Below are positions 1 to 64,000 of a stretch of 64,000 bases of DNA, piece after piece. The first letter of the stretch is position 1, and each line of letters starts with the position of its first letter. The notes under the pieces were generated by a model that did not search any database, had not been told where the DNA came from, and saw only the letters and a program-made list of their open reading frames with translations. The DNA is taken from contig NZ_LMTZ01000129.1 of the NCBI RefSeq assembly GCF_001456025.1, forward strand, positions 83,029 through 147,028. Reading direction: 5' to 3'. The position numbers and the translations under genes were made by a program. This DNA is from Mastigocoleus testarum BC008 (lineage in GTDB: Bacteria > Cyanobacteriota > Cyanobacteriia > Cyanobacteriales > Nostocaceae).

Positions 1-101
1 GAATGCTAATCAAGAAATTAAGTTATTGAAACATTAATTTTTCGTAGATATTTGCACCAAAAGCATTACGCACTCACCAACGCCGTTAATTTTCTATTCT
101 T

Positions 102-1580
102 TTATTTACTCAAAACCCAATGAACCAGGGTTCTTACCCCAAAACCAGTTGCTCCTGGACTATTGTAACCATTTTCTTTGTCTGCCCAAACAGTCCCAGC
201 AATATCAAGATGTGCCCAATCAACGGTATCTTTGACAAACTGTTTGAGGAATAAGGCTGCAGTAATGGAACCTCCAGCACGAGGTCCAGTATTTTTCATG
301 TCAGCTATACCAGACTTGAGACCTTCAAAATACTTGTCTTCCATCGGCATGCGCCAAATTTTTTCCCCTGCGCCTTCGGCTGCTTTTTCTAGTTCCGAGG
401 CTAACTCATCACTGGGAGTAAATAAACCGGCAATGTCATTACCCAAAGCTACAACGCAAGCACCAGTTAATGTTGCCAAGTCAACAATTGCATCTAAACC
501 CAACTTATCAGCAAATACTAAAGCATCAGCCAGGGTTAAACGACCTTCTGCATCAGTATTATTTACCTCAATGGTTTTACCATTGGAAGCTTTGAGAATA
601 TCACCGGGGTGCATCGCATGACCGCTGATCATATTTTCAGTTGCAGCCGAAATAAAGTGAACCTCTACATCGGGTTGGAGTTGACCAATGGCTTTAGCCG
701 CTCCCAATGTAGCTGCAGCACCACCCATGTCAATTTTCATGGTTTCAATGCCGCTACCTGCACCTTTAATATTTAATCCACCGGAGTCAAAAGTTAAACC
801 TTTACCGATAATTGCTAACTTTCGCCTTGGAGTTGCTTGGGGCTTGTAAGTCAGATGGATAAACTTGGGTGGTAGGTCGGAAGCTTTTGCTACTCCCAAA
901 AAAGCACCCATTCCTAACTTTTCGCAGTCTTTTTGTTCCAAGATTTCTAACTCTAAATTATGAGTTGAGGCAATTTCTTGGGCAATTTCTGCCATTGTAA
1001 CTGGTGTTAAATCATTGGCAGGTGCTGCTACGAGTTGTCTTGCCAAAAATACTCCGGAACAAATTTGATTCGCTCTAACAATAGCAGCTTCATTATCTGC
1101 CAAACCAAGTAAATCTACTTCTTCAACCTGTGTTTCTTTCGTTTCTGGTTCTGACTTAAAGCGATTATCCTGATAAAGTGCCAATTGTACTCCTTCTGCT
1201 AGGGCTTGGGTGACATCTTCAGGATTGTGTTCACCATAGGGGAAACTAATTCCTAAAGTTTTGCACTTTTGTTTTTTTGCATTTCGTGCGGCTGTGGCTG
1301 CTGCTTTTCTCAGTACTTCTAGGGTTAAGCTTTCTATTGTTCCCAAACCAATTACTAATAATTTTTTAATTGGGCTGACTCCGGGAACTCTAGTAAAAAT
1401 AGAACTACCTGCTTTAGCCTTAAATTCTTCTTCTGTAATTATTTCTTTTAAAATACCGCCTAATTTTTCATCTAAACTAGTTAATTGTCCAGTCAGTTCG
1501 GTGGCATCTTCAAATAATCCGATGGCTAAAGCATCTCCTTTCCACTCTAAAAAATTTGTATTGCTTGCTCTAACTTCCAT
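102..1580 (-). CDS. pepA: Leucyl aminopeptidase (M17 family)
   Basis: This is a cytosolic M17 metallo-aminopeptidase that removes N-terminal residues, preferentially leucine, during peptide turnover. The protein has 492 residues, the usual length for the family. The C-terminal catalytic half carries the two-metal site: [12 protein letters not shown] (metal-binding Asp), KIDMGGAAA, and the signature NTDAEGRL near residue 340. The N-terminal half is the less conserved macro-like domain. It starts at an ATG (1580-1578) and is read leftwards. The gene stands alone, with a gap of more than 500 bp before the divergent exosortase block. Identification by motif is secure; in some bacteria PepA also binds DNA, and nothing here tests that. 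Confidence 0.96.
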
Positions 1581-2148
1581 ATTTTTCTAATTTATCTATA
1601 AAACTTCCGATTAACAGTATTACTCAAAAACGCCTCGATGTTTTGAGATGGTGTATCTTGTTCTCTGCAAGGAGTTGTAAAATCCCTATAATTCACTTGG
1701 AATTAGGTTTACTCTTATTCTTTTCTACTTTAATTCTTTTTTACTTTATGTGGATTTTTTTAGCTTCGGCAATCCAGAACTATAATTATTAACTTGATAG
1801 TAGACATTTATATTACTCGACCCAGCTATTACATAAATTCTAAACATACAATAAGTCTCCCAAAATGAGGGATGATGACCTTAGACTCATGTTTTCAAGA
1901 CCTAAATCCTTTTAAACATCAAATCTCATATGATGGTAGGTAATCAATTTCTTTCTCAATTGAAGTGTTAAAAATTTTTGGTGCCGCTCTCCATCAATTA
2001 GATTAAATATGTATGTAACTAAAGTGATTTTAATCACCTATGAATGTCCGGATTTGTAATTTTTTACCGGAATTATACTTAGGGTCTGTAAGGTCTTACC
2101 ATTTTGTTTGAGAATGGAAGCAGAGTTTAGGATCTCTGCATTATTTTT
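1581..2148. other. Intergenic region between divergent pepA and cyanoexosortase A
   Basis: This AT-rich gap of about 570 bp lies between two divergently read genes, so it should hold both promoters. I see no convincing open frame, RNA gene or repeat in it, and no confident promoter could be picked by eye. Confidence 0.6.
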
Positions 2149-3027
2149 ATGAGAATCAAGTTGCACAATATGGTAGTCGCCAAATTTAAGCTTCTCCAAT
2201 ACTTGTTGCTTGCAACAGGAATTGGTTTAATTGCCATTCATCTAAACTTGGTTTGGAAATCGGATAATTCCAGTCTTCTAGGGACGAGTGTTTTATTTTG
2301 GACGGCGATCTGTTTTTTGGTTTGGGAAAAACGTAATAACCTGAATCTGGAAAGCGATATCTTTTCAGGTTTCTTCGGTTTTTCTCTAATTACGTTACTT
2401 TTATTAAAAACCGCTTCCATGACTAGTTTTGGTGGCTTTTTATACCTATTGCCATTTGTTTATGCTTTTGCTTGTGCTTTATTGGCTTCTGGTTTTAAAG
2501 GTTTGAGACAGTATGCTGGTGAATTATTTGCCTTATTTATTCTTGGGTTACCGAAACTATTACCTTTGAATTTGATTAATACTTTCCTTTCTCCAATAAC
2601 TGCAAAACTATCAGCTTTTCTGCTCTGGTATACAGGTTTTGATGTGCTTCGTTCTGGAGTTTATATTCATTTACCTTCTGCGAATCAAAGTATAGAAGTT
2701 GCTAGTGGTTGTTCGGGTTCAGAACAAATTCTTCATATGTTGGGTTTGGGGATTTTGTTTATAATCATATTTCCCCTCAATAGGTTACCAAAAATCTTCT
2801 TACCTATTGTTGCCGCCATTATAGGATTTGTTGTTAACGCAGCACGAGTTGCTTTAATGGTTGTAATCCTTAAAGGGGATAACCAAGAAGCCTTTGAATA
2901 TTGGCATCATGGCGATGGTTCCCTGCTATTTTCGACCATTGCTGTTTCTGTGTTTGGGTTATTTTGTTGGTTTATCCTGGGACAAGGTAAATCAAAAAAT
3001 GGTGATGTAACCCCTCTGTCAAAGTAA
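2149..3027 (+). CDS. crtA: Cyanoexosortase A
   Basis: This is a polytopic membrane transpeptidase of the exosortase family, thought to cleave PEP-CTERM sorting signals from exported proteins that act with exopolysaccharide. The 292-residue protein is nearly all hydrophobic segments. The family's three catalytic residues are visible: Cys188 in VASGCSGSE, Arg233 in VNAARVALM, and His254 in WHHGDGSLLF. The next gene overlaps it by one base (TAATG), and that protein looks like the dedicated cyanoexosortase A partner, which is why I choose type A. An ATG at 2170 is an alternative start; neither start has a clear ribosome binding site. No protein in this window ends in a recognisable PEP-CTERM tail, so the substrates must lie elsewhere. 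The symbol follows the TIGRFAM-style name and must not be confused with carotenoid crt genes. Confidence 0.88.
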   Translation: MRIKLHNMVVAKFKLLQYLLLATGIGLIAIHLNLVWKSDNSSLLGTSVLFWTAICFLVWEKRNNLNLESDIFSGFFGFSLITLLLLKTASMTSFGGFLYLLPFVYAFACALLASGFKGLRQYAGELFALFILGLPKLLPLNLINTFLSPITAKLSAFLLWYTGFDVLRSGVYIHLPSANQSIEVASGCSGSEQILHMLGLGILFIIIFPLNRLPKIFLPIVAAIIGFVVNAARVALMVVILKGDNQEAFEYWHHGDGSLLFSTIAVSVFGLFCWFILGQGKSKNGDVTPLSK

Positions 3028-3671
3028 TGCTCAACTGGCGCAAACTTCGAATTTTACTGTTAACTATTAACTTTATTGGCATTATCATTGTCCTGGTAAT
3101 TACAATCGTCAAACCAGTTCAATCTTGGCTACCTACTACTTCCCACGCTTTTCCAAATAAAATATCTTTGCCTCAGTGGGAACAGGTTCAGAGTGGTAAA
3201 TTATCAGAAACCAACCTAAAAAAACCCGAAATAATTGCACAAAAGCATTATCGCTATGTGCAGAATAATTTATCTTTAGATATTGAAATGCGTTATCTAA
3301 CACTTATAGAAGGGGAAAAATTTATCAAAAAATATTTGGGAATTACTTCTCCTGTGGAAGTGCGATCGCGAAAAGGTATTGGTTATTACGGTATTGGAGT
3401 AGAAAAACAAAAAGCCTTCCTCAGTGCTTGTATTACTTCCGGGGGTGTCACTAGCTTTACTGAGGAACAGTTTGAAAAAAATCATTATTTTTCGATTCTG
3501 GAACCACAAAGTTTAATCTCTTGGTTATTGGGTCGCAGAACGAGCACAGACAAGCATTGTATGTGGGCATATTTATCAGTTCCTCTTGGCAAACATAAGC
3601 CAGAATTTGCTTATCAAGTGTTAGAAACAGCCTGGGTTTCTTGGTATCAACAGTGGAACTCTCACCTGTAA
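3027..3671 (+). CDS. Cyanoexosortase A system-associated protein
   Basis: This 214-residue protein has one N-terminal membrane anchor (about residues 7-29, ILLLTINFIGIIIVLVITIV) followed by an extracytoplasmic domain. Its start codon overlaps the stop of the cyanoexosortase gene by one base, so the two are translationally coupled. Size, topology and position match the small protein that always follows cyanoexosortase A, which is distantly like the EpsI domain found fused to or beside other exosortases. Its molecular role in the family is not established; it probably assists the exosortase or the linked polysaccharide machinery. The assignment leans on gene context as well as sequence. Confidence 0.82.
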   Translation: MLNWRKLRILLLTINFIGIIIVLVITIVKPVQSWLPTTSHAFPNKISLPQWEQVQSGKLSETNLKKPEIIAQKHYRYVQNNLSLDIEMRYLTLIEGEKFIKKYLGITSPVEVRSRKGIGYYGIGVEKQKAFLSACITSGGVTSFTEEQFEKNHYFSILEPQSLISWLLGRRTSTDKHCMWAYLSVPLGKHKPEFAYQVLETAWVSWYQQWNSHL

Positions 3672-3751
3672 CAGGGTTAGGGTTGAATTAAGTTTTACTG
3701 AAATTAGTAATAAAATTAGCGATTAAAATTTCTGTTTTTGGTGTGTAAAAA

Positions 3752-4459
3752 ATGACTAAATCCCATAGCGATAAATTTGTTTCTTCGGTACAGGACTTTG
3801 CTTTTAGTCAAGAAGGTTCAACAATGATTTTGCGGTGTTTAGGATATGGCTTGTTAGTCTTGGCACTGTTTGATGTTGTAGAAATGTTTGTGCCACCAAA
3901 TTTTATGAATCCTGCATGGGAGTTTCAAACCATAGGTGCATTAGTTGAAAGAGTTCCAGTACCCTTAATTGGTTTAGCATTTGTGTTTTATGGCGAGATG
4001 AATTTCCGCAAACGCTGGGAATTTCCCGTATTAAAAGTTTTATCTTGGTTGGCTTTAGTAATGGGAGTGATTTACATACTGTCCATTCCTTTAGGAGTTA
4101 TTAATGCAGCTAGACTCCAGAGACAAAGCTCTACCCAAATTAATGTCTTATCAAAACAACAGATTAATCGCGCCGAACAAGTAAAGAAACAAATTGATTT
4201 GGCTACACCAGAACAAATTGATAATTTACTCAAGCGTCAAGGTCGCTCTTTGGAGCTAGAACCAGAAAAGTTAAAACAAAGACTTTTAGGCGAAGTATCC
4301 CAAGCCAAACAAAAAATTAAAAGTCAAGCAAAAGCTACAGAATCAAGTAGAGGTTTAAATTTACTCAAGAAAGCAGTGAAATGGAATCTCGGTGCGGTAG
4401 TTGCAGGAATTCTTTGCATCAATATTTGGAAAGGGACTGATTGGGCAAGAATGAATTAA
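3752..4459 (+). CDS. HpsJ-like protein, cyanoexosortase A-associated
   Basis: This is a 235-residue membrane protein, third in the exosortase block and 80 bp downstream of the second gene. It has hydrophobic segments near residues 28-46, 67-82 and 93-117, then a long charged, probably coiled-coil stretch (about 125-205, rich in Gln, Lys and Glu), then a last hydrophobic segment near the C-terminus. This layout matches the HpsJ-like proteins that accompany cyanoexosortase A. HpsJ itself belongs to the hormogonium polysaccharide (hps) locus of filamentous cyanobacteria, so a role in exported polysaccharide and gliding is a reasonable inference. A bidirectional terminator follows the stop codon. 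Confidence 0.75.
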   Translation: MTKSHSDKFVSSVQDFAFSQEGSTMILRCLGYGLLVLALFDVVEMFVPPNFMNPAWEFQTIGALVERVPVPLIGLAFVFYGEMNFRKRWEFPVLKVLSWLALVMGVIYILSIPLGVINAARLQRQSSTQINVLSKQQINRAEQVKKQIDLATPEQIDNLLKRQGRSLELEPEKLKQRLLGEVSQAKQKIKSQAKATESSRGLNLLKKAVKWNLGAVVAGILCINIWKGTDWARMN

Positions 4460-4470
4460 AGCAAAAAGGA

Positions 4471-4505
4471 AAAACCCTCTCGAATTGTGAGAGGGATAAT
4501 TTTTA
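4471..4505. terminator. Bidirectional Rho-independent terminator
   Basis: A perfect 7-bp stem, CCCTCTC (4475-4481) and GAGAGGG (4489-4495), has a 7-base loop. It is followed on the plus strand by ATAATTTTTA. On the minus strand the same stem is followed by TTTTTCCTTTTT. It therefore can end both the exosortase block and the convergent rpe transcript. Confidence 0.8.
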
Positions 4506-4573
4506 CGAACAAAATCATCTAATTTTATTAGTTAGTTAAATGTTTGTCGCTGCTGATGGTGAATCAACAAAAA

Positions 4574-5278
4574 CTATGAAGCTTTTGCTAATTCTGGACG
4601 TTTACTATTACGAATACCTTCGATTGCTTGAGCATAATCGTCTGCTTTGAATACAGCAGAACCAGCTACAATTGCATTTGCTCCTGCTTCTAAAACTTGC
4701 CAAGTATTATTAGCTTTTAAACCGCCATCTACTTCAATCCAAGGATCTAGTCCGCGTTCGTCGCACATGGTTCGTAACTGACGGATTTTTGGTACTACGC
4801 CGGGGATAAAGCTTTGACCGCCAAAGCCAGGATTGACGCTCATGATTAAAACCATATCGCATAGATCCAAGCTATATTCAATTAAGTTCAGTGGAGTTCC
4901 AGGATTGAGTACGACTCCTGCTTTTTTACCTAATTCTTTAATTTGTCCCAAAGTACGGTGTAGGTGAGGGGAAGCATTATGCTCGCAATGAACATAAATA
5001 TGATCTGCTCCTGCTTTGGCAAAGTCCCCAACATACTTTTCCGGTTCCACGATCATTAAGTGGACATCTAATGGTTTCTGAGTGACTGGACGAATGGCCT
5101 CCACTACCAGAGGACCGATTGTAATATTGGGTACAAAACGACCGTCCATTACGTCGACGTGGATCCAATCTGCTCCTGCTGCATCTACAGCACGAATCTC
5201 TTCTCCAAGACGACTAAAATCCGCTGATAAAATCGATGGAGCAACTACAATGGGCTTTTGAGATGAGTTATTGGTCAT
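4574..5278 (-). CDS. rpe: Ribulose-phosphate 3-epimerase
   Basis: This enzyme interconverts ribulose 5-phosphate and xylulose 5-phosphate in the Calvin cycle and the pentose phosphate pathway. The TIM-barrel motifs are all present: the opening [10 protein letters not shown], the metal-binding [18 protein letters not shown], the phosphate-binding [10 protein letters not shown], and IEVDGG with the catalytic Asp. I start the protein at the ATG 5278-5276 (234 residues, [15 protein letters not shown]), because the upstream in-frame extension of 15 residues is not part of the family. It is a single gene convergent with the exosortase block and shares its terminator. Confidence 0.96.
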
Positions 5279-5409
5279 GGTTAGCGGGTATTCAAGCGTC
5301 CTCTTCTGTATGCATTGTAACAAAACATTGATTAATTAATTCATTAATGAAAAGTTATTTAGTTATTTATCGGAAAATTGGGGACTGGGTACTGGCGACT
5401 AGGTATAGC

Positions 5410-5485
5410 AACTGCGTGCCGCCTTGCGGCATAGAGGCTGCGGCGTCGGCGGATCCGCAAGGTGACGTTAGTAACAGCCTCTAGC
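5410..5485. repeat. Interspersed palindromic repeat with GGCGTCGGCG core
   Basis: A GC-rich patch sits in AT-rich spacer. It holds the small palindrome TGCCGC-CTT-GCGGCA (5417-5431) and longer arms AGAGGCTG (5433-5440) and CAGCCTCT (5475-5482) around a GGCGTCGGCG core. The same core lies inside the hairpin at 25656-25708, so both appear to belong to one dispersed repeat family. The small palindrome recurs near 56160 and 56210. Confidence 0.65.
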
Positions 5486-5607
5486 GTCTAGCCTCTGGGG
5501 ACTGGGAACATGAATATCTTAGATACTTGATACTTAATCAGCAATCATTGATACCAGTTAATTTTGTTGATTTTTCTTTACCATTAGCTTAACTGTCTGC
5601 TACACAA

Positions 5608-7188
5608 ATGCTAAAAAGACAAACCTGGATATTTTGGGGGTTAGCAGCTTCTTTATGGAGCCTACCAGTAATTGCTTTGACTTCTCTCAATCGAAGTGGA
5701 ATTGATGTACTAAAGTTACGTAAAGCTCCTTACAATTTGAGTGGTCATAAAATTTCCATTGGTCAAGTAGAGATTGGACGCCCAGGAATGTTTGGCTGGG
5801 ATAAAGCTGTTTCAAAGAATAGAGCAGTTTCCCTCGCGGGTGTTTTCCAACGTAACCAACCAGCAAAATCAAATCGTGGTGTCGATCCCCATGCTCACAA
5901 TGTTGCTGGAATCATGGTTAGTAAAGATAAGAGTTATCCAGGAGTTGCACCGAAGGCTCGCCTATATTCTTCTGCTATAGGTTCAACGAAAAATATGGGA
6001 CAGCCCAATGAGTGCCTATCAGCACAGCACATCGCTTTACAAAATGGTGGAGATGTCCGGGCAATTAATTTTAGTTTTGGGGAACCACTACATCGCGACC
6101 CCAGACCAGAAGCTGTTTTAGATGGTAATGCTTTACTAACGCTATGTGTTGATTGGTCGAGTCGGTTTCACAATGTACTGTATGTTGTGGCTGGAAATCA
6201 AGGAAAAGGAGGAATTCCTATTCCTACAGATAATTATAACGCGGTTAACGTGGCTTTTTCTTCTCGCCAGAGAGAGATGTTTGATAAGGTTCATGTTTCT
6301 AACCTCACCCCTGCTCGGGGAATGAATCCAAGATTAGAAGGTAAAGAGTTTAATATTGGTACGCGTCGCACTGTAAGTATAGTTGCACCAGGGACTAATA
6401 TTAAAATGCTCAATCCTGACGGTAAAGTCAAAAAAGTAACTGGAACTAGTTTCGCTACGCCCCATGTAACTGGTGTTATTGCATTGCTCCAGGAATTTGG
6501 CGATCAACAATTTAGAGCTAGACGGAATAATTGGAGTCTTGCTTCCCGTCGTCATGAAGTAATGAAAGCTGTGTTGCTTAACTCTGCAGAAAAAATCAAA
6601 GATAGGGGTGATGGTTCTCATTTAAGAATGACAAGAACTTTGATTGATAAACAAAATCGAAATTGGCTGGAGTCCGATGCTTATAAAAATAAAAATATAC
6701 CTTTGAATTCCCAAATGGGAGTCGGACATTTGAATGCCTTTCGCGCATTTCAACAGTTTAGTGCCGGTCAATGGAATCCATCAAAATCAGTACCTATTTT
6801 AGGTTGGGATTATCGTAGTGTAGTGAAGAATAATGATGTTGAATATAAAATTTCCCAGCCCCTACGTAAAAATAGTTTTGTTTCTATTACGTTAGTCTGG
6901 AATCGATTAGTAGAACTCAACGATCAGAATATCAATCAGAAATATGATAAAGGAGAGACATTTCGCGACCGCGGTTTAAACGATCTAGATTTATATCTTG
7001 TTACTGACGATAATTCAAGTAATAAAAGTAACCCCTGTTCTTCGAATAGCAAAGTTGATAATATAGAACATATATTTTGTCAGGTTCCTGCTACCGGAAA
7101 ATATAAAATTCGCGTCAAATACAATCGGCAGAATAATGAGCCGATCCAACCTTTTGCTTTAGCTTGGTGGGCTGTAAATGCAAAGTGA
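5608..7188 (+). CDS. Secreted S8 (subtilisin-like) serine peptidase, altered catalytic Asp
   Basis: This is a 526-residue protein with an N-terminal signal peptide (hydrophobic run from residue 8 to about 24). The subtilisin fold is clear from three motifs: His95 in HAHNVAGI (the usual HGTHVAGI), the oxyanion Asn197 in VVAGNQG, and the nucleophile Ser281 in GTSFATPHVTG. At the place of the catalytic Asp, usually in a ViDtG-like strand, this protein has IGQVEIGRPG with Glu55. Either Glu acts as the acid or another residue does. The region after residue 400 looks like a C-terminal beta-sandwich (P- or PPC-like), as in other exported S8 enzymes. It is a single gene with no obvious inhibitor or substrate nearby, although a serpin lies about 43 kb away in the window. 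Confidence 0.85.
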   Translation: MLKRQTWIFWGLAASLWSLPVIALTSLNRSGIDVLKLRKAPYNLSGHKISIGQVEIGRPGMFGWDKAVSKNRAVSLAGVFQRNQPAKSNRGVDPHAHNVAGIMVSKDKSYPGVAPKARLYSSAIGSTKNMGQPNECLSAQHIALQNGGDVRAINFSFGEPLHRDPRPEAVLDGNALLTLCVDWSSRFHNVLYVVAGNQGKGGIPIPTDNYNAVNVAFSSRQREMFDKVHVSNLTPARGMNPRLEGKEFNIGTRRTVSIVAPGTNIKMLNPDGKVKKVTGTSFATPHVTGVIALLQEFGDQQFRARRNNWSLASRRHEVMKAVLLNSAEKIKDRGDGSHLRMTRTLIDKQNRNWLESDAYKNKNIPLNSQMGVGHLNAFRAFQQFSAGQWNPSKSVPILGWDYRSVVKNNDVEYKISQPLRKNSFVSITLVWNRLVELNDQNINQKYDKGETFRDRGLNDLDLYLVTDDNSSNKSNPCSSNSKVDNIEHIFCQVPATGKYKIRVKYNRQNNEPIQPFALAWWAVNAK

Positions 7189-7607
7189 TAGTAGGGATAT
7201 GGAGGCTATTTGTCAACTTATGAAAAATAGTTTAGCTTCTTAATTCTTTACGCTATCGAACCTATAGCATTTAATTTCTAAAGTTAACTTTTTGACAAAT
7301 AAATCATTTCTTAATTTATCACACTATTGATGTGTTTTCTGACACAGTAATGGTGTGATTTCGATTAATACTAATAGTCCGAATAAAGGAGATTTCAATA
7401 CAGTCAAAAATAAGCTTCAGAGTTACCTGACAATGGATTTCTAATTTATTGATATTTAATTTGCATCTCATGGGAAAAAATCAGCTATTTGTATTATGAA
7501 AAACCCGGATATTAAAGGATTAATGACGAATAAAAAAATATCAAATACTTCCACATAATTAGGTAATAAATCTGTCCTGTATGTAAGGCTAATTGAGATT
7601 AAAAGCT
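7189..7607. other. Intergenic region after the S8 protease
   Basis: This is AT-rich spacer of about 400 bp between two plus-strand genes. Nothing beyond short direct and inverted runs is visible, and no gene or RNA could be supported. Confidence 0.5.
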
Positions 7608-8117
7608 ATGTTAATTGCCAAGCAAACTGTGTCTTCTCAAATAAAAGTATTTACTGAAAAATTAAGGCAACTGGACTTGGGTCCCATTGCTTATAAACTA
7701 ATGAATGATAGTAATGGGTTAGGATGGAGTCGGGAAAAAACAAGCCAAGCAATTTCTCGCTATCTGATGTTTCTAACTTTAATTTACCTATATCCTAATC
7801 GTCAATTTGTTCCATCCAGAGAAATTGATCTAGTTTGGCATTTTCACATAATTGATACAATTAAATATGCCCAGGATTGTCAGATTTTATTTGGCTACTT
7901 CATTCATCATTTTCCTTATTTTGGTAATCGTGATGCTGCAGATAGAAAAAATTTAGAATTTATATTTAAGCAAACTCAAGTACTGTTTGAAGAACATTTC
8001 GGACCTAATTCCCTCACAGAGGAAGGTGTAAGTGAAGCTGCGGATTGTCAGCCAATTGGGTATATTTATAATTTCGTTCGACCACGGATTGAAATTAATT
8101 TGATGGAGCTTGTATAA
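7608..8117 (+). CDS. GRDP-like (glycine-rich domain-containing) family protein
   Basis: The protein has about 169 residues. The motif EIDLVWHFHIIDTIKYAQDC matches the conserved E-x-DLVWHxHxxDTxxY segment of the GRDP-like family first noted in plant glycine-rich domain proteins and also found in bacteria. The molecular function of the family is unknown; the conserved His residues could bind metal. There are no membrane segments and no signal peptide. I use the ATG at 7608; a TTG at 7593 is also possible and is better placed relative to an AAGG at 7585-7588. The gene stands alone. Confidence 0.6.
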   Translation: MLIAKQTVSSQIKVFTEKLRQLDLGPIAYKLMNDSNGLGWSREKTSQAISRYLMFLTLIYLYPNRQFVPSREIDLVWHFHIIDTIKYAQDCQILFGYFIHHFPYFGNRDAADRKNLEFIFKQTQVLFEEHFGPNSLTEEGVSEAADCQPIGYIYNFVRPRIEINLMELV

Positions 8118-8291
8118 GTACTATTATCAAATGTAAAATCTTACAATATTTTTGTAAGCTATTATATTGGTAGTTCGTCATAATCAAATTGCTGGTATTT
8201 AGTATAGTGTTATCTATTATCAATAAAACTATACTATGTGCCAACAAAAATTTATTTGAGCTTCTTGTGTTGAGTATAGGGTTAAGTGAAT

Positions 8292-8840
8292 TTAAACTTG
8301 TACTGATGGAGATGTGATCGAAATTGCTTCGGGTGGGATTAAACTTCTATGAGTAGGAAAGGCTTCTCCTTGTTCTAGTTTTGCTCTCAAAATTAAGCTT
8401 TCTCCATCAATATCAGATATGGTGATGGCATTAATAGTAAAATCAAAATTACTATAGGCATAGACAGTTGGGTCAGGAATAATATTAGCAATCTTAGAAG
8501 AATTTCTAATCCCAATAATTGTCACAATTGCTACTACGAATGGAGAGACAAATAATTTATTGCTTTCGTTAGAACTTTTAGCACACCACTCCAGAGTTAA
8601 GGTGCTTGCAGTATGAGGAATTTTCCGAGACAAAGATTGGATTTCAACAGGATTACCATCAATACTTAAACTGAAGTAGTCTTTTTCTTCATATTGATGA
8701 CAGTCAAGCGGAGCGATGGAATTAATGCTTATTTTCTCATGAAGAGGAAGTCCGCTTAGGGTCAATACTTTCGGTTGTATTGGGACTTCAGATAAATCTT
8801 CTTCTGTTGAACTTTTGAAGAAGTTATTGTTGTTATACAT
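8292..8840 (-). CDS. Hypothetical protein
   Basis: I do not recognise this 182-residue protein. Its start is supported by a good ribosome binding site, GAGGG, four bases ahead of the ATG at 8840. It has no signal peptide and only one short hydrophobic stretch (LFVSPFVVAIVTIIGI, about residues 96-111). The remainder alternates beta-like strands with polar turns and ends in a Ser/Pro-rich tail. The sequence reads as ordinary soluble protein, so I take it as a real gene. Its neighbours give no functional hint. Confidence 0.6.
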   Translation of the reverse strand: MYNNNNFFKSSTEEDLSEVPIQPKVLTLSGLPLHEKISINSIAPLDCHQYEEKDYFSLSIDGNPVEIQSLSRKIPHTASTLTLEWCAKSSNESNKLFVSPFVVAIVTIIGIRNSSKIANIIPDPTVYAYSNFDFTINAITISDIDGESLILRAKLEQGEAFPTHRSLIPPEAISITSPSVQV

Positions 8841-9512
8841 TATCCCTCATGTTGTTTTGCTAAACCTTTAAAGATTACTCTTCAGGACTTACGCGATTTA
8901 CTTGATCGGTAGTTTTTAGTTCAGGAAGCTCAAACTTAAAACTGTATAGTACTTGTGTTAGGTCTCACTAGCGATCGCGCGAACTTGATCGCAGGTTAGT
9001 CTTTGTGTAAATAGCAAGAGGAATTTCACAGTTCTTGGTTTAAAACGTATTAGTTACTGTTAGAGATTTGATTGAATTTACCTCAAGCTATAAACAGATA
9101 AACAATTATCCGTTTGCCTTATAACTCTGTAAGGTTTTCGGACATAGTTTATGGTATCGTACGAAACTTCTCTATCACCGAAGAATAAAGTGATATTTTT
9201 GATTCTGTTCTATAGTTGATATGGTGCAGTCATATTGCCATAAAAATCCACTCGAACACCGTAGAACGAAATGAATGTATGAATGAAGAGTGAGGGATTA
9301 ATCTCGTTTCTATCGGAATAATTTTACAACTATCATTTGTATTGAAACACAATACTCCGCTGCTATTTAGGAAATCAATCGGAGTATTTCGGAAATTTTT
9401 TGGGATTAAAGGCTCATCTATTAACACTTTCGAGTCTCAAATAGTACTAGTATTTATCTGTGAAGCTCTAGCTCTGTTTATCACTGATATGAAAGCACTA
9501 TAAAAATTTTCA
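8841..9512. other. Intergenic region without a supported gene
   Basis: About 670 bp holds a possible 65-codon minus-strand frame at 9230-9427, which I judge to be chance. A GGACTTACGCG-like segment near 8884 resembles short motifs dispersed in Nostocales spacers. Nothing else is supported. Confidence 0.45.
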
Positions 9513-10037
9513 TTAAACCCCAAGTACACCAGTATAGTTTTTTTGTATCGCTGGTAATACTGCCAACTCCGGGTTAATATTTCCCAACTGATAATCTAAC
9601 TGCCAAGTACTATAGGAAGCTGGGTTTACTCTTCGCGTGAAAGCTGCAATATTGGCACCTGTAATCTGATGTAATCTGTGGATGAACTCAGTACCAGAAT
9701 CTCCGACTGCAACATCACGACCATAAAGAATAATATTGGGAACGGACCAAGTAATTAGCTGTGGAGCATAACGGTTAAGAGAAAATAAGCCTAAATGACT
9801 TTTTCCCAAATATAAACACCCTGGGGAACCGTGAGAAATAATATGAAGACTTGTAAGGCGATCATATTCCTGCAAAGTTAATGTGATTTGTTGCACTTCA
9901 TATTCATTTGCTTGAATTAAAACTACCTCAGCTTTGCCAAGAATTTTTGGAACTATACTTTGACAATCTTCTATATTAGGGTCAATCGCAACTAGAGTAT
10001 GAACAGGCTGAAAACGGAAACTATGATCTAAATGCAT
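9513..10037 (-). CDS. Standalone DUF4347 domain protein with a changed Cys position
   Basis: The 174 residues are essentially one DUF4347 domain, which in cyanobacteria is usually the N-terminal part of very large secreted repeat proteins. The visible family motifs are LVAIDPNIEDCQSIV, LHIISHGSPGCLYLG, SVPNIILYGRDVAVGDSG, and LHQITGANIAAFT. Family members normally read LLYGCxVAxG at the third motif; here the Cys is Arg. The SHG and YGC motifs resemble the His and Cys dyad region of caspase or CHAT-like folds, so this copy would lack the nucleophile if that comparison holds. The start is the ATG at 10037 with AGGAG nine bases upstream. There is no large downstream partner, so this looks like a detached or shrunken copy. 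Confidence 0.78.
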   Translation of the reverse strand: MHLDHSFRFQPVHTLVAIDPNIEDCQSIVPKILGKAEVVLIQANEYEVQQITLTLQEYDRLTSLHIISHGSPGCLYLGKSHLGLFSLNRYAPQLITWSVPNIILYGRDVAVGDSGTEFIHRLHQITGANIAAFTRRVNPASYSTWQLDYQLGNINPELAVLPAIQKNYTGVLGV

Positions 10038-11167
10038 CAATTAAGACTCCTACTGAGCGTTCTGTCCGTAGACGCATTGCTCTGAGACCTTCAAGCTACA
10101 ACAACAAAACGCTTGTCACGCTGATATTGTTGAGCTAAAAATATTGCTTGTCAGCCGGAAAAAGGTAGTGGAAAGTTAAGTTAAATGAGTTTAGTCCCAA
10201 AATTAATTTCATATTCTGCTGTTATTGCTCTAGATAATAAACTATTTTTCTATTGAAGTTGAATATTTTACACATCTGAGAGTAATATTTTAATACCTAT
10301 GAACTACTTAGGGGACAGATATCAAAAAAGATTCAAAATCTGAAATAACAAAATAATCATGGTGTTGGTGATAAATTAAAAATGAGCAATAAGGGGTAGA
10401 AACAGGAAGATAATACTTGGACAAAAATGGATAATAATGGATCTTTTGTCCAATTATTATAGAACTGATAAGAGATAAGAAATTAGGAATCAAGGATAGT
10501 AATCAAGATATTTATTATTTCAGTCTTTAAAGACTAAATCCTAAATTCCTATTTTCCATCCCTGAGTCGCTAATCCCTATTTGATGGGATATTTTATTTT
10601 TTGAATTAGATTAGGTCATAAGATATAACAGGGCAACCATTGTAAGAGGTTTATTACTGCAAATTATCAATTTTATTGGTGGTGTTACAGATTTAGAGAA
10701 ATAAGCTAGATAATCGAGTTTATTCTAATAGAATATCTTACCCGACTTAAGTTTATAGGGCAGTAGATACAACCCTGATATCGCGAGAAGCCATTTCTAT
10801 TTGCCATTTAAATTGAGATGTAGATGCACAAGCCCGATCCTCCGTAAAACCACTTTGGTATGAGTAGGAATATTACTCGTTGCTATTTTTAAGCTAAAAA
10901 TAAAGATTGTCAGCTAGGAAAAGTTAAGGAATAGGTAGTTTAACAATTTGCAATTTGGTGTTTGTAATAAATCAAAAATTATCACTATAATTATGATTTG
11001 AATATAAATTTATTTAGAGTTAAAAATAATAATCGAATATTATAATTATATAAAAAGTGGTAAAATTGATAGAAGGCTATTAATCGTATTTATGGCTATT
11101 TGACTTAGATATGATGAATTTTATTACTTTTATATATAGCTTTTGATAGTTGTTTCAATAAATGTTT
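10038..11167. other. Long intergenic region with a diverged duplicated segment
   Basis: About 1.1 kb contains no supportable gene; a 61-codon minus-strand frame at 10308-10493 looks like chance. Two segments, 10132-10164 and 10891-10923, share the pattern AGCTAAAAATA followed by TTGTCAGC and GGAAAA. They read as diverged copies of one element of about 33 bp. Confidence 0.5.
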
Positions 11168-12583
11168 TCAATAAACATGTATTAGTGGTATTTTAATTAC
11201 AAAATTAATACCCACACTATCGCAAATAATGTATTCCAAACTACCACAATGATTTTCTACTATTAATTCTCTACTAATAGAAAATCCCAGATGATTTCGT
11301 TCTTCTTTAAAGGCATTAGTAAAGTTTTGTTTGATTTCATCAATTGGTGAATCGTGCAAGGTGAAAGCATTATTTTCAATTCTGATAATGATATTTTCTT
11401 TGTCTAAATCGGTAATTATTTTTAGTTGTAGATTTAATAGCTGTGCTAATGTATCGCTACCAGGAACTATTTTATGTTCTGATAAATTATGGTTATAGAT
11501 GTATGATTTTTCCAAACTATCAATTAAATAATTTAGTAAATACATAAACACTTGATTTAACTGTCCTGGATAACATCCAACTTTTGGTAAGTTACCGTAC
11601 TGTTTAATTACTTTAATCGGAGGACGTTTTGTTTGTGCCTTGATTCTATACTGTAAAATCATCAAGGTAGTCTCAATCCCTTCATGAATATCAATATATT
11701 TTTTTTCTACCCCATCCGCACGAGAAAAATTTTGTAAGGATTGTATTATCCCACGGATATTATCAGTCCCTAGTTTCATTGATGAAAGTAGTTTTGGTAA
11801 ATCTTGTAAAATATGTGGCAAATCCATACTATCGATTTTTTCTGAAATCTCTATACTAAAATCAGGAAATTTATGTTGATAGATTTTTACTAGATCGATT
11901 AAATCTTGAATATACTGGTTGGCATAATATAAATTAGTAGAAATTAAACCAACTGGATTATTAACTTCATGAGATACTCCAGCCACAATTTGACCTAAAG
12001 CGGAAGTTTTTTCGCTTTGAATAAGTTTTAATTGAGTTTGTTTGAGTTCTTCTAATGTTTGGGAAAGTTCTGCTGTTCTTTCTTTAACTCTATCTTCTAA
12101 TTGTTGTTTTTGTAGGGTTAATTCTAGGTTTAAATATCGTAGTTTTAAGTGTAACTTTACTCGGGCTAATACTTCTTCTTGTTGAAAAGGTTTAGTGATA
12201 TAGTCTACAGCACCTAGTGTTAAACCCTTGAGTTTTTCTTCTGCTTCAGTTAGAGCTGTAATAAAAATAATTGGAATATCTTTAGTTGCTGGATTTGCTT
12301 GAAGTTGACGACAAGTTTCAAAACCATCTATTTTAGGCATCATTACATCTAAAAGTATTAGGTCGGGTGGATTTTGATTTACTTGTTCTATCCCACTCAA
12401 ACCATCCATTTCTACAAGTACTTCATAGCCTGCATAACTCAATGTTTCGTATAAAACTTCTAAGTTTGTTGGACTGTCATCAATTACTAATATAGTCTTT
12501 AAATGATTGTGATTCTCATTTTTAATTTGAGATGGATTATTGATATTTTCAGTTTCAAATTCCATATATTCTATGTTCTCCAA
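11168..12583 (-). CDS. Response regulator-histidine kinase hybrid with degenerate ATP-binding domain
   Basis: The protein has 471 residues. An N-terminal receiver domain (about 30-150) looks intact, with the acidic pair IDD, the phospho-acceptor Asp79 in LLDVMMP, and a conserved KPF. A coiled coil follows, then a dimerisation segment with His205 in HEVNNP, typical of cyanobacterial kinases. The ATPase domain is eroded: the N-box reads YLLNYLID where relatives have NLLNNAID, the G1 box DNGxGI is replaced by IENNAF, and the G2 box retains only HLGFSIS. ATP binding is therefore doubtful. The protein may be a scaffold or phospho-relay for the full hybrid kinase encoded 53 bp upstream on the same strand, probably in one operon. 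Confidence 0.88.
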   Translation of the reverse strand: MENIEYMEFETENINNPSQIKNENHNHLKTILVIDDSPTNLEVLYETLSYAGYEVLVEMDGLSGIEQVNQNPPDLILLDVMMPKIDGFETCRQLQANPATKDIPIIFITALTEAEEKLKGLTLGAVDYITKPFQQEEVLARVKLHLKLRYLNLELTLQKQQLEDRVKERTAELSQTLEELKQTQLKLIQSEKTSALGQIVAGVSHEVNNPVGLISTNLYYANQYIQDLIDLVKIYQHKFPDFSIEISEKIDSMDLPHILQDLPKLLSSMKLGTDNIRGIIQSLQNFSRADGVEKKYIDIHEGIETTLMILQYRIKAQTKRPPIKVIKQYGNLPKVGCYPGQLNQVFMYLLNYLIDSLEKSYIYNHNLSEHKIVPGSDTLAQLLNLQLKIITDLDKENIIIRIENNAFTLHDSPIDEIKQNFTNAFKEERNHLGFSISRELIVENHCGSLEYIICDSVGINFVIKIPLIHVY

Positions 12584-12636
12584 ATATCATACTAAATTTA
12601 AAATAATATCCAAAATTATTCGAAGCGCTTAAAATA

Positions 12637-15006
12637 CTATTCCTGAATATTTTCTTTCAGAAAACTACGGATATTTTTGATGTTAAAGTCTTTCAATAGT
12701 GAGTTAAGATGATTTACAAAGTCTTGATATTCACTATTAATATCTGCTATTTTTTCTAACTCCTCAATGATTCCTTTGATTTGTCCTTTTTTTGCATAAT
12801 CTAAAAGCATAACTAGTTCTGATGATGAGGGAAAAATGATTGATTCTTGTTGTTTTTGATTTGGATGTATTTCTAAAAAGTTATCTGAGTCGGCATATTT
12901 CCAATTAATATCTAACTCTCTTTCAATTAATCTATATAGTTCTTCATCCTGTATTGGTTTAATCAGAAAATACTTTACTTCTAAGGAATTGATTTTCTCT
13001 TTACTTTGATCTGAAATACTTGTAGAAGTTAAGATAAATGGTATATCTTTCAAGTTTTGATGGCTATCCACATAGCAAAGCATTTCCCAACCATCTAAAA
13101 TGGGCATGTATATATCAGAAATGATTAGGTCGGGCTGATACTCCTTGGCTTTTTCTAATCCTTCTTTACCATTTTTAGCTTCGATCAGATCGAATCCAAG
13201 TGGTTCTAAAATATTTACAATTAAAAGACGATGTTCCCAAAGGTCATCAACAATAAGAATTTTTTTTTGTTCTCCAGAATAGCCAATAATTTTTCTATTT
13301 TTAATATGTATATTTTTTTCTTTATAACTTTCAACAACAGGACATTTAATTTCAAATATAAAACTGCTACCTTTACCTAATTCACTATCTACTTCTATAT
13401 AACTTTCCATAAGCTCAATCATTTTTTGGCTGATTGATAATCCTAATCCGGTACCATCTTTATAATTTTTAGAATCTACTACTTTTTCAAAGGGTAAAAA
13501 AATTTTTTCTAAATCAGCTTCATTAATTCCGACTCCAGTATCTCGAACCACAAATTTAATTTTTATTTCAGAATCTGTAAGATGACTAATTATGACTTTA
13601 AATGTGATACTTCCTTGATCGGTAAATTTCAGAGCATTACCAAGTAAATTAATAATTACTCTCCGTAATTTCTGCCTATCTGTAGCTATTACTGATGGTA
13701 AATTATCTGGTATCTCATATATAAATAGGATATCTTTTTGTTGAGCCTGAATTCTATATATATCTATAATTTCTTCTAGGAAATATCGTAATTTAAAATC
13801 TGAAATTTTCAGGTCAATCGCATTTAAATCTATTTTAGAAAATTCTATAATATCATTAATTAATGTTAGTAAATGCTCGGCACATTTATGAATTACTTTA
13901 ATCCCTCTTTCTTCTTTCTGTGTAATATTTGAAGAGTTATGAAGAACTTGAGTGTATCCTAGGATACCATTTAGAGGTGTAAGAAGTTCGTGACTGATAT
14001 TTGCCATAAATCTTCTTTTTACTTGATTGGCTACATCGCATGCTTTTTCAGCTTCTTGATTAGTTATAACCAAATTTTTCATTTTAATAACTATTTGATT
14101 GAGGTAATAAGTAATATCCCCGAACTCATCCTGACTTGTAGTAGACAATTCCACTGTAAAATTCGAATTTTCTGCAATTTCTCTAACAAAAAGTTTGATT
14201 TTATTTAAGGGATAAATAATTATTTTTGCTGCGGAATATGTTAATAGATAAGTAGTGATTATGGTTAAGCAAATTCCGATCAAAATTATTATAAATCTTG
14301 AAAATTCAGCCTTTATTAACTCAACTGCTGCTTTCTCTTCTTTTTTCTCGGCTATGTTAATTATTAATCCTAATTCATCCGCTAAATATAATAATTTTTT
14401 ATTTGTTTTGCTTGCTGAAAAATCAGCTAATTCTTTTTGTACTTGGGGAAGTGTATTAGGTTTAGATTTTAAAGGCTCAATCTGATTTAATGTAGTATCT
14501 AAATTTTGAGATAACTTTTTGATCGTATCCCTATATTGAGTTAGTAATTCTTTAACTTCTGGGATAGAAAAATAACTTGGGGAATTATTGAATTTTTCTA
14601 AAAATGATGTGACTTTCGTGTGACTCTTAATAGCGACAACTTTTGCTTTATGGAGATTCTCTGTTTTTTGGCTAGAAGAAGAAAATCCTGTAATACTTTG
14701 GATTTCAAAAGCTGTGTGCCTTAATTTATTTAGTAAACGATGTTCTTGAGTAATTTTTATTTTTTGTTGTTTGGCACGATAATAATAATAGTCACCAATT
14801 GCGAAACTAGTAGTACTTCCCAAGACAGCAATACCAATGATAAATATATAAACAGATTTAATTTTTTGACTCAAACTCATATTGTTGCTTACTTGGGTTA
14901 TCCTCACAAAAGCATTTGACCATGAGGAGACGAATTTGATAAAAACAGCTTTCTCCTCGGAGGAATTACTTGTATAGGTTGGATGCTTGGGGTTGGGATA
15001 ACTCAT
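12637..15006 (-). CDS. Membrane hybrid sensor histidine kinase (HAMP-HisKA-HATPase-REC)
   Basis: This is a 789-residue hybrid kinase. Two membrane segments (about 53-75 and 235-256) flank a mostly helical extracytoplasmic sensor region of about 160 residues. A HAMP linker follows. The dimerisation domain carries His339 in ISHELLTPLNG. The ATP-binding domain is complete, with LLGNALKFT (N-box), VRDTGVGI (G1), FEKV and GTGLGLSIS (G2). A C-terminal receiver has Asp631 in ISDIYMP, and a helical tail of about 100 residues ends the protein. The sensor domain gives no clue to the ligand. The receiver-kinase hybrid with an eroded ATPase site lies immediately downstream, so the two probably form one signalling unit. 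Confidence 0.9.
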   Translation of the reverse strand: MSYPNPKHPTYTSNSSEEKAVFIKFVSSWSNAFVRITQVSNNMSLSQKIKSVYIFIIGIAVLGSTTSFAIGDYYYYRAKQQKIKITQEHRLLNKLRHTAFEIQSITGFSSSSQKTENLHKAKVVAIKSHTKVTSFLEKFNNSPSYFSIPEVKELLTQYRDTIKKLSQNLDTTLNQIEPLKSKPNTLPQVQKELADFSASKTNKKLLYLADELGLIINIAEKKEEKAAVELIKAEFSRFIIILIGICLTIITTYLLTYSAAKIIIYPLNKIKLFVREIAENSNFTVELSTTSQDEFGDITYYLNQIVIKMKNLVITNQEAEKACDVANQVKRRFMANISHELLTPLNGILGYTQVLHNSSNITQKEERGIKVIHKCAEHLLTLINDIIEFSKIDLNAIDLKISDFKLRYFLEEIIDIYRIQAQQKDILFIYEIPDNLPSVIATDRQKLRRVIINLLGNALKFTDQGSITFKVIISHLTDSEIKIKFVVRDTGVGINEADLEKIFLPFEKVVDSKNYKDGTGLGLSISQKMIELMESYIEVDSELGKGSSFIFEIKCPVVESYKEKNIHIKNRKIIGYSGEQKKILIVDDLWEHRLLIVNILEPLGFDLIEAKNGKEGLEKAKEYQPDLIISDIYMPILDGWEMLCYVDSHQNLKDIPFILTSTSISDQSKEKINSLEVKYFLIKPIQDEELYRLIERELDINWKYADSDNFLEIHPNQKQQESIIFPSSSELVMLLDYAKKGQIKGIIEELEKIADINSEYQDFVNHLNSLLKDFNIKNIRSFLKENIQE

Positions 15007-15396
15007 TCTGCTTTAAAATAAATGCATACAAGAATGGGTGATTCTACTAATTACATTTTTCCCAAATTAGTAAGCAGAATTCATATCAACCTTAGAAGGT
15101 TGTGAAAATATTGATTAATTGATAAGTATTTGTAATTATTCTTTGAATAATGATTTTCCCATCTCTATCCACAGAAGATTACCTACAAGAATCTCTCCTG
15201 CTCTTCCCACCCTTCCCTTTATCAATCAATTAAGAACCTTCTACCGGAATAGGAATAACGGGTGATTTAGATTTACTCAAAGTCTTTCTGGCACAATGAA
15301 ATTAGTATTTTGTAATTGTCGATATAGCAAGCATCAATTAATATGCAACCTATTTACGCTATAAGTAAAGAGATTTGAACCTGAGGAGTTAGATTT
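15007..15396. other. Divergent promoter region
   Basis: This spacer of 390 bp separates the minus-strand kinase operon from a plus-strand small membrane protein gene. It should carry both promoters. No specific box, RNA or repeat could be assigned. Confidence 0.45.
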
Positions 15397-15672
15397 ATGA
15401 GGGTTTGGCTTGCTTGCTTTTTTGTCTTGTTTGCTTTAGCAGAATTCTTTGACTGGGTGAAAGAATTATCTTTACCACTACCGATTTATATTTTAGGTGG
15501 AGCATTTTTAGCAGTTGCTTCCAATTACAACAGATTAGTTGCTCCGTATTTGAGTAATTCAAGCGATACAGCACTTGAAGGATCGTCAGAACAGTTGCAG
15601 CTTGAAGCATTAGAGCGAGAAAAGTCTAACGTAAATGAAGCTGTTTCTTCCCAGTTGGAAGGTTCTCAGTAA
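15397..15672 (+). CDS. Small conserved-looking membrane protein of unknown function
   Basis: This 91-residue protein has two N-terminal hydrophobic helices (about residues 2-20 and 27-44) and an acidic, polar C-terminal tail. A strong ribosome binding site, GAGGAG at 15383-15388, lies eight bases before the ATG, which supports it as a real gene. I do not recognise the family. The neighbours are a kinase operon on one side and a convergent permease-like gene on the other. Confidence 0.68.
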   Translation: MRVWLACFFVLFALAEFFDWVKELSLPLPIYILGGAFLAVASNYNRLVAPYLSNSSDTALEGSSEQLQLEALEREKSNVNEAVSSQLEGSQ

Positions 15673-15741
15673 ATTAAAAAATAAATTGCAGCAATAAATG
15701 AAGCCTTGACTATAAGAAATCACTAGAAGTTTAATCTATTC

Positions 15742-16317
15742 TTATTCATCAACTTCTTTGGGTTTTGGTAGAAGCTTTGAGACGAGAAATGCTGTTAGCT
15801 CCAAGATTTGGTCTAGCAAAAAGCCGATGGTACCAATATAGGCGATCGCTTCAATAATATAGTTAATATTGCCATTATTGTAAGCATCCCATAACAAAAA
15901 GCCTACACCACTACCACCAGTTAGCATTTCTGTTGCGATTACTGCAAACCAAGCAACCCAAACACCCTGTCTTAAGGCATAAAATATATATTCGATCGCC
16001 AGTTGTAAATTATTACCGCGATTGCGAAAAGCTTGTACGCCTGCTGCTGTTTGAACGATAATTGTCCACAAAGAACCAACGAATACCACAACAATTGATG
16101 CGGGTTCTGGTTGTCTGAGGAGAATTAGAGCTAAAGGTAGAAAAGCGATGGGAGTTACACTATGGGGAATTTGGAATAGTCGCTTACATATTTGATAAAT
16201 CAGACGGTTAATACCAACCAAAATCCCGATCGCAATACCAAATGCAGCAGCAGGTGTATATCCCACAAACAAAAGTTGCAGGCTATTTAAAATATCTAAA
16301 AATATATTTGTTCCCAT
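15742..16317 (-). CDS. NrtB/CmpB-like ABC permease homologue lacking the EAA coupling loop
   Basis: This 191-residue membrane protein matches the permease subunit of nitrate/bicarbonate/taurine-type ABC importers, most clearly in the C-terminal half (ATEMLTGGSGVGFLLWDAYN, YIGTIGFLLDQI). Typical permeases are about 250-280 residues and have, between GVQ and the AWL helix, an EAA loop that docks on the ATPase. Here GVQAFRNRGNN runs directly into the helix LAIEYIFYALRQGVW, so about 20 residues including that loop seem to be missing. No ATPase or binding protein gene is nearby. I use the ATG at 16317; a GTG at 16359 would add 14 residues. It may be an adapted membrane protein rather than a working transporter subunit. 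Confidence 0.72.
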   Translation of the reverse strand: MGTNIFLDILNSLQLLFVGYTPAAAFGIAIGILVGINRLIYQICKRLFQIPHSVTPIAFLPLALILLRQPEPASIVVVFVGSLWTIIVQTAAGVQAFRNRGNNLQLAIEYIFYALRQGVWVAWFAVIATEMLTGGSGVGFLLWDAYNNGNINYIIEAIAYIGTIGFLLDQILELTAFLVSKLLPKPKEVDE

Positions 16318-16467
16318 GTCCGAAGCTCTTAAGGACTTGCTTACCGATTGAAGGGACACTCAAACTTGGTAATACGCACTTAATAATAAACGCAAAACCG
16401 TTTGAGATAATGTATCGGTTGCGAACATAATCACTGTAAAAGTAGATAAAAATTATATGAATAATCT

Positions 16468-16522
16468 TTTCTGTGGTGGGAATAAGAGATTGGGGATTGG
16501 GTATTGGGTATTGGGATTAATG
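16468..16522. repeat. Short degenerate heptamer repeat
   Basis: Several copies of TTGGGTA/TTGGGGA stand in tandem between two minus-strand genes, partly disrupted. They are of the same kind as the heptamer arrays elsewhere in this window. Confidence 0.5.
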
Positions 16523-16544
16523 GAGAAATGATCAATAAAAACTC

Positions 16545-17120
16545 TTATTTTCCTTTCTTACGCTTCATCTGTTCTAACTCATCTTCTATTTCCCAATTAC
16601 GGAATTTATCTTCGAGTTCGTCATATCCAGAAAAATTATTGTTGCTTGAATTCCACCAACCAGTAGTTTCAAAACGCTGCTGTGATTGAGTTGCAGAGCG
16701 TTGAGCTTGTGCTTGGGATGCTTTTGTTTGTACTTCCTGTCGTCGTTGTTGTACTTTACGCAGTAGATCTTTTGCTTGGGTTATACGTTCTTTAATACCT
16801 TGCATGTGTCCCCAAAGCTGATTTCCTTGACGTAACAATGCTGCTTCTCTTTGTTGTGCTGCACCTAGCAAGTCTACTCTACCTGCTGCTTTAGCTTTTG
16901 CAATTCGAGTATGCCATTTTTGAATTTCTTGAGCGGTTGCGAGAATATCATCTTGCGATCGCTTTTCTTGTAATTGCAAGTCTGCAATTAATTTTAAAGT
17001 GTCTTCTTCTTGCTTACGTAGCTGTTCTAGCAGCGCTTCTAATTCCAAATGGGGGTTATTACGCAAGAATTCTTCTAAACGGTTTTCTAAAAATTGACTT
17101 AAATCATCAAATAAACCCAC
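16545..17120 (-). CDS. TIGR04376 family coiled-coil protein
   Basis: This cyanobacterial conserved protein of unknown function is about 191 residues long and starts GLFDDLSQFLENRLEEFL. Most of it (about residues 30-150) is a long alpha-helical coiled coil rich in Gln, Lys, Glu and Arg, loosely like PspA/IM30, ending in a Gln/Ser linker and an acidic C-terminal helix. I prefer the GTG at 17120, because GGAG (17132-17129) lies eight bases ahead and the family normally begins right at the GLFDD segment; an ATG at 17138 would add six residues. It is a single gene. The role is unknown, and membrane association is only an inference from the coiled-coil resemblance. Confidence 0.75.
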   Translation of the reverse strand: MGLFDDLSQFLENRLEEFLRNNPHLELEALLEQLRKQEEDTLKLIADLQLQEKRSQDDILATAQEIQKWHTRIAKAKAAGRVDLLGAAQQREAALLRQGNQLWGHMQGIKERITQAKDLLRKVQQRRQEVQTKASQAQAQRSATQSQQRFETTGWWNSSNNNFSGYDELEDKFRNWEIEDELEQMKRKKGK

Positions 17121-17138
17121 TACTACCACTCCAGACAT

Positions 17139-17456
17139 AGATTTATTCTAAGTCTAGTCAGTAATTAGTTAATTTAACAACTCCTCAGGGCTAATTTATT
17201 CTATTTATATCTAAAATAAAAATTGTAACTTATAGCACATAATACAAGTTGTAATTATAATTCGAATAAAATATTTGCTCCAAAACAACTGATAGATATA
17301 AATATATCTAATTAATTAATGATAATGCTGTGTATCTGATTATTTAACTGATTTTTTAAATTATATAAAATTACGATTCAAATTATAATAACCTTGAGTA
17401 ATATTCAATTTTCAATTCAAGCATGTGATTTTTTTGTGATGATTAGTGCAATTTAA
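17139..17456. other. AT-rich spacer
   Basis: About 320 bp of very AT-rich sequence lies upstream of the possible pseudogene. No feature is supported. Confidence 0.4.
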
Positions 17457-17826
17457 CTATCAACTTTTAGCAGCTTTTTCTTCAGTCTATCTGCACTGAT
17501 AGAAACAGAGCTTACTAGTGTTTCCAAAGTATTAGCTTCACCAAAATATGATATGCAATTAAAGCTTCGTTATAGAAAATTGAGCAAACAAAAAGGAGAA
17601 GCTGAATATGTCTTTACAGATAATGGTAATGATAAGATTATCTTAGACATTCCAGAATAAAATTTCTTAAATACGAACTAGATAAAACTATAACAGTTTC
17701 TGGGGTCACAAACATAAAATTAGATGAAGAAGATAAAAAGAAATAAGATACTGTGGATCCGACTCCAGAATTGTTAGAGATAGAGGTAAAAGAAATTAAG
17801 GTAATTTCAGATGTTAATCAGAGCTA
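17457..17826 (+). pseudogene. Possible decayed gene for a small exported protein
   Basis: Two overlapping plus-strand frames read as protein but are broken. From 17457 one frame gives a hydrophobic run, then a basic segment, then YVFTDNGNDKIILDIPE before a stop near 17660. A neighbouring frame then continues as LKYELDKTITVSGVTNIKLD, meets an in-frame stop, and resumes with LLEIEVKEIKVISDV. No usable start codon precedes the hydrophobic part. The beta-strand pattern resembles a small OB-fold (BOF-like) periplasmic protein, but that is a guess. At least one frameshift and one stop would be needed to explain it. Confidence 0.35.
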
Positions 17827-17978
17827 GTGAAATAATCATAAATTCTCATTGATAAAAATATTTAGACTTGTCTTTAAGTTAGGAGAAAAGAGTAATAAGT
17901 ATGCTATTTAGTTCTACTTATTACTCGTTACTTCTTGATTGATAAACTTATACTGTTTGAGGTAATTGTTCGAGGTAA

Positions 17979-18854
17979 TTACAATGGTGTTAACCAATAA
18001 TTCACGCCTCTAATAACTTTATTTTTAAATCCTAAAAGTGCTAATTCTTCTGGTGAATGACCAATATAAGTCCAGTGAGGAGTATCGTTTTTAACTGTAC
18101 GATACCAACCATTTTGATTGAGGATTTTTTGCTGTGCTTGGTTTGTTACCCTCAGATCTACTGCTAGTCCCCACAGATGTTGCGAGCTTCCTGGTGGTGC
18201 TACAATACCAAGAATTTTGGTTTCTTTTCCTTGTCGTATTTTTTCAAGTGTGCGATCGTTTGCGTACTTCCTCCATAATCGCAGGGTTGTACTAAAACTA
18301 CGAGTGCAATTAATTTGACCATACCTGGACATCAGGGGAATTTTGATTTGAGTGCGGGCTCTATTTAGTGCATCTGCTGCTGGTTTTTGTAAATAACAAT
18401 TGTGCGTACCGTTAACTTTTCCCATATTTAATGTTGCTTGAAACTCTTTGGTTTCTTTCTCGTTCGCAAATATTATTTTTTCTGGAAGTTTGATTCCTGG
18501 TTGACGATTGATATATGCCGCCCCATAGGATCTGAGTAAAATATATTCTAAACTTTCAGGTTGGGGAAGTGTTTGTAAGTTTTCTGAAACAATCGTTAAA
18601 AAACGCTTTTGGTAAATAAAACTTAAAAGGGAACTAGAAGTAGTTGTAATTGATTTTATTGTTTTTTGTGAAGTATTCTTACAGGGTAATTTTCCAGGTA
18701 ATTTATGGGTAGATAAATTTGTATTTGAACAATTTTCTAATATCTGAATATTATCATTTGCTTTGATCGAGCTTGTATTATGCAAAGCAAAATAACAAAT
18801 AACTACGAGAGTAATTACTGGTAACATGGTAGTCTGCCACACTGGTATTTTCAT
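17979..18854 (-). CDS. M15 (VanY-like) D-Ala-D-Ala carboxypeptidase family protein
   Basis: This 291-residue protein has an N-terminal signal anchor (about residues 8-25), so it acts in the periplasm. The C-terminal domain has the M15 zinc site: S-x-H-x-x-G-x-A-x-D in SSQHLWGLAVDL, with His226 and Asp233, and His260 in PHWTYIG. A conserved Arg-containing helix (SRYGQINCTRSF) precedes it. The family trims peptidoglycan stem peptides. The N-terminal 100 residues after the anchor are a low-similarity linker. It is a single gene with no van-type regulator nearby, so housekeeping wall editing is more likely than antibiotic resistance. Confidence 0.85.
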   Translation of the reverse strand: MKIPVWQTTMLPVITLVVICYFALHNTSSIKANDNIQILENCSNTNLSTHKLPGKLPCKNTSQKTIKSITTTSSSLLSFIYQKRFLTIVSENLQTLPQPESLEYILLRSYGAAYINRQPGIKLPEKIIFANEKETKEFQATLNMGKVNGTHNCYLQKPAADALNRARTQIKIPLMSRYGQINCTRSFSTTLRLWRKYANDRTLEKIRQGKETKILGIVAPPGSSQHLWGLAVDLRVTNQAQQKILNQNGWYRTVKNDTPHWTYIGHSPEELALLGFKNKVIRGVNYWLTPL

Positions 18855-19385
18855 GTTTGCTTTTTAAACCTGATTGTCAAACCCTGAGTACTAAATATTG
18901 AATTGTAAAGTTTGTATTAGAAAGCTTTAATTAGAAAGGTTGAACTAGAAAGCTTTACTTTGCAAATCTGAACCTTAAATTTTCAAGATTAAATAACTGC
19001 TTAAATATCGAATATTTCATATTAAATTTTTAGTCATAAATCTTGGTTAATGCTGAGAATAAAAATAATAATCAAATCATTACAAATTATTTTTTGTAAT
19101 TACATCTCAGCAGCGATTGTTGTGTAAGTCACAAATATCAAACTGCTTCTTACTTGATTTTAGTGTAAAAAATGAAACTTTAAAACCAGGTATTCCATAA
19201 GGATGAATGAGAAAAACCCATGCCTTAAATTCCTTAATGACAGTAAAATTTTTCTCTAATATTCTTGATTCCAAAATGCTTATAGGTAAGAGTGGCAAAA
19301 TTTATCTATTACAAATGTCCTATTACTAATTACCGTATAAGTTAAGATTTAGAAATAAATCTTCAGCCTGCCAAATTATTGAATT
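18855..19385. other. Divergent spacer before mnmG
   Basis: About 530 bp separates the M15 gene and mnmG and includes a short tandem repeat at 18917-18958. A 63-codon minus-strand frame at 19107-19298 has no recognisable character and I do not call it. Confidence 0.45.
18917..18958. repeat. 14-bp tandem repeat, three copies
   Basis: Three consecutive units share the pattern (T/C)TAGAAAG(C/G)TT(T/G)A, with a 14-bp period, just upstream of the M15 gene. Confidence 0.6.
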
Positions 19386-21308
19386 ATGACCATGCACAAT
19401 TGTGTTGAATTCCAAGACGCTTTTGATGTCATTGTTGTCGGTGCAGGTCACTCCGGTTGTGAAGCAGCTTTGGCTACAGCACGCTTAGGATGTCGAACCC
19501 TGCTGTTGACACTCAACTTGGATAAAATTGCTTGGCAACCTTGTAACCCTGCGGTGGGAGGTCCAGCAAAATCTCAGTTAACCCACGAGGTAGATGCTTT
19601 GGGTGGGGAAATTGGCAAAATGGCAGATAGAACATATCTGCAAAAGCGGATTCTAAATTCTTCGAGGGGACCCGCAGTTTGGGCTTTAAGGGCTCAGACT
19701 GATAAGCGGGAATACGCTGCAGTAATGAAAGAAATTGTGGAGAATCAAGAAAATTTGATGCTCCGCGAAAGCATGGTCACAGACTTAGTTTTGGATAGCA
19801 ATGACCAAGTAATTGGCGTCCAAACTTACTTTGGCGTGGCGTTTGAGTGTAAAGCCGTCATCCTGACCACCGGTACTTTCCTAGGAGGAAAAATCTGGGT
19901 CGGGAATAAATCAATGACAGCCGGACGTGCGGGAGAATTCGCTGCAATTGGTTTAACTGAAACTCTCAACCGTTTGGGCTTTGAAACAGGACGTCTAAAA
20001 ACGGGAACTCCAGCGAGAGTAGATAAACGTTCTGTAGATTACAGCAAAATGTCTTTGCAACCCGGTGATGAAGATGTTCGCTGGTTTAGTTTCGATCCCG
20101 AAGTTTGGCAAGAAAAAGAACAGTTACCTTGCTATATGACTCGTACTACAGCCGAAACCCATCGCTTAATTCGGGAAAATCTCCATCTTTCCCCAGTTTA
20201 CGGTGGTTGGGTTGAAGCTAAAGGTCCCCGTTACTGTCCCAGTATTGAAGATAAGATTGTTCGTTTCGCGGATAAAGATAGTCACCAAATTTTTATTGAA
20301 CCAGAAGGAAGACAAATTCCCGAATTGTATATTCAGGGATTTTCTACTGGTTTGCCAGAAAATCTTCAACTCCAAATGTTGCGCAGTCTTCCCGGCTTAG
20401 AAAACTGCGTCATGCTTCGTCCTGCTTACGCCGTAGAATACGATTATTTGCCTGCAACTCAGTGTTACCCAACCCTGATGACGAAAAAAATTGCTGGCTT
20501 ATTTTGCGCCGGACAAATTAACGGTACTACTGGTTATGAAGAAGCTGCAGCCCAAGGTTTAGTTGCTGGGATTAATGCTGTTCGTTGGGTAAACTCCCAA
20601 GAAATGATTGTTTTTCCCCGAGAACAAAGTTATATCGGTACTTTAATAGACGATCTGTGTACGAAGGATCTGCGCGAACCTTATCGAATGCTCACCAGTC
20701 GTTCGGAATATCGTTTGCTCCTACGTTCTGATAATGCTGATACTCGCCTTACACCTTTGGGACGAGAAATTGGCTTAATTGATGATAGACGTTGGCAATT
20801 ATTCAGCCAAAAACAAACAAATATTGCAGCGGAAAAAGAACGCTTAAATTCAACTCGCATCAAACAACACGACGATGTGGGTAAAGCGATCGTCGAAGCT
20901 ACCAAACAAGCAATTAAAGGTTCTATAACTCTTGCAGATCTATTAAGACGTCCGGGATTTCATTACGCCAATCTCGAACATCATGGTTTGGGGGATCCCA
21001 AGCTCGAGCAAGCAGAAAAAGAAGGAGCAGAAATTGATATTAAATATTCCGGTTATCTAGCCAGACAGAAAAATCAAATCGAACAAATTTCTCGTCAGGC
21101 GAATCGACAATTACCTACTGATTTAGATTATGGAACAATCGAAACTCTTTCCAAAGAAGCAAGGGAAAAGCTGAATCAGGTGCAACCACTGACAATCGGT
21201 CAAGCATCTCGCATTGGTGGTGTTAATCCAGCTGATATCAACGCTTTGTTAATTTATTTAGAATTGCGTAAAACAAACACCCAGAAAGAGTTTTCAGCAT
21301 TATCTTAA
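19386..21308 (+). CDS. mnmG: tRNA uridine-5-carboxymethylaminomethyl(34) synthesis enzyme MnmG
   Basis: MnmG (GidA) is an FAD enzyme. With MnmE it places the carboxymethylaminomethyl group on U34 of tRNAs that read split codon boxes. The 640-residue protein carries the FAD motif [12 protein letters not shown] near the N-terminus, the family signature [20 protein letters not shown], and [18 protein letters not shown]. The C-terminal helical MnmE-contact domain ends with [19 protein letters not shown], which is typical. Length and start (ATG 19386) fit the family. The gene stands alone; mnmE is not in this window. Confidence 0.97.
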
Positions 21309-21575
21309 AAAACTTTTCATGAAGCTCGATTATAGTAGTAGGGAATACATCTAGAAGGTGGGTATGATAAATGACACATGTGACCTAAATTGCTACCACT
21401 GATTGTCATCTGTAATCGTTATTTTTCACTCTAAATACTTTGATTAGAGGATTTATAACGGTAAAGCCTGTCTAATCTAGATCCTAAACTTAAGAGAATA
21501 GGTTTAACGCCAGCTCCGTATTTCTATATAGAAAAGGAGAATATTGACTCTTAAAAGCTACTATATAAAATAGCC

Positions 21576-22925
21576 ATGTTAAAATCAGCTAGTACTCATA
21601 CAATTCTTTCAGATGCATCCGAGGAATTGATTGGTAACGAACCTTGGACAATAGATGTTTATGCCGATGGCTTAATGGATGAAATCTTCGCTGATGTTGA
21701 AGATATCCTAGAAGGTAAGAGGTTAGGATCGCAATTCAAGCAAAAATCACCAGTTAAGTCACGCCCAATTGTAAATCCCGAAATACCGGGACAAATCAAA
21801 CCAATAAATTTACATCACCAACAAGCAGCAACAAAGACTGTTGTTAAATCCCCTCCTAGTGATTCGACAGTCAATAAGGCGAAAACTAGTAACGAGAAAA
21901 ATAATCTATCGCCAAAATCTGGTCCTAGGTGGAAAAAGTTAATCTCAGTATCAGTCAGTCTTGCTTTAGCAACTGCTGGACTTACTTGGTTGATTTATTC
22001 TGGATTAGTTGATCGTATTTTTGCTCGGATATTTGCGGAAGAATTACACTTGGCTCAGATCGAACAGTCACTAACAGAAAAATCATTAACAGAAAAAATA
22101 GATCCGCAAATCGAACTTGTTAATTATATGCTGGGAGCGTTAGCAGCAATTGAACAAGGAGAACCTCAAGATACATCTTCCAGTAACGGGATGATGGCTA
22201 GCGTAACTGGAAATTTTCAAGGCTCTACCATTCAAAACTCTGCAATTCAAAGTTCAATCCCAATAGCGAGTGCAAATGCTGCAACTGGTAGCTTACCGCC
22301 AGTTCGTGCTGCTAATAATTTACAGCCAATGCCCAGCCGATCTACAAAAGTTGTAGAACGTATTTATATTCCTGTATATCAAGCGCCAGCTCCAATGCGT
22401 TATAAACCCCCATCTGTTGCTAGTGCTTCTCCAGGAAATTTACCACCGGTTAGAGAAGTAGCTCACAAGAGCTACTCAAAAACATCAAAATCTAATGCAG
22501 GGAAAGCTGCTAAAAATACTGTTCCAGCAGCAACGCTAACGTTAATGAAAACTGAGTTGAAACCTGTAGGAATGGGGAATAGACCAGTTGCTGTTGGAGT
22601 AGCACCTCAACCTAAACCGGTAATACCGCCAAAATTAACGGATGCAAAAGCACCTATAGAAAATAATCCATCAGTAAATACTGCATCAGTTCAGCATCAA
22701 GAAGTTGCATTTGCAGCCGCTAAACCTTCCCATGAGTTATTGGGAGTAATGGAATTGGGAGAAAAATCAGCCGCTTTGTTTAAAATCGAAGGTATTACTC
22801 GTCGGATCCATAAGGGAGAAAGTATTGGTTCTAGCGGTTGGACTTTAGTCGATGTTAGTAACAATGAAATTGTTGTCCGTCGTAATGGAGAAGTACGTTC
22901 GATTCAAACCGGACAAAAGATTTAA
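21576..22925 (+). CDS. Membrane protein with C-terminal PilP/GspC-like domain
   Basis: This 449-residue protein has a conserved-looking N-terminal segment (EPWTIDVYADGLMDEIFADV), a basic linker, one membrane helix (about residues 127-145, ISVSVSLALATAGLTWLIYS), a long Pro/Ala/Ser/Lys-rich low-complexity region (about 190-385), and a compact C-terminal domain. The last domain (LLGVMELGEKSAALFKIEG, GESIGSSGWTLVDVSNNEI, VRRNGEVRSIQTGQ) follows the pattern of PilP and GspC periplasmic domains, which hold together type IV pilus or type II secretion machines. A cytoplasmic N-terminus and periplasmic C-terminus are predicted. I do not know a named family for the whole protein. A pilus-linked role is an inference from the tail alone. 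Confidence 0.6.
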   Translation: MLKSASTHTILSDASEELIGNEPWTIDVYADGLMDEIFADVEDILEGKRLGSQFKQKSPVKSRPIVNPEIPGQIKPINLHHQQAATKTVVKSPPSDSTVNKAKTSNEKNNLSPKSGPRWKKLISVSVSLALATAGLTWLIYSGLVDRIFARIFAEELHLAQIEQSLTEKSLTEKIDPQIELVNYMLGALAAIEQGEPQDTSSSNGMMASVTGNFQGSTIQNSAIQSSIPIASANAATGSLPPVRAANNLQPMPSRSTKVVERIYIPVYQAPAPMRYKPPSVASASPGNLPPVREVAHKSYSKTSKSNAGKAAKNTVPAATLTLMKTELKPVGMGNRPVAVGVAPQPKPVIPPKLTDAKAPIENNPSVNTASVQHQEVAFAAAKPSHELLGVMELGEKSAALFKIEGITRRIHKGESIGSSGWTLVDVSNNEIVVRRNGEVRSIQTGQKI

Positions 22926-23422
22926 AGATTTAAAATTTAAGGTACCTCATAAGAGTTTAAGGATAAACTTTTTGGGCTCACTACTTGAATAGCTTTTAAC
23001 TCTGGGAATCGTAAAATGGGAATTGCAAAATATTATCAGGTTATAAGCAAAAGCATCTACACATCTACAATTAATCTTTCCCAAACAATATTTCCAAAAC
23101 AAATATCACTGAAAATTAAATACTGAAAATTGAATAAAGTATAAAAGCTCTAATGGGTGTTTGCAAAAACTTCATTCTCTCCCGGATGGAGTTTTTTCGG
23201 ACTCTAATAAATAAATATTTTTTATTTCAGGAAAATTCAGTTTAGATATTGAATTCAATTATGAAAACAATTTGGAGCATGTGACTTAAAACCGTTTATT
23301 TTTCCCGTAATCAATTATTCCAACACTGTATCTTGATGTGAAAAGGGTTTTAAATAATCGATTTGTTGTATAAGTCACTTCCTGAGAGTATAATAAGTAA
23401 CTTTTATTCAATAATTGACATC
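22926..23422. other. Spacer with a weak terminator-like hairpin
   Basis: This is about 500 bp of AT-rich sequence. Near 23190 a short stem, CTCC-CGGAT-GGAG, followed by TTTTTT may end transcription of the upstream gene. Nothing else is supported. Confidence 0.4.
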
Positions 23423-23746
23423 ATGTTTACATATCAAAAAAAATGTACGATCGCCGTACTTGAAAGTCTACAAAAAATCAGGATTTTAGCTAAGAAGCTA
23501 AAAGACATAGGTTTTCCAATGAATCAGGTATACCTATTAGAACCCAGGGAAAAAGATGGTTTGGCAGTAATTTTAGATGATTTAAGTATTCCACAAAGCT
23601 GCATTCAGTTTTACATTGAAAGTCTGTTGAAGGGAGACGGCTTGTTAACTATTTATGCAACTCAAGATGAAATTAATCTTGCAAAACTAGCCCTTGAGGA
23701 TAAAGAAATCGATAATTGGCAAGTTTACGACTATCTAAGAACTTAG
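23423..23746 (+). CDS. Small protein resembling the general stress protein 17M / YflT fold
   Basis: This is a 107-residue soluble protein, starting at the ATG 23423; a TTG 60 bases upstream would add 20 residues of poor quality. The middle reads LKDIGFPMNQVYLLEPREK and the end IPQSCIQFYIESLLKGDGLLTIYAT. This mirrors the general stress protein 17M pattern, in which a GFP/GI-type helix-strand is followed by a Pro-centred helix with FYE and a GGxLLxV strand. The glycine-zipper insert of membrane-linked members is absent. Function is unknown; similar cyanobacterial proteins occur as single small genes. Confidence 0.5.
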   Translation: MFTYQKKCTIAVLESLQKIRILAKKLKDIGFPMNQVYLLEPREKDGLAVILDDLSIPQSCIQFYIESLLKGDGLLTIYATQDEINLAKLALEDKEIDNWQVYDYLRT

Positions 23747-24052
23747 TTTTACACCTGAAATTAAGGAAGATAAGATTTTTTAAGTATAAACACGTATGTT
23801 TAATTTTCTATGTATAAATAAAAGTATATTATTGAATATATAAATTAGAAGAGTTCTTAAATTATTTGCTTAGAAGGAGTTACTCACAAAATAAATAACA
23901 GAAAATGGAAAATAAGAATATTTCAGTAGTTATAGCGATCACAATATTGAACTAAAAATTGATGTCGCGAGTATTTGTTTGTAGTCAAAAGTAATGTTGG
24001 GAAGTTTGTTTGTAAATTAAGTCTAAATCTATTCAATTGGAATTATAAAGGA
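23747..24052. other. AT-rich convergent spacer
   Basis: About 300 bp lies between convergent genes. No clear terminator or gene is visible. Confidence 0.4.
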
Positions 24053-24367
24053 TTAGGGATTAAATTCATCCATCTGTTGTTCTATCCCATCAAGTGGCGA
24101 TAGTGATTTTGGTTCTTCTGGGCAAAATTCTAAACTAATCCTAATTCGACCTTTTTGCCATCCCGAACTACCTGGTCGAAGAACTTCAGCAACCTCTCCT
24201 TCCCCCAGAAACCATTTATCTCTCTGTTCATCAGTTAAGCTTATTTTGCGTTGTAAATTCCTTATACATTCATCAACTTTAAAAGTTTGATGCGACACCA
24301 AGATATTTATTCTTGGTTCAATAGATACAACATCTTCTTGTGACAGCGGCTCAAATTTATTATCCAT
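24053..24367 (-). CDS. KGK domain-containing protein
   Basis: This is a 104-residue protein of the cyanobacterial KGK family, named for a conserved motif that here reads RPGSSGWQKGRIRISLEF. The preceding LGEGEVAEVL is also characteristic. Start ATG 24367 is preferred to 24382 because a GAGA lies nine bases ahead and the extra five residues are not expected. There is no signal peptide or membrane segment. The function of the family is not known. It lies 87 bp downstream of ccsA on the same strand and could be read through from it. Confidence 0.8.
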   Translation of the reverse strand: MDNKFEPLSQEDVVSIEPRINILVSHQTFKVDECIRNLQRKISLTDEQRDKWFLGEGEVAEVLRPGSSGWQKGRIRISLEFCPEEPKSLSPLDGIEQQMDEFNP

Positions 24368-24454
24368 TGATATTTCTCGCATTTATATCTATTAGCAGTA
24401 AATGTGAAACAATTCACTGTTTTAACTGCTAATAGATATAATTGTCAAAAAATA

Positions 24455-25498
24455 TTAGAAAAACCAACCGTAGGAATGTAAGCCCTTACCTAGAAGATTG
24501 ACACCGAGGTAGCAAATCCAAACAACTACAAAACCAGTTGCAGCAAGAATCGCCGGACGTCTTCCTTGCCAACCCCGAGTAATGCGAGCATGGAGATAAG
24601 CCGCAAATACCAACCAAGTAATTAAAGCCCATGTTTCTTTCGGATCCCAACTCCAGTAAGAACCCCAAGCTTCATTAGCCCATACGGCTCCAGCAATGAT
24701 ACCAATCGTCAATAGTGGGAAGCCTAATCCAATAATGCGATAGCTGGTATTATCAATGGTTTCAGCAAGACTTAGACGTTGAGGTGAAAGTGTTTCGGTT
24801 TCTTGGATTGGAGTTGCGACTACTGGTGCTTCCAAAACAGCTGTTCTTCCATTCGCTTCACCACCCGAACGAATCACACCATTATTTTCTGCTACATCTG
24901 TTTCTATTTGGGAAACTAATTCTCCTGCTTTATGCAAACGATAGTTATTTTGGCGATAACCCCCAGAACCAAAAGAACTACCTTGGAGTTGAATATTTTG
25001 ACCCCTAGTTAGAACCAAAAAAGCGATCGCCAACAAAGAACCAACCATTAAAGCTGAATAACTCAGCATCATAATGCTGACGTGCATCATCAACCAATTT
25101 GATTTCAATGCTGGTACTAAGGGTTCTGCGACTTGCATTCCTGAAGGTAAGGTTAAAGCAGCAAAAGCAGTAATAGCCATTGTTACTGGTGCAGTAACCA
25201 CCCCTACCAAGCGACTGCGACTTATATTTTCAGCAATTAAATGAATAGTTGTAATACCCCAAGTCAAAAAAAACAAAGATTCATATAAATTACTGAGTGG
25301 GAAATAGCCTGCTTCCAGCCACCTTGCTCCTAGTAAAGTCGCAATACACAAGTTTGCGATCGCCATTCCTGAAGTTCCTAATGCAGCTAAATATGGCACT
25401 TTGGGGAATGCTGCACCACTCCAATAAATCAGCATTGTCACAAACAGAACAGCAAAAGAAGCATTATCAAGCCAATTTTGTAATACAACTAAGTTCAT
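24455..25498 (-). CDS. ccsA: Cytochrome c biogenesis protein CcsA/Ycf5 type (annotated CcsB in bacteria)
   Basis: This is the haem-handling subunit of system II cytochrome c maturation, needed for c-type cytochromes such as cytochrome f and c6 at the lumen side of thylakoids. The 347-residue protein has about eight membrane helices and the haem-binding WWD-type motif [18 protein letters not shown] near residue 285, followed by the conserved [15 protein letters not shown] hydrophilic insert of about 60 residues (about 165-235, Gly/Asn/Glu-rich) separates two helices, as in other cyanobacterial members. The partner Ccs1 is not in this window. TIGRFAM calls the same bacterial family CcsB, so the symbol depends on the naming scheme. 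Confidence 0.92.
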
Positions 25499-25574
25499 TG
25501 AGTGTTCTTTCTCCGGTGGATTCCTAAAATATTTATATGACTGAAACGATCCTATCTGTTCTTGTGGTGTTCTA

Positions 25575-25655
25575 ACTAATTTGATTGGAATTATATTTGG
25601 TAATTGGTAATTGAATTGGTAATTGGTAGTTTGTAATTGGTAACTCCTGACTCCT
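25575..25655. repeat. Heptamer array (TTGGTAA type)
   Basis: Repeated TTGGTAA units, partly degenerate, precede the perfect hairpin at 25656-25708. Confidence 0.6.
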
Positions 25656-25708
25656 GTAGAGACGTAGCAGAGCCTTTGGCGTCGGCGTAGCCTCTGCTAC
25701 GTCTCTAC
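25656..25708. repeat. Perfect 17-bp inverted repeat flanked by heptamer arrays
   Basis: The arms are GTAGAGACGTAGCAGAG (25656-25672) and its exact reverse complement (25692-25708), around a 19-base loop containing GGCGTCGGCG. Heptamers of the CTCCTGA/CTTCTGA type continue to about 25757. The core is shared with the repeat at 5410-5485. No uracil tract follows, so this looks like a dispersed palindromic element rather than a simple terminator. Confidence 0.8.
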
Positions 25709-25758
25709 GACTCCTGACTTCTGACTTCTAACTTCTAACTCCTGACTCCTGACTCCTA
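25709..25758. repeat. Heptamer array (CTCCTGA / CTTCTAA type)
   Basis: About seven tandem 7-bp units with single-base variants lie directly after the hairpin and before the end of the DUF3352 gene. Confidence 0.6.
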
Positions 25759-25767
25759 AATTTCAAT

Positions 25768-27534
25768 TTATTTTTTAGAATCTTTTAAACTTTCAGAAGT
25801 TTCTGGATTTGTAGTCGGAGCAGGTAAAGGTGCTGGTTTATCACCTTTTTTAATTGATATAAAAATATCGTAGCGCGTACTATGGCTATCGCTGAGTGCA
25901 GTTGTTACCCCAAGAGAACGAATAGCTTCTAACCAAACACTTTGATTGGGTAATAAACTCCCTACGGGGAAGTTCTTTGCTGCTTGTTCTAGATCTAAAT
26001 AAAATTTTCCATTATGAGGATTTAGTTGGGAAGGAACAGCTTTTCTCCATGAAGGTTTACTAGTAAGAGAACTAGATGGTTTAGGAATAAATTTTTCGGT
26101 TAGGGGTGCACCCAAAGACAAAAAAGCAGTATCTCCATTTAACCAACCGTGGGTAGCAACTGCTGTACCTGCGGGTCCAAGCCAGTTTACAACTGGTTGA
26201 TTCCTTACTTTTCCTGCTTTGACTTTAAACTGCAATTCACTATTAACTGTTGCATCAAGCTTTTTAAAAGCTGCTTCAGCTTTGGAGCGATCGCTTGCTT
26301 GAACCATAAATACAAAAGCTGCTCGAAAATCTTGATTCAAAGTATCTTCTTTGGTCTGAGTTGGAATTACTGATAGTGAGAATTCACCTTTCATCCAACT
26401 GAGTACATCTCGTTCTAAATCTAGTTTTGTTAATGATTTAAAACCTTTTTTTAATTCTTCAGGTTTTACGGGCGAAAACGGATTTGCTTTAGAGGTTGAA
26501 ACATAATTGAACCAAGAACGCTGTAAATTTCCCCCTGAAACCATCAAGATAGTATCTGCAGGTAAACGCTTTTCCATTTTCCCTGCATTATTCTTTCCTT
26601 TTAACTCACGACGACCGTTTGGATTGAGCCAAGAAACTCCTTTGAAGTTAATTCCTTCCGATTCTAAAGTAATGCTTCCTGCTAAACCTTGATTATTTTT
26701 TAATTGAGTTAAAACTTGTGCTGGTAATTGACGTTTGGGAGAACTTGCTGCAATTTTGGCAGACAATGGAACATTAATATAAAATCGCGCAAAAGGATTA
26801 TAAGTAGATATTTTGGGGAAGTTTTGGGTAAAACCTGCGGTTTTTTCTAAAGAATTATTTTCTGTATAAGCATCAATAGCTCTTTCCATTGCTTTTGGAT
26901 GATCTGCAATTACCAGGAAACGTTGATCAATTGCTGCTGCTGCAAATTTTTCGCCATCATTCCCAGTTTTTTCTTTAATTTCAATTCCTTGATATGTCCT
27001 CTGATTCCATTTTCCTTTCCCTGGAGTTTTGGGTTGTGCCAAAATTTCCTGGGCTTTCAGTTGGTTTTTAATGGGGAGAACTAAGAGTAATGATTGTCCA
27101 TTTACTGTGGTTTTGGAGGTTTCTGCTACTGGCTTAGGTGCTTTTTTACTGCCTTTAGGAGCCAAGACAGCAATTGTTAATTCATTACCAATCCAAGGAT
27201 TAATATCTTTTTGATAATCATATCCATTACTACTTAAGAAGCGATCACGTAACTGTACTAAATTTTTATCCAGTTCTTTTTGGGTTTGCTTAGTACCAAA
27301 CTCGCGTAGTTTATTCCACTGTCTTTCATCAGTACTTAAAGATACAGTCATTACCGCATCTCGAGGAATAATACTTACACCTACTGGTAAATCTCTACCC
27401 AATGGTTTTCCTTGAGTCAAAAACCAATATCCAGCAATTCCTCCACCAATCAATAACCCCGCAGTCCCTAAGGTCAAGGGTAAGGATGGTTTCTTTTTTT
27501 TATTCTTTGCAACAGGGATTACAGGCAGTGCCAT
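25768..27534 (-). CDS. DUF3352 domain-containing protein
   Basis: This 588-residue cyanobacterial protein has a single N-terminal membrane anchor (about residues 20-42) after a Lys-rich cytoplasmic tip, and a large periplasmic or lumenal DUF3352 region. Family features include LPRDAVMTVSL-like text (here IIPRDAVMTVSLSTD), DINPWIGNELTIAVL, and a second half beginning LPADTILMVSGGNL. It ends in a Pro/Thr/Ser-rich tail. I start at the ATG 27534, with GAGG about 11 bases ahead; a GTG 12 bases upstream is possible. The function of the family is unknown. It is a single gene downstream of a likely promoter in the 27.5-27.9 kb spacer. Confidence 0.85.
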   Translation of the reverse strand: MALPVIPVAKNKKKKPSLPLTLGTAGLLIGGGIAGYWFLTQGKPLGRDLPVGVSIIPRDAVMTVSLSTDERQWNKLREFGTKQTQKELDKNLVQLRDRFLSSNGYDYQKDINPWIGNELTIAVLAPKGSKKAPKPVAETSKTTVNGQSLLLVLPIKNQLKAQEILAQPKTPGKGKWNQRTYQGIEIKEKTGNDGEKFAAAAIDQRFLVIADHPKAMERAIDAYTENNSLEKTAGFTQNFPKISTYNPFARFYINVPLSAKIAASSPKRQLPAQVLTQLKNNQGLAGSITLESEGINFKGVSWLNPNGRRELKGKNNAGKMEKRLPADTILMVSGGNLQRSWFNYVSTSKANPFSPVKPEELKKGFKSLTKLDLERDVLSWMKGEFSLSVIPTQTKEDTLNQDFRAAFVFMVQASDRSKAEAAFKKLDATVNSELQFKVKAGKVRNQPVVNWLGPAGTAVATHGWLNGDTAFLSLGAPLTEKFIPKPSSSLTSKPSWRKAVPSQLNPHNGKFYLDLEQAAKNFPVGSLLPNQSVWLEAIRSLGVTTALSDSHSTRYDIFISIKKGDKPAPLPAPTTNPETSESLKDSKK

Positions 27535-27938
27535 CGAAACCAACACCTCATCATCGCGAAATAATAATTACTTTCCCTATCGGTAAAGTTAACCAAAACC
27601 TTTCCGTAAACTCTAGGGTCACTAATTACATTATTTTTATTCCTCAAAAATGATAATACTTTTGACAATCAACTGACTTTTTTTCGCAATATTTTTAATA
27701 CACGAGTGAGTGTAGCGATCGCATTGATTACTCAAAAGTCAACTGTAAATAAGGAACAGAGATTCATGTAACTATTCTGCTTATGTATCTTTCCACAGCT
27801 TATATCTTTTTGCCACCACACAAAATTTGCACCTTAAAAGGGACGTTATAGCAAAATTCTAATTTTGGTTCTAGTTCCTAAGTTTCAAGTTTTAAGTTCT
27901 AATTTTTGTTCTAATTACTCAAAAACTATATTTTGTTC
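27535..27938. other. Spacer between DUF3352 and chorismate lyase genes
   Basis: About 400 bp of AT-rich sequence lies between two minus-strand genes, with a HIP1 octamer at about 27717. A run of AAGTTTCAAGTTTTAAGTTC-like heptamers lies near 27880-27915. No gene is supported. Confidence 0.45.
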
Positions 27939-28556
27939 CTAGAGTGAATTTACCTGCGTTTCACCCAAGTATTTACTCAGGTAAGGTGAAAAAACTTCAT
28001 AAATTAACGTCAATGGTTGTCCGTGATGCCAAAACAAATAGTGACGACCCCAAAACGGTCCACTACAGTCAAATCCAATTTCTAATGGGGCTGAATCTCC
28101 ATAATAAATTCCCTGTACGTCTCGATATAATTCAGTACGCAAGCGCGCTAAACTTGCCCAAATTGGCAAAGACCTGTTTTGTAAATACTCATCCACATGA
28201 GATGCTTCCCACCAAGATGTTGCATAAGCTAATCGCTGACCAGAAGCCGTACGCAACCACACCTGACGTCGCAATCTAGGACCAGGTATTCTTTGGATTA
28301 ATTCAGGAGCAGCATCCAAATTCATGCCGATGGGCGACATATCAATGACATCTACTTCCGTTGGTTCTCCCGTCAATAACTTTAAATGTCTGGTTGGAGA
28401 ACCATCACCTAAAAGTAATAATTGCCAAGCAGGAGCTAACTGAGTGTGAGGTAAACCCTGCTGTATTACCTCCTCTCCCCCTTCCCAAATCGGACTGAGA
28501 CGATGCCAACTCGTAGGTAATGTTAAGTTATTTGAATATTTGTAGGTTACAGTCAA
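27939..28556 (-). CDS. Chorismate lyase (cyanobacterial type)
   Basis: This enzyme removes pyruvate from chorismate to give 4-hydroxybenzoate, the ring precursor of plastoquinone in cyanobacteria. The 205-residue protein shows the lyase fold pattern: PAWQLLLLGDGSPTRHLKLL, the conserved RQVWLRTASGQRLAYATSWW, LPIWASLARLRTELYRDV, and GRHYLFWHHGQPLTLIYEVF near the end. The Arg in RQVWL and the late Glu fit the product-binding residues of the UbiC/DUF98 superfamily. It is a single gene read leftwards from 28556. The tRNA-Leu gene and accC lie upstream. Confidence 0.88.
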   Translation of the reverse strand: MTVTYKYSNNLTLPTSWHRLSPIWEGGEEVIQQGLPHTQLAPAWQLLLLGDGSPTRHLKLLTGEPTEVDVIDMSPIGMNLDAAPELIQRIPGPRLRRQVWLRTASGQRLAYATSWWEASHVDEYLQNRSLPIWASLARLRTELYRDVQGIYYGDSAPLEIGFDCSGPFWGRHYLFWHHGQPLTLIYEVFSPYLSKYLGETQVNSL

Positions 28557-28885
28557 AGCTCTTTTCTTAACAAAAATTTACTTACTTATATGAAAGCACA
28601 AAAAAAGCGATCAGGGGTTGGGGATCGGCGATTAATGTATATCTTTCAAGACTTATACTTATGGAGATGCTGCAATGTAAAGCCATCAGCAGAGACTCGT
28701 ATCTACTAAATCTGTCCACATTTACCTGAGGATATTTATTTTAGGGTCTACCCCAAAACTTATCTAAAATTTAAAATTTAATTTTCAGGGAGCTATCCTG
28801 GGAAAGCTTTGGAGGAAAAATCTTTTACTCCGTTGATACAGCTATTTTGATTCCCTGAATAAAACACTCAAGTAAAAGTTAAAAA
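28557..28885. other. Spacer between chorismate lyase and tRNA-Leu
   Basis: About 330 bp, likely carrying the promoter of the minus-strand lyase gene. No further feature could be assigned. Confidence 0.4.
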
Positions 28886-28966
28886 TGCGGATGGCGAGAC
28901 TCGAACTCGCAAGGCAAAGCCACACGCCCCTCAAACGTGCGCGTATACCAATTCCGCCACATCCGC
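28886..28966 (-). tRNA. tRNA-Leu (anticodon GAG)
   Basis: Read on the minus strand, the acceptor GCGGATG pairs fully with CATCCGC. The anticodon stem CACGT/GCGTG closes a TTGAGGG loop, giving anticodon GAG for CUC/CUU leucine codons. A long variable arm typical of tRNA-Leu (class II) follows, and the T-arm contains GTTCGAGTC. Length is 81 bases including discriminator A; CCA is not encoded. Confidence 0.97.
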
Positions 28967-29113
28967 TCTTGTTTGCTAGATATAGAATATAGCACATAAA
29001 AGCAAATATAGTAATCTAATATCTGAGTAAATTAAAAAAATAAGCAAAAAGTTTGGAGAATTTTCGCTTAGGGATATCTGAATAACAGAAAAATTGCAGT
29101 TTCACAAGTGATA

Positions 29114-29141
29114 TTGACAAGGGGTGCGAACACCGTATAAT
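29114..29141 (+). promoter_or_regulatory. Near-consensus sigma70-type promoter
   Basis: TTGACA (29114-29119), a 16-base spacer, and TATAAT (29136-29141) match the canonical -35 and -10 boxes exactly. The -10 box lies in the loop of the small inverted repeat CACCGT/ACGGTG (29131-29149). It would start an RNA at about 29148, some 190 bases ahead of accC. Confidence 0.65.
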
Positions 29142-29147
29142 TCACGG

Positions 29148-29292
29148 TGCTGTCGAGTCTCAGAGATGAGAAACTAACCGCCGACCATCGCAACCACAAC
29201 TTGCATACTTATCTGGTGAAGACTCACCCCAAGCCCGAAGCCAACTCCTGTAAATACCGGGGAGCTTGCTTGGTATTCTCCCGCTCATAATA
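29148..29292 (+). ncRNA. Candidate structured ncRNA or accC leader
   Basis: The sequence after the near-consensus promoter is much more GC-rich than the surrounding spacer and has several possible stems: GTCG/CGAC enclosing TCTC-AGAGAT-GAGA, the hairpin GTGA-AGAC-TCAC, and CGGGGAG...CTCCCG close to the end (about 29257-29283). It has no open frame. No known riboswitch or RNA family signature was recognised (not RNase P, tmRNA, SRP or a cobalamin element by eye; 6S RNA could not be excluded). It could be an independent small RNA or a regulatory 5' leader of accC. Confidence 0.42.
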
Positions 29293-29337
29293 GAGAAGAG
29301 AATTTCAGTAAATCTGGACTAATGTAGAAGCTAGAAG

Positions 29338-30678
29338 ATGAAGTTTGACAAAATATTAATTGCTAATCGGGGAGAAATTGCGCTTCGCGTTCTCCGGGCT
29401 TGTGAAGAAATGGGAATTGCTACTGTTGCTGTCCACTCCAGTGTTGACCGCAATGCTCTCCACGTCCAGCTTGCTGACGAAACAGTTTGTATTGGCGAAC
29501 CTGCAAGTAGTAAAAGTTATTTAAATATCCCTAACATTATTGCTGCAGCGTTAACCCGTAACGCGAGTGCGATTCATCCCGGATATGGTTTTTTATCAGA
29601 AAATGCTAGATTCGCGGAAATTTGTGCAGATCATCATATTGCATTTATTGGTCCGTCCGCAGAAGCTATTCGCCTCATGGGTGATAAGTCTACTGCAAAG
29701 GAAACGATGCAAAAAGCTGGAGTTCCTACCGTACCTGGTAGCGGTGGATTAGTAGGAACGGACACCGAAGGTTTGGCGATCGCCAAAGAAATTGGTTATC
29801 CAGTAATGATTAAAGCTACCGCAGGTGGTGGCGGACGCGGTATGCGTCTGGTACGCTCAGAAGATGAATTTGTAGTTTCTTTTCAAGCTGCTAAAGGTGA
29901 AGCTGAAGCCGCCTTTGGTAATGGTGGAGTATACATAGAAAAATTTATCGAGCGCCCGCGTCATATAGAATTTCAAGTATTAGCCGATAACTACGGTAAT
30001 GTAATTCATTTGGGCGAACGGGATTGTTCAATTCAACGTCGCAATCAAAAGCTATTAGAAGAAGCGCCGTCAGTAGCTCTTGACCCAGAATTGCGGGAAA
30101 AAATGGGACAAGCAGCCGTGAGGGCTACCCAATTTATCAATTACAGTGGTGCGGGTACTATTGAGTTTTTACTCGATGCTTCTGGTAGTTTTTACTTCAT
30201 GGAGATGAACACGAGAATTCAAGTGGAACATCCCGTGACAGAAATGATTACCGGGGTCGACTTAGTGGTAGAACAAATTCGGATTGCTCAAGGAGAAAAG
30301 CTACAATTAACCCAAGACCAAGTTGTTTTGAAAGGTCATGCTATTGAATGTCGGATTAATGCAGAAGATCCGGATCGCCAATTCCGTCCAGCACCTGGAA
30401 AAATAAGTGGTTATCTTCCTCCCGGTGGACCAGGAGTAAGGGTTGATTCCCACGTTTATACTGATTACCAAATTCCCCCTTATTACGATTCTTTAATTGG
30501 TAAATTGATTGTCTGGGGACCAGACCGAAATACTAGTATTAATCGTATGAAACGGGCATTAAGAGAATGTGCAATTACGGGACTACCAACCACAATTGCT
30601 TTTCATCAAAAAATTATGGAAACTCCCCAGTTTTTGCAAGGTAATGTTTACACTAACTTCGTGCAAGAAATGAGTTGA
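29338..30678 (+). CDS. accC: Biotin carboxylase subunit of acetyl-CoA carboxylase
   Basis: AccC carries out the ATP-dependent carboxylation of biotin on BCCP, the first half-reaction of fatty acid synthesis. The 446-residue protein has the N-terminal [17 protein letters not shown], the ATP-grasp glycine loop [12 protein letters not shown], the conserved [13 protein letters not shown], and [15 protein letters not shown] with the catalytic residues. Length is normal. Start ATG 29338 has GAAG just upstream. It is a single gene, with the other ACC subunits encoded elsewhere, and it is preceded by a structured leader or small RNA. Confidence 0.97.
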
Positions 30679-31060
30679 TCCAAGCTCTGGCTAAATTTCT
30701 CAAATTAATTTAGGACATTGAGCATATCATTTAGGACATCTTAATGTTCTTGAAGGGAGCAGAAAACAAAAAATGTCCGGTTCTACAAATCTGTTGCAAT
30801 AAAGCACAAAATCACAAAAAATCAAACACTCGGGATTAGATGACTAATTCCAAGTCATCAAAATTTTCGAGTGTTTAAAATTGGCTAATTCTAAAGGGTT
30901 AAAACATATGTAAATTACAATATATATAACTACATGTTTTAGTTAGGAAATTTTCCTATTTCCCTTTCCCTGTTTTCTGTTCTCTATTCCCTGTGAACTG
31001 AAATATGATTCCCTAACTTATGTGCCTACTGTTATACCTGAATTACAAGATATTTGGGAA
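30679..31060. other. Convergent spacer with nested hairpin
   Basis: This gap of about 380 bp lies between accC and the convergent YggT gene. It holds the nested stem-loop at 30824-30876 and otherwise only AT-rich sequence. Confidence 0.5.
30824..30876 (+). terminator. Nested stem-loop downstream of accC
   Basis: The outer arms AAACACTCG (30824-30832) and CGAGTGTTT (30868-30876) are perfectly complementary. Inside lies a second perfect stem, GATGACT (30839-30845) and AGTCATC (30853-30859). No uridine tract follows, so it may be an RNA 3'-end stabiliser or a weak terminator shared by both convergent genes. Confidence 0.5.
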
Positions 31061-31354
31061 TTATTGTACTCGAGAGAGCATGGTGAGTAGACCTTGCTGA
31101 CCCAATAAAATTTCCCGTAAAAAACTAAAAATTCCAAACCAAATAATTGGGGTGATATCTACTCCACCTATAGGTGGTACCAATTTCCGCAATATCACTA
31201 GAAAAGGTTCTGTAGGTAAAGCGACTAAATAAAAGGGAAAACGATTCAATTTTAGTTCGGGAGACCAACTCATGATTATGCGGAAGATGAACAGAAGCAT
31301 CATCACTCCCAAAAAGGTACCGAGAATCCAAGTTGTGATATCTATACCATTCAT
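31061..31354 (-). CDS. YggT family (Ycf19-like) membrane protein
   Basis: This 97-residue integral membrane protein has two hydrophobic segments and the YggT pattern: FRIIMSWSPELKLN, PFYLVALPTEPFLVILRKLVPPIGGVDITPI, and a C-terminal helix. In chloroplasts and cyanobacteria, YggT relatives affect thylakoid and nucleoid distribution and c-type haem attachment to cytochrome b6, but the exact role of this copy cannot be read from the sequence. It is divergent from psbX, sharing a spacer of about 240 bp. Confidence 0.9.
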   Translation of the reverse strand: MNGIDITTWILGTFLGVMMLLFIFRIIMSWSPELKLNRFPFYLVALPTEPFLVILRKLVPPIGGVDITPIIWFGIFSFLREILLGQQGLLTMLSRVQ

Positions 31355-31431
31355 AGCTTGAAGTAAAGTCGCTTGAAAGCCGTTACAAAAAATAAAGCTT
31401 TGTAAATATAGCTCTTTTTGATTGTAAACCG

Positions 31432-31490
31432 ATATTGGGGAATGGGGAATGGAGATTGGGGATTGGAGATTGATTGGGAATTGGGGTAAT
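31432..31490. repeat. Degenerate heptamer repeat (GGGGATT type)
   Basis: Tandem TTGGGGA/ATTGGAGA-like units stand in the spacer between YggT and psbX. Confidence 0.5.
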
Positions 31491-31595
31491 CAAGTAAGTC
31501 AGCAACAAAATGATCGGACTTAGGACTGAATAGGGGAAATAACCTTGATTTTGTTAACATAATTTAGAAGACTGTAACAAAAAAGGTTTATATCC

Positions 31596-31715
31596 ATGAC
31601 ACCTTCTTTAGCAAATTTCCTTTGGAGCTTACTTTGGGGTTCAGTAATTGTTGTTATTCCAATTACAGTAGCTTTAATTTTCATCAGTCAGAAAGATAAA
31701 ATTCAGCGTAATTAA
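31596..31715 (+). CDS. psbX: Photosystem II protein PsbX
   Basis: This 39-residue single-helix photosystem II subunit is encoded from the ATG at 31596. The sequence opens [16 protein letters not shown], followed by a hydrophobic helix [15 protein letters not shown] and the short basic tail QKDKIQRN. This is the standard PsbX layout. AAGG lies about ten bases ahead of the start. PsbX sits at the edge of the PSII core next to cytochrome b559 and helps quinone exchange. A strong terminator follows about 150 bp downstream. Confidence 0.95.
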
Positions 31716-31862
31716 GCCACTTTAGAAAGTATTATTTGACTCTGTGTGACCGATAATCTTTCAATCCCGAACTGATTTGTAGTTCCATGTAATTTATCTG
31801 TTAGTGCCATACAAGCTATACTTGGCTGAAATACAGAAAAAATCTTTAACATAAACACAGAT

Positions 31863-31907
31863 GCTTCAAAGCAACATCTGATGCTTTGGAGCTTTAATAT
31901 TTTTTTG
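31863..31907 (+). terminator. Rho-independent terminator after psbX
   Basis: A 10-bp stem, GCTTCAAAGC (31863-31872) and GCTTTGGAGC (31883-31892), with one G-U pair and a 10-base loop, is followed by TTTAATATTTTTTT. Confidence 0.8.
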
Positions 31908-31998
31908 TAATATTTTATGTGTTTGTTTTGTGTTTTTGGCTATAGTGGAGATTTTAATTTTAAGTAGTTAACATAGATTTGATATTAGGAAAACAACA

Positions 31999-32958
31999 AT
32001 GTTAATTTTGGGGCTGAATTCAGCCAATGTTCTGGCACAGGTTAATTTCGGAACTAACCCAGCCAGTATTTTAGGAATTTTTCTAGCTGTAGCTGGGGCA
32101 GGATTATATTTCCTTCGTACTGTAAAACCGGAATTATCCCGAGATCAAGATATATTTTTTGCTGCTGTTGGTTTGCTCTGTGGTTTTATTTTAATATTCC
32201 AAGGTTGGCGATTAGACCCAATTTTGCAATTTGGTCAGTTGTTATTGATTGGTACAACTTTATATTTTGCCTATGAGAGTATTCGCTTACGGGGCATTGC
32301 TACCCAACAAGCAAAGCGTAACACCCCAATTGTTGATGATGAGCGAGAAATAAGCAATCGCTATCAATACGAACCCAGTAGTCCAAGGAGATCTAGAGCT
32401 GCGCGAGTGGAAGCCGAGTTGGAACCACTACCATATTATGAAGATGACTATGATGATGAACGCCCAGTACGCGGTCGTATACCTGGAACCAGGGATAGTC
32501 GTCTAACTCGTCCCGATTACTATGATGATGAAGCTCCTCCTCGTCGTCCATCACGTCGTAGTAGTAGAAGTACGCGAGAAGGGCGAGATGACAGATCCCG
32601 TCGTCGAAATTCTGGAGGATACGATAGTCGACCTACTTCAAGGTATCAAGAAGATGATTGGGAAAAACCTAAACAAGTAGAACGATTTGATGATGACTGG
32701 GATAAGGATAGTTCCCCCAGGGAAGCTAGACCGCCAAAACGTAAAATCAAAGATGAAGCACCTCGTTCGGAGTTTTCCTCAGAAGAAGTAACTCCTAGAA
32801 GAAGAAAGAGGAGAAGACCAACAAGTAATACAAATTCCCAAGATTCCCGACCAACTCCAGGAGATGATGAAGCGATTTCTACCCCTTATGTAGATTTCAA
32901 ACCCATTGATCGCCCGGACTCAGAATCGGATCGTCCTATTAACTTCGATGATATTTAA
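31999..32958 (+). CDS. Ycf66 family protein with long charged tail
   Basis: This 319-residue protein starts with a possible signal-like segment, then has two or three membrane helices (about 20-40, 52-70 and 74-92) matching the Ycf66 domain (LYFLRTVKPELSRDQDIFF, ILQFGQLLLIGTTLYFAYES). Everything after residue 115 is a low-complexity hydrophilic region of Arg-rich and Asp/Glu-rich blocks with repeated Tyr-Asp-Asp and Arg-Arg-Pro-Ser runs, likely disordered. Ycf66 is widely conserved in cyanobacteria and some chloroplasts with no settled function. It lies about 70 bp upstream of the first TolB-like lipoprotein gene and may be co-transcribed with it. Confidence 0.85.
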   Translation: MLILGLNSANVLAQVNFGTNPASILGIFLAVAGAGLYFLRTVKPELSRDQDIFFAAVGLLCGFILIFQGWRLDPILQFGQLLLIGTTLYFAYESIRLRGIATQQAKRNTPIVDDEREISNRYQYEPSSPRRSRAARVEAELEPLPYYEDDYDDERPVRGRIPGTRDSRLTRPDYYDDEAPPRRPSRRSSRSTREGRDDRSRRRNSGGYDSRPTSRYQEDDWEKPKQVERFDDDWDKDSSPREARPPKRKIKDEAPRSEFSSEEVTPRRRKRRRPTSNTNSQDSRPTPGDDEAISTPYVDFKPIDRPDSESDRPINFDDI

Positions 32959-33025
32959 ATAAGTAATTACAAGTGAAGTTGCATCATATAGAAGCAATGA
33001 ACAGAAGCAACAAAGAAAAGTCAGT

Positions 33026-33589
33026 GTGAGTAAAGTAATATCCAGGATTTGGCTCCAAAGATTAAGTAATTGGAGCCTTAGTTGCAGTTTAGTAGTTGTA
33101 TTAAGTGCTTGTAGTTATACAGATCTTCCTATTGGATCTTCTTCCCTCAACAGTCGTTATACCGAAGAGCAACCTACTGTGAGCGGTAACGGTCGTTTTT
33201 TGGGATTTATTTCTAATCGTAATGGTAATCATCAACTGCTGCTGTTTGACATTCAACAGCAGCAGTTTGTTCGTACGCCAAATTTAAATCGAGCGCGAAT
33301 AATAGTTGAAGCTCCCAGTTTGAGTTATAGTGCGCGTTATATTGTTTACATGACAGCAGACCGGGGTAGACCTGTCGTATCACTTTATGATCGTGCGACA
33401 AAACAATCACAAATTTTGACTTCTTTTTATCCTGGTTGGGTAAGAAACCCTAGTATTAGTCCTGATGGACGCTATGTTGCTTTTGAAACTTCTAGTCGTG
33501 GTCAGTGGGATATTGAAGTGTTAGACAGGGGACCAAATATAGAATTAGATATTCCTGATGGTACCCCTGCAACTGCACCTACTGAATAA
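33026..33589 (+). CDS. TolB-like lipoprotein (first of a tandem pair)
   Basis: This 187-residue exported lipoprotein starts at GTG 33026; an upstream ATG leads to a stop in another frame. A signal peptide ends in the lipobox VLSACS (Cys about residue 29). The mature part has beta-propeller PD40/TolB repeats, visible as SGNGRFLGFISNRNG, SARYIVYMTADRG and SPDGRYVAFETSSRGQWDI. Only about three blades are present, against a full six-blade TolB propeller, so it may pair with another molecule or act as a small scaffold. A paralogue follows about 370 bp downstream after repeat-rich DNA. Confidence 0.85.
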   Translation: MSKVISRIWLQRLSNWSLSCSLVVVLSACSYTDLPIGSSSLNSRYTEEQPTVSGNGRFLGFISNRNGNHQLLLFDIQQQQFVRTPNLNRARIIVEAPSLSYSARYIVYMTADRGRPVVSLYDRATKQSQILTSFYPGWVRNPSISPDGRYVAFETSSRGQWDIEVLDRGPNIELDIPDGTPATAPTE

Positions 33590-33660
33590 ATGAGTAATAA
33601 GTAATAAGTAATAAGTAATAAGTAATAAGTAATGAGTAATAAGTAATGAGTAATGTTAGC
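33590..33660. repeat. Heptamer array (AGTAATA / AGTAATG)
   Basis: About nine tandem 7-bp units of AGTAATA with AGTAATG variants directly follow the stop codon of the first TolB-like gene. The same unit recurs at 59083-59195. Confidence 0.85.
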
Positions 33661-33855
33661 GCAAGCGGGGCGCGTAGCTAGCGTAAGCGTACCGTAGGTA
33701 TTGCGCACAGTAATGAGTAATGTTACTTATCATTGCGCTACGTTCCGAACGGATTGCCCGCCATAAAAGCTCTAGGTATTGCGGAGAGCGTTAGCATTCG
33801 CCGCTCGCGGCGCGGTCGAGCGGGACACGTAAGTGTACACAGCGCACAGTAATGA
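33658..33855. repeat. GC-rich mosaic of short palindromes
   Basis: A patch far richer in G and C than its surroundings contains GCGCAA...TTGCGC arms, GTAGCTAGCGTAAGCGTACC, and GCCGCTCGCGGCG-like palindromes, with further AGTAATG heptamers between them. It looks like stacked insertions of dispersed repeat elements between the two TolB-like genes. Confidence 0.6.
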
Positions 33856-33961
33856 ATAACGAACAAAATTAATACCCAAACTCTTTTGGTTTAGGATAAG
33901 TGAGCAGGATATATCTTCAATACTTTTTCTTATATCCAATTTGTAATGTTCAAATAATCTA

Positions 33962-34504
33962 ATGCTTAGAACATTTAATGTTCAGAATATTAAAATTCTT
34001 ATTCCTACATTAATTACTTCCAGTTTATTGAGTGGTTGTTTTGGTTTTGGTTATCCCAGACTATTAAATTACTCATTCGATCCGGGAGGTCGTTCTCTCA
34101 ACAGTACAGCCTCAGAATTAAACCCACAAATTTCTGGGAGATATATTGTTTTTAGTAGCGATCGCCGGGGTAGCCAAGATATTTATATGTTCGATACATT
34201 AGGTCGCAACTTAGTCGAATTACCTGGCTTAAATTCCTTTGATGCGATCGCTTCTGACCCATCTGTTTCTAGTGATGGTCGTTATATCGTGTTTGCAGCT
34301 TCTAGAAATGGGCGTTCGGCTGTTTTTTTGTACGATCGCGAAACCAACCAAACACGCAATTTAGCAGCGGAAGTACAAGCAGAAATCCGCAACCCTACAA
34401 TTAGTGGAGATGGTAACATCATTGCTTTCGAGAGCAGTATAAATGGGCAATGGGATATCGTAGTCTACGATCGTCGTTTTGGTAACCGATTAAATATCCC
34501 GTAA
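33962..34504 (+). CDS. TolB-like lipoprotein (second of a tandem pair)
   Basis: This 180-residue paralogue of the gene just upstream has a signal peptide ending in the lipobox LLSGCF (Cys about residue 26). It shares the repeats SGRYIVFSSDRRGSQDIYM, SSDGRYIVFAASRNGRS, and SGDGNIIAFESSINGQWDI. As with its neighbour, only about three PD40 blades are present. The two probably arose by tandem duplication, with the repeat-rich DNA between them. Function is unknown beyond a likely outer-membrane-facing or periplasmic binding role. Confidence 0.85.
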   Translation: MLRTFNVQNIKILIPTLITSSLLSGCFGFGYPRLLNYSFDPGGRSLNSTASELNPQISGRYIVFSSDRRGSQDIYMFDTLGRNLVELPGLNSFDAIASDPSVSSDGRYIVFAASRNGRSAVFLYDRETNQTRNLAAEVQAEIRNPTISGDGNIIAFESSINGQWDIVVYDRRFGNRLNIP

Positions 34505-34678
34505 AAAGGAGATTGGGTATTGGGTATTAGGGTATTGGGGATTTGCTCTGGGTTTAGTGCAAGCATACCGGATCTGCAGATGGCACAACTATAGGTATTA
34601 TTCTGTGGGACTTTAGCTACAAGAAATTACCAATTACCAATTACCAATTACCAATTACCCATTACCCATTACCAAAAA
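34505..34678. repeat. Heptamer arrays (GGGTATT and ATTACCA) around a spacer
   Basis: TTGGGTA-like units lie at 34508-34545 and about seven ATTACCA/ATTACCC units at 34626-34674, between convergent genes. Confidence 0.75.
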
Positions 34679-35695
34679 CTAATTTTTACTTTCTGAATTT
34701 TGTACCGCTTCAATCAGAGAACGTACCTCCTGAGTACCTTCAGAAGGCTCAAAAGATAATGGAAATTTACCACGAGAAATCATTCGCAAACCCAGAGGTG
34801 CAATACCAAGTAAACCTTTGAGGTCTTTTAAATAATTCCCCACAACTTGCAGACCAAATTGTCTTTCATCAATCCAACCACCTGCTTTAACTAAATCTAC
34901 CAAAACCTTACGGTGGCGAATAGAACGACTGTCGCTAGCTGACTTACGCTTGAGAATTTCTTGTTTGATCTCGCTAATTCGATCTAATGGCGCAACATCC
35001 ATTGGACATACACTGTTGCAATAATAGCAACGAGTACAACCCCATACCCCAGCAGTAGATTCATTATACTTATCTAAACGACTTTCAGTATCAGCATCCC
35101 GGGAGTCTGCAATCATGCGCTGAGCTTTTGCAAGAGCATGAGGACCAACAAAACTGGGGTTGACTTCCACTGCATTGCATTCTGAATAACAAGCACCGCA
35201 CATAATACAGTTACCAGTATTATCTAGTTGCGACCGCTCTTGAGGTGTTTGTAAAAATTCTCTTTGTGGTACTTTTCGGGCTGCAGTACTTACATAAGGA
35301 TTAACTTTGTCTAAGTTATCCCAAAAATTATTCATGTCAACTATTAGGTCTTTGATGACAGGAAGATTCCCCAAAGGTGCAACAGTTATTTCAGGAATTG
35401 TATCAGCTTTATCAGAAGCGGAATTTTCCCTTTTAAACACAGCAATTTCATCTCTCAAGTTTTGCTTACAGGCTAGAGTTGAACGCCCATTAATCCGCAT
35501 TGCACAACTACCACAAATAGTATTGCGACAATTTTTCCGAAATGCTAAAGTTCCATCTTGTTCCCATTTAATCCGATTGAGACAATCTAAAATGGTATTA
35601 CCTGGTTCCGCTTCTAAACGGTAATTTTGCACTACTGGACTAGAATTTTGTTGTTGCCGAATTATCTTAAAAATAACTAACATTTTACGAACCAT
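34679..35695 (-). CDS. sdhB: Succinate dehydrogenase/fumarate reductase iron-sulfur subunit
   Basis: This is the electron-transfer subunit of complex II, passing electrons from the flavoprotein to quinone in thylakoid respiration. The [2Fe-2S] ligands are in CRNTICGSCAMRIN with a later Cys in STLAC. The ferredoxin-like half has CIMCGACYSEC and CTRCYYCNSVCPMDV for the other two clusters. I choose the ATG at 35695 (about 338 residues; another ATG at 35683); the in-frame extension up to 35788 is hydrophobic and not part of the family. sdhA is not adjacent, as is common in cyanobacteria. It is convergent with the TolB-like pair. Confidence 0.93.
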   Translation of the reverse strand: MVRKMLVIFKIIRQQQNSSPVVQNYRLEAEPGNTILDCLNRIKWEQDGTLAFRKNCRNTICGSCAMRINGRSTLACKQNLRDEIAVFKRENSASDKADTIPEITVAPLGNLPVIKDLIVDMNNFWDNLDKVNPYVSTAARKVPQREFLQTPQERSQLDNTGNCIMCGACYSECNAVEVNPSFVGPHALAKAQRMIADSRDADTESRLDKYNESTAGVWGCTRCYYCNSVCPMDVAPLDRISEIKQEILKRKSASDSRSIRHRKVLVDLVKAGGWIDERQFGLQVVGNYLKDLKGLLGIAPLGLRMISRGKFPLSFEPSEGTQEVRSLIEAVQNSESKN

Positions 35696-35788
35696 TATTT
35701 TTGAATATTCACACATACCCAGAAAATAATTCCTTTTAAGCAAGCTAGTTGCTGCCAAAAAAGGAAGCATAATCCAGTTTATTCTCAA

Positions 35789-37133
35789 GAATAAGGGAAT
35801 AAATTTAATAGATAGATAATTAAAGAATCATTGATGATCGTTTAGGTATAGCCATAAAAATTCTAATTGTAGATTTTGCACTTGCCTTATTTGACAAAAT
35901 TATGTCAACCTCTACACATAATATACTCCCCAATAAAAGAGGTACGGAATTTATCCTTGAGATAAATTATTATCCAATTTTTTAAATACTTAATTTTTCT
36001 CAGCTTTTTAGGCTGAAGTGTAGCGCTTCAGTAAAACAAGATAATTTAGCAAATTTATATTTAGTTTTTTTAAACAGACCCAGGAAAAGTTGAGTAAAAC
36101 AAGGAATCTTGATTTTTGTCATTCATCTCAATTTGCTTACATTTATCCCTAAATCTTTACCTAATTAGAATATCTGCTTCATTAAATCCTCAATTCTCTA
36201 TTAACTTTATGTTGATGTCAATACCATTCATCCAATACCTGGAAATATCTCAAGTATTTTAAAGCAATACAAGAAGTTTATATAGAATTGTTAAAGTAGC
36301 ACGAATGAATATCTTAAGATAGCAATAAAGCGGTGTAATAGTCTTATAGCTTTTTAAATCTCTACAATTATCAAGTTTGATTCTAGAATGTTACTCAATC
36401 TGTGAAGATTTAGCCTCTTTCATCAGATTAATTTTTTTAAAACCCCTTTGGTAATAATCATGCTAAATCCAGAAAATTAAATTGAAGTACATTCCTCACT
36501 TTAATTAAAAATTAAACAATATTTTTGCTATTATTAGTTCATGCTAGTATTAAAAATAAAATTGAGAAGAAACAGTCATCAGCATAAAACGCTGTATTAG
36601 AGTAAATACAACCCTATTGTTTCTTTGTAAATAGAGATGTAAAAAATCTCATCTCGACTAGCAAAATAAAAATAATGTGTGTCCTCAAAAGCCGAGGAAA
36701 ATTCCACGGTGTTTTAAGGTAAGGAGTTAGAGTAGGTCAGCCCTACAACTCATAATTTATAGGGACAAACATTATATCTGAGATACCTGGAATTACTTCA
36801 GGTAAAGGCTTATTTAAATAGAGCTGACACAATTTGGAAAGGGGCTTCAAGTTATACAACTTGATTTGTGCCAGAAAAGAAATCACTTCTTTTCTAAAGA
36901 TCGTATTGCTTGAAATTACCGTAAAATTACCAAAATTAATGTCTGTAGAAGCCAATAATTAAATTTTGGTATATACAGTCATGAGAATGGTTATAAAATT
37001 TTGGTCAAGCAGGATTTAATCCCTTGTCCAGTTGAGAAATAGTAGCTATGAAGCAGATGTCTTAAAGTCGAAAATTCCGACACGTAATGACATCACTTAT
37101 CAGTTTGGAGAGAGTAAGGATATTTTCATCGTA
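35789..37133. other. Long intergenic region upstream of cyAbrB2
   Basis: More than 1.2 kb of AT-rich sequence separates divergent sdhB and the cyAbrB2 gene. One clear hairpin, GAGTT-AGA-GTAGG with CCTAC-AACTC, lies at 36725-36752. A TGAAG...CTTCA stem lies at about 36013-36030. A 70-codon minus-strand frame at 36743-36955 does not look like protein. The region may hold a long 5' leader, promoters, or an unrecognised small RNA. Confidence 0.5.
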
Positions 37134-37592
37134 ATGAGTGAAACTGCAACCGCACCATTAACAGGAAAAGCACTGCTAGCTAAGGTCAAAGAACTTTCTA
37201 ATTTACCACGCCGAGAAAGAGCAAAGCAGTGTGGTTATTACACTGTTACTAAAAGTAACCAGGTCCGTGTAAATCTCACTGATTTTTATGACGCATTATT
37301 ATCGGCGAGAGGAATTCCTCTAAGTCCTGAATCGCCGAAAGATGGTCGTGGTCGAGAACCAACTTATAGAGTTAGTGTTCATCAAAATGGTCAAATTGTT
37401 ATTGGTGCAACATATACCAAAGCAATGGGATTACAACCCGGAGATGAATTTGAAATCAAGTTAGGATACAAGCATATTCACTTAATTCAAATAGATAGTG
37501 ATAAAAAAGAAACCCAGCTTGATGAAGATGCTGAAATAGATGAAGAAGATGAAGAATACGAAGAAGAAGAAGAGGAAGAAGAGGAGGAATAA
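37134..37592 (+). CDS. cyAbrB2-type transcriptional regulator
   Basis: cyAbrB proteins are cyanobacterial AbrB-like DNA-binding regulators, here of the second type. This type controls carbon/nitrogen balance and fermentative genes in Synechocystis. The protein starts at the ATG 37134, giving MSETATAPLTGKALLAKVK, which matches cyAbrB2 relatives; an in-frame extension upstream is not expected. The N-terminal region LPRRERAKQCGYYT and the C-terminal AbrB-like part (VHQNGQIVIGATYTKAMGL, GDEFEIKLGYKHIHL) are both present. It ends in a long run of Glu and Asp (about the last 30 residues), which is unusually long. Identification is by motif memory. Confidence 0.9.
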   Translation: MSETATAPLTGKALLAKVKELSNLPRRERAKQCGYYTVTKSNQVRVNLTDFYDALLSARGIPLSPESPKDGRGREPTYRVSVHQNGQIVIGATYTKAMGLQPGDEFEIKLGYKHIHLIQIDSDKKETQLDEDAEIDEEDEEYEEEEEEEEEE

Positions 37593-37877
37593 TAAATAAA
37601 ATTAACTTTTTCTCTGGTTAGGGGATAAGTAAAATCTAAATTATGCATGGATAATATAGAACTTTCCCCTTACAGATAGAAATTGATGATTGAAAATATT
37701 TTATTGTTCCTATAAAAAAATCAATGAGATATCTTGCCTAACAAAGTAATAGTATGGGAACTTTATTTAGAAGATATTGAAAATTAGACAATAGTCAATA
37801 GTTGTTTCAGTAATAACAATAATAAAATTACTGTAAGTCAAAATTGATCTATCGTTCTGAAAAGTAAATCTTTTACC

Positions 37878-38792
37878 TTGCTAGATTTATTTGTTTGCAA
37901 GATACTTACTGTGTTTTTTCTTCCGGAATTTCTATCAAAACTAGAGCTGTCTGCCAATAAATTAGTACTACTCATTGAACATGTGCCAGTACTAGTTGTG
38001 GTGATGGCTTTTTTTGCTGTTTGGATAATTAGTTGGTTACCAATTGGGTTATTATCAGCAATTGCAATAAATTGGCGACCAAATCAACCCCTAAAACCAG
38101 AACAAAAATTACCTTTATTAATTCCTCTTTACCTTTTAGCCCCTTGTATTGTGTGCTTGATTAGCAGTTTTACTAATACATCTATATCTGATTATGGTTT
38201 GTTAAATAAATTTTCTACTTTTATTTATTTAGGGCTAGGTTTTGTTTTAGGAGTTGTAGGTATATTGATAATGTTTGCTTGCCAATTATCATGGTGTTGG
38301 TGCGCTTTAAATTATTCAAAAATTCGACAATTAAAAATTCAACAACTACTCATCACACTACTATCAATTTTGCTAGTAGCTTTATTTATCGGTGGTGTGG
38401 AAGAATTAGTGTTTCGAGGTTTTTTACTCACAGAATTACAAATTGATTATCGACTATGGGTCGCTGTGACAGTATCTAGTTTAATTTTTGCCCTTCTTCA
38501 TTTAGTTTGGGAACGAGAAGAAACACTACCGCAACTACCCGGTCTATGGATAATGGGAATGATATTGGTACTGGCTAGATTTGTGGATGGTGGAAATTTA
38601 GGACTGGCTTGGGGTCTCCACTCAGGGTGGGTATGGATGATAGCAACCATAGACACATTAGGAGTGATTGATTATACGGGTAATGTTTCTGAGTATGTGA
38701 CGGGTAAATATAATAAACCTTTGGCAGGTGCAACGGGTATTGCTTGCTTGCTGCTAAGTGGAGGAATTTTGTATTTATTTAATTTTTTTTAA
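37878..38792 (+). CDS. CPBP family intramembrane glutamic endopeptidase-like protein
   Basis: This polytopic membrane protein of about 304 residues has the Rce1/CPBP motifs: motif 1 EELVFRG (EExxxR), motif 2 FALLH (FxxxH), and motif 3 HSGWVW. These residues form the intramembrane protease site in this family. Members act in prenylated protein processing in eukaryotes and in bacteriocin immunity or unknown roles in bacteria. The start is uncertain: I give TTG 37878, and a GTG about 33 bases further in is also possible; there is no convincing ATG until residue 43. It is a single gene between cyAbrB2 and the convergent cobL. Confidence 0.82.
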   Translation: MLDLFVCKILTVFFLPEFLSKLELSANKLVLLIEHVPVLVVVMAFFAVWIISWLPIGLLSAIAINWRPNQPLKPEQKLPLLIPLYLLAPCIVCLISSFTNTSISDYGLLNKFSTFIYLGLGFVLGVVGILIMFACQLSWCWCALNYSKIRQLKIQQLLITLLSILLVALFIGGVEELVFRGFLLTELQIDYRLWVAVTVSSLIFALLHLVWEREETLPQLPGLWIMGMILVLARFVDGGNLGLAWGLHSGWVWMIATIDTLGVIDYTGNVSEYVTGKYNKPLAGATGIACLLLSGGILYLFNFF

Positions 38793-38969
38793 TACCAAGA
38801 TTAATTTTTCTCTAATACCAAATCTGATTTTTAAAACTGCTTTATATTTTTTGGGATTTCCCCCAAACTTCCCACACCTCCCATACTTCCCTCTCTCATT
38901 CTAAAAGGGGTAATTAACCCAGACTAAGTATAAGAGGATATTTACAAATAAGCTTATTTAATGAATTTC

Positions 38970-40262
38970 TCAATGTTCTGTAGTGAGAATCTTCGGAAAC
39001 TTTGCAGTTACAATTGTCACGGGGTTTAGTGGTGCAAAGCGAGTCAATTCTCTTACAGGTACGGAGCGTGATAACTGAACCTGTAACAACTTGAACTCCC
39101 AATTATGAGATTTAAACCAAGACAAAGCGGTGTTGAGATGCTCCAAAGTTGCTAAAGCTAAAACTACTACACCATCAGGATTTAAATTTTGAGCGCAGAC
39201 GTTAAGAATTTCACCTAAACTACCCCCACTACCACCGACAAAAACTCGATCACATTTGGGTAAGTCTAACAAAATATTTGGTGCTTTACCGGCAACCGCA
39301 GTAATATTCTCAACTTGGAAGCGATCGCAATTTTTGTGAATTAAGCTAATACCAGCAGCAGTTTTTTCGATTGCATAAACCTGGGAACTTGGAAACAGAC
39401 GAGCAACTTCAATGGACACAGAACCTGTACCTGCACCAATATCCCAGACAACTTGTCTTGGATGTAATGCAAGTTCTCCTAAAATTAAAACCCTCACTTC
39501 TCGCTTTGTAATCAAACCAGGGCGATCGCTAAAACATGCAAAGCAATCATCTGGTATTCCTAATTTGGGCAAATTATTTAAATTTAATTCTTTGTTCTTA
39601 TTGTGACGCAGTAATACCACAACATTAAGCAGCGAAAATTTCTCTTCCTGCAGAAATCTCAAATCTAACTTCTGGGAATTTGGGATTTCTAAAATGCGTT
39701 CGCGATCGCCACCAAGATTTTCGCAAACCCAAATTTTATATTGGCTGGGTAAACTTAAAGATTCGAGTAAACTTGCGATCGCACGAGGATTATTAGTTGC
39801 ATCTGTCAAAACAGCAATTTTTTCTACACCTTGCTGTAATACAGAAATCAATTCATCAACAGAACGACCGTGAATGCTAACAATTTTCGCATCTTGCCAA
39901 GGAATTTTGAGGCGATTAAATGCTAACTGAATTGAGCTTAAATGAGGATGAAAAGTTAATTCTTCCGGGGGAAGTTCTGCTAAAAGTAGTCTTCCCAAAC
40001 CAAAAAATAAAGGATCGCCGGATACTAAAATTACAATTGGATTTGTACCCTGCTTTAGGTGCTGTCTAATTTTTGTAATAGTTTGACTTAAATCTCCTAG
40101 TAGTAGTCGCTCAGTTGGAATATCAGTTTGACTTTGAGAAAAATAGTCCAGATGACGGGAACTACCCACAAGTAATTTTGCTTGTTTAATCAGTTGTCTA
40201 ACTTTTTCACTAACTCCGACTGAACCATCTAAACCAACACCTACTACATGTATTTTTGTCAT
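38970..40262 (-). CDS. cobL: Precorrin-6Y C5,15-methyltransferase (CbiE-CbiT fusion)
   Basis: This bifunctional enzyme of the corrin pathway to cobalamin methylates C5 and C15 and decarboxylates the C12 side chain. The 430-residue protein has an N-terminal CbiE-type tetrapyrrole methylase (VVGVGLDG, LVSGDPLFFGLGR) and a C-terminal CbiT-type SAM methyltransferase (VVWDIGAGTGSVSIEVARL, DRVFVGGSGGSLGEIL). Length fits the fused CobL/CbiET. Start ATG 40262. It is a single gene, with no other cob/cbi genes in this window. Confidence 0.93.
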   Translation of the reverse strand: MTKIHVVGVGLDGSVGVSEKVRQLIKQAKLLVGSSRHLDYFSQSQTDIPTERLLLGDLSQTITKIRQHLKQGTNPIVILVSGDPLFFGLGRLLLAELPPEELTFHPHLSSIQLAFNRLKIPWQDAKIVSIHGRSVDELISVLQQGVEKIAVLTDATNNPRAIASLLESLSLPSQYKIWVCENLGGDRERILEIPNSQKLDLRFLQEEKFSLLNVVVLLRHNKNKELNLNNLPKLGIPDDCFACFSDRPGLITKREVRVLILGELALHPRQVVWDIGAGTGSVSIEVARLFPSSQVYAIEKTAAGISLIHKNCDRFQVENITAVAGKAPNILLDLPKCDRVFVGGSGGSLGEILNVCAQNLNPDGVVVLALATLEHLNTALSWFKSHNWEFKLLQVQLSRSVPVRELTRFAPLNPVTIVTAKFPKILTTEH

Positions 40263-40440
40263 TAGTCAGGAGTTATGGATCTTAAATTACGATCAATATG
40301 GAGAATGATACGTTACGGACATTAGCCTGAGCCCGTAACGTCATAACACACACTAAATCTACACGCTTTCGGAATCTCATGTGAATATAAACTTAGATTC
40401 ACAAATCTCAGCTTAAAACTGCGTGCAAACAAGCTTCTAA

Positions 40441-41559
40441 TTATCCACCAAAAGGTACTAAACGCCTTAAAGCACGACCGGAAACTTCACCATATCGTAA
40501 TTCTCCACAGAGAATTTTACCCATGATTTGAGCGCCAGAAGGACGCTTAACTCCGACTTTATAACCAATTCCAGGAAAGCGATAAAATGCACCGGCTAAT
40601 TTCTTCGCCCAGGACATTTCAGAACCCCATTCATCATTAATGATTTGGGAGTATTTTTCTAAAGCATCAGCTTCACCACCCACGGCTTTGTCAATAGCTT
40701 CTGCAGCTTTCATCCCACTAAAAATCGAAGGACGAATACCCTCAGCAGTAAACGGATCGACAACACAAGCTGCTTCTCCTGCCAAAATAGCATTTTGAGT
40801 ATGTAGCTTTTGGTTCCCATCCCACACACACAGTGGGTGACCGTACTGCTTCGCACTTTTAACATCTACATTAAAAGATGAAGCATATTGGTCCAATATC
40901 TTCTTAAAATCTTGTTTTCCACCACCAATGAAAGTTCCTACCCCAATAGAGTAACCATCTGCTTTAGGAAAATTCCAAATATAGCCATTTTTCACTAAAC
41001 CAAACTCAAAATGGAGCGTAGAAGAATCTTTGATATCAGCACTTACTTCCGCTTCTAAAGCCGCAGCCAAGCGTCGTTTGCGTTCTTTAAAACCAAGCCA
41101 CTTCGCCATGGAACCTTTTGCACCATCTGCTGCAATTAAGTAATGAGCACTCAAAGGACCATGTCCGGTGTCTACTTCCCAATGATCGCCCTTGAACTCT
41201 ATTCCTTTTACTTCAGTATTATCTTTAAGCTCGGCTCCTTGTTTTTTCGCTTGCTCAATTAAAAAGTTGTCAAATACATCTCGTCGTACCATCCAGACTG
41301 GCTCAGAAATTTCCAGCTTAGACTCAACTGGATCTTCCATTTTCCACGTACAACGTAAGGTATCTGCTTTTACTGAAATTGCTGGGCTAAAGTCAAAATC
41401 AAACCACTTCGCAATTGCAGGTGAAACGCCACCACCACAGGGCTTATATCTAGGTAAAGATTCTTTTTCTAAAACCAGCACTGAGCGTCCGCGTTTGGCA
41501 AGATGATATGCAGCACTTCCACCAGCAGGTCCAGCTCCGACAATAATACAGTCGTACAT
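40441..41559 (-). CDS. Geranylgeranyl reductase family flavoprotein
   Basis: This 372-residue FAD enzyme has the dinucleotide motif IIVGAGPAGGSAAYHLAKRG at the N-terminus, PRYKPCGGGVSPA, and ILAGEAACVVDPFTAEGIRP, which are hallmarks of the geranylgeranyl reductase family. The broader family includes ChlP (phytyl chain of chlorophyll) and archaeal lipid reductases. It is shorter than the ~405-residue cyanobacterial ChlP and lacks its typical N-terminus, so I do not call it ChlP. It probably saturates a prenyl chain or acts on a related isoprenoid. It is a single gene between cobL and a repeat-containing spacer. Confidence 0.85.
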   Translation of the reverse strand: MYDCIIVGAGPAGGSAAYHLAKRGRSVLVLEKESLPRYKPCGGGVSPAIAKWFDFDFSPAISVKADTLRCTWKMEDPVESKLEISEPVWMVRRDVFDNFLIEQAKKQGAELKDNTEVKGIEFKGDHWEVDTGHGPLSAHYLIAADGAKGSMAKWLGFKERKRRLAAALEAEVSADIKDSSTLHFEFGLVKNGYIWNFPKADGYSIGVGTFIGGGKQDFKKILDQYASSFNVDVKSAKQYGHPLCVWDGNQKLHTQNAILAGEAACVVDPFTAEGIRPSIFSGMKAAEAIDKAVGGEADALEKYSQIINDEWGSEMSWAKKLAGAFYRFPGIGYKVGVKRPSGAQIMGKILCGELRYGEVSGRALRRLVPFGG

Positions 41560-42168
41560 ACTACTAATTCTTAGCTCCTGAACTAATTTACTTATCGGTG
41601 TTTATTTTGAATGTAAGTGTGGTCACTTCGAGAGAAACTTTAAGCAATGGCACCGAAATTTATTGCTGAAACAAACTAGATTTACAAAGTAGAAAGTATT
41701 GTATTTAATTTGACTTAACCTTTATTCCTGGCAATCAGAAAATTTCAGTATGTTTTTCGCGTGCTACTCAGATTAGTTTTTTTATTTGACCTCGAGTTAA
41801 TTGACCTTGATTTAATTGACCTTGATTTAATTGAACTTAGACTTAATCGACCTTGAGCTAATTATTTATCTAAATCTTAAATAGTATTTGAATTATGCTT
41901 TTATCTTTACTTAGTTTTGTCTCTACTTAAGTTACAAGCAAATATTAAAAATGATTACAAATTTTTTGCCAAGTAAAATGTGAATTTTATAAAATTTTAA
42001 TAAAAATATCAATAATATTAGAAATAACCCTATCATTTTCAGCCTTACTGAAATCATCCATAGGCAGGGACAATAATATTTAGCTACGACAATATTGGAC
42101 ATAGTAAAGAAAAGTAAAAGGTAGAGATAAGCGATCGTATCCCTATAAACCTTTTACCTTCAGACAAC
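41560..42168. other. Spacer with 15-bp tandem repeats
   Basis: This gap of about 600 bp contains the tandem array at 41781-41865 and AT-rich sequence. Near 42110-42160 the arms TAAAAGGT and ACCTTTTA may form a weak terminator for frr. No gene is supported. Confidence 0.5.
41781..41865. repeat. 15-bp tandem repeat (TTAATTGACCTTGAT)
   Basis: About five units of TTAATTGACCTTGAT with single-base changes stand head to tail between the reductase gene and frr. Confidence 0.8.
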
Positions 42169-42717
42169 TTATACCGTTGTAATATCTTTTTCTTTGTCCG
42201 CTAATAATTGATCGATTTTAGCGGTATATTTATTTGTCAACTTTTGTACTTTGTCTTGCAAATCCCTTGATTCATCTTCAGAGAGTTCGCTATTTTTCTC
42301 ATCCTTACGAATAGTGTCAAGGGCATCACGGCGGATATTCCGAACAGCGACACGTCCCTCTTCAGCGTATTTGGCAGCTATTTTGACCAACTCTTTACGA
42401 CGATCGCTCGTCAAAGGGGGTATATTCAGCCGGATGGTAGAACCATCGTTATTCGGTGTCAAACCCACATCTGACATGGAGATCGATCTTTCAATTAAGC
42501 TCAAACTACCAGGATCGTAGGGTTGAATTAAAATTGTTGTTGCATCAGGCGTACTAATATTTGCCAAGGATTTTAGAGAAGTGGGGGTACCGTAGTATTC
42601 CACCATCACCTTATCTAACAAGCTGGCATTGGCACGACCAGTGCGAATAGTGTTAAATGCGCGTTGAGTCGCATCAACACTTTTTTGCATTGTACTCTCA
42701 GCTTCAGCTAACTTCAC
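42169..42717 (-). CDS. frr: Ribosome recycling factor
   Basis: RRF splits post-termination ribosomes together with EF-G. Starting at the GTG 42717 gives 182 residues, exactly the usual length, beginning (V/M)[18 protein letters not shown] lies about six bases upstream of that GTG, which decides the start over the longer in-frame ATG at 42741. The conserved [17 protein letters not shown] and the second-domain helix [18 protein letters not shown] are present. The gene overlaps the end of pyrH by 14 bases, so the two are translationally coupled, a conserved pair in bacteria. Confidence 0.96.
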
Positions 42718-43432
42718 AAGAACCTCCCACAAGCGTGCCAATCGATTCTCCCATGACTGCTCGGTAGATGTTACCCTTTACCGAAATATCAAATATGAGA
42801 ATCGGGATATTATTTTCCTTACATAAGGCTATCGCGGTACTATCCATTACTCGCAAATCATTAGTTAAAACATGTCCATAGTTAAGAGACTGATAACGTT
42901 TTGCTTCAGGGTATATGTGGGGGTCAGCATCATATACCCCATCAACTTTAGTCGCTTTAAATATTACCTCAGCATCGATTTCTGCTGCCCTTAAGGCTGC
43001 TGTTGTATCGGTGGTAAAGAAGGGGTTCCCAGAACCAGCACCAAAAATAACCACCCGTCCTTTTTCCAGATGACGGATGGCTCGACGACGAATATAAGGC
43101 TCGGCGACTTCCTGCATTGCGATCGCAGTTTGGACTCGTGTTTGTAGTCCGATTCGTTCGAGTGAATCTTGTAGTGTCAGGGAATTCATTACTGTAGCAA
43201 TCATCCCGATGTAGTCAGCAGTTGCTCTGTCCATACCCCCTGCTGCGGCCTTGACACCACGAAATATATTCCCACCTCCCACAACAATAGCCATTTGAAC
43301 ACCAGTGGCTACCACTTCTGCTACTTCTGAGCCTATTCGCTTTACGATTTCTGGATCTATTCCATAGCCCATATTTCCCATTAAGGCTTCACCGCTCAGC
43401 TTCAGTAAAACCCGTCGGTAATGTGTTCCCAT
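42704..43432 (-). CDS. pyrH: UMP kinase
   Basis: PyrH phosphorylates UMP to UDP. The 242-residue protein has the amino-acid-kinase fold motifs KLSGEALMG at the N-terminus, [10 protein letters not shown], the acidic VDGVYDADP segment, and a C-terminal [10 protein letters not shown]. Start ATG 43432. It is upstream of and overlapping frr, forming the conserved pyrH-frr pair; the often-neighbouring tsf gene is not adjacent here. Confidence 0.97.
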
Positions 43433-43507
43433 GAAGTTACGCTTGATCTAAAAAATATTGTTGCAATGACCTCCAATTTAAGATAGCAGCATGGTGAATA
43501 TATGTCT

Positions 43508-44062
43508 CTAGTTACGCCATACTAAAGGAGTACCGAAAGGTTCTGTCTCTGTAGTAATTATTACTTTGTTGTTTAACAAGGATATAATTGCCTCTTTGAG
43601 ATAATTCACATGTGCAACTGTCTGATTTTGGGGGTGACTATCAATTTGTCCCTTATAGCGTACTACACCATCTCTATCAATTAGGAATGCCATTGGTGTT
43701 TTAGTTGCCCCAAAGCTGCGCGTTACATCTTGTGTTGAATCCCATAGATAAGGAAAATTCAATTTATGCTCTTGGGCAAAAGCTTTCATATTTTCAAAAC
43801 TTTCTTGGGGCTCATTTTGAGCATCAGCACCATTCATTCCAATAGAAGTAAAACCTCTTTGTGAAAATTCTGCTTGAATATTTTTCAGTTTTTCTAAATA
43901 TAGATTTACATAAGGACATTGATTACACATTGAGATGACACAAATCACCTGGAATTGATTTAAGTAACGATGGAGGTGATGTACTCGCTCATCAATACCT
44001 GGGAGTTCAAAATCTGGTGCGTAGTTGCCAACGGGAGTGTTCATTTTTTCTAATTTAGTCAT
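43508..44062 (-). CDS. Thioredoxin-like (AhpC/TSA) family protein
   Basis: This 184-residue soluble redoxin has the active-site motif CNQCPYV (CxxC) after ISM, and YAPDFELPGIDERVH at the N-terminus. FGATKTPMAFLIDRDGVVRY matches the cis-Pro region of the thioredoxin fold. It belongs to the group of cyanobacterial and other bacterial redoxins with a CNxCPYV site, probably a thiol-disulphide or peroxide-linked enzyme. Its substrate cannot be read from the sequence. It is a single gene with an ATG at 44062 and a second possible Met six codons in. Confidence 0.85.
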   Translation of the reverse strand: MTKLEKMNTPVGNYAPDFELPGIDERVHHLHRYLNQFQVICVISMCNQCPYVNLYLEKLKNIQAEFSQRGFTSIGMNGADAQNEPQESFENMKAFAQEHKLNFPYLWDSTQDVTRSFGATKTPMAFLIDRDGVVRYKGQIDSHPQNQTVAHVNYLKEAIISLLNNKVIITTETEPFGTPLVWRN

Positions 44063-45240
44063 CTTCCCTGATTTGAAGGAACTAGGAATAAATCAATATT
44101 TTTTATAATATTTTTTAATTTAGGCTTTCCTTATTAGATTTCAGGTTACACCCAAGTTAATCTCTGATATCTCTCAATTTTATGTTTCAATTAAATAGCC
44201 GTAAATTGTAAAACTACTGAATGTCCTATCGAAGGGTATCCATTGATGTTAGTTCACAATAGTTTGCGACTATGGGAAACTTGTAAGAAAAAAGTTAGAT
44301 GTTGTTTATTTATTTTTTTATTTTTATAAATAATATTTTTATTTAGGTATCATATAATTTAGTAAATTTTTAACATAAATAATCTATTTTTACTTAGGTT
44401 TAATATTGATTATTTAATTATTCTTATTTATCTTGTAGTATTTATAATAAATATGTATGAAAATATTAGAAGCTAACATTTTGAAGATTATTCAAGATGC
44501 TAATGGCAAAATAATATTATCTAGTTTGATAGGAAAAATGACTTTTACTATACAAAAGTACTTATATTTTGTTTGGGAATAAATATTGTATTTAAGAAAA
44601 AATGCTAAATTACCATGAAAACTATTGGAACTCTTATTTTAATCATTGTTCAAAGATAAACTAAATTATAAAATACAAAAAAATAAAATTAGAATATATT
44701 GTATTCCAAAAAATATTCTGATTTAAATATAAATAAAAAGATTCATACTATCTATCTCTCTTCATGGAATTAGCCTGCGATCGTCATGTATAACCCGTAC
44801 TTAAAAAATATTTATTTACTTAAGTATTAATACTTAGTATTTTTGTGTATAAAAAATGTTATTTTCTTTATATTTAAGTGAATAAATACTTGTGTCAATT
44901 TTTTGTTGTGTTATGTGTAAAAGCCAAAATCTATGTACTAACAAAGTTCAAGATCTAAAAATTCAAGATTTAAGGCTCACAATCTAAAATCTAGAATTAC
45001 TCTTTCCTAATAAGACAATGAATAACCAACAAAATCTTTTTTCTTTCAACACTCCCATACTCCCCACTCTCCCCTCACTCCCCTCACTTCCCCTCTAGCT
45101 CAATTAGGTAAACTTCTACCGGAATATAAATAAATATTTCCTCACCATAGAAAGCAATTTGAGTAAATTCAAAGCCAAACCTGATACAGATAAACATAAA
45201 ATTAATATTGAGCTTTCGGATTACCACTGAATTTAAATCA
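44063..45240. other. Long AT-rich intergenic region
   Basis: About 1.2 kb of very AT-rich, low-complexity sequence lies between divergent genes. Runs such as TTATTTTTTTATTTT near 44310 and AATCTAAAATCTAGAA-like heptamers near 44950-44995 are visible. No gene, RNA or clear regulatory element could be supported. Confidence 0.5.
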
Positions 45241-46128
45241 ATGACCACTTTTGCTTCTGAGTTGGGATTAAATCCTGTAAAAACCTGGATTTGGCAGGGT
45301 TTCCCCATATGTTATCAACAGCAGGGAGAATCAGGACCAGCCGTTGTGTTAGTACATGGCTTTGGCGCATCTTGGGGTCACTGGCGAAAAAATATTCCCG
45401 TACTAGCACAAAAATGCCGTGTTTACGCTTTAGATTTAATCGGTTTTGGTGGTTCGGCTAAACCGTCCCCAGCTACGGAAATTAACTATACCTTTGATAC
45501 TTGGGGTCAGCAGATCAAAGATTTTTGCCAGCAAGTAGTCGGTGAAGCAGCCTATCTCGTGGGGAATTCTATTGGCTGTATTGCGATTATGCAAGCTGCT
45601 GCGATCAAGCCTGATATATCGTTAGGAGTTGCTCTACTTAATTGCTCCTTACGATTACTTCACGAGCGAAAACGAGAAAACTTACCATTGAGTCGTCGTT
45701 TGGGAACTCCGATATTACAGAAAATTTTGACTTTTCGAACAGTTGGTAAATTCTTTTTTAATCAAATAGCTAAACGTAGAACAGTGAAGAAAGTTCTTCA
45801 ACAAGCTTATGTTGATGATAATGCGGTTACGGAAGAATTAATTGACATTATTATGGAACCTGCTAGCGATCCGGGAGCAGCAGATGTTTTCCTTGCGTTT
45901 ACCGCATACTCAAGTGGACCTCTAGCAGAAGACCTTTTACCAAAACTTTCGAGTCCTGTAATTATTTTATGGGGAACTGACGACCCTTGGGAACCAATAG
46001 ATTTAGGAAGGGAATTAGCTAATTATCCACAAGTCAAAAAATTTATTCCTTTGGAAGGTGTAGGACATTGTCCTCAAGATGAAGCTCCTTCGTTAGTGAA
46101 TCCGATTTTACAAGATTGGATCGCATAA
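45241..46128 (+). CDS. Alpha/beta fold hydrolase
   Basis: This is a 295-residue alpha/beta hydrolase, starting at the ATG 45241. The catalytic triad motifs are clear: the oxyanion HG in LVHGFGASWGHW, the nucleophile Ser in LVGNSIGCIA, an Asp in WGTDDPWEP, and a His in EGVGHCPQDE. This overall pattern is close to the cyanobacterial and plastid group that includes chlorophyll dephytylase and pheophytinase-like enzymes, but the substrate is not proven by sequence alone. There is no signal peptide. It is a single gene. Confidence 0.88.
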   Translation: MTTFASELGLNPVKTWIWQGFPICYQQQGESGPAVVLVHGFGASWGHWRKNIPVLAQKCRVYALDLIGFGGSAKPSPATEINYTFDTWGQQIKDFCQQVVGEAAYLVGNSIGCIAIMQAAAIKPDISLGVALLNCSLRLLHERKRENLPLSRRLGTPILQKILTFRTVGKFFFNQIAKRRTVKKVLQQAYVDDNAVTEELIDIIMEPASDPGAADVFLAFTAYSSGPLAEDLLPKLSSPVIILWGTDDPWEPIDLGRELANYPQVKKFIPLEGVGHCPQDEAPSLVNPILQDWIA

Positions 46129-46509
46129 CTGAAAATACACGGTAAATTGCGACAATCTCCCATGTTGAATTTAATTGTGAATTTAATTTTAGATTTTCTA
46201 TTTGATTTTAGATTAAATTTTAAATTTAAACTGAATTTAATTGTGATTTAAATTTAAATTTTGATAAATGAAATCATTTGAAAGTTTTAATTGATTTGAT
46301 AAATAGTTTTAATTTTTCGTTGACTAATTTATATCTTGTCTAAATAAAACAGCAGGACAGCAAAATATTTCTGATTTTTTTTGGTTCGCAAACTATTATT
46401 TGTATATGCGGCATCTACCCCAGATAATACGTGTAGTCCATTTTTTTTGGCTACACAATAATAAATAGGTCGCCAAAACAAGAAATAATTAATGATTGTT
46501 GCTTTAGCA
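46129..46509. other. Low-complexity AT-rich convergent spacer
   Basis: About 380 bp is dominated by AATTTAA and TTAAATT runs (46170-46320). A 63-codon minus-strand frame at 46329-46520 overlaps the end of the next gene and is not convincing. Confidence 0.45.
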
Positions 46510-47919
46510 TTACTTTTCATCCAATAAATCTTTATTTTTTAACCAATCTTGACCCAACTGGATACTAATATCGGAACTTAGGGTACCAGTACTTTCAACC
46601 CTTACCTCTCCAAAGCCTAAAGTGTTTCGAATTAACTCAGCGCTGTCTCCGTCACCTTTTTGGGCAACAATATGAGTTTCTTGTAAAGGAATACTCCATG
46701 GGCTAGATATATGAATATTGTTATAACCTGCCTTTTGTAAACCTCGAATTAAAGGTCGAAGTTCAGCACGACTGCTATCAGTACTATCTTGAATCGCTAT
46801 TCTTAAAGAAGATGGATCCCTTACCTGTAACGGAGCATCTGATTCCAACCCAAAATTACGCACCATTAGATTAGAAATACGATCTTTGTTTGGTATCCAA
46901 TAACTAGCATTAAATTCACTTTTTTGGCTAAAACGACCAGGTAGCATCAACATTTCCATATTAGAGCGATTGGTTCGGACGCCAAAACTAGCAAGTGCTA
47001 ATAGTTCTTCCAGAGTTAAATTGGTGTCCAAATGGGACTGAACAACATTAAGGATATGAGGTAATCTTGCTAAAGTAGCGGGATTAAGAGATTGATCTAT
47101 CAATGCTCGCATCACCATTTGTTGGCGTTGAATGCGACCAATATCTCCCTTATTATCATGACGAAAACGTAGTAGTTGGAGTGCTTTGTCGCCGTCAAGA
47201 TGTTGTTCCCCTTTTTTCAAATTGATGTAAAGATGTTGAGAATCATCTTGATATTTCATATCTTTAGGAACGTAAACTGTTACACCCCCTAGAGCGTCAA
47301 TTAATTTACCAACACCCAAAACATTAATTCGGATATAACGGTCAATTGCTACGTTGTCTAAAAGATTACTTACTGTGGTTGCTGTTAATGCTGGACCGCC
47401 GACGAGGTTTGCAGAGTTAATTTTTCTTTTGCCATACCCTTCGACTGTAGCGCGAGTATCCCTGGGAATGGAAAGCATGACAATTTTTTTCTGCTGTGGC
47501 TCGAATCTGATTAGCAGCATTACATCAGCAAGACCATCAAATGCATTAACCTGAGGCAAGTATCCTAGTTCTTTGGTGTCAACAGAGACTTGACGGCTAT
47601 CTGGTGGTAATACACTCATCCCCATGACCAAAATGTTGACAGGGCGAGTTAATTCTGAAAAACGCAGCCCACCACCGGCAATCCGATCACTTTCAAATAC
47701 CGCAGCTTCATCCGGACTGAGATTGGCTTGCATGAGGGGTGTGCTTGTCAATGAAACAGCGAGCAGTGCCCCTGCAGTGGCTGACACCATGGCAACTCCA
47801 CTCATTCCTACCCAAAACCACAACCAACGTCCTGATTTTGCTTTTTGGGTATTTCTTGTACCCGTTTTGGAAGTGCTAGCCGAATGCTTATCCTGCGCTG
47901 AGCTTTTGTGAATAGTCAC
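46510..47919 (-). CDS. LytR-CpsA-Psr (LCP) family protein
   Basis: This is a 469-residue membrane-anchored protein. An N-terminal Ser/Thr/Lys-rich cytoplasmic tip precedes one membrane helix (about residues 31-54), then an LCP domain with NILVMGMS, VMLLIRFEPQQKKIVMLSIPRDTR, DRYIRINVLGVGKLIDALGGV, and LLRFRHDNKGDIGRIQRQQ. The Arg and Asp residues fit the polyprenyl-pyrophosphate binding site. A C-terminal LytR_C-type domain follows. The family attaches cell-surface polymers to peptidoglycan. It starts at GTG 47919 with AGGA seven bases upstream. It is a single gene. Confidence 0.92.
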   Translation of the reverse strand: MTIHKSSAQDKHSASTSKTGTRNTQKAKSGRWLWFWVGMSGVAMVSATAGALLAVSLTSTPLMQANLSPDEAAVFESDRIAGGGLRFSELTRPVNILVMGMSVLPPDSRQVSVDTKELGYLPQVNAFDGLADVMLLIRFEPQQKKIVMLSIPRDTRATVEGYGKRKINSANLVGGPALTATTVSNLLDNVAIDRYIRINVLGVGKLIDALGGVTVYVPKDMKYQDDSQHLYINLKKGEQHLDGDKALQLLRFRHDNKGDIGRIQRQQMVMRALIDQSLNPATLARLPHILNVVQSHLDTNLTLEELLALASFGVRTNRSNMEMLMLPGRFSQKSEFNASYWIPNKDRISNLMVRNFGLESDAPLQVRDPSSLRIAIQDSTDSSRAELRPLIRGLQKAGYNNIHISSPWSIPLQETHIVAQKGDGDSAELIRNTLGFGEVRVESTGTLSSDISIQLGQDWLKNKDLLDEK

Positions 47920-48241
47920 TTATTTCCTCACACTTACTGATAGATATGGTCAAATTAGAAACCAATTTAATGAATTAACCCATAATAACTAACTACTAAT
48001 TATCAGTGGGAAATTTCCCACTTCCGTGTCAATCAAAACACTTATAGCAGTATTTCTCTTATTTTTTCTATGAATCCGGAGACGTTGTGATGTTTTATTA
48101 AAGTATGACAATTCTTACTCACATTTGACTAAATTTACACTCTTGTACTATCACTTTCATTGCACTTAAGTCAGTATTTGAATCAATGACTATAATCAAA
48201 CACCTATAATAAATTTTAAATGTTAAGACCTTAAGTGAAGG
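47920..48241. other. Spacer upstream of the LCP gene
   Basis: About 320 bp, AT-rich, probably containing the LCP promoter. No other feature is seen. Confidence 0.4.
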
Positions 48242-48640
48242 TTAGGACAAATACTTACCTAATATTTGATCGGCAAGCTGGCTAAATCCTGGCAAACCTT
48301 TATATTTGTTTTTAGATATTCGGAGCATTAACCAAATACTAACCAAAAAATAACTAGAAGTAAAAAAGCTATTGAGGATAAGCAAGCGTACTGCAAATAA
48401 GTTTGAGTTGAAGGATGCAGTTCCACTTGCTAGGAAAATATACCCTACAACCCATATAAGGGCTAAAGTAACTGATAGTCGACTGATACTAAGCTTTTCC
48501 CTACTACCTTGTCTGCGATAAAGAGTCCATAAAGATGGGAAAAAACCTATGACGGGAATTAAATATAAAAGTAAATATTGGGAAGGATATGATGTATCGT
48601 TGGTGTTATAAGTTCTGTTTGCGCTTTCTGTATGGTTCAT
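48242..48640 (-). CDS. Hypothetical membrane protein
   Basis: I do not recognise this 132-residue protein. It has a polar N-terminal tip and three or four hydrophobic segments (about residues 23-40, 55-73, 81-99 and a shorter one after 95). A basic stretch, YRRQGSREKLS, between the first two helices suggests a cytoplasmic loop. It looks like one of the small conserved membrane proteins common in cyanobacteria. It is divergent from the AI-2E transporter gene across about 150 bp. No function can be inferred. Confidence 0.65.
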   Translation of the reverse strand: MNHTESANRTYNTNDTSYPSQYLLLYLIPVIGFFPSLWTLYRRQGSREKLSISRLSVTLALIWVVGYIFLASGTASFNSNLFAVRLLILNSFFTSSYFLVSIWLMLRISKNKYKGLPGFSQLADQILGKYLS

Positions 48641-48787
48641 TTCTAAGTATGTAATTATAAATTAGGGGAATTATTAATCTAAAATGAGTAATGAAAAATT
48701 TAGCTGACGTTCTTCACTTGTAAAAAAGAGTTGTAAAAAAGAAATTGTAGAAAAGAAATTTATTTCGTTGTATCCCGCAATCAGCAG

Positions 48788-49915
48788 ATGCAGACAGGTA
48801 AGCTCCTCCAATGGTGGCAGACACTTACGCCGATAGTACGAATAGCCGCAGCTACTTTATTAACGCCACTATTAGTACTTAATGGCTGGGCACTTTTAGC
48901 TATTTTCAACTATTTTCATTCCTTAATTGTTATTTTAGTCGGAGCATCAGTTTTAGCGTTTCTGCTTAACTATCCCGTTAGCTGGTTGGAACGTCAAGGT
49001 GTTAGGCGAGAACCGGTAGCAATCTTAGTATTTTTGATTGCCTTATCAATTTTATTAGCATTAGGCGTGACCCTTTTCCCCTTGGCTTTAACCCAAGCAC
49101 AGCAACTTGTTGCTCGCTTACCAGATTTGATAGATTCTGGGCGTTCGCAATTAATGATGCTAAATGAAAAAGCAGATACTTTAGGATTACCTCTAAATTT
49201 AGATGCTTTAGTAGTACAAATTAATGATCGTGTCAAAGGAGAACTGCAGGCGATCGCCGGACAAGTTTTGAACTTGGCAGTGATTACGGTCACAAGTCTG
49301 CTAGATTTTGTTTTGACAATGGTCTTAACTTTTTATCTTTTACAACATGGAGGTGAGCTTTGGTCTAGTTTAATATATTGGTTACCTACCAAATTTCGCG
49401 AGCATTTTTCCGAAACTATCCGCTTGAGTTTTCAAAATTTCTTTATTACTCAACTGATACTATCGGTTTGTATGGCATCGGCACTAATATCTACTTTTTT
49501 ATGGTTGAAAGTACCATTCGGTTTATTATTTGGTTTAACAATTGGCTTGATGGCGCTGGTTCCCTTTGGAGGTACTGTAGGTATTGCTGTGACAACTTCC
49601 CTTGTCACGTTACAGGACTTTTGGATGGGAATGAGGGTTTTACTCGCAGCAGTTATTATTCAGCAAATTCTGGAAAACTTAATTGGACCCCGGATATTAG
49701 GTAGTTTTACAGGGTTAAATCCAGTTTGGGTAGTAATTTCAGTTTTGTGTGGAGCTAGAATTGCTGGGCTTTTGGGTGTTGTTGTGGCTGTTCCAATCGC
49801 TGTGGTAATCAAGTCTATCTTAACTTTTTTACGCCCAATGCCTACTGATAACGTTGACTCAGCTGATGAGATTGTAGAGGAACAACCAAATCAAGTATCA
49901 GTACCATTAAGATAG
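48788..49915 (+). CDS. AI-2E family transporter
   Basis: This is a 375-residue polytopic inner-membrane protein of the AI-2E/PerM/YdiK superfamily. Family features are the paired N-terminal helices, a helical amphipathic insert of about 90 residues (QAQQLVARLPDLIDS), and a C-terminal set of helices containing GLMALVPFGGTVGIAV and the conserved GPRILGSFTGLNPVWVVIS. Family members range from autoinducer-2 exporters to Na+/H+ antiporters and porter-like proteins, so the substrate is open. The C-terminal tail is short and acidic. It is a single gene. Confidence 0.92.
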   Translation: MQTGKLLQWWQTLTPIVRIAAATLLTPLLVLNGWALLAIFNYFHSLIVILVGASVLAFLLNYPVSWLERQGVRREPVAILVFLIALSILLALGVTLFPLALTQAQQLVARLPDLIDSGRSQLMMLNEKADTLGLPLNLDALVVQINDRVKGELQAIAGQVLNLAVITVTSLLDFVLTMVLTFYLLQHGGELWSSLIYWLPTKFREHFSETIRLSFQNFFITQLILSVCMASALISTFLWLKVPFGLLFGLTIGLMALVPFGGTVGIAVTTSLVTLQDFWMGMRVLLAAVIIQQILENLIGPRILGSFTGLNPVWVVISVLCGARIAGLLGVVVAVPIAVVIKSILTFLRPMPTDNVDSADEIVEEQPNQVSVPLR

Positions 49916-50133
49916 TCGCAGCCCTGATATCAATCGTTTATGTTACCTAAAAGAAGCACTATTTCGAAGCAAAATTTTATTGACTATTGACATTTACACA
50001 GAACAGTTCTCACAGGTGTATGTGTCTGTTCAGCCTTACTTACTAAAATTAACAAAAACAGTTCAGGCACAACTCAAAGTTTGAAATTAACTATCATTAG
50101 GAGATAATAGCAATTTTTACTTTCAATATTTAT

Positions 50134-51444
50134 TTAGACATTAGGTTCGACTATTGAACCCACGAATAATAAGCTTCCTGTTTTGTTATCCCGAATTGCA
50201 TAAAAGAAGGGGCGACTAACAATCATTTGAAATGGTTTTTCAATAGGAGCAGAAAGTGGTACGACTCCAACAGAAGTAGTAGCTGCAGCTTCTGTACCTT
50301 CTTCATTTACTTCTACAAAAGTTTTATGCTTCACTTCAGAAATGGCAAGATTATTTCCCATCTCAGAAAAATTTGCTTTCTCTGTAAAAGCTTCCCTCAT
50401 TCCCAAAGCACTTAATGTTTTGTTGAGAGTAATATCGTACTCTGTCTTAAAACGTGGTAGACGAATTGAACCTTGCCGTTTCTTAAACTGGGTCATCCAT
50501 TTACCCCAATTCGAAGCGTTTAAACTTTGATAAAATTCTTGCAAACTAGAATTTTCCTTGGGTAAAAATACATAAAAGCTGATTCGTTCGTCTTCACCGT
50601 AGGGTAAACTTACAGATTGAAATTTTTCAGTTTCGTAGTATTTGTATTCATCGCTTTGTGACATCATGGGGTGTAGTTTTTGTTTACCTGATGCCAATGT
50701 AAAAGGTAATTCTTGGGTTTTTGTGCGATCAAATTCTTTATTCCAGCTACCTTTAAAATAAATAGCATTGATAAGGAATAATACATCATCGTTGTTTATT
50801 CTTTCAAGAATTTTATCTATTTTACCTTGGGTATTTTCTTTTACCCATCTATTTACTGTTTTTACTGAGTTGGGATCTTTAAAATTTAGATTGGTAATTT
50901 CAGCTTGATAAAAATTCTGATTTCTTTGAAGAAACTCGGGGCTAAGTTTAAAACCTTGATTTAACCAGAGAGAATTAGCAATATCGAGCTTTACCTTCTC
51001 GTCTGGATTGACCAATAATTTTTTCAATTCCGCATAGCCATTATTAATCTGTTGTAGGTTTAGACCCTTTAGCTCTAAGGCGTGAGCCATTACTTTTTGG
51101 GTCGAACCACTAGCACCGTTGTAGGTCATTGCTAAAACCATAGCGATGCTGGAAGGAGAAATAAAAATATTTTCTTCCTTTTGTTCTTTAAGAATTTCTG
51201 CAAATAATTTAAAGCCAAACTTGGTGTTAGCTGCAACAATTTTTTGTTCTGGCTTTGTCATTGGGGTTAAAGGTGGAGCTTCTGTATTAGGCAAAGGAGA
51301 TTCAGCAACAGCACTCGTGCTACCATTTATCTGCGAGTAACCTAGTACACTCATTAAAACAACGCTAGTTGCTGCTAGTACGTAACGTCTACCAAGACTC
51401 ACGCCGTAACGCCTTTGAAGAAAATTTGTGCGAGAACTATTCAT
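50134..51444 (-). CDS. Exported serpin-type protease inhibitor
   Basis: This is a serpin of about 436 residues counted from the ATG 51444; a longer in-frame start lies at 51507. A signal peptide (about residues 20-40 of this version) precedes a Pro-rich linker, then the serpin fold begins at NTKFGFKLFAEI. The breach and shutter motifs are visible (FISPSSIAMVLAMTYNGASG, LINAIYFKGSW, and the C-terminal RPFFYAIRDNKTGSLLFVG). The hinge of the reactive loop, EEGTEAAATT, is the inhibitory consensus with small residues. Counting from the hinge, P1-P1' is Leu-Ser, suggesting an elastase- or chymotrypsin-like target. It is a single gene facing a subtle spacer upstream. Confidence 0.93.
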   Translation of the reverse strand: MNSSRTNFLQRRYGVSLGRRYVLAATSVVLMSVLGYSQINGSTSAVAESPLPNTEAPPLTPMTKPEQKIVAANTKFGFKLFAEILKEQKEENIFISPSSIAMVLAMTYNGASGSTQKVMAHALELKGLNLQQINNGYAELKKLLVNPDEKVKLDIANSLWLNQGFKLSPEFLQRNQNFYQAEITNLNFKDPNSVKTVNRWVKENTQGKIDKILERINNDDVLFLINAIYFKGSWNKEFDRTKTQELPFTLASGKQKLHPMMSQSDEYKYYETEKFQSVSLPYGEDERISFYVFLPKENSSLQEFYQSLNASNWGKWMTQFKKRQGSIRLPRFKTEYDITLNKTLSALGMREAFTEKANFSEMGNNLAISEVKHKTFVEVNEEGTEAAATTSVGVVPLSAPIEKPFQMIVSRPFFYAIRDNKTGSLLFVGSIVEPNV

Positions 51445-51507
51445 TAACTTGTCCAATATCACCACTATTATCGTCACAATCCTGATTTCGACTATGACAT
51501 TTTCCAC

Positions 51508-51857
51508 GACTTGGCAAGTTAGCGGTTACAGTTTTGGCAACAACATATAATATATTGTCAAATTATGAAAAACAATAAATAAATGTATATGAGATTGTCA
51601 CAAATAATTATTCAGAATAAAACAAGTGTTGTCTAATATAGAATTTTGACAACGATCAAGTTATTTAATATTAGTTATAAATTGATTTCAGTAGTAAAAT
51701 TAGTAGTTATACTATCTTATTTTCCTAATTTTTAAAGTAGCTATACTCTTGAAAGGAAATTAATTAGAATTCCGAGTGCCTTAAAAAAATAAAATACTTT
51801 TTGCATCAAATATGATGGAAATTATTGTTGTCGTAAAATACCAAAATTATAGGGTGA
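51508..51857. other. Divergent spacer upstream of the NB-ARC gene
   Basis: About 350 bp of AT-rich sequence lies between the serpin and the NB-ARC gene, which point away from each other. No clear feature is visible. Confidence 0.4.
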
Positions 51858-54344
51858 ATGAGTAATAAAAAAAATGATTTTTTCTCGAACGATATTACTT
51901 TTAAACAAGTTTTAGGTCTAGTAGACGAACTAGTCGTTTCTAAAACTGGTAAACATTTATCAAATATTGAGATATTAGTACTTTTTGGGACTTGGCAGGG
52001 AAAAAAATATTCACAAATTGCGGCGGAAAATAATTATACCCTTGAATATTTGAAAAATGACATTGGGCCAAAACTTTGGCAACTTTTATCTCAAGTTTTA
52101 TCAGAAAAAGTTACTAAAGCTAATGTTAAAGCTGTTATTCAGCAGCGAATCTATCAACAAGAACAAAAAGAACTAAAAATGAAAGGGCTAGCCGGTGAAG
52201 ATGGTTGGCTCAATACAGAAGAAGTTCGTGATGATAGAGAAACTACAAGGGAACAAAAATTTCTGTTAGATTCACAGCCTGATTTAATTATACATAGAAC
52301 TAAAACTCAGTCCGAACAGTCACAGTTCAAACTAAAACATAATTTGCCTAATCGCGACCGTGCAGAATTAGTTGGACGGGAATGGGAATTAAACAAACTT
52401 CTGGATTTACTTTCGTGGAAAAATCCCAATGCTCGTATTTCAATTGAAGGACTAGGTGGGATTGGAAAAACAGCCTTAATTTTGGATGTAGTATATCGTT
52501 TTTTGCAAGGTTCAAAAATTTTGCAAGTCTCACAAAAAAATCTAGTTTGGCAAGATCCTGGAGAAAGTTTGCCTGATTTTGAAGCGATTATCTTTACCAG
52601 TGGAAAAACTCAGTATTTTACAGAATGTGGAATTGTGCCCCGTTGGCGTGGAGAAAAAAACTTTGCTGATATCTTAAAAACAATTGCTCGTATTGTTGGC
52701 TGTGAAGGGATATTTACTGACAACTTTGAAGAAAATTATCAACAAATATGGAAGCATTTAAGTAACAAACGGACTTTACTAATCATTGATAACTTTGAGA
52801 ATCTAGAAGAACAGCAAAAAATTCTCAGTTTTCTTTATGAATTGCCATCCACAGTTAAAATCGCACTCATAAGTCGAGAAAAAACACCTTTCACAGCAGT
52901 CCATCTAACAGGTTTGACTCAAACTGAGACTTTAATATTGATTCAAGAACAAGCTAATCAAAACGGTGTTACCTTAGGTTTAGATAAGTCTTTAGAAATT
53001 TATAAAATTACTAGTGGTATACCTGCTGCGATTAATTACGCCATTCGTCTGCTCTGTGCGGGTTATAGTATTCAATCAATTACTTCCCAGTTAAGAAGCT
53101 ATCGGGGAGATTATTGCCGCTTTTACTTTGAGGGTTCAATGCAGCATATTGAAGGACAAACAGCCTATCAACTGTTAATGGCGTTGGCAGTATTTGTTAA
53201 ACCTCCAACTAAACAAGCAGTATGTGTTGTGGCTGCTATAAACGAACATATTGCAGCAAACGATTTAGCCCGCTTACAACAATTATCTTTGATTATTCAT
53301 CAACAAGGGAGATATGTTATCCAGCCGTTGACCCGTGAATATGTACTCTCGAAAATGGCAACAAATCCCCAACTAGCAGCTTTGGTTCGCAATCGTTGGG
53401 TTAATTGGTATTTGGACTTTACTCACAAACATGGTGGTAAAGATTGGCGTGAGTGGCAAAATTATCAAGATTTAGCTGCTGAATGGGATAACATCACCGA
53501 AGTAATTCAATGGTGTATTAAGAAAGAACGTTATGATGATGTCTGCGAAATGTGGCGTAACGTAAAATGTTACACTTACTCGCAAGGATATCGTCGTCGT
53601 AATCGACTCAAGTATTGGGATGCAGCTTTAGGATGGTTGGAGTGGCTCACTATTAACGCCCAAAAGTTTGAAGATTCAGCAACTTTTATTGAAGTGATAG
53701 CCGAACGGGGATGGAAGTTGACTTTAATGGCACAACCTTCATGCCTCGCTGCGGCAAATAAATTGTTCACCCAAGCTTGGGGATTGCGCCAATATCAAAC
53801 AGTTGATTGGCAAGTCAATTTAGCGAATCATATTGCTGTATGGCATATTCAGCAAAAGCAATTACAAAAAGCAGAACAATGGCTCGAACGTGCTGAAAGT
53901 TTACTGGATAGTGAGGAAGTTCCATCATCTATTGCAGTTCGATTATCGATAAATATTTCCTACTATAAAGGCGAAATTTACTATAAAACAGGTAATTACA
54001 AACTTAGTCAGGAGTTATTTCAACAAATTGTGGATAAAGCCCAAACTATTGGCTGGCAAAGAGCAATTTGTCTTGCCAAAGATTTTTTAGCAGATATTGC
54101 TATTCAAGAAGGCGACTTACATAAAGCACAGTTGCTTTTGACAGAAGCTTTGCAAGTCGCTAAGAACAATCAAGATGAATGTACTCAAGCATATACAAAA
54201 CGCTCTCTAGCAAACCTAGAGCAAAAACGAGGTAATTTAAAAGTCGCCTGCGATTGGGCAAAACAGGCAGTCAGAGCGTTTGACAAGTTAGGAATGCTCG
54301 TGGAGCTACAAGAAACACAAGCTTTAATTCAATTATTTTCCTAA
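51858..54344 (+). CDS. STAND NTPase with VMAP-type N-terminal HTH, NB-ARC and TPR domains
   Basis: The protein has 828 residues in three parts. The N-terminal 100 residues (FKQVLGLVDELVVSK, LSNIEILVLFGTWQGKKYSQIA) match the HTH domain found at the start of vWA-MoxR-associated (VMAP) proteins. An NB-ARC type STAND NTPase follows, with Walker A GLGGIGKT (residues 198-205, Lys204), Walker B LLIIDN (Asp311) and a sensor-like SREK. The C-terminal 330 residues are helical repeats of TPR type. No effector domain is visible. The start ATG 51858 is preceded by AGGGTG. Such proteins act as ATP-driven switches in regulation or immune-like conflict systems; there is no vWA or MoxR partner in this window. 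Confidence 0.88.
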   Translation: MSNKKNDFFSNDITFKQVLGLVDELVVSKTGKHLSNIEILVLFGTWQGKKYSQIAAENNYTLEYLKNDIGPKLWQLLSQVLSEKVTKANVKAVIQQRIYQQEQKELKMKGLAGEDGWLNTEEVRDDRETTREQKFLLDSQPDLIIHRTKTQSEQSQFKLKHNLPNRDRAELVGREWELNKLLDLLSWKNPNARISIEGLGGIGKTALILDVVYRFLQGSKILQVSQKNLVWQDPGESLPDFEAIIFTSGKTQYFTECGIVPRWRGEKNFADILKTIARIVGCEGIFTDNFEENYQQIWKHLSNKRTLLIIDNFENLEEQQKILSFLYELPSTVKIALISREKTPFTAVHLTGLTQTETLILIQEQANQNGVTLGLDKSLEIYKITSGIPAAINYAIRLLCAGYSIQSITSQLRSYRGDYCRFYFEGSMQHIEGQTAYQLLMALAVFVKPPTKQAVCVVAAINEHIAANDLARLQQLSLIIHQQGRYVIQPLTREYVLSKMATNPQLAALVRNRWVNWYLDFTHKHGGKDWREWQNYQDLAAEWDNITEVIQWCIKKERYDDVCEMWRNVKCYTYSQGYRRRNRLKYWDAALGWLEWLTINAQKFEDSATFIEVIAERGWKLTLMAQPSCLAAANKLFTQAWGLRQYQTVDWQVNLANHIAVWHIQQKQLQKAEQWLERAESLLDSEEVPSSIAVRLSINISYYKGEIYYKTGNYKLSQELFQQIVDKAQTIGWQRAICLAKDFLADIAIQEGDLHKAQLLLTEALQVAKNNQDECTQAYTKRSLANLEQKRGNLKVACDWAKQAVRAFDKLGMLVELQETQALIQLFS

Positions 54345-54750
54345 ATTACGTAAACATGTGAATTAAATTAAATGTGCACTTGTAACATCAAGGATTTCAA
54401 GTTTTTTCTAAATCACTTTTGTGATTATTTTCATGAAGTTAAATCGTGTCAACTTTTAATTTACATTGGCCGTAAATTAATTTTATGAGCTCTTATAGTT
54501 CCAATATTATTTTTCTACTTCTATTAGAGGAAAAAGATTGGATTGAGAATTTCGGGTTGCCTTATGTGATCGCAAAACTCACCTTTCCATTCTAAAAATC
54601 GATCTAATGCATTTACTTTCAAAATAATTAAAAATACATGAACTAGTTAAAAATGGATCCGTCTATCTCTTATAACAAACTAATTACGTAATACTTACCA
54701 CAATCAGTTAAGTTTACTTTTGTATACAAGTTTATTAAACTGAAATTCAG
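54345..54750. other. AT-rich spacer before tRNA-Gly
   Basis: About 400 bp with no supported gene, repeat or terminator. Confidence 0.4.
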
Positions 54751-54822
54751 AGCGGGTAACGCGATTCGAACGCGCGACATTCACCTTGGCAAGGTGACGC
54801 TCTACCACTGAGCTATACCCGC
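54751..54822 (-). tRNA. tRNA-Gly (anticodon GCC)
   Basis: Read on the minus strand, acceptor arms GCGGGTA and TACCCGC pair fully. The anticodon stem closes a loop TTGCCAA, giving GCC for GGC/GGU codons. The T-arm has GTTCGAATC and the discriminator is U, usual for bacterial tRNA-Gly. Length 72 bases; CCA is not encoded. Confidence 0.97.
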
Positions 54823-54890
54823 ATAATCAACCTTTGATAATTATTGCAAAGTCAATTTAATTTGTCAAGCGTTGATTGAGAATATTATTT

Positions 54891-54945
54891 TAGGAGGTCA
54901 GGAGTTAGGAGTATAGGAGTCAGGAGTCAGGACTTAGAAGTTCAA
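54891..54945. repeat. Heptamer array (GGAGTCA type)
   Basis: Tandem AGGAGTC/AGGAGTT units with small changes lie between tRNA-Gly and ribH. Confidence 0.65.
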
Positions 54946-55034
54946 ACTCCCATATTTACCTTGTAAATCCCCATTAAGTTATTCTCCTGCCTCCTGTTAT
55001 GGATAAACTAGATAGAAAATATCTAGTTGCCAGC

Positions 55035-55616
55035 TTAGCCCTTGGGTGGAGTATCTGTGGAAAACTCCCCTAATGCAGCAGTATTGCTAAGAGAAGGCGC
55101 TAAAGATTGAGTACTGCTAGGATATGCTTGAGTTCCAGAAGAACGCAACTGTCGCATTAAGCTACCCATTTCCAAAGCGTTCATTGCATAATCCCAGCCG
55201 TGGTTGCTCTTAATTCCAGCACGTTCCAAAGCTTGTTGCATGGTATCGGCGGTTAAAACACCGAAAATGACCGGAACTCCCGTTTGAAACGCTGCTGCTG
55301 CAATACCTTTTGCCACTTCTGAAGATACGTAATCAAAATGGGGAGTTTGTCCGCGGATTACTGCTCCCAAACAAATAACTGCGTCGTAACGACCTGAGGT
55401 TGCTAATTGTCGAGCAACTAGTGGGACTTCAAAACTACCTGGAACCCAAACATAATCTACTTGAGAGCCGTTGGGGTTTACGTCAATACCATGACGTTTC
55501 AAGCAATCTTGACATCCTGCTAGCAGTTTGTTGGTCACCAGGTCATTGAAGCGACCAATTACCACTGCAAAATGCAATGGTTCTGCTTGAGTAAAAGTTC
55601 CCTCAAAAACTGCCAT
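55035..55616 (-). CDS. ribH: 6,7-dimethyl-8-ribityllumazine synthase
   Basis: RibH makes the lumazine that is turned into riboflavin. The 193-residue protein has the family motifs [12 protein letters not shown], the substrate-binding [35 protein letters not shown] with the catalytic His, and [16 protein letters not shown]. The last 35 residues form a Ser/Pro/Thr-rich extension longer than in compact homologues. Start ATG 55616. It is a single gene. Confidence 0.95.
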
Positions 55617-55838
55617 TGTGCGTTAATTAATTCACTATACTTCTTGCAAATATACATGTGTTTCTCGAAAACGATGGGAACAGAGATTGGAAAACAAGAA
55701 AAAATAAAAATTAAGAAACAGTGAATTAGGATCTTTCTCAGTTGGACCCCATTTCATTAACTCAAGATTTATTTTGTCTTGGGTTTCTCAGTCCCTCTAT
55801 TCCCATGCTATTTGTATATTTGAATTAGAAGCAGTCGC

Positions 55839-56027
55839 CTAAATTACGAAAAAGTTTAATATTCCAACTAACGCTACTAAAAGAACCCAAACTCCAGAAC
55901 CAATCCAGAGTAATTTTTTTGATTCAACCCAATTTTGAGGAGTTGCATAAGCAACAGGAACCCCAATTACCATCACGAATGAGAGAGCTACTAAAGCTAA
56001 TAAAGAAATTTGAAACAGGATAGTCAT
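55839..56027 (-). CDS. psbZ: Photosystem II protein PsbZ
   Basis: This is a 62-residue photosystem II subunit with two membrane helices, starting at ATG 56027 ([17 protein letters not shown]), with the conserved loop [18 protein letters not shown] and a second helix ending FFVI. A GGG ahead of the start acts as the ribosome site; an in-frame TTG upstream is not needed. PsbZ is at the periphery of PSII and stabilises its supercomplexes. It is a single gene next to a repeat cluster. Confidence 0.96.
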
Positions 56028-56134
56028 TTTCCCTTTTCCCAAAAATGCTTGTTTATTATCAAAGATAAAATATCGTGCAGCACAAATGATACCTATTTAT
56101 TGATTCTCGCACTCCCAGTGGGCTTTTTCAAGGT

Positions 56135-56330
56135 TGGGGATTGGGGATAGCACTGCGTGCCCGCCGCAAGCGGCATATGGGGATTAGGGATTGGGGATAG
56201 CACTGCGTGCCGCCGCAAGCGGCATATGGGGATTAGGGATTGGGGATTAGGGATTGGGGTGAGCCCGCGCCTAACGGCGTTAGCGTTAGCGTGGCGTTAG
56301 GCATATGGGGATTGGGAAATGTTCTACGAT
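56135..56330. repeat. Duplicated 50-bp repeat unit with GC-rich palindrome
   Basis: Two nearly identical units (56141-56190 and 56191-56239) each contain TTGGGGATAGCACTGCGTG, the palindrome GCCGC...GCGGC, and CATATGGGGATTAGGGA. Further TTAGGGA heptamers and a GCGTTAGC-rich patch follow to about 56330. The in-frame DNA here gives the apparent N-terminal extension of the downstream gene, which I exclude. Confidence 0.75.
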
Positions 56331-56368
56331 CGCGCTACTCTAATCAGAATAGAGGTTCATTGCCCGTT

Positions 56369-59083
56369 ATGGATTTAATTCTCTGTCATACAACAGCCGA
56401 TTTTGATGCTTTGGGAGCAGCAGTCGGGCTCAGACTTTTATTACCTGGTAGCAAGATAGTGTTACCTGGAGGTAGTCATCCAGGTGTGCGGGAATTTTTG
56501 GCTTTGCATCGCGATGAATATCCCCTAATTGAAAGACGTTCGGTAAATCCCCATGATATACGTACTCTGGCTGTGGTGGATACTCAACAACGCGATCGCT
56601 TAGGAAAGGTTGCAGAGTGGTTTGATTTACCCAATATTAAAGAAGTAATTGTTTACGACCATCACTTAGAGCAAAAGTTAGATCTTCCTGCGACCAAATC
56701 TTATATTTCACGGGTGGGTGCGGTAACAACGTTGATTGTTGAACAATTACAGCAGCAGCAAATTTCCCTGACGCCTTCAGAAGCAACGGTGATGGCTTTG
56801 GGTATTCACGCTGATACTGGTTCACTAACTTACGACTTGGCGACATCGCGGGATGCTTTGGCTTTAGCTTGGCTGATGGAGCAAGGTGCAAGTTTGTCTA
56901 TTGTTGCTGAGTATGCAGAACCTGGCTTGTCTACAGAATTACAACAACTGTTAACCCTTGCATTGGATAATTTGCAAACTCAAGAAATTCGAGGGTATAA
57001 AATTGCTTGGGTAACTTTGAATACTGATAATTTTGTACCGGGATTGTCTACTTTGGCATCAGAGTTATTGGAATTGACAGAAATTGATGCTTTAATTCTG
57101 GTAAATAATATAAAGCAAGATGGTAATAACCGTTTGAGCATCATTGGGCGATCGCGAATTAAGAATAGTAACCTCAATGATATTTTCAAGGGATTAGGTG
57201 GAGGAGGTCACGCTCAAGCTGCTTCATTAAGCTTGCGGAATGCAGATGCTAAAACAATACTAAATGAAGTTTTGGAAGAGTTAAGGGCGATTATTCCCCA
57301 TCCCCCAACTGCTAGGGATTTAATGTCTTCACCGGTACGCACGATTCTCCCACAAACTACTATTGAGGAAGCTCATCGCACTTTATTGCGTTACGGACAT
57401 TCGGGTTTATCAGTAGTTGACGGGAAAAAACATTTGGTGGGAATTATTTCTCGACGCGATCTAGATATTGCCCTGCATCACCGTTTCCCCCATGCACCCG
57501 TTAAGGGCTACATGACAAAAAATCTTAAGACTATTACGCCAGATACTACGCTGCCACAAATTGAGTCCTTGATGGTAACTTACGATATTGGGCGCTTACC
57601 GGTATTGGAAAACGAACGCCTAGTTGGTATTGTCACTCGTACGGATGTTTTGCGGGAATTACATCAGGAAAGAGAAGCTTCAGAAGGAAGAAACGGAGAA
57701 GGAGATAGCGGACTCGTAGAAGATCGAGTTAATTTACCGACTTTAGGAGAACTACGTTCTCGCCTTGCACCTCCCCTGTGGGAATTTCTCACCAAAGCAT
57801 CATTGCAAGCAAAGCAACGGGGATGGCATCTTTACTTGGTTGGGGGAGCAGTACGCGATCTGTTGTTAGCAAATCCCAATGAACCTTTGCTAATTCAAGA
57901 TATTGACATGGTAGTGGATGGTTTTCACAGTGCTGCTGATGTTGGTGCTGGGGTAGAACTAGCAAAAGCACTTCAAGAAATTTATCCTAATACCCGTTTG
58001 GAAGTTCATGGTTCTTTTCAAACTGCTGCTTTGCTCTGGCGCAAAGATCCAGTATTGGGTTCTATGTGGGTAGATATCGCAACTGCAAGAACAGAATTTT
58101 ACCCTTATCCTGCAGCAAATCCAGAAGTAGAAGCTAGTTCTATTCGGCAAGATTTATATCGACGGGATTTCACGATCAATGCTCTGGCGTTGCGACTTAC
58201 ACCACCTCGCCCAGGGAAATTGATGGATTTCTTTGGTGGTTTATTAGATTTACACGCCAAGCAAATTCGGGTTTTACACGTTAATAGCTTTATTGAAGAT
58301 CCGACTCGTATTTATCGCGCTGTTCGCTTCGCTGTTCGTCTCGGTTTTACAATTGAGTGCCAAACTGAAGAATATATCCGTTATGCGATCGAAAGCGGTG
58401 TTTACGATCGCACAACGAAGGAAAATCATAAAGCACCAGCTCTACAAACTCGTTTAAAAGCAGAATTAAAACATATCCTCCAAGCTTCTTACTGGAAAGT
58501 TGCTTTACAGTTATTAGGGGACTTGGGAGCATTACAGTGTATCCATCCTACACTGAAGTTAGACGACGAACTTTTGCGCCAGTTGCGGTTAATGGAACGT
58601 TGTTTGCAACGCTTTGACCCCGAGCAGCAAAGGTTTGTTCATTGGCAAATGCGCATAGAAGCAATAATTGCTTTTCTCAAACCAGAATATCGTTACTTAG
58701 TGGCTAAAAATCTTCAGTTACAAGATGAAAGTATTAGACGTTTGCAAAATTTAGCTTCAACCCAAGAAATAGTCTTGGAGTCTTTACCAGAGTGCGATCG
58801 CTCCAGCCAAATTGTTAAGCTATTAAGGCATTACGATTTACCTATGCTGATTTTAATTGCTCTACGCAGTCCGCGTAAAATTAGACAGCAAATTTGGCAT
58901 TATGCGACTGTTTTAGCAAATGTTCAACCAATTTTTAATGGGAACGATTTGAAAAAATTCGGTTACAAACCAGGACCAAAATATAAGCAGATTTTAGATG
59001 ATTTGTTGTCTGCTACTTTGGATGGAGAAATTACCAATAAGATTGAGGCAAAAGAGTTTTTAACTAAAAGTTATCCTTTATGA
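56369..59083 (+). CDS. DHH-CBS-nucleotidyltransferase (tRNA CCA/A-adding family)
   Basis: The protein has 904 residues from ATG 56369. The first part is a DHH phosphoesterase: the TTADFDALGAAVGL, VVDTQQRDRLG, VYDHHLE and HADTGSLTY motifs, then a DHHA1 part with LGGGGHAQAAS near residue 275. Two CBS repeats follow (SSPVRTILPQTTIEEAHRTL; YDIGRLPVLENERLVGIVT). The last 430 residues are a class II nucleotidyltransferase with LVGGAVRDLLL and DIDMVVDG (two catalytic Asp) and an RNA-binding helical tail. This architecture belongs to proteins that add the CCA end, or only the terminal A, to tRNA in bacteria with split CC/A activities; the exact specificity is open. A repeat cluster directly precedes the true start. 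Confidence 0.92.
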   Translation: MDLILCHTTADFDALGAAVGLRLLLPGSKIVLPGGSHPGVREFLALHRDEYPLIERRSVNPHDIRTLAVVDTQQRDRLGKVAEWFDLPNIKEVIVYDHHLEQKLDLPATKSYISRVGAVTTLIVEQLQQQQISLTPSEATVMALGIHADTGSLTYDLATSRDALALAWLMEQGASLSIVAEYAEPGLSTELQQLLTLALDNLQTQEIRGYKIAWVTLNTDNFVPGLSTLASELLELTEIDALILVNNIKQDGNNRLSIIGRSRIKNSNLNDIFKGLGGGGHAQAASLSLRNADAKTILNEVLEELRAIIPHPPTARDLMSSPVRTILPQTTIEEAHRTLLRYGHSGLSVVDGKKHLVGIISRRDLDIALHHRFPHAPVKGYMTKNLKTITPDTTLPQIESLMVTYDIGRLPVLENERLVGIVTRTDVLRELHQEREASEGRNGEGDSGLVEDRVNLPTLGELRSRLAPPLWEFLTKASLQAKQRGWHLYLVGGAVRDLLLANPNEPLLIQDIDMVVDGFHSAADVGAGVELAKALQEIYPNTRLEVHGSFQTAALLWRKDPVLGSMWVDIATARTEFYPYPAANPEVEASSIRQDLYRRDFTINALALRLTPPRPGKLMDFFGGLLDLHAKQIRVLHVNSFIEDPTRIYRAVRFAVRLGFTIECQTEEYIRYAIESGVYDRTTKENHKAPALQTRLKAELKHILQASYWKVALQLLGDLGALQCIHPTLKLDDELLRQLRLMERCLQRFDPEQQRFVHWQMRIEAIIAFLKPEYRYLVAKNLQLQDESIRRLQNLASTQEIVLESLPECDRSSQIVKLLRHYDLPMLILIALRSPRKIRQQIWHYATVLANVQPIFNGNDLKKFGYKPGPKYKQILDDLLSATLDGEITNKIEAKEFLTKSYPL

Positions 59084-59195
59084 GTAATGAGTAATAAGTA
59101 ATGAGTAATAAGTAATGAGTAATAAGTAATAAGTAATGAGTAATAAGTAATGAGTAATGAGTAATAAGTAATGAGTAATAAGTAACAAGTAATGT
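59083..59195. repeat. Heptamer array (AGTAATA / AGTAATG)
   Basis: About 15 tandem 7-bp units with A/G variants follow immediately after the stop codon of the nucleotidyltransferase, identical in type to the array at 33590-33660. Confidence 0.85.
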
Positions 59196-59280
59196 TAGCG
59201 TAAGTAGGGCGCAACAGCACACAGCAGCGATAAAAAATTAATAATGTAATTACCATTAGTCCCGAAGAAACGGGAGCGTA

Positions 59281-59346
59281 TACCAATTACCAATTACCAA
59301 TTACCAATTACCAATTACCAATTACCAATTACCAATTACCAATTAC
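59281..59346. repeat. Heptamer array (AATTACC)
   Basis: Nine near-perfect tandem copies of AATTACC stand just before the end of the GMC-DUF1080 gene. Confidence 0.85.
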
Positions 59347-59367
59347 TCACATCAAGTTGAACCCGGA

Positions 59368-61917
59368 TTACAATTCCCGAATCCGAATATTACGGAATTG
59401 CACAACCTCAGTATGACATTGCAACCCAATGTAACCTTCGGAACGCTTTTTATTACCGTCGCTGGGAGCGTCAAAACCTAGAAGTTCGGCAAAAGTTCCG
59501 GAACTAACTAATAGATCGTTTAATTTGACCTCGATTTCATTACCTTGAACTCTAATTTCATAACTATTCCAACAGTTTGTTTTTCCTGAATTACGAGATT
59601 GAAAAACTTTTGCAGCCCAACGCTGAGCGGGGAAAATTTCGTAGACAGATCCTGTCTTGTGCAGGGGACTTCCGTAGATGTCGTTGGTAAAGTCGTATCC
59701 CTGTTCGTCAATTTGAACTTCAATGCTGGAATCATAAAAATCATTAGCATTTAATGTCTCCGGATCTGGCATCCGTAAGAAAATTCCCGAATTAGCTTCT
59801 ATATCGAAAGCCCGCCAATCTAACTTGAGGATAAAATCCTGAAACTTTTGGCGTGTAAACCAGACTACACCCAAGGAAACATTATTATTACCAAGTCCTG
59901 CACCAAGTACGGGATAAGGTTGATTGGAAACATCAAAGAAGTTTTGACTTCCCAAACTTGTAATTTTCCAGCCGTCATTAAGGAAGTTTCCACTATACAA
60001 GGTTTGAAATCCTGGTTCATCTCCAACAAAATCAACAGACTGATAACGTTCGATAATTGAACCGGCAATTTTGCGGGATAGGGCTATGCCAGTTGGAACT
60101 GGATTGGCTGAACCTACGGTGGGGAAAATTGACTGATCCACGCAATAACAGTTGCTCACGTGGTGAAAACGACCATTGGCATCCGTAACAGACTTGGTAT
60201 AATCTGTACCTATCCACAAAGTACCTGACTCATGATAAGTGGTACCAATACCGTCTGCACCTCCTCCACAGTATTCAATGGGTGCGTTTGGATCTTGAAT
60301 CCCCGCACTTCCTGAGGGCTGATTTGTTAAAGCTTCAATAAAAGCAAACGCTGCTTGAGATTGGTTATTACGAACGGCTACATCGTCACTATTTTCTACT
60401 AAATTTACATAGGCTTTGGGAACTCGAAGTTGTTCTGTACCGTATACATCGTCCCCTGTTCCTCCAAAGGGATTGACACCTATCCAACTGACATTGGGAT
60501 TACTACCAACGGGACTGGTGCGATCGCCAAAGGTTTCGCCCACGGTACGAATTCTGACTACAATGCGGTCGTTACCAATTCCTCGCTGTGCTTCCCGAAT
60601 TGATTCCACATCTTCGATGTTCGGCACCATTTGGTAAAGAAATCTTTCTGGATCTTTACTGGCACCGGGAAAGACAGGAACATCCATATTAGGAGCAGCG
60701 TAAAATTGAAAGTGAAATTGTCCCACGCCTTGGTTTGTCTGTGTGGAACCAGTAATATGAAGGGCTGCCGTTTTGATGACGGTAGGATCTGGTTGGGGGA
60801 GATTAAGAGCATCCCGTCTGATGCGCCAAGTAAAATTATCGCGGACGTGAAACATTAAATTGCGCCCCATTAATTCTCCTGTTGGAGCTAATTGCTGTGG
60901 GCGAGGGAAAGAATTTAAAGCTAACCTGGTGGAATTAATGGTGTTTCCTGCAATGACTACCATTGCGCTTGGTTTGAGATCCAAACGTACTACGCGAGCT
61001 TTACTCTTATCCTGGGGGTTAGCCGGATCGATTAATGCCACTACAACTTGAGTTACGCGCCCATTAACAGTTTCCAGTTTTAAAACTTCTGCATAGGGAA
61101 CCAAGAACAACTTGCGCTGTGCATCACTTCCACCACTAATTTCAGCATCTTCACGGATCGAGTCCAATAGTAAAGGAAGGCTGCTAAATTTATCAAGACT
61201 GAATAACCCAGATCCTGGAGTCTCTCCTTGAACTGCAATGGGTGGTGCTAATACAGCTTTGAGAGAATTAACTTTGTTGTCACTGACAACTTCTTCACTC
61301 TTAGTTTTTAAATTTTCATATAAAGGACCCCGAATAAAATCTTGAACTGGGTAAGCACCTATTTCGCGTTCAATATATTCATATCCATCCTGTTGATTAT
61401 TTTGAAACAGATATTCTTTGACATCATCAGGCCAAAGCAAATCCCCATCTGTATCGACTTTGTCTAAATCTTCTTCTACGAGGCGCGGAGACCAGCCTCC
61501 CCAAAATAAAGACTTTCCACCAATACAGCGATGATGTTGTACAAAAGTGTTTTCGTTAGTTTGTCCTGGTTCAACTAAGTTTTCTAAGACTAAAGAGCCA
61601 ATATTACCAATACGAGTTAAGTTTTGTACGTGCTCGGTAATTAAAAAAGGACCTGACTCCAAAACCAAAACTCGAGGAGCTTGATTTTGTTGATCCATCC
61701 GCCTGCCAAATTCAAATAGCTTTGCTGCTGTGTAGGCTCCATACATCCCCGAGCCAATAACAATTGCATCAAATTGTCCGCCTCCTTGAGCCCCAAGAAT
61801 CTCTTCCCAAGTATTGCAAACAAAACGCGATACACCATCTAAAGAAAACGTTGTTCTTTGAACGTCAGGAACTGTCTGAATTGGTTCCCCGGAATCCTGT
61901 AATCGGTTCAAAACCAT
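59368..61917 (-). CDS. GMC oxidoreductase fused to a DUF1080 (3-keto-glycoside hydrolase-like) domain
   Basis: This is an 849-residue fusion. Residues about 50-620 are a GMC-type FAD oxidoreductase: DAIVIGSGMYGAYTAAK binds FAD, GKSLFWGGWSPR follows, and the C-terminal catalytic part has His562 in TTYHESGTLWIG and GSANPVPTG. Residues about 635-849 form a DUF1080 domain (concanavalin-like sandwich), with GFQTLYSGNFLNDGWK, DFILKLDWRAFDIEANSGIF, SIEVQIDEQG and the ending GYIGLQCHTEVVQFRNI. DUF1080 members cleave 3-keto sugar glycosides. I infer that one chain could oxidise a sugar hydroxyl and then cut the bond. There is no clear signal peptide. Heptamer arrays lie just after its stop. Confidence 0.88.
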   Translation of the reverse strand: MVLNRLQDSGEPIQTVPDVQRTTFSLDGVSRFVCNTWEEILGAQGGGQFDAIVIGSGMYGAYTAAKLFEFGRRMDQQNQAPRVLVLESGPFLITEHVQNLTRIGNIGSLVLENLVEPGQTNENTFVQHHRCIGGKSLFWGGWSPRLVEEDLDKVDTDGDLLWPDDVKEYLFQNNQQDGYEYIEREIGAYPVQDFIRGPLYENLKTKSEEVVSDNKVNSLKAVLAPPIAVQGETPGSGLFSLDKFSSLPLLLDSIREDAEISGGSDAQRKLFLVPYAEVLKLETVNGRVTQVVVALIDPANPQDKSKARVVRLDLKPSAMVVIAGNTINSTRLALNSFPRPQQLAPTGELMGRNLMFHVRDNFTWRIRRDALNLPQPDPTVIKTAALHITGSTQTNQGVGQFHFQFYAAPNMDVPVFPGASKDPERFLYQMVPNIEDVESIREAQRGIGNDRIVVRIRTVGETFGDRTSPVGSNPNVSWIGVNPFGGTGDDVYGTEQLRVPKAYVNLVENSDDVAVRNNQSQAAFAFIEALTNQPSGSAGIQDPNAPIEYCGGGADGIGTTYHESGTLWIGTDYTKSVTDANGRFHHVSNCYCVDQSIFPTVGSANPVPTGIALSRKIAGSIIERYQSVDFVGDEPGFQTLYSGNFLNDGWKITSLGSQNFFDVSNQPYPVLGAGLGNNNVSLGVVWFTRQKFQDFILKLDWRAFDIEANSGIFLRMPDPETLNANDFYDSSIEVQIDEQGYDFTNDIYGSPLHKTGSVYEIFPAQRWAAKVFQSRNSGKTNCWNSYEIRVQGNEIEVKLNDLLVSSGTFAELLGFDAPSDGNKKRSEGYIGLQCHTEVVQFRNIRIREL

Positions 61918-62843
61918 TGCAATACCTCACATATTAAACTTGTTATCGTAATCAAGTCGAAGCACAAATTCTTATTACGTTTAATTGATTAAGACTTATG
62001 CATTGATAAATTATTGTGTGAATGAAGAATTACCATTGCCCTATTCACAAAACATAAGTTCAGCACAAGCAATGTTTCCATCGCAAGAATTATGGAGTGC
62101 GTACGCTCACATTTCCGACAATAATTACGTTATGTCTGTCTTCTGCTAACTTTTTTGTTCGCAAGGTAGACCAAGCTCTGCCCGTAGAGCATCAAGCTAT
62201 ATATTTTTATTGATGCGAGCGAAATCAACTTATACAGTTTCACTTTCCAAAATTTTTGTTTCTCAGCGTTAGAAAAATTTTATTAATGCAGAAATTCAAA
62301 TCAAAAATATTGAGTTCAACATTGCAAAATACGTAATTGCACTAGCAGTTTATTGGTATATAGTATTTAATTTATAATTCACAATATTTTTTATGAGTAT
62401 CAAAATAAACTTTGAATAAATCTTTATGACTAGATGAGGAAACAACTTTTAGTCGAGAGAAAATAATTTCTTAGAATTATAAGTCTATTCTTGTTTTACT
62501 GTTTTGCTGAAAATCGACAAAGTTTAAAAAATTAGGCTTAGATTCCCTATGCAACTTGATTTCTAAAGTTAAAAACAATAAGATACGCACTTTGCTCTCA
62601 CAATTATTGTATGGCGATACTTTAATATTTGACTTAGGTAAAGTGACTCAGTATACTCAGACACAACCTCGAATGTAATTTTACATAAACTATGTTGTAG
62701 ATATTCTTGTAATTTTTAATTCAAGTATTTGTATTTTAAATATGTACTATTGTATACTGTGCCTTTCCCGCACAACATACTAAATATTATTCATTAATGT
62801 ATTCAAATACAACTTCTTACCTCCAATTCAAAATCCAAAATCT
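61918..62843. other. Long divergent intergenic region
   Basis: About 925 bp, AT-rich, lies between the divergent GMC-DUF1080 and beta-barrel genes. A CTCTGCCCGTAGAG-type inverted repeat lies near 62175-62190. No gene, RNA family or clear promoter could be assigned. Confidence 0.45.
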
Positions 62844-64000
62844 ATGAATCGTTTGGCTCTAGGGATGTTCGCGCAAGCCCTAGTAATATCATTTTCGTTA
62901 GTCACCTCTGTCTCATTCACATCCGCAGTTGCTTCCGAAAGCAGTAAAGAGTCAAATGAAATTCGGCAAGATGACTCTACGGTGCAAACAGAAATAGCGC
63001 TACCCAAAACTGAGACAGAACAACAAGAAAACCAAAAAATACGAAAAATTCGCAGTGCTCTAGCTAAAATCTCAAATAGGTCTAAAAAACAACAGTCAGA
63101 AATAATTTTAAGGACTATAAACATTCCCCAAAAAACTATATCGACAATCACTGTAGCCAATTCTCAGTTAGAGAAAGAAGCTGCAAAATCAGTAGAGTTA
63201 AATCCAGTATTTTCTATTGATATAAATAATCAGACTCAAACTGGATCAGAACCAACTTCAAATCGGCAAAACAGCACAACTTTAGCTCAAAACGTCGCAG
63301 ACCCCAATATAGATCCAGATAACTCTGTTGAAGAATCCTTAGAAGAGATTGAAAATATAGAAAGACAATTACGCGATCTAGAAAAAGTCAAAATTAGATC
63401 GTACTATTCTTCTCCTAGTCTAAGTATTTATGTTCCTGTAGGGTATGGTAGCGATAATAATACAGGTTTTGTAGCTGCAAGTTATCAAGATAGAACCCGC
63501 CTTGGAAACAAAAATGATGCAGCTATTGGTTTTGGTGCAGGCTTTGGTAACTCTAGAAAGTCAGTAGGTGTTGTACTTTCATACACCCTTGCAAGTTTCG
63601 GTACTAATAGAGACTTTGGTACTGGTGGCTTTAATGTTAAGGTACATCGCCAATTTAAGGGAGGTTGGGCTGCTGCAGTTGGGATGAATGGCTTTTTAAA
63701 TATTGGTGACGATAATGATTTTGAACATTCTCTCTATGGTGTAGCGACCAAAATATTCCGGATAAGGGATGATATCAATAAACCTTTCAGTCGTATTGCT
63801 GTAACTGCTGGTATCGGTAATGGAGAATTCCGAACAGAGGAAGCATTAGATAACGACGAGGATAATTTCAATGTTTTTGGTAATGTCGCAGTCCGGGTAC
63901 ATCCTCAAGCTAGCCTGATTACTGAGTGGACTGGTCGAGACTTGGGAGTAGGCGCTTCTATCGCACCCTTTAAACATTTTCCTTTCGTTATTACTCCTGC
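62844..64000 (+). CDS. Outer-membrane beta-barrel protein, partial (runs off the end)
   Basis: This open frame starts at the ATG 62844 and continues past the window edge; 385 codons are visible. A signal peptide (MNRLALGMFAQALVISFS, ending about VASES) is followed by a long polar linker rich in Gln, Ser, Lys and Glu (about residues 32-170), then a short acidic coiled-coil-like helix (VEESLEEIENIERQLRDLEK). From residue 190 a run of amphipathic beta strands with Gly/Tyr/Asn turns (AAIGFGAGFGNSRKSVGVVL, KGGWAAAVGMNGFLNIGDD) looks like a transmembrane barrel. The family could not be named, and the C-terminus is missing. Confidence 0.75.
   Translation, partial: MNRLALGMFAQALVISFSLVTSVSFTSAVASESSKESNEIRQDDSTVQTEIALPKTETEQQENQKIRKIRSALAKISNRSKKQQSEIILRTINIPQKTISTITVANSQLEKEAAKSVELNPVFSIDINNQTQTGSEPTSNRQNSTTLAQNVADPNIDPDNSVEESLEEIENIERQLRDLEKVKIRSYYSSPSLSIYVPVGYGSDNNTGFVAASYQDRTRLGNKNDAAIGFGAGFGNSRKSVGVVLSYTLASFGTNRDFGTGGFNVKVHRQFKGGWAAAVGMNGFLNIGDDNDFEHSLYGVATKIFRIRDDINKPFSRIAVTAGIGNGEFRTEEALDNDEDNFNVFGNVAVRVHPQASLITEWTGRDLGVGASIAPFKHFPFVITP

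Follow-up and report, generated by a model that had tools for sequence, protein, structure and literature searches.

Oxidative cleavage of glycosides has been described as a pathway of separate proteins (PMC9007349; PMC10646112). In Caulobacter, the lactose 3-dehydrogenase LacABC is reported to act together with a separate DUF1080 protein, CCNA_01705, and a further DUF1080 protein, THTE_1561, is reported to be an endo-xanthanase/lichenase (PMC9007349). The original prediction, an earlier reading of the DNA analysed here, started from the premise that DUF1080 proteins cleave 3-keto sugars whose keto group is introduced by separate oxidoreductases, and proposed that both steps could take place in one polypeptide. 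The products of the GMC glycoside 3-oxidase PsG3Ox are H2O2 and a 3-keto-glycoside, and the enzyme depends on H440 and N484 (PMC10646112). The class and the features of DyP-type peroxidases have been described (PMC8197335), and one of these enzymes, DyP2, is reported to couple phenolic O-glycosides and to free some of the sugar (PMC11107159). In vitro, GlxA supplies H2O2 to the DyP DtpA, the same source reporting no strong physical interaction between the two proteins and no boost over horseradish peroxidase (PMC4736821).

The window, i.e., the whole 64,000-nt stretch of Mastigocoleus testarum BC008 DNA that was analysed, encodes a GMC oxidoreductase and a DUF1080 domain in a single gene (59368..61917, minus strand), identified from its ORF, from Pfam and from full-length relatives. 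As predicted, the frame is unbroken from ATG to stop and encodes 849 aa; the strand, which the prediction left unstated, is minus. The GMC part spans residues ~45-622 (60052..61785, minus strand; PF05199 and profile colinearity) and includes G55, G57 and G60 of the FAD motif, H562, the putative GMC-type catalytic base (codon 60232..60234, minus strand), and N605. The DUF1080 or 3-keto-disaccharide hydrolase part corresponds to residues ~635-849 (59371..60015, minus strand; PF06439, and phmmer matches to BT2157 3osd/8rr2). Pfam cut-offs being 26.8 bits for PF06439 and 24.6 bits for PF05199, PF06439 (3keto-disac_hyd) was located at residues 677-847 (99.1 bits, E 4.1e-28), which places the last ~215 residues in DUF1080 as had been proposed, and GMC_oxred_C (PF05199) at residues 498-613 (52.1 bits, E 1.4e-13). 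Pfam also detects PF06439 in the relatives L020, L027 and L028. The claim that the GMC motifs are complete is supported by PF05199, by G55/G57/G60, H562 and N605, and by the N-terminal part aligning by profile with Burkholderia glucose dehydrogenase; the GMC N-terminal family PF00732 was unreported at E≤1. In agreement with the prediction, the protein has no evident signal peptide, as judged by hydropathy only (peak of 0.40 over 15 residues within the first 50).

The G+C content of the fusion gene is 42.5%, versus 36.4% in the remaining window, and two arrays of 7-base tandem repeats lie directly downstream of the gene (59080-59194 and 59281-59346). An identical second copy of the fusion locus is present elsewhere in the window's assembly (G000 contigs C118 and C129), and this assembly (12.7 Mb, contamination estimate 37.52) therefore probably holds duplicated or mixed sequence. 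In this genome the fusion, in its two identical copies, is the sole PF06439 match.

A search for the same domain order across genomes, which the original prediction had put forward as a check, located it in cyanobacteria, in a Polyangiaceae MAG and in plasmids. Genome-by-genome sampling covered the cyanobacteria, other phyla being represented by single loci from pattern scans and by plasmids. Scanning contigs with six short peptide patterns yielded 13 loci, 12 of them with the full order in one frame: L009-L019, from records labelled cyanobacteria, and L020, from the Polyangiaceae MAG. Cyanobacterial contamination of the latter was rejected because the G+C content of the fusion (63.3%) is near that of its locus (65.7%). 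The Streptomyces locus L021 matches residues 19-618 only, scattered over separate frames. At E≤1e-30, and with the window's own genome counted, the fusion protein was matched in 5 of 386 genomes of the phylum and in 10 of 291 genomes of the order; in G581 a contig end truncates the match, and in G553 it is limited to residues 254-470. Six plasmid records match at E≤1e-10, and in two of them, from Nostoc sp. UHCC 0302 and Rhizobium leguminosarum, the match extends over 80% or more of the query; for Nostoc sp. UHCC 0302 the frame used is longer, the annotated gene starting 540 bases later. PF06439 was detected at E≤1e-5 in 7 of the 386 cyanobacterial genomes. In five of these seven the fusion accounts for the match, in frames that measure 823-887 aa and with E≤1.5e-28, and the matches in the other two (frames of 443 and 1260 aa) are weak but above the family cut-off (1e-7 and 7e-6).

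Fusion relatives show identities of 32-74%. Other relatives are partial: the GMC part alone in Cupriavidus (511 aa), a 516-aa frame lacking the N-terminal FAD motif in Bradyrhizobium, and an open frame of 305 aa on an Azospirillum plasmid (L031) that matches residues 559-849 only. In the Azospirillum stretch (L031:5917-8576) this frame is followed by an M4 metallopeptidase gene, and M4 peptidase and emfourin genes lie near the fusion in L027. Compared with the relative in L018, differences at codon positions 1/2/3 amount to 23/14/57% in the GMC part and to 21/13/57% in the DUF1080 part. Because the same domain order recurs in relatives and both parts are under coding constraint, chance or an assembly artefact was ruled out as the origin of the fusion; it is real and conserved across genomes.

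Conservation extends to individual residues. H562 and N605 are identical in all 23 aligned rows and, from the aligned ranges and provided that no gap precedes it, H562 lies opposite residue 467 of the HMF oxidase 6f97. Among the 21 aligned fusions, which go down to 32% identity with the window protein, G55, G57, G60, H562 and N605 of the GMC part are invariant, as are Y728, E733, Q735, D737, Y759, W783, N784, N800, Q833 and H835 of the DUF1080 part. The alignment matches E733, Q735, Y759, Q833, H835, R842 and N843 with BT2157; the first five lie in the E733-H835 stretch (59413..59721, minus strand). Some positions are less fixed: H753 is replaced by Glu in two fusions and K754 by Arg in one, R715 differs in two, R842 is Gly in one and N843 Arg in one, and S730 varies.

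We next consider the genes beside the fusion, for which 22 loci were counted (the window, L009-L020, L027, L028 and L040-L046, the last one cut by a contig start), excluding L033 and L047, which are duplicates, as well as L029, L030, L031 and L086, which are partial relatives. A DyP-type peroxidase gene adjoins the fusion on the same strand in 16 of the 22 loci, downstream in 13 and upstream in 3 (L020, L027 and L041). The two genes are 21 to 917 bases apart in 15 loci and 112 bases apart in L042. In L011, L016, L017 and L019 they are separated by small frames of 94-134 aa. All eight partner proteins scanned (L009, L020, L027, L040-L043 and L046) are recognized by Pfam DyP models, and the closest solved relatives of the L009 partner are AnaPX/Alr1585 (PDB 5c2i; E 1.6e-93) and DyP2 (4g2c; 7e-64). 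A C-terminal tail follows the peroxidase part in 11 of the 15 partner DyPs listed; this tail, a difference from AnaPX and DyP2, contains LysM in the three that were scanned with Pfam (L009, L040 and L046). The DyP of L042 (G451; 8287-9909) is of another kind, with Dyp_perox_N and Dyp_perox_C in place of DyP_N and with similarity to the L009 DyP confined to residues 342-437, which hints that it may have been recruited separately. In L019, a lipoxygenase gene (11389-13107) comes after the DyP gene.

Six of the 22 loci have no adjacent DyP gene (the window, L015, L018, L028, L044 and L045); as the window is one of them, the original prediction could not have noticed this neighbour. Across the genome of the window nothing matches the L009 DyP at E≤1e-3, in a type of search that can miss diverged DyPs, as it did that of G451 (L042); the fusion therefore works there without a close relative of that DyP. 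A DyP at E≤1e-30 is present in 42 of the 291 genomes sampled from the order. Six DyPs are at least 60% identical to that of L009 (G581, G436, G501, G064, G308 and G553), and all six adjoin the fusion or, in G553, a fusion remnant; the other places listed are at most 50% identical. Identities of fusions and of DyPs correlate (0.71 over 105 pairs), a value to which we give no weight because genes that are linked, and whose genomes are related, should correlate in this way.

The remaining DyP places of the order sample were fetched as 41 stretches (L080-L085 and L087-L121). In 28 of them (L080-L082, L084, L085, L087, L088, L091, L093-L100, L102-L108, L111, L113-L115 and L117) a galactose-oxidase-like gene (Kelch, GO-like E-set) is present on the same strand, adjoining the DyP gene in 27 cases and separated from it by one frame in the other. 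Its identity rests on Pfam in seven stretches (L080, L081, L084, L085, L087, L104 and L115) and on a profile built from three in the rest; the L106 gene is a fragment. No such gene was found in the other 13 stretches, several of which are cut by contig ends. The N-terminus is hydrophobic in 26 of the 28 galactose-oxidase-like proteins (hydropathy peak of 2.39-3.21, compared with 0.40 in the window's fusion; the two others reach 0.54, for the fragment, and 1.69), and is not hydrophobic in the DyPs listed (peak ≤1.12). Upstream of the galactose-oxidase-like and DyP genes, L096 (1981-3879) and L107 (2297-4138) have a GMC gene (613-632 aa; PF05199 and PF00732). Galactose-oxidase-like enzymes also make H2O2, and their genes beside so many DyPs suggest that cyanobacterial DyPs may often receive peroxide from an oxidase encoded close by.

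Taken together, the fusion and its linkage to DyP genes suggest an H2O2-making glycoside oxidase that would cleave its own product. The reading that we prefer, and hold with moderate confidence, is that of a two-step enzyme without a leader. In the first step, the GMC flavin domain would oxidise a ring hydroxyl of a glycoside, most likely at C3, with O2 being converted to H2O2; the oxidised product would then pass to the DUF1080 site, which would eliminate the aglycone, and the DyP-type peroxidase whose gene adjoins most of the related fusions would use or remove the H2O2. Precedents are LacABC acting with separate DUF1080 proteins (PMC9007349) and GlxA, whose H2O2 is used by DtpA in vitro (PMC4736821). 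What was observed is that the two domains are fused, that the fusion is conserved, down to the residues named above, and that it is linked to DyP genes, whereas we infer the acceptor O2, the C3 site, the order of the steps, the transfer between the sites and the substrate. Against it speak the window's genome, in which nothing matched the L009 DyP, the six loci where no DyP gene adjoins the fusion, two of which have an adjoining alpha-amylase-family gene instead, a GMC domain that is not placed among C3-specific enzymes, and the ordinary glycan-cleaving activity reported for one DUF1080 protein (PMC9007349).

With respect to the second step, the closest sequence matches of the DUF1080 part are BT2157 (3osd, 8rr2) and its relatives. 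Matched DUF1080 structures bear the titles 3-keto-glycoside eliminase/hydratase or 3-keto-2-hydroxy-glucal-hydratase, one of them with 3-keto-glucose bound, and the remaining ones carry the title "putative hydrolase". AlphaFold2 models built from shallow alignments were poor, both for the whole chain (13 sequences; mean pLDDT 42.3, pTM 0.41) and for the DUF1080 domain alone (pLDDT 51.3, pTM 0.61). When the domain model was submitted to Foldseek, DUF1080 structures ranked first, a ranking consistent with the sequence matches, at TM-scores of no more than about 0.5. The same poor model also gave weak fold matches to CBM66 and galectin structures, which would fit a DUF1080 part that is a carbohydrate-binding or targeting module in a sugar oxidase that simply feeds H2O2 to the peroxidase, no glycoside being cleaved. 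The galactose-oxidase-like neighbours of other DyPs also fit such a module, PF06439 being absent from the seven scanned with Pfam, since H2O2 supply alone would explain the pairing. That the sequence matches lead to BT2157 and its relatives, and that residues shared with BT2157 are invariant in all 21 aligned fusions and are not obviously needed for pure binding, makes us regard a binding role as rather unlikely.

Returning to the two-step reading, we compared the GMC domain with known enzymes by means of a profile built from the window protein and 10 relatives, 11 sequences in all. Its match to Burkholderia glucose dehydrogenase (E 2e-14) is made up of three colinear stretches, an N-terminal, a middle and a catalytic one; taken by itself, the middle stretch lacks significance (i-Evalue 0.41). 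The profile also matches the pyranose oxidase 9fl2 (3e-14), the HMF oxidase 6f97 (1.5e-12) and fructose dehydrogenase (about 4e-12). Because the domain is about equidistant from these four enzymes, its regiospecificity cannot be read from the matches, and neither sequence nor profile comparison placed it among C3-specific enzymes. The pyranose_ox equivalog TIGR02462 (NCBIfam) scores 23.2 bits, far below its cut-off of 544.9.

LacABC has a companion c-type cytochrome, and LacA is itself a GMC protein. The c-type haem motif CxxCH was found in none of the 134 ORFs of at least 80 aa located within 4 kb of the 22 fusion loci, a result that lends weak support to an oxidase over a cytochrome-linked dehydrogenase. 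This result, together with a DyP neighbour in both gene orders, which better fits regular H2O2 production, leads us to consider it improbable that the GMC part is a quinone- or cytochrome-dependent dehydrogenase, or acts at another carbon, with the DyP only guarding against side-product peroxide and the DUF1080 part taking another keto sugar. Glucose and fructose dehydrogenases are nevertheless among the best profile matches, and in Caulobacter it is with the LacABC dehydrogenase that a DUF1080 protein is described to act (PMC9007349).

L028 and L044, both lacking a DyP neighbour, have an alpha-amylase-family gene directly next to the fusion (8406-10313 and 3663-5552, respectively), and in L027 such a gene (13937-15832) lies near the fusion, not adjoining it. 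These genes were not accepted as proof of an alpha-glucan substrate: the amylase-family genes of L027, L028 and L044 have different best NCBIfam matches, and L045, with 95% DNA identity to L044 over 4775 bases, has no amylase gene in the stretch seen. That the DUF1080 part is an ordinary hydrolase of an unoxidised glycan, the GMC part oxidising the freed sugar, would agree with the adjoining amylase-family genes and with the activity reported for THTE_1561 (PMC9007349), but is very unlikely, as those DUF1080 structure titles that name a function all refer to 3-keto-glycoside eliminase/hydratase or 3-keto-2-hydroxy-glucal hydratase.

The two-step reading can be extended, speculatively and with low confidence, to a circuit of two genes in which the fusion, acting on a phenolic glycoside, would release one H2O2 and one phenolic aglycone per turnover, and the DyP would use that same H2O2 to oxidise that same aglycone to coupling radicals. 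Deglycosylation would then unmask and activate the phenol at once, and the pair would be a bacterial counterpart of fungal oxidase-peroxidase systems with the glycosidase built in. Independently of this extension, having both domains in one chain allows the hand-over of substrate to be tested directly, the linkage to DyP genes provides a lead on the bacterial role of DyP peroxidases, and a self-contained oxidative glycosidase, should the two-step reading be true, would be useful where glycosides withstand ordinary hydrolases. In the open-access literature searched, neither the fusion nor its link to DyP genes was found described, a negative that is weak given the limited scope of the search. 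The families and the logic of the pathway being already known, the one-chain form and the DyP linkage are what appears to be new.

Compared with known systems, the fusion shares the Pfam family PF06439 with BT2157 and related DUF1080 enzymes (PDB 3osd, 8rr2, 9fbe; 8tda, 8v31). The matched chains comprise 201-431 residues and have no room for a GMC part, whereas in the fusion DUF1080 is the C-terminal quarter. Glycoside 3-oxidases and pyranose oxidases (PsG3Ox, POx) are GMC flavo-oxidases to which the fusion is similar at the superfamily level only. The pair H440/N484 of PsG3Ox is of the same kind as H562/N605 of the fusion and, unlike in the one-chain fusion, cleavage is there described as the second step of a two-step pathway (PMC10646112). 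In the GlxA-DtpA system of Streptomyces, oxidase-made H2O2 is used by a DyP (PMC4736821), as we propose for the fusion and its neighbour; GlxA belongs to the radical copper oxidases and DtpA is exported as a Tat substrate, whereas the pair presented here consists of a GMC fusion and a DyP, both with no evident signal. LacABC and CCNA_01705 resemble the proposed scheme in that an oxidoreductase making 3-keto-glycosides works with a DUF1080 protein (PMC9007349), but they are separate proteins, with a membrane-bound dehydrogenase and a proposed periplasmic location. The fusion differs from them in being one chain with no evident leader and no c-type cytochrome nearby, and in often having an adjacent peroxidase.
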